Shown here: one piece after another, positions 1-24,092 of the stretch | Layout of the letters: every line of letters begins with the position of its first letter | Numbering within the stretch: the first letter of the stretch is position 1 | IMG/VR virus record: IMGVR_UViG_3300043446_002749 | Span: 1 to 24,092 of that record | DNA from: a virus | Direction: 5' to 3' (one strand) | DNA length: 24,092 nt | The notes under the pieces: generated by a model | Databases searched by the model: none | Told to the model about the DNA's origin: nothing | Seen by the model: the letters and a program-made list of their open reading frames with translations, nothing else | Translations under genes and position numbers: made by a program

Positions 1-2
1 TA

Positions 3-53
3 CAAATTTTGACTGCTACTGAAAATATTCGTAAAGGAAACAAGTTATTGTGA
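3..53 (+). CDS. 3' end of an upstream gene (partial)
   Basis: An open frame enters from the left edge and reads QILTATENIRKGNKLL before a TGA at 51-53. The stop overlaps the GTG start of gene 47 (GTGA), the translational-coupling overlap seen at many junctions in this window. In T4-like cyanophages a late sigma factor gene (55) often lies near gene 47, but these 16 residues are too few to name the product. Another frame closes at 10-12, so even the choice of frame is an inference from the overlap pattern. Confidence 0.35.
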   Translation, partial: QILTATENIRKGNKLL

Positions 54-1084
54 AAGCAGCCTTAATAAATGATACACATTTCGGCGCGAGGAAAGGTTCT
101 AAATTATTTCATGACTATTTTGAACTCTTCTATAAGAATGTGTTCTTCCCGACGCTGGAACAGTACGGGATTACAACAGTTATTCATATGGGAGATGCTT
201 TTGATAGTCGAAAATCAATAGACTATCAAAGCTTAGAGTGGGCAAAAAGAGTTGTATTTGAACCTCTGCGAAATTATGATGTTCATATGATTGTTGGTAA
301 TCATGATTCTTATTATAAAAATACCAATAATACTAATTCACCACAACTTCTTCTTAAGGATTATCCTAACGTAAAAACATATTCAACACCAACGGAGATT
401 AAAGTAGGAAATCTTGATGTTTTACTTCTTCCTTGGATTTGCATGGATAATGAACAGCAATCTTTGAAGATGATTCAAAAGACCAAAGCAAAAGTTGCTA
501 TGGGTCATTTAGAACTTCAAGGATTTCGTGTGAATCGTTCTTTGGTTATGGAACATGGACTGGAAGCAGATATTTTTAAGAACTTCAAAAAGGTATTTTC
601 TGGTCATTACCACACTCGTTCTAATAATGGAACTGTATTCTATACAGGAAATCCTTATGAGATTTATTGGACGGATGTAGGTGATACTCGTGGTTTTACT
701 ATTTTTGATACCGAAACTCTAGAGCACGAACCCATCAATAATCCTTATAGAATGTTTCATAACATTTACTATGAAGATACTAACTATCAAACTTTTGATA
801 CGAGAGAGTATGAAAATAAAATCGTAAAAGTAGTTGTTCGCAAGAAGACAGATACTAAAAAGTTTGAGAAGTTTATTGATAAACTTTATTCTTCTAATAT
901 TGCCGAACTTAAGATTGTTGAAAATTTTGAAATTCAAGAATCTGTAGAGTTTGAAGCGTTTGAATCAGAGGACACACTTTCAATCCTGAATAGATATATT
1001 GAGGAGGCAGAAGTCAATCTTGATAAGTCAATAGTACAAAAACTATTGCAAGAAGTATATCAAGAGGCATGTGAATTGGTTTAA
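50..1084 (+). CDS. 47: gp47, Mre11/SbcD-like recombination endonuclease subunit
   Basis: The 344-residue product is the nuclease subunit that works with gp46 (Rad50/SbcC-like) to resect DNA ends in recombination-dependent replication. Calcineurin-type phosphoesterase motifs appear in order: D7-x-H9 (NDTHFG), GDAFD near residue 50, GNHD near 83-86, GHLEL near 152 and GHYHT near 185. These are the metal ligands of the Mre11 family. Length matches T4 gp47 (about 340 residues). The start is GTG at 50, with AAGGA at 34-38 as a plausible ribosome binding site. The stop overlaps the next start as TAATG. The family call is secure. Confidence 0.95.
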   Translation: MKAALINDTHFGARKGSKLFHDYFELFYKNVFFPTLEQYGITTVIHMGDAFDSRKSIDYQSLEWAKRVVFEPLRNYDVHMIVGNHDSYYKNTNNTNSPQLLLKDYPNVKTYSTPTEIKVGNLDVLLLPWICMDNEQQSLKMIQKTKAKVAMGHLELQGFRVNRSLVMEHGLEADIFKNFKKVFSGHYHTRSNNGTVFYTGNPYEIYWTDVGDTRGFTIFDTETLEHEPINNPYRMFHNIYYEDTNYQTFDTREYENKIVKVVVRKKTDTKKFEKFIDKLYSSNIAELKIVENFEIQESVEFEAFESEDTLSILNRYIEEAEVNLDKSIVQKLLQEVYQEACELV

Positions 1085-1359
1085 TGTTTATTCTAACTAT
1101 CAACGGCAGGGAAAAAGAAGGTGCATATTCGGTGATGAACGATGATGGAGAACATGTTCTCTATTTGTTTCAAGAAGAAGATGATGCAACAAGATATGCT
1201 ATGATGTTAGAAGATGACGGATATCCAGAAATGCATGTAATCGAAATTGAAGATGAAGTAATGATAAAAACCTGTGAACTTCATGATTATCAATATACCG
1301 TAATCACTGCTGACGATATTGTTATTCCTCCAAATAATGTGACTCATGATTTTATTTAA
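1084..1359 (+). CDS. DUF3110-like small acidic protein
   Basis: This 91-residue acidic protein carries a segment around residues 25-45 (LYLFQEEDDATRYAMMLEDD) followed by IPP near 81-83. I recognise this pattern from the DUF3110 family, found in cyanobacteria and their phages, with no established function. The start overlaps the gene 47 stop (TAATG) and the 3' end overlaps gene 46 by 14 bases, so it is translated with the 47/46 nuclease genes. The position suggests a link to that complex or simple co-expression; the sequence does not decide. No membrane segment or signal peptide is visible. The family is assigned from memory of its consensus, not from a search. Confidence 0.75.
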   Translation: MFILTINGREKEGAYSVMNDDGEHVLYLFQEEDDATRYAMMLEDDGYPEMHVIEIEDEVMIKTCELHDYQYTVITADDIVIPPNNVTHDFI

Positions 1360-3064
1360 AACTATTCGTTGGAAAAATTTTCTTTCTACAGGAAATCAAT
1401 ATACTGAAGTTGATTTTACAAAAAATAAAACCAACTTGATTATTGGTACAAATGGAGCTGGTAAGAGTACTGTTCTTGATGCTCTTACTTTTTCTTTATT
1501 TGGTAAACCTTTTAGGAAGATTAATAAACCTCAACTCATCAACTCTACTAATGATAGGGAGTGTAGGGTTGAGGTTGAATTTGATATTGGTAATACTTCT
1601 TGGAGAGTTGTAAGGGGTATTAAACCAAATGTCTTTGAAATTTATCGTGATGATTCTCTTCTAGATCAGTCTGCTGCTGCTTTAGATCAGCAGAAGTGGT
1701 TAGAACAAAATGTTCTAAAAATGAACTATAAGTCATTTACTCAAATTGTTATTTTGGGTAGCAGCACTTTTGTTCCTTTTATGCAACTTCCCGCCGCACA
1801 TCGACGTGAAGTAATTGAAGATCTTCTTGATATTAAGATCTTTTCTTCCATGAATATGGTAATTAAAGAAAAGATTCGTTCTATTAAAGATGAAATTAAA
1901 ACTCTTGAATTGAAAAAAGAGTCTGTTAACGACAAAGTTAAGATGCAAGAGGATTTTATTGAAGAACTTGAAAATCGCGGTAATGCCAATATAAATGCCA
2001 ATAAAGAAAAGATTGCCAATTTGGATGATGAAGTTGGTAATTATATGAAAGAAAATAGTTCTGTAGAAGAACCCCTTAGAGCACTTATTCGTGAGCAAGA
2101 TGCTATTACTGGATATGCTGAAAAACTCCGTAAGTTAGGAAATCTTAAAGGAAAGATTTCTCAAAAAGTATCCACTATTACTAAAGAGCATAAATTCTTT
2201 ACTGAGAATACGGTTTGTCCTACCTGCACACAGTCGATTGAGGAAACCTTTAGAATAAATAGAATTAACGACGCTCAAAATAAAGCAAAGGAGTTGCAAT
2301 CTGGTTATAAAGAACTAGAGGAGGCAATTAAAGAGGAAGAGGAGCGAGAGCGTCAATTCACTTCTCTATCGAAGGAGATATTACAATTAACGAATGGCAT
2401 TTCTCAAAACAATACTAAGATCGCTGGATGTCAAAGACAAATCAGAGATCTTGAACATGAAATTCAAGTTCTTACCGAGAACCTTGCAAACCGAAATTCT
2501 GAACATGAGAAACTAGAATCCTTCAAAGACAATTTAAAAACTACATACGACGAACTCGCTTCTAAAAAAGACACGATTAACTATTACGATTTTTCGTATA
2601 GTTTGCTTAAAGACGGTGGAGTAAAATCCAAAATCATTAAGAAGTATTTGCCCCTCATCAATCAGCAAGTAAACCGTTATCTTCAGATGATGGATTTTTA
2701 CATCAACTTTGAGTTTGATGCCGAATTTAATGAATATATAAAATCTCCTATTCACGAAGATTTTTCTTATGCGTCTTTTAGCGAAGGTGAGAAAGCACGA
2801 ATTGACTTGAGTTTACTTTTTGCTTGGCGTGAAGTTGCTAGATTAAAAAATTCTGCTAATTGTAATATTCTTTTATTTGATGAAGTTTTTGATGGTTCTC
2901 TTGATGGATTTGGTGCTGATGAATTTCTAAAAATTATAAGGTATGTAGTTAAAGATACTAACATATTTGTAATTTCTCATAAACAAGACCTTCAAGATAA
3001 ATTTGATAGAACTATAGTTTTTGAAAAAATTAAAGGGTTTTCAAGAATTAAAGATGATAAATAA
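1346..3064 (+). CDS. 46: gp46, Rad50/SbcC-like recombination ATPase subunit
   Basis: This 572-residue SMC-like ATPase pairs with gp47. Walker A is at residues 34-42 (GTNGAGKST). A long charged coiled coil follows, interrupted by a zinc hook CPTC at 291-294, then a returning coil, the ABC signature SEGEKARIDLS near 475, Walker B (NILLFDEVFD) near 505-515 and the H-loop ISHK near 545. This is the canonical Rad50 order and the length is close to T4 gp46 (560). The ATG at 1346 lies inside the end of the preceding gene. The stop TAA overlaps a late-promoter-like motif for the following endonuclease gene. Confidence 0.96.
   Translation: MILFKTIRWKNFLSTGNQYTEVDFTKNKTNLIIGTNGAGKSTVLDALTFSLFGKPFRKINKPQLINSTNDRECRVEVEFDIGNTSWRVVRGIKPNVFEIYRDDSLLDQSAAALDQQKWLEQNVLKMNYKSFTQIVILGSSTFVPFMQLPAAHRREVIEDLLDIKIFSSMNMVIKEKIRSIKDEIKTLELKKESVNDKVKMQEDFIEELENRGNANINANKEKIANLDDEVGNYMKENSSVEEPLRALIREQDAITGYAEKLRKLGNLKGKISQKVSTITKEHKFFTENTVCPTCTQSIEETFRINRINDAQNKAKELQSGYKELEEAIKEEEERERQFTSLSKEILQLTNGISQNNTKIAGCQRQIRDLEHEIQVLTENLANRNSEHEKLESFKDNLKTTYDELASKKDTINYYDFSYSLLKDGGVKSKIIKKYLPLINQQVNRYLQMMDFYINFEFDAEFNEYIKSPIHEDFSYASFSEGEKARIDLSLLFAWREVARLKNSANCNILLFDEVFDGSLDGFGADEFLKIIRYVVKDTNIFVISHKQDLQDKFDRTIVFEKIKGFSRIKDDK
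3056..3063 (+). promoter_or_regulatory. late-promoter-like motif before GIY-YIG gene
   Basis: GATAAATA matches the T4-type late -10 element TATAAATA at 7 of 8 positions and sits 24 bases before the GIY-YIG start at 3088. It overlaps the gene 46 stop codon. One-mismatch matches are common by chance in AT-rich DNA. The support is positional: the other three endonuclease genes here also have such a motif just upstream. Confidence 0.4.
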
Positions 3065-3087
3065 GTTAGGTTAGATGAAGTATAGTA

Positions 3088-3693
3088 ATGGGGTTTATTT
3101 ACAAAATTACTAATAATGTAAATGGAAAGTTCTATGTCGGAAAAACTTCAAGAACAATAAATTGGAGGTTTTCCACTCATAAATCGGCATCTATTTCACC
3201 TAAAGATTATTTTCACAGAGCATTAAAAAAATATGGTTGTGAAAATTTTTCTATAATTTGTATTAAAGAAGTAAGAGAAGATGATGATATTGATGAACTT
3301 GAAAAACATTATATTTCTTGGTTAAATCCAGAGTATAATCTTAAAGAGGGTGGAGAAGGTGGAAGGCACTCTGATATTTCTAAACAAAAAATGAGTAAAT
3401 CGCAAAAAGGTGTGAAAAGGCATAGAACTCTTGAAGGTGAGAAAAAATGGCGAGAAAAACTATCGGAAAGTAATAAAGGAAAAAATACTTGGACTAAAAA
3501 TAAAAAATGGTGGAATAATGGTGTAGAGTGTAAATATTGCGAAAATCAACCAGATGGATTTGTTAGAGGTAGATTACCAAATCATAAAAGAGGATTAACT
3601 CCTGGTTTGGAAATAGGAACAAAATTAAATATTACAGATGATGAGAGAAAGAGAAGAAGTGAAAATCTTAAAAGAGTAAGAGGGACACTTTGA
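3088..3693 (+). CDS. GIY-YIG homing endonuclease (free-standing)
   Basis: The product has 201 residues. The N-terminal GIY-YIG nuclease domain shows FIY at 3-5, YVG at 16-18, the catalytic-type arginine R27 and the catalytic-type glutamate E72, with the family spacing. The middle (about 95-130) is a basic NUMOD3-like stretch (SKQKMSKSQKGVK, KLSESNKGK). The tail carries KKWWNNG and GFVRGRLP, as in other phage Seg-like endonucleases. It lies between gene 46 and the next block. T4 relatives are Seg and I-TevI type enzymes, which spread by cutting an empty allele. A late-promoter-like motif overlaps the end of gene 46. No intron is evident, so it is read as free-standing. The target cannot be predicted. 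Confidence 0.9.
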   Translation: MGFIYKITNNVNGKFYVGKTSRTINWRFSTHKSASISPKDYFHRALKKYGCENFSIICIKEVREDDDIDELEKHYISWLNPEYNLKEGGEGGRHSDISKQKMSKSQKGVKRHRTLEGEKKWREKLSESNKGKNTWTKNKKWWNNGVECKYCENQPDGFVRGRLPNHKRGLTPGLEIGTKLNITDDERKRRSENLKRVRGTL

Positions 3694-3755
3694 GAACTGG
3701 ACTACTTGTTTAATATTTTTGGGTATGGTAAGGTATTTCAATAAACAAAATAACT

Positions 3756-3893
3756 ATGAACACTCCAAACTGGAAGCATCACTCCAAAAAAGAACAGAAA
3801 CGAAAACTTAAACCGCAAGCACTGAGGCAAGCAAAAGCACGAAGACAAGCACTCAAGAAGCGTCTCAATCAACGAGACGCTTCTTTTTTATAA
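3756..3893 (+). CDS. small basic ORF, 45 residues
   Basis: An ATG-to-TAA frame encodes a strongly basic peptide beginning MNTPNWKHHSKKEQKRKLK and ending RLNQRDASFL. It has regular Lys/Arg/Gln helix-forming content and no hydrophobic segment. The terminator hairpin at 3856-3889 lies in its last codons, and its TAA overlaps the TATAAATA motif. A short highly charged frame can arise by chance, but the sustained basic helix and an ATG in the gap after the endonuclease make a real gene plausible. A nucleic-acid-binding role would be a guess from charge alone. No clear ribosome binding site is seen. Confidence 0.45.
   Translation: MNTPNWKHHSKKEQKRKLKPQALRQAKARRQALKKRLNQRDASFL
3856..3889 (+). terminator. 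intrinsic terminator
   Basis: An 11-bp perfect stem (AGAAGCGTCTC at 3856-3866, GAGACGCTTCT at 3874-3884) with a 7-base loop is followed by a six-T run. It closes the transcript from genes 47, 46 and the GIY-YIG gene. An exact late-promoter motif begins directly at its end. Confidence 0.85.
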
Positions 3894-3896
3894 ATA
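3889..3896 (+). promoter_or_regulatory. late promoter (exact TATAAATA)
   Basis: An exact match to the T4 gp55-dependent late promoter element lies 19 bases before the ATG at 3916, straight after a terminator. The same motif at almost the same distance (20 bases) precedes the paralogous gene at 21341. A handful of exact matches is expected by chance in this AT-rich window, so the weight comes from position and recurrence. Confidence 0.7.
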
Positions 3897-3915
3897 ACTA
3901 AAAAGTATTTGTAAA

Positions 3916-4548
3916 ATGGACGCACAAGAACTTCGCAATATTCAAGAAGCATATATGGAAGTTGTTGAAAATCAGCAACTTGATGAAGGATATAAAAGAT
4001 ACAGCAACAGAAAAGTTCATGATAAAATGGATAAGTTGAAATCAAAAGGAGATCTTGAAAGTATAGGACGCGCTGGACAAATTCGTGATAAACTTATTAA
4101 AAGGTCGTTTAGCATTCAAATCCCAGATAGAGAGGAAAAATTTAATAGAAATAAACCAGAAAAATATAAAAGAAGTAAAACAGTTTCTGATAATACTGAA
4201 AAGAAAAAGTCATTTCCAAATCGTCTAACTAGGAGTGATAGGCAAGGTATTCGTGATAGTTATGATTATTATGATGTCATCCTCTCACACCTTCTTGATG
4301 AGGGATATGCCGAAACACCAGAAGCAGCAGAAGCAATAATGGTGAGTATGAGTGAAGAGTGGAGAGAGAGTATTGTTGAAGGATTAGGTGGTGCTAAAAA
4401 TCAAGGTGATTATGAAGAAAGAGAAAAAGAAAGACAAAGAGTTCGTGATGAGCACCTACGAAAGTATAAAAGTGGAGAACTTCCTTTTCAAAAACAAAAA
4501 AAAGCAGACCAAGCACAAGAGTTCTTGAAAAAACATCCGAAAAAATGA
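3916..4548 (+). CDS. unknown late protein with putative head-targeting leader; paralogue of 21341-21715
   Basis: The 210-residue charged protein has no recognised enzymatic domain. It has three parts. Residues 1-24 (MDAQELRNIQEAYMEVVENQ then QLDE) are an amphipathic leader ending LDE|G. The middle (about 25-110) is basic. The third block around 115-155 (YDVILSHLLDEGYAETPEAA, then MSEEWRESI) recurs in many cyanophage virion-associated proteins as I remember them. T4 prohead protease gp21 cuts after Glu in L/I-x-E sites, and LDE|G at 22-24 fits, so packaging into the head is a reasonable inference but unproven. A terminator plus exact late promoter directly upstream fits a late gene. A shorter relative sits inside the split gene 41 locus, with 46 identical bases in the leader. 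Confidence 0.8.
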   Translation: MDAQELRNIQEAYMEVVENQQLDEGYKRYSNRKVHDKMDKLKSKGDLESIGRAGQIRDKLIKRSFSIQIPDREEKFNRNKPEKYKRSKTVSDNTEKKKSFPNRLTRSDRQGIRDSYDYYDVILSHLLDEGYAETPEAAEAIMVSMSEEWRESIVEGLGGAKNQGDYEEREKERQRVRDEHLRKYKSGELPFQKQKKADQAQEFLKKHPKK

Positions 4549-4572
4549 GACCACTTCCCAAAGTGTCCACTT

Positions 4573-4596
4573 GGAGGTCGCAAGACCTCCTTTTTT
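4573..4596 (+). terminator. intrinsic terminator
   Basis: A 7-bp stem (GGAGGTC at 4573-4579, GACCTCC at 4584-4590) with a GCAA tetraloop and a six-T tail ends the late transcript of the 3916 gene. It is joined, with only CG between, to a TATAAT element. Confidence 0.88.
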
Positions 4597-4598
4597 CG

Positions 4599-4604
4599 TA
4601 TAAT
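4599..4604 (+). promoter_or_regulatory. -10 promoter element (TATAAT)
   Basis: A consensus TATAAT directly follows the T-tail of the preceding terminator (TTTTTTCGTATAAT). No -35 consensus is present, because the terminator stem occupies that interval. A start near 4611 would give a short leader before the ATG at 4627. The same TTTTTCGT...TATAAT arrangement recurs at 7696-7710 and 14531-14552. Confidence 0.6.
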
Positions 4605-4626
4605 AGGGCCATACGAAACGAAACCG

Positions 4627-6816
4627 ATGCCTGTTCGCCACGAAATCAAATCTCAACTTGCCAAACTGCTTGCCACTGAAGATTTGGTGGTGGAGCACAA
4701 GAAGGTCTCTACTGCCTGCTTTAACGTCCATACTCGTGTTCTCACTCTTCCTTTGTGGGAGAAAGCGAGTGGACTCGTCTATGACCTTCTGGTGGGTCAT
4801 GAAGTCGGACATGCTTTGTTTTCTCCTGATGAAGACTGGAGTGAAAAGGTAAAAGTTCCACAACAGTTTGTGAATGTTGTTGAGGATGCTCGTATTGAGA
4901 AGTTGATGAAGCGCAAGTATGCTGGACTTGCGAAGACTTTCTATAATGGTTATAAAGAACTGAACGAAGACGATTTTTTTCAGATTGCTGAAGAAGATAT
5001 TTCTACCTTTAATCTTGCTGACCGAGCAAATCTGTTTTTCAAAATTGGAAATTATACTTATATTCCTATTGAAGATGGCGAAGAGCAAGAAATTATCAAT
5101 CTAATTGCAACCAGTGAAACTTTTTCTGATGTTTTGATTGCTTCTGAAGAACTTTATAAGTACTGTAAGAAACAAAAAGAACAACAGCAAAAGGTTGCTG
5201 ATTTTGATTCTCACGAAACTCAAGGAAATTCTCAGTCTGCTGGTAGTGAAACTGTAGAGACTAATGACTCCTCTTCTGAGCAAGAAGGTGGGACTGATAA
5301 CTCTCAACCGGAAGAGGGTGATGGGTCCTATGGTGGAACTGCTCAGGGAGACCAGACTCCAGTAAAATCTTCTGATGAAGAAAAAGAACCAGAAGTCCGC
5401 ACTGCTGATTCCCTTGAAGAAAAACTTCAGAGTCTTGTTGGAAATGATTTATATGAAAATAATTATGTAGAAGTTCCTCAACTCAATCTCGACACTGTTA
5501 TTGGTAAAAATTCTGAGATCCATAAGGAAATTGATAATTCCTTTACTCATCAGCAAAAACTTCACAACGAACACGCTAAAGGTAGGGGGTATACTCCAGT
5601 AAATCTTTACAAAGAATCTGATCTTGAATTTAAGAAATTTAAGTCTTCTGCTCAGAAAGAAGTAAACTATCTGGTAAAGGAGTTTGAGTGTCGTAAAGCA
5701 GCAGATCAGTATGCTCGTGCATCAACTGCTCGCACTGGTGTTCTTGATACTGCACGTCTCCATACTTACAAATACAATGAAGATCTATTTAAAAAGGTTT
5801 CTATAATTCCTGATGGTAAGAATCATGGATTGGTGTTTGTATTGGATTGGAGTGGTTCTATGCAGGATGTAATGCTTGATACTTGCAAGCAACTCTTTAA
5901 TCTAATTTGGTTCTGCAAGAAAGTTTCTATTCCTTTTGAGGTTTATGCATTCACTAATGAATGGCGTCGTGGTGAGTATGATTACGAAAACGATCGTTAT
6001 ATCGCTGCAGACCGCACTCCTCACTATGAAAAGAAAGAGAGTTTGTTAGTTGTAGACGAAACTTTTTCTATGATGAATATTCTTACCAGCAAAGTTTCTG
6101 GTAAGGAATTGGAGCACCAACTTCTTAATATTTGGCGTCTTGCTTATTGTTTTGGTAGGACTTATCAATCTCCGTATACTTATCCTAATCGCTTATCTCT
6201 TTCTGGTACTCCTCTGAATGAAGCATTGATTTCTCTTCACCAGATTCTTCCAAAGTTTCAGCGTGAAAACAAACTCCAGAAAGTTCAGTGTATCGTTCTG
6301 ACTGATGGTGAGGCAAATCAACTCACCTATCATAAAGAATTAAAAGTAAGTTGGGAAAAAGGCACTCGTCTTGGTAGTGGATATGTTAACTCATATAATA
6401 CTCTTCTTCGGGATCGTAAACTTGGAACTACCTATAAAATCAATGATGGATATCATGGATTTACTGATACTCTCCTTAATAATCTGAAAGATAAGTTTTC
6501 TTCTACAAACTTTATTGGTATTCGTGTTCTTGAAAGTCGTTATGCTCATCGTTTCATTCAACTTTATCATTCTCAACTTGATAAGCAGTATGAAAAAATC
6601 CAGAATGATTGGAAGAAACTAAAGAGTTTTACTATTACTAACTCTGGATATGACGCCTACTTTGGACTGTCTGCTACCGCACTTTCTCAAGATACTGAGT
6701 TTGAAGTTGCTGAGGACGCTTCGAAGGCGCAAATCAAATCTGCGTTTGTGAAGTCTCTAAAAACTAAGAAACTAAATAAAAAAGTATTAGGAGAATTTAT
6801 TTCTTTGGTAGCATGA
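4627..6816 (+). CDS. HExxH + von Willebrand A protein (CobT-like), partner of CobS-like ATPase
   Basis: The 729-residue protein has three zones. Residues about 1-190 contain HEVGH at 58-62 followed by VEDARIE near 86, a zinc-metallopeptidase-like arrangement. Residues about 195-270 are a low-complexity Ser/Glu/Gln/Gly linker. The C-terminal half is a VWA domain with MIDAS motif DWSGS at 407-411, a Thr in SGTPLNEAL and LTDGEA downstream. VWA proteins beside MoxR/CobS AAA+ ATPases typically act as a remodelling or chelatase pair. Cyanophage copies are usually labelled cobalamin-biosynthesis CobT. The intact HExxH is not part of the classic CobT description, so protein maturation or proteolysis is as likely as cobalt insertion. 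The ATPase gene lies three genes on. Confidence 0.85.
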   Translation: MPVRHEIKSQLAKLLATEDLVVEHKKVSTACFNVHTRVLTLPLWEKASGLVYDLLVGHEVGHALFSPDEDWSEKVKVPQQFVNVVEDARIEKLMKRKYAGLAKTFYNGYKELNEDDFFQIAEEDISTFNLADRANLFFKIGNYTYIPIEDGEEQEIINLIATSETFSDVLIASEELYKYCKKQKEQQQKVADFDSHETQGNSQSAGSETVETNDSSSEQEGGTDNSQPEEGDGSYGGTAQGDQTPVKSSDEEKEPEVRTADSLEEKLQSLVGNDLYENNYVEVPQLNLDTVIGKNSEIHKEIDNSFTHQQKLHNEHAKGRGYTPVNLYKESDLEFKKFKSSAQKEVNYLVKEFECRKAADQYARASTARTGVLDTARLHTYKYNEDLFKKVSIIPDGKNHGLVFVLDWSGSMQDVMLDTCKQLFNLIWFCKKVSIPFEVYAFTNEWRRGEYDYENDRYIAADRTPHYEKKESLLVVDETFSMMNILTSKVSGKELEHQLLNIWRLAYCFGRTYQSPYTYPNRLSLSGTPLNEALISLHQILPKFQRENKLQKVQCIVLTDGEANQLTYHKELKVSWEKGTRLGSGYVNSYNTLLRDRKLGTTYKINDGYHGFTDTLLNNLKDKFSSTNFIGIRVLESRYAHRFIQLYHSQLDKQYEKIQNDWKKLKSFTITNSGYDAYFGLSATALSQDTEFEVAEDASKAQIKSAFVKSLKTKKLNKKVLGEFISLVA

Positions 6817-7496
6817 AAACATTCCAAGAATTTACCACTGAAGCATATGGTCGTGTTCCCCGCCCAGTTCGCGGTAGGGATTATGATGACTATAAGGGAC
6901 TCAAAACAAGAATGAGTGCTGGTCTTCAACCGGGTGAAATGTTTAAAAAGAAAGAACCAAAGAAAAAGAGTGCTGCTGAAAGAATGGATGCTGCGGGTAA
7001 GAGACTTGGATTACCTGAAGAATATATTGATGAAACTTCTCTAAATAGAGTTCGTTCAAAATCAGAGAAGGGTGGAATGGCAATTATGTCTGCCCAAAGA
7101 GGAGATAAATCTAAATCAGAGAACAAAGCACGTTCAAAGCAATTAGAAAAAGATATTAGAGGTGCTGGTCTTCCAGGACCTACTAAAGTATCTGGTAGAT
7201 ATACTGAGAACCCAGGAACATCACAAGAGAAAAAAGTTGGCGAGAAATCACACGTAATCTCTTCTGGTAAAAAAGGTAAAAAAGCATTCAAGAAAGCAAT
7301 CACTAAACTTGGTAAAAAATACAATCAGGATTCCGTTCTGATTCAAAAGAAACCAAAAGGTGGTGCCCAACTGGTTGGTACTAATAAGTCTTGGCCTGGT
7401 GAAGGTAAGCGTGTTAAAGTTGGTAAAATGAATCCAGGTAAAACTGGGGAGTTTGATACTAAAGTTAAGAATAAAACATTTACTTATGAAAACTAA
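6813..7496 (+). CDS. putative internal head protein with MKTFQEF-type leader
   Basis: The 227-residue, strongly basic protein (many Lys and Gly) begins MKTFQEFTTEAYG. T4 internal head proteins IPI, IPII and IPIII begin MKTYQEFIAEA, a capsid-targeting sequence cut by gp21 after the Glu. Here the P3 residue is Thr instead of Ile, so cleavage is less certain than targeting. The middle has GLPEEYIDETSLNRVR and IRGAGLPGP. The C-terminal part ends in GKTGEFDTKVKNKTFTYEN and looks like a compact conserved domain that I recall from cyanophages without a function. Its start overlaps the previous stop as ATGA. An internal head protein ejected with DNA is my preferred reading. No catalytic motif is recognised. 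Confidence 0.75.
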   Translation: MKTFQEFTTEAYGRVPRPVRGRDYDDYKGLKTRMSAGLQPGEMFKKKEPKKKSAAERMDAAGKRLGLPEEYIDETSLNRVRSKSEKGGMAIMSAQRGDKSKSENKARSKQLEKDIRGAGLPGPTKVSGRYTENPGTSQEKKVGEKSHVISSGKKGKKAFKKAITKLGKKYNQDSVLIQKKPKGGAQLVGTNKSWPGEGKRVKVGKMNPGKTGEFDTKVKNKTFTYEN

Positions 7497-7671
7497 ATTC
7501 CCATTTGAACACGTAGTAAAATACGACACTAAAGAAGTCTGGATTAAGTGTAATAGCAGTACTACTGCTATGGGAATCCCTGCTTTAGTAAATAAGTATT
7601 ATCCAGGGTATACTGGACATATTGCTAGTGCTGACTACCTTGAGGAACTCAAGAACCAGTTGGTAAACTGA
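7486..7671 (+). CDS. small unknown protein, 61 residues
   Basis: I take the ATG at 7486 (MKTKFPFEHVVKYDTKEVW) over the upstream in-frame ATG at 7453, because the latter lies deep inside the previous gene. The overlap is then 11 bases. The product has mixed charge with aromatic residues (YYPGYTG) and no cysteine pair, signal peptide or recognised motif. It is the last gene before a strong terminator and is probably co-transcribed with the VWA gene. Function unknown. Confidence 0.65.
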   Translation: MKTKFPFEHVVKYDTKEVWIKCNSSTTAMGIPALVNKYYPGYTGHIASADYLEELKNQLVN

Positions 7672-7676
7672 CCACT

Positions 7677-7700
7677 GGGGTCCCAAGAGGACCCCTTTTT
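7677..7700 (+). terminator. intrinsic terminator
   Basis: A 7-bp G/C stem (GGGGTCC at 7677-7683, GGACCCC at 7689-7695) with a CAAGA loop and a five-T tail closes the VWA operon. A TATAAT element follows after CGTT. Confidence 0.88.
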
Positions 7701-7704
7701 CGTT

Positions 7705-7710
7705 TATAAT
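7705..7710 (+). promoter_or_regulatory. -10 promoter element (TATAAT) for CobS-like gene
   Basis: A consensus TATAAT sits 4 bases after the terminator T-run, without a -35 consensus. Transcription from it would begin near 7717, downstream of the possible ATG at 7709 (which overlaps the element) and upstream of the ATG at 7736. That is why the later start was chosen for the ATPase gene. Confidence 0.6.
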
Positions 7711-7735
7711 GACTAGGTTGAAACAAAGCAAACGA

Positions 7736-8866
7736 ATGGCACTCTCTTCTGACTACATCCGCACTTCACTCCAGGCACTCTACGGCAACAGTGTGACTGG
7801 TGCTGATATTCGTGCTTGGTGTGTTCTGAATGATTCTAACTACCAAACTGTTACTAAAAAACTAGATCAATTTAAAGTTGGTCGTGGTAAGTGGAACCTT
7901 GAAGTAACCCAACAAAAGGTAGAAGAAATCGAACGTACTTATCAAGCACCCGCAGTGGTTCCTCCTGTAGAACAAAATCTCATTCCTGATAAAGATGATA
8001 CCTTCGTCAAGTTTGGTAATTTTGCTGATGTTAAAAAAATTATCCAGTCCCGTCTCTTTTATCCTACGTTCATTACGGGTCTTTCGGGTAATGGTAAAAC
8101 GTTCTCCGTGGAGCAAGCTTGTGCTCAACTGAAGCGTGAATTGATTCGTGTAAATATTACGATTGAAACTGATGAAGACGATCTTATCGGGGGTTTCCGC
8201 CTTGTTGATGGGAATACTGCTTGGCACAACGGTCCCGTCATTGAGGCATTGGAGCGAGGAGCAATCCTGCTTCTTGACGAAATCGACCTCGCTAGCAACA
8301 AGATTCTGTGTCTACAATCCATCCTTGAAGGAAAAGGTGTCTTCCTGAAGAAGATTGGTCGCTGGGTCAAACCCGCTGCTGGATTCAACGTGATTGCCAC
8401 CGCAAACACCAAGGGTAAGGGTTCTGATGACGGTCGCTTCATCGGCACCAATGTACTCAATGAAGCATTTCTTGAGCGTTTCCCCGTGACCTTCGAGCAG
8501 ACTTATCCTGCCCCCGCAACCGAGCAGAAGATTCTGGAAGGCATCGCTCTGGACCTTGGTGTGGAGGACCGTGACTTCTGCAAGCGTTTGGTTGATTGGG
8601 CGGATGTGATCCGTAAAACTTTCTATGATGGTGGTATTGAGGAAATCATCAGCACCCGCCGCCTGGTTCATATTATTCGTGCTTATAGTATCTTCAACGA
8701 TAAGGCAAAAGCACTTCAAGTTTGTATCAATCGTTTTGATGATGGGACCAAGCAATCGTTCTTGGAACTTTATGACAAGATTGATGTGGATTTTCAAATG
8801 CCTACCGAACAAGTTGGTGCTGTTGGATCCACTTACAATCCTCTTGACCAATCAATTCCTTTCTGA
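7736..8866 (+). CDS. cobS: MoxR/CobS-type AAA+ ATPase
   Basis: The 376-residue protein starts at the second in-frame ATG, because the first at 7709 lies within the -10 element. Residues 1-60 form a small helical N-terminal domain of the CobS type. Walker A is GLSGNGKT at 115-122 and Walker B LLLDEID at 178-184. A sensor region (NVIATANTKG) and an arginine-finger-like segment NEAFLERFPV follow. In cobalt chelatase CobS drives CobT/CobN; more widely MoxR ATPases act with VWA partners, and such a partner is encoded just upstream. Cyanophages commonly carry this gene as cobS, but activity is unproven. Bases 8401-8460 are 31/60 G+C by hand count, richer than flanking genes. Confidence 0.88.
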   Translation: MALSSDYIRTSLQALYGNSVTGADIRAWCVLNDSNYQTVTKKLDQFKVGRGKWNLEVTQQKVEEIERTYQAPAVVPPVEQNLIPDKDDTFVKFGNFADVKKIIQSRLFYPTFITGLSGNGKTFSVEQACAQLKRELIRVNITIETDEDDLIGGFRLVDGNTAWHNGPVIEALERGAILLLDEIDLASNKILCLQSILEGKGVFLKKIGRWVKPAAGFNVIATANTKGKGSDDGRFIGTNVLNEAFLERFPVTFEQTYPAPATEQKILEGIALDLGVEDRDFCKRLVDWADVIRKTFYDGGIEEIISTRRLVHIIRAYSIFNDKAKALQVCINRFDDGTKQSFLELYDKIDVDFQMPTEQVGAVGSTYNPLDQSIPF

Positions 8867-8872
8867 TATAAT
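8844..8872 (+). promoter_or_regulatory. sigma70-type promoter (TTGACC-17-TATAAT)
   Basis: TTGACC at 8844-8849 matches the -35 consensus at 5 of 6 positions. A 17-base spacer separates it from a perfect TATAAT at 8867-8872. It lies over the last codons and stop of the CobS-like gene and points at the 8905 gene. The expected start near 8879 falls in the left arm of the hairpin at 8875-8897. It is probably read by host RNA polymerase, hence early. Confidence 0.8.
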
Positions 8873-8874
8873 AT

Positions 8875-8904
8875 GGGAAGATAAAAAGTGTCTTCCCTCT
8901 TTTT
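8875..8904 (+). terminator. terminator-like hairpin overlapping a promoter
   Basis: GGGAAG (8875-8880) pairs with CTTCCC (8892-8897) around an 11-base loop, followed by TCTTTTT and then the next ATG. Read-through RNA from the CobS-like gene would form the stem. RNA started from the promoter just upstream would lack most of the left arm and escape it. The stem is short, so strength is uncertain. Confidence 0.55.
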
Positions 8905-9261
8905 ATGATTGAAAAAACTTTTACTATTACTATGCCTGATAACAAAAATCATCTTTGGAAATATAACGAAGATAGAATCCTGAAAGATATTGAGGATTAT
9001 GTGACTAGCACTTATGGAAGTCACTACTGCGGACATAATCGAGAATATAGAGATATTCAAACTATTGACTTGATGGCAGCAAAAGATCTTGCTGTTGGTT
9101 TCTGTCAATCAAACATTCTTAAATATGGAAGCCGCTATGGTGACAAAGATGGGCGTAACAAGCGTGATTTGCTGAAAGTGATTCACTATGCTATGTTACT
9201 TCTTCACTTTGACGGACACTATACACGTCAAGATAATGGAATTACTGAATTTACTCGCTGA
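8905..9261 (+). CDS. DUF3310-like protein
   Basis: This is a 118-residue soluble protein. The segment FCQSNILKYGSRYGDKDG, then RDLLKVIHYAMLLLHFDG (about 73-108), resembles the core of DUF3310 phage proteins: a Gly/Asn-rich turn with an IKY/LKY motif, then a helix with DL.K. and an aromatic. Their role is unclear, though they are often annotated near nucleotide metabolism. A sigma70-type promoter lies directly upstream, giving a leader of about 25 bases with no Shine-Dalgarno sequence. The following gap carries the hairpin of the HNH gene. The family match was made by eye. Confidence 0.65.
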   Translation: MIEKTFTITMPDNKNHLWKYNEDRILKDIEDYVTSTYGSHYCGHNREYRDIQTIDLMAAKDLAVGFCQSNILKYGSRYGDKDGRNKRDLLKVIHYAMLLLHFDGHYTRQDNGITEFTR

Positions 9262-9274
9262 TTATTATGAAACA

Positions 9275-9311
9275 TAATATTTTTCTAAATAATAGTAGTT
9301 GAAAAATATTA
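9275..9311 (+). promoter_or_regulatory. hairpin with late-promoter-like motif before HNH gene
   Basis: TAATATTTTTC (9275-9285) and GAAAAATATTA (9301-9311) are perfect 11-base inverted repeats around a 15-base loop, directly before the ATG at 9312. TCTAAATA at 9284-9291 (7 of 8 to the late consensus) spans the loop boundary. Late RNA would begin in the loop and lack the left arm, so only read-through RNA could fold over the translation start. Confidence 0.5.
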
Positions 9312-9770
9312 ATGTCAAAAAATCAATATAAAAATAAAACAGCGAAAGAATATCAGCAGGAATGGAAAACTAAAAATAGAGAAAAGCAACGACAACTTCA
9401 AAGAGACCATTATAATAAGAAAAAAGAGTATTTGCTTGAAAATGTTGGAAGTACTTGTGTATCTTGTGGTTCAACATCAAATATTGAATTTGATCATATT
9501 AGACCAAGAACATCTTCTGAAAAGGAAAAGCAAACTCGTCTTAGAACTGGTAACATAGGAGGAAACATAGTATGGAATAAAAGACCATCTGCTATGAGTT
9601 GGGAATGTATTAAAAAAGAAATTCCTGATTTACAATCTCTTTGTAGAGATTGTCATCGAAAAAAATCCAACGCACAACTTGCTGCTGCTTGGGAACTTTT
9701 TTGCTCTTTAACTCTTGAAGAGCAAACCAAACTTACAAATTTACAATATGGAAAAAATGAAATTCTCTGA
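9312..9770 (+). CDS. HNH homing endonuclease
   Basis: The 152-residue protein has a very basic N-terminus (residues 1-40, rich in Lys/Gln/Arg) followed by a zinc-supported HNH domain. The domain shows C49-x-x-C52, D61-H62 in FDHIRPR, then C111-x-x-C114-H115 and N120. This is the CxxC / DH / CxxCH layout of phage HNH enzymes. It lies directly before sliding clamp gene 45 and overlaps its start by 14 bases, so it has invaded the gene 45 leader. Its own start is preceded by a hairpin holding a late-promoter-like motif. It is AT-rich like the other endonuclease genes here. Confidence 0.88.
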   Translation: MSKNQYKNKTAKEYQQEWKTKNREKQRQLQRDHYNKKKEYLLENVGSTCVSCGSTSNIEFDHIRPRTSSEKEKQTRLRTGNIGGNIVWNKRPSAMSWECIKKEIPDLQSLCRDCHRKKSNAQLAAAWELFCSLTLEEQTKLTNLQYGKNEIL

Positions 9771-10422
9771 CAAAACACTTACGCTTCTCAAGAATTTTTC
9801 GTCTATTAATCAAAGTATTCTTTTCAAAAAGGGAAATCACTTGCGTAGTATTAGTGTGATGAAAAACATCCTTGCAGAAGCAACAATTGATGAAGAACTT
9901 CCTAAGGACTTTGGTATCTATGACTTGAACCAGTTTCTGAATGGTCTTAATCTCCATCAGAATGCTGAACTTGATTTTCAGAATGATGGTTATGTAGTTA
10001 TTAAAGAAGGCAAGTCTCGTTCTAAGTATTTCTTTGCAGATCCTAATGTGATCGTTACTCCTCCCGAAAAGGATATTGTTCTGCCAAGTGAAGATGTTTG
10101 TTTCCTTCTTGATACCAAGGAACTTGATAAACTGCTTAAGGCTGCTGCTGTGTATCAACTTCCTGATCTGTCTGTGGTTGGTGAAGCAGGTGTGGTGAAA
10201 CTAGTGGTTCGTGATAAGAAGAACGATACTTCTAACGACTTCTCTGTGGTGGTTGGTGAGACTGATGAAGTCTTCACTTTCAACTTCAAAGTGGAAAATA
10301 TTAAGATTCTCCCTGGAAATTATGAAGTGGTAATCTCAAGTAAACTTCTGTCACGATTTAAGAATACTGGATTTGATGTGAGTTATTGGATTGCTTTGGA
10401 ACCTGATAGTCAGTTTAGTTGA
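9757..10422 (+). CDS. 45: gp45 sliding clamp
   Basis: The 221-residue product is the trimeric DNA clamp for gp43 polymerase and, in T4, the co-activator of late transcription. It begins MKFSDKTLTLLKNFSSIN, like T4 MKLSKDTTALLKNFATIN. IYDLNQFLNGL near 48-58 and the C-terminal part with FNFKVENIKILPGNYEVVIS match T4 FNFIINMANMKMQPGNYKLLL. T4 gp45 has 228 residues. In-frame ATGs exist at 9715, 9748 and 9757. I choose 9757 from the T4 alignment and the GGA just before it. The gene is bracketed by an HNH gene upstream and a GIY-YIG gene downstream. Confidence 0.93.
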   Translation: MKFSDKTLTLLKNFSSINQSILFKKGNHLRSISVMKNILAEATIDEELPKDFGIYDLNQFLNGLNLHQNAELDFQNDGYVVIKEGKSRSKYFFADPNVIVTPPEKDIVLPSEDVCFLLDTKELDKLLKAAAVYQLPDLSVVGEAGVVKLVVRDKKNDTSNDFSVVVGETDEVFTFNFKVENIKILPGNYEVVISSKLLSRFKNTGFDVSYWIALEPDSQFS

Positions 10423-10426
10423 TATG

Positions 10427-10468
10427 AAAGTATCCTATTATATAAATAATAATGTAATAGGATACTTT
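10427..10468 (+). promoter_or_regulatory. late promoter in the loop of a 14-bp inverted repeat
   Basis: AAAGTATCCTATTA (10427-10440) and TAATAGGATACTTT (10455-10468) are perfect inverted repeats. The 14-base loop starts with exact TATAAATA at 10441-10448. The right arm contains AGGA at 10459-10462, eight bases before the ATG at 10470. Gene 45 read-through RNA would bury this ribosome binding site. RNA started from the late promoter (near 10454-10455) lacks the left arm and leaves it free. The hairpin may also help end gene 45 transcripts. Confidence 0.8.
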
Positions 10469-10469
10469 T

Positions 10470-11036
10470 ATGTTTATCTATAAAATAACAAACATAAAAA
10501 CTGAAGAATTTTATGTTGGACAAACTATTAAAAATATTGATTATAGATTTAGAAAACATAAAGAAATGTCTATCCGTGGAGGTGGATATAAACTTCATAA
10601 TGCTATGAGAAAATATGGTGTTGAAAATTTTATTATTGAGATTTTAGACACTGCTAAAGATTTGTGCGAATTGAATGAAAAAGAAATTCATTATATAGAT
10701 TTACTTAAACCTTATTACAACATTCTTCCCGGAGGGCAAATTAGATTAACTGAAAGTTCTATTAAAAAAATGCAAAAAAGTTTAACTGGAAAAAAACAAC
10801 CAAAAGAACTTATTGATAAAAGATTTAAAAAATTAAGAGAACTTGAAAACGATAAACAATTTCTTATTAGACGAGGTAAAAGTTTAAGTGTATCAAAGAA
10901 AAAAACATACTCAATAGAAGACACGTATTTTACTGGACTAGATGAAGTTGCCAAACATTATAATATAAGTTATAGTTGTGCTAGAGCAAGAGTAAAATCA
11001 TCTTCTCCAACTTGGAAAAATTGGATTAAACTTTAA
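10470..11036 (+). CDS. GIY-YIG homing endonuclease with DNA-binding tail
   Basis: The product has 188 residues. The nuclease domain shows FIY at 2-4, YVG at 15-17, catalytic-type R26 and E72, and NILPGG at 84-89. A NUMOD3-like basic segment lies around 98-120. A C-terminal NUMOD1-like helix-turn-helix unit (FTGLDEVAKHYNISYSCARA, about 150-170) ends WKNWIKL. It belongs to the Seg/I-TevI-like group and is related to but distinct from the enzyme at 3088. It follows gene 45 with only the regulatory hairpin between, so the cut site is plausibly in or near gene 45 of competing phages. The codons are very AT-rich. Confidence 0.9.
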   Translation: MFIYKITNIKTEEFYVGQTIKNIDYRFRKHKEMSIRGGGYKLHNAMRKYGVENFIIEILDTAKDLCELNEKEIHYIDLLKPYYNILPGGQIRLTESSIKKMQKSLTGKKQPKELIDKRFKKLRELENDKQFLIRRGKSLSVSKKKTYSIEDTYFTGLDEVAKHYNISYSCARARVKSSSPTWKNWIKL

Positions 11037-11046
11037 TCTTTATATT

Positions 11047-11559
11047 ATGAACATTTTTGCCACAAGTGAATTTCCGGCAGAGAGTGCAATAGTACTTCCG
11101 GACAAACATATAGTGAAAATGCCTTTAGAGTGCTGCCAACTATTGTCGTTAGTTGCATCCAAGTGGTATCATAACTATGGACCACTTCTCAAGGCAGATA
11201 ACACTCCATATAGCACAGAAAAAGGTGCATTCCGTAATCATCCTTGCACCAAATGGGCAGCAGAGTCCATTCATAATGCATATTGGTTAATCAAACACGG
11301 TATGAACTTGTGTGATGAATACACTCTCCGTTATGGCAAAGTTCATTCTTGCTATAAAACATTAGTAGATGCCTACTATTTGTTCCCTCGTGGTAAAATA
11401 GACAAGGTAGAACACTTCGTTCGTGCTATGCCTGATGAGTATAAACTTGACGACAGCATTGACACTTTTACTGCTTACAAGATGTATATCGCATCCAAAC
11501 CTTGGGTGAAGGACAATTACCTTCGACTTCCAAATAGAAAACCTGATTGGATAAACTAA
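11047..11559 (+). CDS. conserved unknown protein with DKHxxKM motif
   Basis: The 170-residue soluble protein has striking conserved-looking motifs: LPDKHIVKMPLECCQLLS (18-35), NHPCTKWAAESIHNAYWL (64-81), YTLRYGKVH (91-99) and AMPDEYK (about 128-134). I recall a widespread phage and bacterial family with this pattern, sometimes labelled as related to pyrimidine-dimer glycosylase (DenV), but I cannot confirm that from sequence. The invariant-looking His/Lys/Glu/Cys residues suggest an enzyme acting on nucleic acid or nucleotides. It is the first gene of the block leading into gene 44. No ribosome binding site is visible. Confidence 0.75.
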   Translation: MNIFATSEFPAESAIVLPDKHIVKMPLECCQLLSLVASKWYHNYGPLLKADNTPYSTEKGAFRNHPCTKWAAESIHNAYWLIKHGMNLCDEYTLRYGKVHSCYKTLVDAYYLFPRGKIDKVEHFVRAMPDEYKLDDSIDTFTAYKMYIASKPWVKDNYLRLPNRKPDWIN

Positions 11560-11562
11560 ATT

Positions 11563-11850
11563 ATGACTAAACTTACACAAGAACAAATTGATACTCTTGA
11601 GTATTCTTTCGCACATCTTAATGTAGATTTTGAGGATGTTCCATCAGCAAAAATGCACGGAACTATGGAAGGAGTTCAACAACAACTTGATAGTGGTTCT
11701 AATAAAGTCATATATTCTTATAGAAATGAAACTGGTGGAGTAACTATTACCAGTATGAAAGTTGGAGAAGATACTGAAGAAAGTAGAGAAGCACTCAATA
11801 AGGTGAGAGAAAATGTGCTAAAGTATTGGAAAGATTTGCGTAAAAATTGA
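11563..11850 (+). CDS. small unknown acidic protein
   Basis: The product has 95 residues, begins MTKLTQEQIDTLEYSFAHLN, is acidic and has an amphipathic C-terminal helix. The start context CTAAATTATGAC is almost the same as that of gene 44 (11872), which follows after 21 bases. No domain, membrane segment or cysteine motif is recognised. It is placed with the clamp-loader genes, which implies similar timing but not function. Confidence 0.65.
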   Translation: MTKLTQEQIDTLEYSFAHLNVDFEDVPSAKMHGTMEGVQQQLDSGSNKVIYSYRNETGGVTITSMKVGEDTEESREALNKVRENVLKYWKDLRKN

Positions 11851-11871
11851 TTGTTATTGAGAACCTAAATT

Positions 11872-12816
11872 ATGACAAGTGAATTCTTATTCTGTGAGAA
11901 GTATCGTCCTCAAGTAATTGATGATTGTATTCTTCCTGACGAAACTAAAAAAACATTTAAGGAGTTTGTAGAGAAGGGTGAAATTCCAAATCTTCTTCTT
12001 GCAGGTCCTCCTGGTATTGGTAAAACCACAATTGCAAAGGCACTGTGTAACGAATTAGGAGCAGACTATTATGTCATCAACGGATCCGACGAAGGACGTT
12101 TCCTGGATACTGTACGGAACCAGGCAAAGAACTTCGCTTCGACCGTCTCACTTACGGGATCTTCTAAACACAAAGTCATCATCATCGATGAGGCGGATAA
12201 CACAGGCAACGACGTACAACTCCTACTACGGGCGAATATTGAGGCATTTTATAGCAACTGCCGATTCATCTTCACCTGCAACTACAAGAACAAAATCATT
12301 GAACCTCTCCACTCCCGTTGTGCAGTCATCGACTTCACAATCAAAGGAAAACAAAAGGCACAACTCGCAGCAAACTTCTTTCAGCGTCTCCAAACGATTC
12401 TGGATCAGGAAAAGATTGAGTATGATCAAAAAGTCCTTGCAGAACTTGTATCGAAGCACTTTCCCGATTTTAGGCGTGTTCTCAACGAATGCCAAAGATA
12501 TTCTACGGGAGGAAAAATCGACTCGGGCATTCTTGCATCTTTCTCTGACATCTCTGTAAATGAACTTGTTAAATTTCTTAAGAATAAAAACTTTTCTGAA
12601 GTCCGAAAGTGGGTGGTCAGCAACTTGGATAACGATTCTTCTCTCATTCTTCGCAGGGTTTATGACGCTCTTTATGATTGCTTACTTCCCCAGTCTATCC
12701 CTTCTGCCATTCTTGTTATTGCTAAGTACCAATATCAAATTGCGTTCGTGGCTGATCAAGAAATTAATCTTCTAGCAGCATTGATTGAAATTATGTGTGA
12801 GTGTGAATTCAAATGA
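11872..12816 (+). CDS. 44: gp44 clamp loader ATPase subunit
   Basis: This 314-residue AAA+ protein forms the gp44/gp62 loader that opens the gp45 clamp on primer-template. Walker A is GPPGIGKTT at 45-53, Walker B DEAD is at 106-109, and the SRC arginine-finger motif is in PLHSRCAVIDF near 143-153. T4 gp44 has 319 residues. The stop overlaps the methylase start as ATGA. The core is base-compositionally unlike its 3' end: 12181-12240 is 29/60 G+C and 12541-12600 is 15/60 by hand count. Confidence 0.95.
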   Translation: MTSEFLFCEKYRPQVIDDCILPDETKKTFKEFVEKGEIPNLLLAGPPGIGKTTIAKALCNELGADYYVINGSDEGRFLDTVRNQAKNFASTVSLTGSSKHKVIIIDEADNTGNDVQLLLRANIEAFYSNCRFIFTCNYKNKIIEPLHSRCAVIDFTIKGKQKAQLAANFFQRLQTILDQEKIEYDQKVLAELVSKHFPDFRRVLNECQRYSTGGKIDSGILASFSDISVNELVKFLKNKNFSEVRKWVVSNLDNDSSLILRRVYDALYDCLLPQSIPSAILVIAKYQYQIAFVADQEINLLAALIEIMCECEFK

Positions 12817-13670
12817 CAAGTCAGAAACAACTAAAAACTTGTTTGAGGTATCCTGGTGGCAAAAGTAGAGCAGTCGCTAAAATGGATCCTTATTTCCCAG
12901 ATCTACGAAATTATGATGAGTTCCGTGAACCATTTCTTGGTGGCGGATCTGTAGCAATTCATATTACAAAAAGGTATCCTGGGTTAAATATTTGGGTAAA
13001 TGATTTATACGAACCTCTTGTAAACTTCTGGCAGCAACTCCAGATCTTTGGAAATGATTTGAAAAATAAATTGGTGAATTGTAAACTTGCTTATAACACT
13101 CCAGACTTAGCAAAAGAATTGTTTCTCAAATCAAAGGAGCATGTTAATGACCAAAGTTTGCCAAGCATTGATCGTGCCGTAGCGTTCTATATCGTAAATA
13201 AGTGTTCATTCTCTGGTCTCACGGAAAGTTCTTCATTTTCTCCCCAGGCATCAAATAGTAATTTTTCTTTGAGGGGTATTGAAAAATTGCCCGAGTATTC
13301 AAAACTAATTTCCAAGTGGCGTATAACTAATTACTCGTATGATTATCTGATGGATGGAAACAGGGGTGCTTTTATGTATCTCGATCCTCCTTATGACATT
13401 AAGGATAATCTCTATGGGAACAAAGGATCAATGCACAAAGGATTTGATCACGATAAGTTTGCTGCTGATTGTGATACTAATGATATGGATCAATTGATTA
13501 GTTATAATTCCGATCAACTTGTAAAAGATAGATTTAAGAACTGGAACGCTGCTGAGTTTGATTTGACTTATACTATGCGTTCTGTTGGTGAATATATGCG
13601 AGAGCAAAAACAAAGAAAAGAATTGCTGCTATTTAATTATGGAATTGAAGGACTGGTTGAACTCAATTAA
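12813..13670 (+). CDS. dam: Dam-type (D12 class) DNA adenine methyltransferase
   Basis: The 285-residue product transfers methyl from S-adenosylmethionine to adenine N6. Motif X is RYPGGKSR at 12-19, motif I FREPFLGGGS near 38-47 and motif IV DPPY at 191-194, the order of the Dam/M.DpnM class. The length fits a single-domain enzyme. It is wedged between the two clamp-loader genes: its start overlaps gene 44 (ATGA) and gene 62 begins 32 bases inside its 3' end. No restriction partner is nearby, so self-protection or regulation is more likely than a restriction system. The target is presumably GATC-like, but this is not shown. Confidence 0.9.
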   Translation: MTSQKQLKTCLRYPGGKSRAVAKMDPYFPDLRNYDEFREPFLGGGSVAIHITKRYPGLNIWVNDLYEPLVNFWQQLQIFGNDLKNKLVNCKLAYNTPDLAKELFLKSKEHVNDQSLPSIDRAVAFYIVNKCSFSGLTESSSFSPQASNSNFSLRGIEKLPEYSKLISKWRITNYSYDYLMDGNRGAFMYLDPPYDIKDNLYGNKGSMHKGFDHDKFAADCDTNDMDQLISYNSDQLVKDRFKNWNAAEFDLTYTMRSVGEYMREQKQRKELLLFNYGIEGLVELN

Positions 13671-14019
13671 TCTTACAAAAGAAAATTTGATGAAAGATGA
13701 TCCTATTGCGAAAAAGGATTATGCCCCTTATATTATCAATCGCTGTCTATCTGGACACATTGATTGTGTTCTTTTTGTAAATGAAATGAATATTCATCAT
13801 CAACTTGATAAAGATATGCAATATTCATTTTATCTAAATAGTCTTAGGAAACGGAAGAGATTTTCTCCCTGGCTCCGCAAGGATAAAGTCACAGACTTAG
13901 AATGTGTCAAAAGTTATTATTCCTATAGTAATGAAAAGGCATCTCAAGCTCTGAAAATCTTATCAAAAGACCAAATTGCTTTCATTAAAAAAAGACTTGA
14001 AATTGGAGGAAAAAAATGA
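13639..14019 (+). CDS. 62: gp62 clamp loader small subunit
   Basis: A 126-residue protein starts at the ATG at 13639 (MELKDWLNSINLTKENLM). An earlier ATG at 13585 lies deep in the methylase gene and gives an unlikely N-terminus. Identification rests on position between gene 44 and regA, the ATGA overlap with regA, and general features: a KDYAPYIINRCLSG segment like T4 QKDYSKFMVENALSQ, and a helical, charged C-terminus. T4 gp62 has 187 residues, so this is a short version, as in cyanophages. It bridges the gp44 ring of the loader. It overlaps the methylase gene by 32 bases. Confidence 0.85.
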   Translation: MELKDWLNSINLTKENLMKDDPIAKKDYAPYIINRCLSGHIDCVLFVNEMNIHHQLDKDMQYSFYLNSLRKRKRFSPWLRKDKVTDLECVKSYYSYSNEKASQALKILSKDQIAFIKKRLEIGGKK

Positions 14020-14453
14020 CTACTACAGTAGAACCTACTGTTGAATGGTCTCAGGATCGAATGGTAGAAGTAATTCTTAATGAACCAGATGACTTTTTGA
14101 AGGTTCGTGAGACTTTAACTCGTATTGGAGTTGCATCGAGAAAGGAGAAAAAACTCTATCAATCTTGTCACATTCTTCATAAGCAAGGTAGATATTTTAT
14201 TGTTCATTTTAAGGAACTTTTTGCTCTTGATGGCAAACATGCTAACTTAACTGTTAACGATGTTCAGCGTCGTAATCGTATTGTCCGTCTTCTAGCTGAT
14301 TGGTCATTAATTACAGTTGTAAAAGAGGATTCTGTTTCTGATATCGCACCACTCAATCAAATTAAAGTCCTTGCTTATAAGGACAAGGGTGATTGGATTT
14401 TGGAACAGAAGTATAATATTGGTAAGAAGGGGAAAGTAGTAGAACCCGAATAA
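14016..14453 (+). CDS. regA: RegA translational repressor
   Basis: The 145-residue protein binds early mRNAs around the start codon and represses translation in T4. The core is close to T4 RegA: DDFLKVRETLTRIGVASRKE (24-43) against EDFLKVKETLTRMGIANNKD, then LYQSCHILHKQGRYFIVHFK (47-66). It carries about 14 extra N-terminal residues before MVEVIL, where T4 begins MIEITL. The M16 alternative would match T4, but the ATG at 14016 gives the ATGA overlap with gene 62. The stop TAA is in AATAAATAAT. A terminator follows about 50 bases later. Confidence 0.94.
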   Translation: MTTTVEPTVEWSQDRMVEVILNEPDDFLKVRETLTRIGVASRKEKKLYQSCHILHKQGRYFIVHFKELFALDGKHANLTVNDVQRRNRIVRLLADWSLITVVKEDSVSDIAPLNQIKVLAYKDKGDWILEQKYNIGKKGKVVEPE

Positions 14454-14501
14454 ATAATCTTGTGCAATTCGTGCGGCACTCTACAAAAGTCGGAACACCC
14501 T

Positions 14502-14537
14502 AAAAAGAGGTTCGGTTTTACCGATACCTCTTTTTTT
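14502..14537 (+). terminator. intrinsic terminator after regA
   Basis: AGAGGTTCGG (14506-14515) pairs with CCGATACCTCT (14521-14531) with one bulged T, flanked by A and T runs, and ends in a run of seven T. It closes the 44-dam-62-regA operon and is followed by TATAAT at 14547. The A/T flanks make it potentially bidirectional, but no reverse gene is present. Confidence 0.85.
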
Positions 14538-14546
14538 CGTTTCTTG

Positions 14547-14583
14547 TATAATTAGTAGTGGATGCCGAAAGGGTCCATTACTA
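14547..14583 (+). promoter_or_regulatory. promoter -10 and leader hairpin of hsp20 gene
   Basis: TATAAT at 14547-14552 follows the terminator T-run (TTTTTTTCGTTTCTTG between), without a -35 consensus. Directly after it, TAGTAGTGGA (14553-14562) pairs with TCCATTACTA (14574-14583), ten pairs with one G-U, around a loop holding GCCGAAAGGG. The left arm straddles the expected start, so it may act in DNA or only in longer RNA. GGAGG at 14597-14601 is a strong ribosome binding site outside the stem. Confidence 0.55.
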
Positions 14584-14607
14584 CTAAGACGCTCATGGAG
14601 GTCTATT

Positions 14608-15087
14608 ATGTTCGGAACAAATTCAGTTACACTTTCTGTACCAGATACTGCAAAGTACTTACTAGATATTCAGAAAAATAGTATTGGAATGGATGAGTGG
14701 TTTAGGAGGTTTGATAGTGCGTTTGAGACGCATACTAATTATCCACCATATAATCTAGTAAAGGAAGATAGTATTACCTTTAGGTTGGAAATTGCTCTTG
14801 CGGGATTTAAAAAGGAAGATATTGAAGTAACTACGGAGTGGAACAAACTTTTTGTAGAAGCAAAGAAAGGTGAAAATTCTGGTGATGAGTATTTGCATCA
14901 AGGACTTGCTAAGAGAGCATTTACTCGTACTTGGACTTTATCTGATGATGTGGAAGTTAAAGATGTTTCTTTTGATGATGGGTTGCTTACTATTAAACTA
15001 AATAGAGTTATTCCAGAACATCAAAAGAAAAAGGTTTATGAAATCATTTCGGGAATTCATGCAAATAATTCGGGAGATGGAGGGTGA
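14608..15087 (+). CDS. hsp20: Hsp20 / alpha-crystallin small heat-shock protein
   Basis: The 159-residue chaperone has an N-terminal arm (1-48), then an alpha-crystallin domain from YNLVKEDSITFRLEIALAGF (about 48-67) through KEDIEVTTEWNKLFVEAKK and FTRTWTLSDDVEVKDVSFDDGLLTIKL (about 103-130). The tail is IPEHQKKKVYEI. The A-x-x-G-F-K-x-x-D-I and D-G-L-L-x-I elements are diagnostic. Hsp20 is a near-universal gene of T4-like cyanophages, thought to guard unfolding proteins during infection. It has its own promoter after a terminator and the best ribosome binding site in the window (GGAGG, six bases from ATG), implying strong expression. Confidence 0.93.
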   Translation: MFGTNSVTLSVPDTAKYLLDIQKNSIGMDEWFRRFDSAFETHTNYPPYNLVKEDSITFRLEIALAGFKKEDIEVTTEWNKLFVEAKKGENSGDEYLHQGLAKRAFTRTWTLSDDVEVKDVSFDDGLLTIKLNRVIPEHQKKKVYEIISGIHANNSGDGG

Positions 15088-15196
15088 TTTTGGAACAAAT
15101 GCAAAACCACCAAAACCAAAGTGTGGTTGGGCAGGAACTACAACATATAAAATGCTTCCTGGGAAGAAAGTTTGTAAGTTCAAAAGAAAAAGATAA
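15059..15196 (+). CDS. small basic two-cysteine ORF, 45 residues
   Basis: This frame begins at ATG 15059 (CGGGA four bases before) or ATG 15077, inside the end of hsp20. Its C-terminal part reads KPPKPKCGWAGTTTYKMLPG, then KKVCKFKRKR. The Pro/Lys-rich start, two cysteines and very basic tail are not typical of random AT-rich frames. It ends in TAA at 15194, overlapping GATAAATA. Function unknown. The overlap suggests coupling to hsp20 translation. Confidence 0.5.
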   Translation: MQIIREMEGDFGTNAKPPKPKCGWAGTTTYKMLPGKKVCKFKRKR

Positions 15197-15219
15197 ATAG
15201 AACTGAATATCGTCGGCGC

Positions 15220-15260
15220 GAGGGGCAACTGGCAAAATCCAGTTGACACCCCTCCTTTTT
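15220..15260 (+). terminator. intrinsic terminator with internal bulge
   Basis: The outer stem GAGGGG (15220-15225) pairs with CCCCTC (15249-15254) and the inner CAACTGG (15226-15232) with CCAGTTG (15239-15245). An ACA bulge interrupts the right arm and CAAAAT forms the loop. A five-T tail follows. The right arm contains the -35 element of the next promoter. Confidence 0.85.
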
Positions 15261-15271
15261 ATTGGTAGAAT
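15243..15271 (+). promoter_or_regulatory. sigma70-type promoter (TTGACA-17-TAGAAT)
   Basis: A perfect TTGACA at 15243-15248, a 17-base spacer and TAGAAT at 15266-15271 make this the best host-type promoter in the window. Its -35 is built from the terminator right arm and bulge. The start near 15278 is just past the T-tail. It would drive 15294 and, through it, the gene 43 operon. Confidence 0.8.
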
Positions 15272-15293
15272 ATTGGGAGGTAATGGAGTAAAA

Positions 15294-15668
15294 ATGACTA
15301 TTAAATTGATGCTCTTTAAATCTGGTGAAGATTTAATTGCAGATGTTTCTGAAATGCTCGTTGGTGATGATAATGAAAAACGAGTGATTGGATATTTTCT
15401 TAGTAGACCTTGTTTAGTGAAGATGAGAAATCCAATTCAAGTTGAAGATGATGAAAACAAAAAAACGGGGTTTGAAGTCTCCCTTTTTCCTTGGATTCCA
15501 CTTTCCTCAGATGAAAAAATTCCAGTTCCTGCAGATTGGTTAGTTACTATGGTGGAGCCAACTGCAAAATTAAAAGAAATGTATATTCAGGATGTTTTAG
15601 ACTATGGAAAAGAAAATAATAAAAATTATAGCGTTGATGAACAATCTGATACTGATAAGTCAGATTGA
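15294..15668 (+). CDS. unknown protein, putative Sm-like fold (paralogue 1)
   Basis: I start this 124-residue protein at ATG 15294, because the in-frame ATG at 15243 lies inside the promoter -35. MTIKLMLFKSGEDLIADVSE opens a beta-rich domain, then GYFLSRPCLVKM, then LFPWIPLSSDEKIPVPADWL leading into VTMVEPTAKLKEMY, and an acidic tail. The pattern of short strands (gel/visit of a small molecule or RNA, bend, hydrophobic strand, loop, VTMVEP) resembles Sm/Hfq-like barrels, but that is a visual inference. The next gene shares the layout. GGAG at 15284-15288 is a fair ribosome binding site. Confidence 0.75.
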   Translation: MTIKLMLFKSGEDLIADVSEMLVGDDNEKRVIGYFLSRPCLVKMRNPIQVEDDENKKTGFEVSLFPWIPLSSDEKIPVPADWLVTMVEPTAKLKEMYIQDVLDYGKENNKNYSVDEQSDTDKSD

Positions 15669-15864
15669 AGAAGTTGGTGCTGATATTGGAGAACCTGATT
15701 GTAAACTGATTGCTCCATTTGTGGTTAGAAGTGACCAAACGTTAGAACCATTTCTTTGTGGATATACCAAACAAAACACATTTATGATTAGTTCGGATAA
15801 GGTTCTTACTCTTGTTGATCCAACTCCAACTTTACTTGAAAAATATGAGGATTTGATTAAATAA
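15637..15864 (+). CDS. unknown protein, putative Sm-like fold (paralogue 2)
   Basis: The product has 75 residues from ATG 15637 (MNNLILISQIEEVGADIGEP). The frame is open from an ATG at 15604, but that start would lie further inside the previous gene. The sequence tracks the preceding protein: EEVGADIGE against EDLIADVSE, and KVLTLVDPTPTLLEKYEDLI against WLVTMVEPTAKLKEMYIQDV. The pair therefore looks like a tandem duplication with divergence. It overlaps its neighbour by 32 bases and the gene 43 start by one (TAATG). Function unknown. Location ahead of the polymerase gene is the only clue. Confidence 0.65.
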   Translation: MNNLILISQIEEVGADIGEPDCKLIAPFVVRSDQTLEPFLCGYTKQNTFMISSDKVLTLVDPTPTLLEKYEDLIK

Positions 15865-18365
15865 TGACTCAAAGGTTTTATACAAATGTCCAGTTGATTG
15901 GAAATCAGCTTTTGATTCGTGGAGTGGAAAATGGTAAGAGATTTGAGGCAAGGGATGAGTTCTTTCCAACTCTTTTTATAAAATCTAAAAAAGAATCCAT
16001 CCATAAAACATTATCGGGAGACTATGTAGAACCCATTCATCCAGGAACCGTTAGAGATTGTCGTGAGTTTTATAAAAAATATGAAAATGTAGATGGATTT
16101 GAGATCTACGGAAATGATCGATACATATATCAATATATTTCTGAAAAATATCCAGAAGATGAAATTAAGTTTGATATCAGCAAAATAAAACTTGTAATTT
16201 TAGATATTGAAGTTGCTTCCGAGTCTGGATTCCCCGATGTAGAATCTTGTGTAGAAGAGATTCTTGCTATTTCGATTCAAGATTATGCGACCAAAAAAAT
16301 TATTACTTGGGGAGTCAAATCATTCAATAATACTCGCAAAGATGTAACATATCATCACTGTTCATCAGAGTATGAACTTCTCAATAGTTTTATTACCTAT
16401 TGGATGGATGATGTTCCTGATGTAATTACTGGTTGGAACATTCAACTCTACGATATTCCCTACATTTGCAAGAGACTCAATCGTGTTCTTGGTGAAAAAC
16501 TAATGAAACGTATGTCTAATTGGGGACTTGTAACTGAAGGTGAGATTTTTATTAATGGACGCAAGCACGTTTCATTTGATATTGGTGGACTGACTCAACT
16601 CGACTATTTGGATCTTTATAAGAAGTTTACTTATAAGGCACAGGAATCTTATCGTCTAGATTATATTGCAGAAGTGGAATTGGGTCAGAAAAAACTTGAT
16701 CACTCGGAGTTTGATACTTTTAAAGACTTTTATACCAAAGGTTGGCAAAAGTTTATCGAATACAACATTGTTGACGTAGAACTTGTTGACCGCTTAGAAG
16801 ATAAGATGAAGTTGATTGAACTTGCTTTGACAATGGCATATGATGCTAAGGTAAATTATGCAGATGTATTTTATCAAGTTCGTATGTGGGATAATATCAT
16901 TTACAATTATCTTAAGAAACGGAATGTTGTTATTCCACCGAGAAACAAAACACAAAAGAGTGAAAAATATGCTGGTGCTTATGTAAAAGAACCAAAACCG
17001 GGTAAGTATGACTGGGTAGTAAATTTTGATCTTAATAGTCTATATCCTCATTTGATTATGCAATCAAATGTATCGCCAGAAACATTAATAGATGAAAGGC
17101 ATCCTACAGTAACTGTGGATAAAATTCTAAATCAAGAACTTAATTTTGAGATGTATAAAGATTATGCTATATGTCCCAATGGTGCTATGTATCGCAAAGA
17201 TATTAGAGGATTTCTTCCAGAATTAATGGAGAAAATGTATCAGGATCGAGTAATCTTTAAGCAAAAGATGATTGCGGCAAAGAAACAATATGAAAAGAAA
17301 AAAACAAAGGAACTAGAAAAAGAAATTGCTAGATGTAATAATATTCAAATGGCAAAAAAGATTTCTTTGAATTCTGCCTATGGTGCCATTGGTAATCAAT
17401 ATTTTCGATATTATAAACTTGAAAATGCGGAGGCAATCACACTTTCTGGACAGGTTGCTATTCGTTGGATTGAGGGTAAAATGAACATTTATCTCAATAA
17501 AATTCTTAAAACAGATGATGTTGATTATGTTATTGCTTCTGATACTGATTCCATTTATCTTAATATGGGTCCTTTGGTGGAAACTGTATACAAGGGAAGA
17601 GAAAAAACTACTGAAAGTGTTGTTTCGTTCCTTGATAAGATCTGTCAAATGGAACTTGAAAAATATATTGAAAGTTCTTACCAAGAACTGGCGGATTATA
17701 TGAATGCTTATGCCCAGAAAATGCAGATGAAGCGTGAAAATATTGCTGATCGTGGAATCTGGACTGCCAAAAAGCGTTATATTCTAAATGTCTGGGATAG
17801 TGAAGGTGTTCGTTATGAGGAACCTAAACTAAAAATGATGGGAATTGAGGCAGTTAAATCTTCTACTCCTGCTCCTTGTCGAAAGATGATTAAGGATGCG
17901 CTCAAACTAATGATGAGTGGAACTGAAGATGAAGTAATTGACTTTATTGAGAATGCTCGTAAGCAATTTAAGAAACTCTCCCCAGAACAAATTTCATTTC
18001 CTCGTTCAGTTTCTGATGTTCAAAAATACAAATCATCAGCAACAATTTATGCAAAAGGAACTCCTATCCATGTTCGCGGAGCACTTCTTTTCAATCACTA
18101 TGTAAAAGAAGCAAACCTTACAAATAAGTATTCTCTTATTCAAAATGGAGAAAAAATTAAGTTTGTCTATCTAAAAAAACCAAATAGTATTCATGAGAAT
18201 ATCATCTCATTTATTCAAGAATTTCCCAAAGAACTTAATCTTGACAAATACATTGATTATGACTTACAATTTGAGAAAGCGTTTCTAGAACCACTCAAGA
18301 CTATTCTTGATGCAATTGGATGGAACGTAGAAAAAACTGTAAACCTTGAACTATTTTTTGGCTAA
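15864..18365 (+). CDS. 43: gp43 family B replicative DNA polymerase
   Basis: The 833-residue protein has polymerase and 3'-5' exonuclease activities. Exonuclease motifs are ExoI D114-I-E116, ExoII GWNIQLYDIPYI near 190-201 and ExoIII YNIVDVEL near 304-311. Polymerase motif A is DLNSLYP at 389-395, motif B KISLNSAYG near 497-505 and motif C DTDS at 560-563. All catalytic aspartates are present, so both activities should be intact. T4 gp43 has 898 residues; the shorter form is normal in cyanophages. The C-terminus ends NLELFFG, matching the clamp-binding tail type of T4 (LDFLFG-like). No intron or intein interrupts it. Stop and next start overlap as TAATG. Confidence 0.97.
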   Translation: MTQRFYTNVQLIGNQLLIRGVENGKRFEARDEFFPTLFIKSKKESIHKTLSGDYVEPIHPGTVRDCREFYKKYENVDGFEIYGNDRYIYQYISEKYPEDEIKFDISKIKLVILDIEVASESGFPDVESCVEEILAISIQDYATKKIITWGVKSFNNTRKDVTYHHCSSEYELLNSFITYWMDDVPDVITGWNIQLYDIPYICKRLNRVLGEKLMKRMSNWGLVTEGEIFINGRKHVSFDIGGLTQLDYLDLYKKFTYKAQESYRLDYIAEVELGQKKLDHSEFDTFKDFYTKGWQKFIEYNIVDVELVDRLEDKMKLIELALTMAYDAKVNYADVFYQVRMWDNIIYNYLKKRNVVIPPRNKTQKSEKYAGAYVKEPKPGKYDWVVNFDLNSLYPHLIMQSNVSPETLIDERHPTVTVDKILNQELNFEMYKDYAICPNGAMYRKDIRGFLPELMEKMYQDRVIFKQKMIAAKKQYEKKKTKELEKEIARCNNIQMAKKISLNSAYGAIGNQYFRYYKLENAEAITLSGQVAIRWIEGKMNIYLNKILKTDDVDYVIASDTDSIYLNMGPLVETVYKGREKTTESVVSFLDKICQMELEKYIESSYQELADYMNAYAQKMQMKRENIADRGIWTAKKRYILNVWDSEGVRYEEPKLKMMGIEAVKSSTPAPCRKMIKDALKLMMSGTEDEVIDFIENARKQFKKLSPEQISFPRSVSDVQKYKSSATIYAKGTPIHVRGALLFNHYVKEANLTNKYSLIQNGEKIKFVYLKKPNSIHENIISFIQEFPKELNLDKYIDYDLQFEKAFLEPLKTILDAIGWNVEKTVNLELFFG

Positions 18366-18529
18366 TGGATTTGCCTATCAATGACAAAGAACTTAATACT
18401 ATTGTACGTGCTCTGACTTTGGGTGGAGATACTGCACTTTACCAAAAACTTAAATTGGTAAAGGAACTTAAAGAACAAGGTTTACCTTATAAAAAAATAC
18501 TTCGTGAAGAATATGGGATGGTAGCGTGA
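18365..18529 (+). CDS. small unknown helical protein, 54 residues
   Basis: A frame from the TAATG overlap with gene 43 reads MDLPINDKELNTIVRALTLG, then GDTALYQKLKLVKELKEQGL, ending REEYGMVA. It is regular helical, charged and compact, and its stop overlaps the GTG of the next gene. Both overlaps are the kind used at real junctions here, and the composition is protein-like. No function is recognised. Confidence 0.7.
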   Translation: MDLPINDKELNTIVRALTLGGDTALYQKLKLVKELKEQGLPYKKILREEYGMVA

Positions 18530-19065
18530 TTAAAAAATTAATCTCTTTATTTAATAAATATACCGCTTGGTTGAGAAAAGATACTGACGTAATGGTCAGG
18601 AATAGTGATGGTTGGGGGGATGATATCTTCTATCAAATTAAGATGGCAACCCCTTCTCCTGAAACAAAGACAACTGTTTATATTGATAAAAACACAAATA
18701 TTATGAGTCCATATCCAGAGGTTTCTGGTTCCACTACTGTTGGTGGAATTAGTATGGATATTGTTGCTGATATTGTTGATGGTATTAGTAACTGGGTAAA
18801 TGATATGGATGTTTATGTCCGTATTCAAAGAGTTACTGATAAGGGAGATAATATTGGAAAGGCACTTCTTATTTGTGTGACTAATCCAACTGCAGGATGT
18901 CCTTGGTTCTCTATTCAAAAAAGTGACGATGATTATTACCAAGAATATTCTTTGTATGAAGGACATTCTGCAGGTGTCTTAGACGCTTTTGATGATGGCA
19001 CTTCTCTCACTATCACTAGACAAGATGATACTGACGTAAAAAATTGGAAAATTAACATTGGGTGA
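18526..19065 (+). CDS. unknown protein, 179 residues
   Basis: The frame opens with GTG at 18526 ([20 protein letters not shown]), in overlap with the previous stop, and closes against uvsX. The body is beta-rich and acidic with many Asp/Gly/Thr and repeated Val/Ile strands ([20 protein letters not shown], then [14 protein letters not shown]). It contains a CPWFSIQ segment near 123-129 and [18 protein letters not shown] near 138-155. It looks like a folded beta protein, not a shadow frame. No known family comes to mind. A later start at ATG 18592 would remove the basic helix. Confidence 0.65.
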
Positions 19066-19070
19066 TTGGT

Positions 19071-20075
19071 ATGGACTTTCTTAAAGATATTGTAAAGGAA
19101 ATTGGCGGTGAGTATACGCAACTTGCTTCCGACATTGATGAGACTGAAACTTATGTTGACACGGGTTCATACATTTTTAATGCATTGGTTTCAGGTAGCA
19201 TATTTGGTGGCGTATCTGGCAATAAGATTACTGCTATTGCTGGAGAGTCTTCTACTGGAAAGACTTTCTTCTCTCTCGCTGTTGTTAAGAATTTTCTTGA
19301 TACTCACCCCGATGGTTATTGTCTCTACTTTGATACTGAAGCCGCTATTACCAAATCTCTCCTAGAATCTCGTGGAATTGATACTTCTCGTCTTGTGGTT
19401 GTCAATGTTGTTACTGTTGAAGAGTTTCGCGGAACGGCGCTTAAAGCAGTAGATATGTATATGAAAAAACCAGAAGCAGAACGCAAACCTTGCATTTTTG
19501 TGCTAGACTCTTTGGGGATGCTTTCCACAAGTAAGGAAATTAACGACGCTCTGAATGATAAAGAAGTGAGGGACATGACAAAATCCCAACTGATTAAAGG
19601 TGCATTTCGTATGCTTACCTTGAAACTTGGTCAAGCAAATATTCCAATGATAGTTACTAATCACACTTATGATGTTATCGGATCTTACGTACCAACTAAG
19701 GAAATGGGGGGAGGTAGCGGACTCAAGTATGCAGCATCTTCGATCATTTATCTCAGCAAAAAGAAAGAAAAAGATGGAACAGAAGTGGTCGGCAATATTA
19801 TCAAAGCTAAGACTGCTAAGTCGCGTCTGAGTAAGGAGAACAAAGATGTTGAAGTCCGTTTGTATTATGATGAGCGCGGTCTTGATCGTTACTATGGTCT
19901 TCTGGAACTTGGTGAGATTGGTGGACTCTGGAAGAATGTAGCGGGACGTTATGAGATTGATGGTAAGAAAATTTATGGCAAACAAATTCTTGCAAACCCA
20001 GAAGAGTATTTCACCGAAGAAGTGATGCAAAAACTTGAGGAGATTGCAAAAGAGGAGTTTAGTTATGGATCTTAA
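19071..20075 (+). CDS. uvsX: UvsX recombinase (RecA-like)
   Basis: The 334-residue strand-exchange ATPase acts with gp41, gp46/47 and single-strand binding protein in recombination-dependent replication. Walker A is GESSTGKT at 58-65. Walker B-type FVLDSLGML lies near 140-148, and the [12 protein letters not shown] segment near 214-225 is characteristic of UvsX. I choose ATG 19071 ([12 protein letters not shown]) over GTG 19062 because this N-terminus is the cyanophage form I remember. T4 UvsX is longer (391), with an extended C-terminus absent here. The stop lies inside the next small gene. Confidence 0.95.
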
Positions 20076-20208
20076 TCAATTGCCTTCAAACCAAGAGGGT
20101 TTGGGTTGGCAAAATATGCCTAAAGAAGAATTTGATAAAGAGTTTCCTTCTAATGATAAAGATATTAAAAACCAAGATAAACGTAAACAAAGTCGTAGAG
20201 CAACTTAA
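20065..20208 (+). CDS. small unknown protein, 47 residues
   Basis: This frame reads [20 protein letters not shown], then [20 protein letters not shown] and KQSRRAT, hydrophilic and probably disordered with a basic tail. Ribosome binding site AGAGGAG at 20052-20058 is six bases before the ATG, among the best in the window, which argues for translation. It starts 11 bases inside uvsX, and the next gene starts within it. Function unknown. A cofactor of UvsX is conceivable by position only. Confidence 0.7.
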
Positions 20209-20695
20209 AAAATATCCACAAGACTGGGATCATCAAAAACATCTTAAAGATTCTCAGTCTTTAGTTGATAGGGGATTTGCAGACTTGCCTGTAAGTGCTC
20301 TTCAACTTATAATGGGTGGAGTTAAAAGCAAAGAAGACTTTGTTGGAGACTCTGAAATTAGTATCAAGACTCCTGCATATGAACATCACAGTGAAATAAG
20401 AAAGATTATACGCAAGAACTTTGGAAATAGAGAATTGCACCGTTGTGGTTTTCTTTCTTTGCCTGTTGATGAAATTGTGGGGGCACATATTGATGAAGGA
20501 ACTTATTATCTAACTCGGGATAGATATCACCTTTCTATTCTTGGTAGATATCAGTATTTCTGTGGAACAGACACTGTGATTGTTGAACCAGGAACTCTTT
20601 TGTGGTTTAATAATAAATTACCTCACGGCACCGTTAATATTGGTGACGAGACTAGAATAACGTTTGTATTTGATATGCCTCATGGACAAAGTTGA
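20153..20695 (+). CDS. aspartyl/asparaginyl beta-hydroxylase-like Fe(II)/2OG dioxygenase
   Basis: The product has 180 residues from ATG 20153 ([20 protein letters not shown]). The ATG at 20132 adds seven hydrophobic residues and is less likely. The C-terminal half carries a jelly-roll signature: RCGFLSLP (97-104), H112-x-D114, RYHLSIL (124-130), PGTLLWFNNKLPHGTVN with H158, and R168 in the final strand ITFVFD. His-112, His-158 and Arg-168 suit iron and 2-oxoglutarate binding. The substrate is unknown. It overlaps both the small gene before it (56 bases) and gene 41 (14 bases), so it belongs to the uvsX-41 operon. Confidence 0.8.
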   Translation: MIKILKTKINVNKVVEQLKKYPQDWDHQKHLKDSQSLVDRGFADLPVSALQLIMGGVKSKEDFVGDSEISIKTPAYEHHSEIRKIIRKNFGNRELHRCGFLSLPVDEIVGAHIDEGTYYLTRDRYHLSILGRYQYFCGTDTVIVEPGTLLWFNNKLPHGTVNIGDETRITFVFDMPHGQS

Positions 20696-21317
20696 GTTTC
20701 TTATTCTTCGCAATCTTTTGCATAATGAAGAATATGTTCGTAAAGTAATTCCATTTCTTAAGTCAGAATATTTTGAGGATACAAATCAAAAAGTTGTATT
20801 TGAAGAAATCTTAAAGTTTATTCAAGAATACAATGAACGAGCAACAAAAGAGATTCTTTGTATTGAAGTAGAAAAGCGTCAGGATATTAATGATACTTCC
20901 TTTAAAGAAATCACTCATCTGATTGGATGTCTTGATGATGTTCCAGTAGAGTTTAATTGGCTATGTAATACTACTGAAAAGTGGTGTCGTGATCGTGCTA
21001 TCTATCTTGCACTCATGGAATCCATCCATATTGCAGATGGTGAAGATGAGAAAAAAAATCGTGATAGCATTCCAAGCATTTTGTCAGATGCATTATCAGT
21101 ATCTTTTGATACTCATATTGGTCATGACTATCTGCTAGACTATGAGCAACGTTATGAGTCTTATCACAGAAAGGAAGAGAAAATTGAATTCGACCTTGAG
21201 TACTTTAACAAAATCACAAAAGGTGGTCTACCTAATAAGACTCTCAATATCGCTCTTGCTGGTTGCGTTCACCCCGAAACCAAAGTTAAAATCAGGTTTA
21301 GGAAGTTAAAAATATAA
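20682..21317 (+). CDS. 41: gp41 helicase N-terminal part fused to a 17-residue N-intein
   Basis: The start is ATG 20682 (MDKVEFLILRNLLHNEEYVR), which aligns with T4 gp41 MVEIILSHLIFDQAYFSKVW; the in-frame ATG at 20664 is ignored. Residues 1-194 are the gp41 N-domain and linker up to NIALAG. At codon 195 the helicase stops and an intein begins: Cys195, then VHPETKVKIRFRKLKI and TAA. CVHPETKVKI is an intein block A start with the splice-site cysteine. Seventeen residues are far shorter than the about 100 of usual split N-inteins, but resemble the atypically split class (AceL-TerL, VidaL). The stop codon lies in the TATAAATA at 21313-21320. The protein must join the 22475 product to give an ATPase. 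Confidence 0.92.
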   Translation: MDKVEFLILRNLLHNEEYVRKVIPFLKSEYFEDTNQKVVFEEILKFIQEYNERATKEILCIEVEKRQDINDTSFKEITHLIGCLDDVPVEFNWLCNTTEKWCRDRAIYLALMESIHIADGEDEKKNRDSIPSILSDALSVSFDTHIGHDYLLDYEQRYESYHRKEEKIEFDLEYFNKITKGGLPNKTLNIALAGCVHPETKVKIRFRKLKI

Positions 21318-21320
21318 ATA
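21313..21320 (+). promoter_or_regulatory. late promoter (exact TATAAATA) inside the gp41-N/intein stop
   Basis: An exact late element overlaps the last codon and TAA of the gp41-N frame and lies 20 bases before ATG 21341. It can drive only the duplicated gene that follows. The distance equals, within one base, that of the paralogue at 3916. Confidence 0.7.
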
Positions 21321-21340
21321 AACTTATAGTGTAAAAAAAG

Positions 21341-21715
21341 ATGGACGCAAAAGACATCCGCAATCTACAAGAAGCATATATGGAAGTTGTTGAAAATCAG
21401 CAACTTGATGAAGCAAGAAAAAAGGTAAAAATAAAGACTAATAAACCAGTTGAATATAAGATTGCTGATATTGGACCAGGAAAGAAAGAATATAATGTAA
21501 AGACTTCCAAGGGGTGGAAAGAAGAAGTAGATATTTACGATGTCATCCTCTCACACCTTCTTGATGAAGGATATGCTGAAACCCCAGAAGCAGCAGAAGC
21601 AATTATGGTGAATATGAGTGAAGAGTGGAGAGAAGGTATTCTTGATGAGGCAAATCGTGGTGATGAATATGCAACAAGAGGTATGAGTTCTGCATCTAAG
21701 ATCTCAAAACTTTAA
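21341..21715 (+). CDS. unknown late protein between the gp41 halves; paralogue of 3916-4548
   Basis: The 124-residue protein repeats the layout of the 3916 protein but has a much shorter, different middle. The leader MDAKDIRNLQEAYMEVVENQ then QLDE|A contains the same L-x-E|small site, and the block YDVILSHLLDEGYAETPEAA with MSEEWREGIL follows. Bases 21368-21413 are identical to 3943-3988 (46 in a row), so the duplication is recent or kept by gene conversion. It is a late, possibly head-packaged protein riding inside a broken early gene. Its stop is followed by 51 bases and then the 3' end of the reverse HNH gene. I see no catalytic motif. Confidence 0.8.
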   Translation: MDAKDIRNLQEAYMEVVENQQLDEARKKVKIKTNKPVEYKIADIGPGKKEYNVKTSKGWKEEVDIYDVILSHLLDEGYAETPEAAEAIMVNMSEEWREGILDEANRGDEYATRGMSSASKISKL

Positions 21716-21766
21716 GAGAAATCCTCCAAAAAGAAGCACAAGTTACTACGATAATTGATATAAATT

Positions 21767-22435
21767 TTAATTGTTATTTCTAACTTTGGAATTTGGTGCA
21801 GGTTCTCCTGTTCCAAATTTCCAACCTTCATTTAACTTCATATCAACATCTTCTGGAAGTATTCTTTTCCATCCTTTTGTTCCTGGTAAGTGCATTACTT
21901 TCTTACCTTTGTGTGCTTTTCCTCCAAGAGATGCTCTTTCTTGTCTTCCTTGATTGGATGCCCAGTAATTAAACTCTTTGGATGCTCTCTTTTTTCCTCC
22001 AAGAGATGCTCTTTCTTTTCTACCTTCTTCTGTGCTCCAATAATAAAAATTTTTAACTTTGTCATTTAAATATTCTTGTTTTTGAGTTTCTATTCCTCTA
22101 ATCATCCATTCCTTTCTTTCTTCTACTGGAATTGAAAAGAAACCAATTTGATTGTCCCTACAAAATTCTCCAATTATTTTTCTATGTTGTGTTGATAAAT
22201 TCGCATCTAACATTTTCATAGATCTTAAATCATTTGGATTTTTATAAATCTTCCAAAGTAAATAATGTGCTATGATATGTTCTCTAACATTCAAGTATGT
22301 AAGGTTGCAATCATCATCTGTTCCTCCCATATGTTTAGGAACAATATGATGTTCGTGCAATCCTGAATATTTTTTGTAATCTTCTTTTCTTGACTTATTA
22401 CCCTCACATAGGTTAGAATAGATACGATCAAACAT
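21767..22435 (-). CDS. HNH homing endonuclease, reverse strand, between intein halves
   Basis: This 222-residue protein is the only reverse gene. The HNH core is LHEHHIVPKHMGG (26-38) with H29/H30, N44 and REHIIAH (51-57), a beta-beta-alpha metal fold of phage type. Two copies of YW..(E/N)(E/Q)GR.ERASLGGK lie at 132-148 and 157-173 (a tandem NUMOD-like DNA-contact unit, also visible as a repeated DNA block near 21928 and 22001). The tail has GWKRILPEDVDMKLNEGWKF. It has an exact late promoter 27 bases upstream. It presumably cuts an intein-less or unsplit gene 41 allele, but the site is not identifiable from this window. AGGG just before the ATG may serve as ribosome binding site. Confidence 0.9.
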   Translation of the reverse strand: MFDRIYSNLCEGNKSRKEDYKKYSGLHEHHIVPKHMGGTDDDCNLTYLNVREHIIAHYLLWKIYKNPNDLRSMKMLDANLSTQHRKIIGEFCRDNQIGFFSIPVEERKEWMIRGIETQKQEYLNDKVKNFYYWSTEEGRKERASLGGKKRASKEFNYWASNQGRQERASLGGKAHKGKKVMHLPGTKGWKRILPEDVDMKLNEGWKFGTGEPAPNSKVRNNN

Positions 22436-22462
22436 CCCTGTCCCTGCTACTGCTAATACTAT

Positions 22463-22470
22463 TATTTATA
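22463..22470 (-). promoter_or_regulatory. late promoter (exact TATAAATA) for reverse HNH gene
   Basis: Read on the reverse strand, 22470 to 22463 is TATAAATA, 27 bases before the HNH start. The two start codons (22435 reverse, 22475 forward) are only 39 bases apart, so this is a divergent junction that also forms the leader of the gp41 C-part. Confidence 0.7.
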
Positions 22471-22474
22471 TAAA

Positions 22475-23647
22475 ATGTGGATTGAAAAAGAAACATCAAT
22501 TGCTGAAATCAAAACATTACTTGATAATGGATATGAGGTAGAAGTTGATTCGCCCGATGGATATGTTCCAGTCAATTTCTTTATCAACAAAGGAATGTAT
22601 GATGAATATGTTTTAAAGGTTGATGGTGGAGAACCTGTGAGATGTAATGCCGATCATTTATTTGAAACGTCTTTTGGATGGATGAAAGCATCTCATCTTT
22701 ATGAAAAATACAAGACAAATCATTTTCTAACAAAAAATGGTTATAAACTTGGAAGTGTCTTTAAGACAGGAAATCAAATACCTATTGTTGATATTAATGT
22801 AAATCATCCAAATCATAGGTATTATACTAATGGTGTTTCCTCCCATAATACTGGTGTAGGTAAATCCTTGTTTATGTGCCATGTTGCTGCTTCCGTCTTA
22901 CTGCAAGGCAGGAACGTTCTGTACATCACTCTTGAAATGGCGGAAGAGCGAATTGCAGAGCGAATTGACGCAAACCTTCTCAATGTCCCGATTCAGGATA
23001 TTGCGGAACTTCCGAAGCAGATGTTTGAGAATAAAGTAACAAACCTTTCAAAGAAAACTCAAGGTACATTAATTATCAAAGAGTACCCAACTGCTTCTGC
23101 TCATGCTGGTCACTTCAAGTCTCTCTTGAATGAACTTGCTTTGAAGAAATCTTTCAAACCAGATATTATCTTTATTGACTATCTGAATATCTGTGCGTCT
23201 TCAAGATATCGTGGAAATAGTAATATTAACTCATACACTTTTGTTAAGTCTATTGCTGAAGAACTCCGTGGTCTTGCTGTTGAGTTTAATGTTCCTATTG
23301 TAAGTGCTACTCAGACAACTCGTTCTGGTTATGGTTCTTCCGATGTTGAACTTACTGATACTTCTGAGTCCTTTGGTCTTCCTGCTACTGCTGACCTCAT
23401 GTTCGCCCTTATTAGCACTGAAGAGTTGGAAGAGTTGGGGCAGATTCTTGTAAAACAACTTAAGAATCGCTATAATGATCCTACCATCCATAAACGTTTT
23501 GTGATTGGCATTGACAGAGCAAAAATGAGACTATATGATTGTGAACAGTCTGCTCAAAATGATATCCTTGACAATGGAAATGAAGAAGAGTATGATTATC
23601 ACAAAGAAAACAAACCTAAAAAAACATTTGAAGGATTTAAATTCTAA
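22475..23647 (+). CDS. 41: C-intein (125 residues) fused to gp41 helicase C-terminal part
   Basis: An in-frame TAA at 22454 shows that this part has its own start. Residues 1-125 are the C-intein: MWIEKETSIAEIK opens it, block B is near 51-75 (GGEPVRCNADHLFETS, His61; the usual TxxH is NxxH here), and block F runs from VDINVNHPNHRYYTNGVSS to H124-N125. The next residue, Thr126, is the splice nucleophile, and the helicase resumes as TGVGKSLFMCH. Joined to the N-part this gives AGTGVGKS, a whole Walker A. Later features are YITLEMAEERIAERIDANLL and DIIFIDYLNI (Walker B). The C-extein is 265 residues; 194+265=459 against 475 in T4. Base composition shifts: 22741-22800 16/60 G+C, 22921-22980 28/60. 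Confidence 0.93.
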   Translation: MWIEKETSIAEIKTLLDNGYEVEVDSPDGYVPVNFFINKGMYDEYVLKVDGGEPVRCNADHLFETSFGWMKASHLYEKYKTNHFLTKNGYKLGSVFKTGNQIPIVDINVNHPNHRYYTNGVSSHNTGVGKSLFMCHVAASVLLQGRNVLYITLEMAEERIAERIDANLLNVPIQDIAELPKQMFENKVTNLSKKTQGTLIIKEYPTASAHAGHFKSLLNELALKKSFKPDIIFIDYLNICASSRYRGNSNINSYTFVKSIAEELRGLAVEFNVPIVSATQTTRSGYGSSDVELTDTSESFGLPATADLMFALISTEELEELGQILVKQLKNRYNDPTIHKRFVIGIDRAKMRLYDCEQSAQNDILDNGNEEEYDYHKENKPKKTFEGFKF

Positions 23648-23648
23648 T

Positions 23649-24062
23649 ATGACACAAGTTATTGATACAAATAAATATATTGAATTCGTTCGTCAAACTA
23701 CAAGTCCTGCAAGTACTGACTATGCACAACTACTTGCTCGTATGACCGAACTTGAAGCAACTCATGATGTCGATGTTCCTCGCCTTCTTACCGCCGCTTT
23801 GGGTATGAGTGCAGAAGCAGGTGAGTTTACTGAAGTTGTTAAAAAAATTATTCTCCAAGGAAAACCTTATAATGAAGAGAATGTATTTCATATGAAGCGT
23901 GAACTTGGAGACATTTGTTGGTATCTTGCTCAAGCATGTATGGCACTTGATACTAATTTTAATGAAGTTATGGAAATGAATTTTGAAAAATTGAGTGCTC
24001 GTTATCCTGAGGGAACTTTTTCTGTCTATAAATCGGAAAATAGAAAAGAAGGTGATTTGTAA
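23649..24062 (+). CDS. mazG: MazG-like nucleotide pyrophosphohydrolase
   Basis: The 137-residue all-alpha protein starts at ATG 23649, the first after the gene 41 stop; earlier in-frame ATGs lie inside gene 41. The catalytic helices carry E56-x-x-E59 (SAEAGEFTEVV) and E85-x-x-D88 (KRELGDICWYLAQ), the EExxE...ExxD metal-binding scheme of MazG-type enzymes that cut NTP to NMP. Cyanophage MazG proteins are common and their nucleotide preference has been debated (ppGpp or dNTPs). This copy is single-domain, unlike E. coli MazG. A late-promoter-like motif lies after it. Confidence 0.88.
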   Translation: MTQVIDTNKYIEFVRQTTSPASTDYAQLLARMTELEATHDVDVPRLLTAALGMSAEAGEFTEVVKKIILQGKPYNEENVFHMKRELGDICWYLAQACMALDTNFNEVMEMNFEKLSARYPEGTFSVYKSENRKEGDL

Positions 24063-24072
24063 TTTTATTACA

Positions 24073-24080
24073 CATAAATA
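24073..24080 (+). promoter_or_regulatory. late-promoter-like motif at right edge
   Basis: CATAAATA matches the late element at 7 of 8 positions, ten bases past the mazG stop and near the window edge. It may serve the next gene, which is outside the window. One-mismatch matches are frequent in this DNA. Confidence 0.3.
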
Positions 24081-24092
24081 ATAATAGTCTTT

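Follow-up and report, generated by a model that had tools for sequence, protein, structure and literature searches.

We consider it likely that the two leader-bearing genes described here encode precursors of small internal head proteins, in which the leader would target the polypeptide to the prohead and a gp21-type protease would free the basic cargo. Since the cargo is placed right after a putative head-protease cut site, the 46-bp repeat shared by the two genes is best understood as belonging to a tag by which changeable cargo is brought into the virus head. The genes lie on a virus fragment of 24,092 bases, analyzed in full (the window), at positions 3916-4548 (210 aa, copy 1) and 21341-21715 (124 aa, copy 2), both on the + strand. 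The closest relatives of the fragment are T4-like cyanophages of the Kyanoviridae (best match S-SRM01, 77% over 30%), and it carries a replication module composed of gp47, gp46, gp45, gp44, gp62, regA, gp43, uvsX, and gp41, some of these names having been assigned by reading translations.

Bases 3943-3988 and 21368-21413 are identical at 46 of 46 positions, as originally predicted; the match ends at both flanks and translates to EAYMEVVENQQLDE in both late-promoter genes. A chance origin of an exact 46-mer within 24 kb is negligible. An 85-nt block around the repeat shows 87% identity (3913-3997 and 21338-21422), and YDVILSHLLDEGYAETPEAA is found in both genes. The prediction had also proposed a second conserved block and an exact late promoter for both genes, and the two features are borne out: the block extends over 116 nt with 91% identity (4264-4379 and 21530-21645), and TATAAATA lies 19 and 20 bases ahead of the two ATGs. 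The accompanying picture of a conserved leader and tail around a changing middle holds as far as the conserved blocks are concerned, but must be amended in one respect. The middles of the two genes are unrelated and the segments 3′ of the second block differ too; therefore, there are two variable slots and not one, the second being located after the supposed tail. The coordinates of these parts are collected in the table.

Table. Features of the window relevant to the two leader genes.
Feature	Position	Strand	Basis or remark
GIY-YIG homing endonuclease gene	3088-3693		adjoins copy 1
Late promoter TATAAATA, copy 1	3889-3896	+	exact match; family-wide ATAAATA enrichment
Copy 1 leader MDAQELRNIQEAYMEVVENQQLDE, acidic, predicted helix, LDE end; holds repeat 3943-3988	3916-3987	+	helix modelled on copy 2
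Copy 1 cargo 1 (GYKRYSNRK...)	3988-4269	+	common to L014, L053, L075, L084, L086
Copy 1 second block YDVILSHLLDEGYAETPEAAEAIMVSMSEEWRESIVE, ends in IVE cut motif	4270-4380	+	sequence
Copy 1 cargo 2 (GLGGAKNQ...KHPKK) and stop	4381-4548	+	first-slot module in L076, L122
SAM lyase-family domain preceded by IDE, behind MKTFQEFTTEA start (related design)	6813-7496	+	Pfam PF23780, E 4.4e-17
Late promoter TATAAATA, copy 2	21313-21320	+	exact match
Copy 2 leader MDAKDIRNLQEAYMEVVENQQLDE; holds repeat 21368-21413	21341-21412	+	sequence, model
Copy 2 cargo 1 (ARKKVKIKTNKPVEYKIADIGPGKKEYNV...; KKVKIKT...)	21413-21535	+	second-slot module in L019, L088
Copy 2 second block YDVILSHLLDEGYAETPEAAEAIMVNMSEEWREGILDE, three predicted helices, LDE end	21536-21649	+	sequence, model
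Copy 2 short C-terminal segment (ANRGDEYATRG...) and stop	21650-21715	+	sequence
HNH-like homing endonuclease gene	21767-22435	-	adjoins copy 2

Neither window protein matched Pfam above the cut-off, and Pfam and PHROG gave weak or unknown-function matches only. The AlphaFold2 model of copy 2 is weak overall (mean pLDDT 62.9). In it, the leader forms a helix, the cargo has no structure, and the second block is helical with a pLDDT of about 80; the model had no convincing match in the PDB (best E = 2 by fold and 0.77 by profile). When the 29-aa leader alone was used as a tblastn query, no match was found among isolate phages; therefore, whole proteins and profiles were used for searching. A scan of viral contigs returned 436 stretches related to copy 2, and each of 12 large contigs holds from one to five copies of the second block. 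From the fetched loci (the L-numbered relatives) we extracted 99 distinct proteins, whose layout is an acidic leader ending in (L/I)xE, a basic cargo 1, an acidic helical block ending in IxE, and an optional basic cargo 2. The leader terminates with QQLDE in both window copies and in most relatives, while a few family members have no [LI]xE after the leader (e.g., VVMNE followed by GLGGA). The mean charge is -5.0 for the leader and -8.2 for the second block, both being acidic in 66 of 66 well-delimited proteins; cargo 1 (+8.2) is basic in all 66 and cargo 2 (+8.5) in 32 of 32, a charge that suits association with DNA. An ATAAATA element is present at most 60 nt upstream of 76 of 80 leader genes, mostly at -26/-27, as compared to 33% of control ORFs, and this supports late expression of the leader genes. 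We also considered the LLDE found inside the second block as an extra cut site and rejected it: distant relatives do not conserve its leucine (LYAE, LQSE, LVTE) and the element is more likely structural.

The T4 prohead protease gp21 cleaves C-terminal to L/I-X-E (PMC9026906). Cargo modules occurring in varied slots and proteins start directly behind [LIVM]xE. AEGSYG modules are preceded by [LI]xE in 19 of 19 distinct contexts and MKDF modules in 40 of 44, with VxE in the other 4, in a search that set no requirement on the residues of the cut motif; the background frequency is 1.6% of positions. These contexts comprise the EAY leader, the second block, internal joints, and starts resembling the T4 capsid targeting sequence (CTS; MKTFQEFMEIAE followed by GMTMKDF), and the joints have in common [LI] at P3, E at P1, and little else. 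The second block itself ends in the cut motif in all 47 cases with cargo behind it and in none of the 37 without, which end in IIG, ILG, IVG or similar; here as in the other counts, the family sequences are related and do not represent independent trials. Inside the cargo, [LI]xE was seen 7 times against 21.1 expected (0/1000 shuffles), most of the 7 being at segment edges, while control motifs such as [LI]xD are not depleted. The replication proteins of the window show no avoidance (60 seen, 61.2 expected). In cyanophage gp22 scaffolds the motif is enriched (33 seen, 13.7 expected); the T4 counterpart of these scaffolds is fragmented by the protease. Virion enzymes bearing a CTS show no significant depletion (16 versus 19.1 expected), perhaps due to protection of the sites by folded domains. 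As for the enzyme, a Peptidase_S77 (gp21 family) is encoded in 5 of 7 records with leader genes, the other two of which may be fragments; no prohead protease gene is visible on the window fragment, which covers part of the genome. Taken together, the placement of the modules, the ends of the second block, the avoidance of sites, and the swaps at fixed loci described below suggest that the (L/I)xE sites at the joints work as cut sites.

Cleavage at this motif also occurs in T4 core proteins, and an acidic, helical character is common to the leader and the second block. The proteins could thus be accessory prohead core components like T4 gp67/gp68, whose acidic parts build the core and which are digested as a whole and for the most part lost, the middle being drifting filler. 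We hold this to be unlikely, considering that the cargo avoids the cut sites in which scaffolds are enriched, is uniformly basic and, unlike filler, consists of distinct modules conserved across phages and slots.

The cargo segments form 39 single-linkage families, 7 of which have members in the first as well as the second slot, and the two window copies are themselves involved in this swapping of modules between slots. Furthermore, two fixed loci have orthologous flanking genes and different cargo. The first (gp46, a small gene, the leader gene, and a phrog_459 peptidase-like gene) was found in more than 12 contigs, while the second, inside an interrupted gp41, is present in the window and in L144, L005, and L059. 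L005 carries the module AREDE(D/G)LTPLQKIRKRNK at the gp41 locus, and L008 carries it at the gp46 locus. At the DNA level, synonymous codons of the leader and second block match between phages far beyond the codon-usage expectation. This agreement exceeds that of adjacent conserved genes of the same phages in 36 of 36 comparisons, all in the same direction, from which three loci representing the window itself were excluded and in which several of the remaining loci are near-duplicates. The pattern fits recombination through the leader and second block; alternatively, selection acting on the codons of strongly expressed late genes may account for it.

The leader resembles a removable propeptide, and the second block looks more like an acidic spacer carrying a second cut site than a targeting element. 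We propose, more tentatively, that cyanomyoviruses practise a combinatorial delivery, which is quite conceivable although we would not insist on it: heads would carry several short basic effectors, freed by the head protease from one- or two-cargo precursors, and the DNA of the leader and second block would serve as recombination handles that reshuffle the effectors between slots, between loci, and across lineages, an arms race with the host being the probable setting.

Both copies had also been said to lie near homing endonuclease genes. This is correct for the window, where GIY-YIG and HNH-like genes are the neighbours, but it is not general in the family: in a survey of GIY-YIG genes over the 12 large contigs, 0 of the 6 above the cut-off adjoin a strong leader gene. 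Away from the gp41 locus, the link with homing endonucleases is incidental. The two neighbouring endonuclease genes, together with the 46 identical bases and the high synonymous identity of the blocks, would be expected from a recent duplication with gene conversion, the products being ordinary cytosolic late proteins whose leader and second block have no common function. We judge such an origin very improbable, given that hundreds of phages carry members of the family and that the GIY-YIG genes surveyed are not associated with strong leader genes; moreover, duplication leaves the placement and the avoidance of the sites unexplained, and one homologue is labelled as a virion protein (see below).

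The gp41 helicase gene of the window is interrupted, with halves at 20664-21317 and 22475-23647, and copy 2 and the HNH-like gene sit between them. The first half ends with GCVHPETKVKIRFRKLKI and a stop, while the second opens with about 120 residues ending in ..YYTNGVSSHN, after which the helicase resumes; the interruption has the appearance of a split intein whose N-part is very short. In L018, L059, and L080, gp41 C-terminal sequence flanks a leader gene on either side, which suggests a further gp41 interruption enclosing a leader gene.

Evidence from virions comes from two relatives. ORF89 is the only S-SCSM1 protein with leader and second block; it has two cargos and is labelled as a virion protein in the deposited annotation. 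The accessible text of the S-SCSM1 study reports 45 virion proteins detected by mass spectrometry and names ORF91 (NMNAT) among those detected (PMC9602691); ORF91 sits two genes beyond ORF89 and starts with MKSFLQFLKEA. The virion proteins of S-CREM2 detected by mass spectrometry include a SAM hydrolase, gp13, an APH-like kinase, and a cytidylyltransferase (PMC10665884), which start with MKDFDSFLEE, MKDLHSFLTE, VKRFDAFLTE, and MKNFSSFLTE, respectively. In the 69 kb of S-CREM2 scanned, these four are the only matches to the CTS-like pattern and all four are in the virion table; in S-SCSM1, one of two matches carries the virion label. The authors of the proteome studies caution that such proteins might be co-purified and not packaged (PMC9602691, PMC10665884). 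The occurrence of CTS-like starts on virion proteins of S-CREM2 and S-SCSM1 indicates that T4-type targeting leaders probably operate in cyanophages, and these starts have cargo modules in common with the EAY leader. The expectation of targeting tags on swapped cargo is therefore sustained by a leader and second block common to hundreds of relatives with cargo varying even at the same locus, by modules joined at prohead-protease motifs, by late-type promoters in 76 of 80 genes, and by the virion label of the S-SCSM1 homologue. Least probable in our judgement is that the leader and second block are docking tags for another complex (e.g., the tail or host machinery) with the LxE boundaries as convenient acidic linkers: packaging by the leader is a prediction from sequence and the second block is a small helical unit lacking a convincing PDB match, but the joints carry [LI] at P3 and E at P1, the T4 protease motif, [LI]xD is not avoided in cargo, and the modules are exchanged with proteins whose start resembles the T4 CTS.

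For internal head proteins processed at the joints, the following course of events can be envisaged. The acidic helical leader propeptide would bring the precursor into the prohead core, where a gp21-type prohead protease would cut after the (L/I)xE at the leader end and, where a second cargo is present, once more behind the second block. This would release one or two cargos, small, basic, and for the most part unstructured, which would stay with the packaged DNA in the head and probably enter the host along with it. Leader and second block would act as constant handles, between which cargo modules would be exchanged by recombination within and between phages. The cargos may serve in anti-defence, takeover, or DNA condensation; comparison with T4 IPI (PMC3012670) suggests anti-defence roles for some of them.

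The best reading of the family is a two-slot extension of the capsid-targeting-sequence/internal-protein system of T4. As in T4 IPI, IPII, IPIII, and Alt (CTS, gp21), there is a short N-terminal leader ending in (L/I)xE (PMC9026906, PMC3012670), and the two systems share variable basic cargo behind a conserved leader, a gp21-family protease, and late expression, here deduced from sequence. However, the EAYxxV leader (about 24 residues, acidic) does not fit M-K-x-[FY]-x-x-F-x-x-E, although CTS-like starts do occur in the window gene at 6813 and in the four S-CREM2 virion proteins. Beyond the T4 system, the family has a further conserved acidic block, and some of its proteins carry a second cargo with a separate cut site; modules also move between slots and proteins. 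The enzymes reported by mass spectrometry in S-CREM2 and S-SCSM1 virions (NMNAT/cytidylyltransferase, SAM hydrolase, APH-like kinase), with T4-CTS-like MKxFxxF(L)xE starts, are single folded enzymes behind this other leader type and not two-slot chimaeras, although modules are common to both leader types. The inner-head (ejection) proteins of phiKZ and SPN3US are likewise paralogues located in the head, and a prohead protease removes their propeptides; in the accessible text (PMC5694885), these propeptides exceed 100 residues, the cut motif is another, and no second slot or similar module exchange is described. Polyvalent proteins, such as phage P1 DdrB and the N4 virion RNA polymerase, are also multi-module polypeptides delivered with the DNA and separated by proteolysis (PMC5512222), but they are large proteins containing enzymatic domains and in many cases a metallopeptidase of their own, whereas the modules seen here are short, basic, mostly unannotated, and without a peptidase. 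In the literature searched, mostly from outside the subscription journals, we found no prior description of the two-slot system, which is weak evidence of novelty.

If this reading is true, a large set of unannotated, fast-changing cyanophage genes becomes one readable system, in which the leader or the LxE boundary marks what may be loaded into the head and exact new N-termini in virions are predicted. It would also provide a natural collection of candidates for injected proteins that act on cyanobacteria, suggest a DNA-level route of module swapping, and add a second, sequence-distinct leader to set beside the T4 capsid targeting sequence.

A few further observations concern CTS-like starts and shared modules. 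The protein encoded at 6813-7496 has TTE, and not LxE, at position 10 of its T4-CTS-like start; proteins of L220 and L241 have a similar start and the same GK(R/K)LGLPE stretch, followed by an MKDF module instead. A 52-aa ORF at 15038-15196 starts with MKSFREFMQIIREMEG, reminiscent of a capsid-targeting start. S-CREM2 gp12 (L273), a Cas9-like nuclease of the virion proteome, has FASFMAEA near its N-terminus, like an extended capsid-targeting leader. Finally, the module YKGKHGQS..EYxDSRSxGGKMVSGxSKMSGAEYTHGRRVKA is found at differing positions in unlike proteins of S-SCSM1, S-IOM18, S-SM2, and RN05-S (L089, L157, L158, L159), and ORF89, which bears it, matches 246 phage records.

Follow-up and report, generated by a model that had tools for sequence, protein, structure and literature searches.

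A late-promoter hairpin as a candidate timing switch on a mobile GIY-YIG endonuclease cassette of a T4-like cyanophage

Control of phage endonucleases by a hairpin combined with a late promoter is a known mechanism, described for I-TevI to I-TevIII, segB and mobE (reviewed in PMC2988022 and PMC3014915). In the T4 elements I-TevI and I-TevII, the promoter overlaps the hairpin, the ribosome binding site is located in the right arm and late RNA is devoid of the left arm (PMC2988022, PMC3014915). Among free-standing endonucleases, a sequestering hairpin was shown for mobE of Aeromonas phage Aeh1 and implicated for T4 segB (PMC2988022, PMC3014915). RNA structure likewise hides the start site in the leaders of T4 gene e, soc and gene 49; late transcripts of gene e start downstream of the left portion of that structure (PMC3014915).

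The locus described here resembles I-TevI and I-TevII in the three respects given above. Yet, the genes of both T4 elements lie inside group I introns, whereas the present gene is free-standing, its cassette being inserted between an intact gene 45 and the next gene, which sets it apart from the I-TevI class. Moreover, the late motif lies wholly in the loop, instead of in or across the left arm as in I-TevI and I-TevII. T4 segB and Aeh1 mobE (the latter compared by description) are likewise free-standing endonucleases with a sequestering hairpin. Their insertion sites differ, however, segB being found among tRNA genes and mobE, an HNH enzyme, in nrdA; their stem sequences are also different, and the present case comes from a T4-like cyanophage that has numerous relatives. 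Gene e, soc and gene 49 of T4 are phage genes, in contrast to the mobile endonuclease cassette considered here. The idea, raised in the sequence-only reading, that this logic applies to a free-standing enzyme was supported by our results; as a novelty it did not stand, since Aeh1 mobE and T4 segB were already published (PMC2988022).

The window (i.e. the whole stretch of DNA analysed, a 24 kb virus record) comes from a T4-like cyanophage. Genes 47, 46, 45, 44, 43, uvsX and 41 were recognisable in it (Pfam, or by eye where unsearched), and gene 45 with its surroundings displayed about 66-71% DNA identity to Synechococcus and Prochlorococcus phages among the best matches listed. An ORF of locus L139 (7734-8240), akin to the window ORF at 6813, was assigned by Pfam to the S-adenosylmethionine lyases (E 3e-18). 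The window harboured at least four endonuclease genes (Table 1), and a clear hairpin was missing at two of the four tabulated. The ORF at 10470-11036 matched GIY-YIG in Pfam (E 8e-9) and homing endonuclease in PHROG (E 9e-30); it counts on these matches as a homing-type endonuclease with putative cutting and homing activities. No relative above 60% identity was found for it in cultured phages.

In our estimation, there is a probability of roughly 85% that the hairpin preceding this gene acts in cis as a timing switch and is brought along by the mobile cassette, for which we infer promoter activity, RNA start and translation block. Transcripts initiated ahead of gene 45 at early or middle promoters would read through and fold the hairpin, burying AGGA and AUG, so that the enzyme would not be made early. 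Late RNA polymerase would initiate in the loop near G10454, and the resulting RNA, without the left arm and unable to fold, would be translated.

Table 1. Positions of the features discussed, in window coordinates.
Feature	Position	Strand	Basis
GIY-YIG endonuclease gene	3088		by eye
Second hairpin, 11-bp perfect arms TAATATTTTTC / GAAAAATATTA around TAAATAATAGTAGTT, directly before ATG 9312	9275..9311	+	
TCTAAATA, late motif in second hairpin	9284-9291	+	
Free-standing HNH endonuclease gene behind second hairpin	9312..9770	+	Pfam, PHROG
Gene 45 (sliding clamp), intact, upstream of hairpin	9757..10422	+	
Inserted cassette (hairpin and GIY-YIG gene), gene 45 stop to ATG of next gene	10423..11046	+	empty alleles
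Hairpin left arm AAAGTATCCTATTA, predicted anti-ribosome-binding-site strand, in read-through RNA only	10427..10440	+	
Loop TATAAATAATAATG	10441-10454	+	
TATAAATA, T4-type late promoter motif, in loop	10441..10448	+	
Predicted late RNA start (G, 6 nt past motif)	10454	+	inferred from T4 late promoter spacing
Hairpin right arm TAATAGGATACTTT, includes AGGA 10459-10462	10455..10468	+	
Free-standing GIY-YIG homing endonuclease gene	10470..11036	+	Pfam, PHROG
HNH endonuclease gene within split gene 41	21767-22435	-	Pfam/PHROG

The sequence confirmed what had been noticed initially, namely a perfect 14-bp inverted repeat around TATAAATA with AGGA in the right arm before the GIY-YIG start. AGGA is separated from the ATG by 7 nt, and the helix reaches from about 10424 to 10471 once G-U and inner pairs are counted. 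The RNA start was placed at G10454 according to the spacing of T4 late promoters. The late motif is thereby positioned in such a way that late RNA would be deprived of the left arm (predicted +1 at 10454, end of left arm at 10440). Counting perfect inverted repeats of 14 bp or more whose loop measures 6-25 nt gave a single one in the window, versus none in 40 dinucleotide shuffles; for repeats of at least 12 bp, two were found versus a shuffle mean of 0.03. The published cyanophage late promoter is NATAAATA (PMC2984593). Its core was not enriched in the window (11 matches versus 10.2 expected), and the non-random part is its placement in a hairpin loop ahead of an endonuclease start.

All four exact TATAAATA sites of the window were followed, at a distance of no more than about 30 nt, by the start of an ORF. 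Gene 41 (20664-23647) is apparently split by a split intein, with the minus-strand HNH gene between the halves; TATAAATA is found about 28 nt upstream of the start of that gene, and no strong hairpin was observed there. At window positions 3860-3916, the T tract of a terminator-like hairpin leads directly into TATAAATA, followed by an ORF at 3916.

Using one script, the read-through leader was folded and compared to an RNA beginning 6 nt past the motif. In the window read-through RNA, all 18 start-region nucleotides were paired, exclusively to bases upstream of the predicted +1, and the ribosome binding site and start codon are predicted to be held in a stable hairpin. From read-through to late RNA, folding energy went from -27.5 to -1.3 kcal/mol and mean unpaired probability of the start region from 0.00 to 0.54. 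The T4 controls I-TevI, I-TevII and segB displayed 12-14 of 18 nucleotides paired, nearly all to bases preceding the +1, with respective energies (read-through, then late RNA) of -20.7 and 0.0, -26.4 and 0.0, and -25.2 and -5.2. The predicted +1 was a purine in all rows folded. The proposed match to the logic of T4 I-TevI was supported by the same predicted geometry in the same script, as it was for I-TevII and segB.

The hairpin was present in 13 IMG/VR relatives. A covariation alignment was built from 11 sequences (the window and ten relatives), in which the 14 stem pairs were kept in 96.1% of cells. At four pairs both partners had changed: one G-C to C-G, one A-U to U-A, and two separate C-G pairs to U-A. 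This compensatory level was reached in 1 of 500 shuffles. When the partner was slid by 1-3 columns, only 33.8-52.7% of cells were paired, with at most one two-sided change. The loop [C/T]ATAAATA was kept in all 11 aligned orthologues and fits NATAAATA. Imperfect stems displayed both G-U and A-C mismatches (by eye and in small numbers).

Comparison with related phages delimited the cassette, which is about 624 bp long. In empty alleles, the stop of gene 45 overlaps the next start (TGATG, e.g. TGATGAACAT), and no hairpin was found after gene 45 in related phages without insert. Since the empty alleles are devoid of it, the hairpin is part of the inserted cassette and not a gene 45 terminator. 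Empty and occupied alleles were found at one same site. These empty sites, together with covariation and predicted folding, support the earlier suggestion that read-through RNA would hide the site and late RNA leave it open. The isolates ACG-2014f Syn7803C25 and P-TIM68 displayed longer spacing after gene 45, filled by hypothetical or other genes, and no late-promoter hairpin was seen there by eye; in the homologues of ACG-2014f and MA01, the upstream late motif was absent. At the same gene 45 3' end, locus L137 (10664-11231) harbours an unrelated endonuclease (PHROG endonuclease / Endo VII), likewise preceded by an imperfect hairpin around TATAAATA.

The design recurred ahead of other endonuclease genes. 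The hairpin of the HNH gene starting at 9312, just upstream of gene 45, was kept in most relatives and imperfect in some. A scan for [AC]TAAATA inside hairpins covered 177 sequences (loci and window, 1.5 Mb), where every ORF starting close behind the right arm was endonuclease-like (representatives classified with Pfam and PHROGs). At least seven endonuclease groups share the design at several sites of T4-like, mostly cyanophage genomes. Occupied sites were gene 45 / pyrimidine dimer glycosylase, glycosylase / gene 44, DUF3310 / gene 45, CbbQ / DUF3310, sigma-70 region 2 protein (late sigma according to the S-SRM01 annotation) / gene 47, and the inside of gene 43. The adjoining clamp gene had initially been given a special meaning, which was rejected since the same design also occurs at other places, among them sites beside late sigma / gene 47, next to the gene of the clamp loader and within the polymerase gene; the clamp link looks incidental. 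No clear Shine-Dalgarno sequence was found in the right arm of the HNH and Endo VII groups, where the block would therefore act on the start codon region.

Enrichment was surveyed in an exploratory way in 81 gp45-centred sequences, which are related to each other, by considering ORFs with an upstream late motif and taking hairpin score 9 as strong. Strong hairpins surrounded the late motif of 15 of the 31 endonuclease ORFs versus 0 of 79 others (Fisher 2.6e-10, related sequences counted) and, by protein cluster, of 5 out of 9 versus 0 out of 23 (P 6e-4). ATAAATA was located in strong hairpins in 14 of 162 instances, versus 0-2 in 123-220 for control 7-mers sharing no overlap with the loop sequence; the overlapping control AATAATA alone came near (9/230). 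The predicted accessibility gain from read-through to late RNA amounted to 0.20 for endonucleases versus 0.09 for others (P 0.004).

In locus L092 (6602-9438), an HNH endonuclease gene with the same hairpin design sits inside gene 43 (DNA polymerase) and interrupts it. A separate GIY-YIG group (L202 and L208-L211, around 1930-2001) displayed GATAAATA or TATAAATA in the hairpin loop, and its L202 member immediately precedes a gene 47-like phosphoesterase gene.

Other readings of the stem were weighed against this evidence. An intrinsic terminator of gene 45, standing by chance ahead of the endonuclease gene, could account for the TTTT after the stem and for a terminator scan that flagged the site. 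Yet, the scan was at chance level (3 found versus 2.8 in shuffles), termination there would cut off downstream gene 44, and a T tail is lacking from kindred designs ahead of other endonucleases. The AT-rich stem with 3 G-C pairs only, the T run inside it and the empty alleles without hairpin also distinguish the site from intrinsic terminators, which makes this reading highly improbable. The stem might alternatively be an RNase III or RNase E processing site governing RNA stability and not translation, as RNase E processing was reported for segB, segG and Aeh1 mobE transcripts (PMC2988022). Such a site would leave unexplained both the late motif in the loop and the right arm ending at the start codon in many groups, and we hold it to be the least probable of the readings considered.

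The inverted repeat could also be a DNA operator through which the late promoter is repressed, either by the endonuclease or by some other protein. I-TevI binds an overlapping operator and represses its own late promoter (PMC2988022), and the mirrored arm changes reported above would also suit a palindromic site, so that covariation alone cannot separate the two. However, the operator of I-TevI resembles its homing site and is not a palindrome (PMC2988022). Furthermore, different endonucleases, whose arm sequences are unrelated, share a geometry of arm, promoter and start codon that an operator does not require. An operator is very unlikely in our view, and could coexist with the RNA switch.

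Returning to the timing switch, we lean towards the view that many unrelated free-standing endonucleases (GIY-YIG, HNH and Endo VII-like) in T4-like phages of cyanobacteria and their relatives each reached the same portable late-promoter hairpin, with differing stems. If true, late-only expression would be a general requirement for endonucleases settling in early or middle gene clusters, and the late-promoter hairpin could be used to recognise them. Full-text searches of open-licence papers gave no title, abstract or matching terms describing such a switch in cyanophages. In a review, seven free-standing endonucleases of T4 are regarded as cassettes without a promoter, so that a late switch which is self-contained and common among cyanophages would constitute an extension. 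With covariation and many independent cases in support, a form of regulation known from few T4-family genes is extended in this way to cyanobacterial T4-like phages. This suggests that a built-in delay accompanies mobile endonucleases, sparing neighbouring replication genes.

The cultured Synechococcus phage S-SRM01 (MW015081; 50 kb examined) offers two such candidate switches for testing. They were the two strongest cases, both ahead of Endo VII-type genes. The gene at record position 126172 is preceded by a perfect stem of 20 bp that encloses two copies of ATAAATA, and the one at record position 142306 by an 11-bp stem, this second site being flanked by gene 47 and the annotated late sigma factor.
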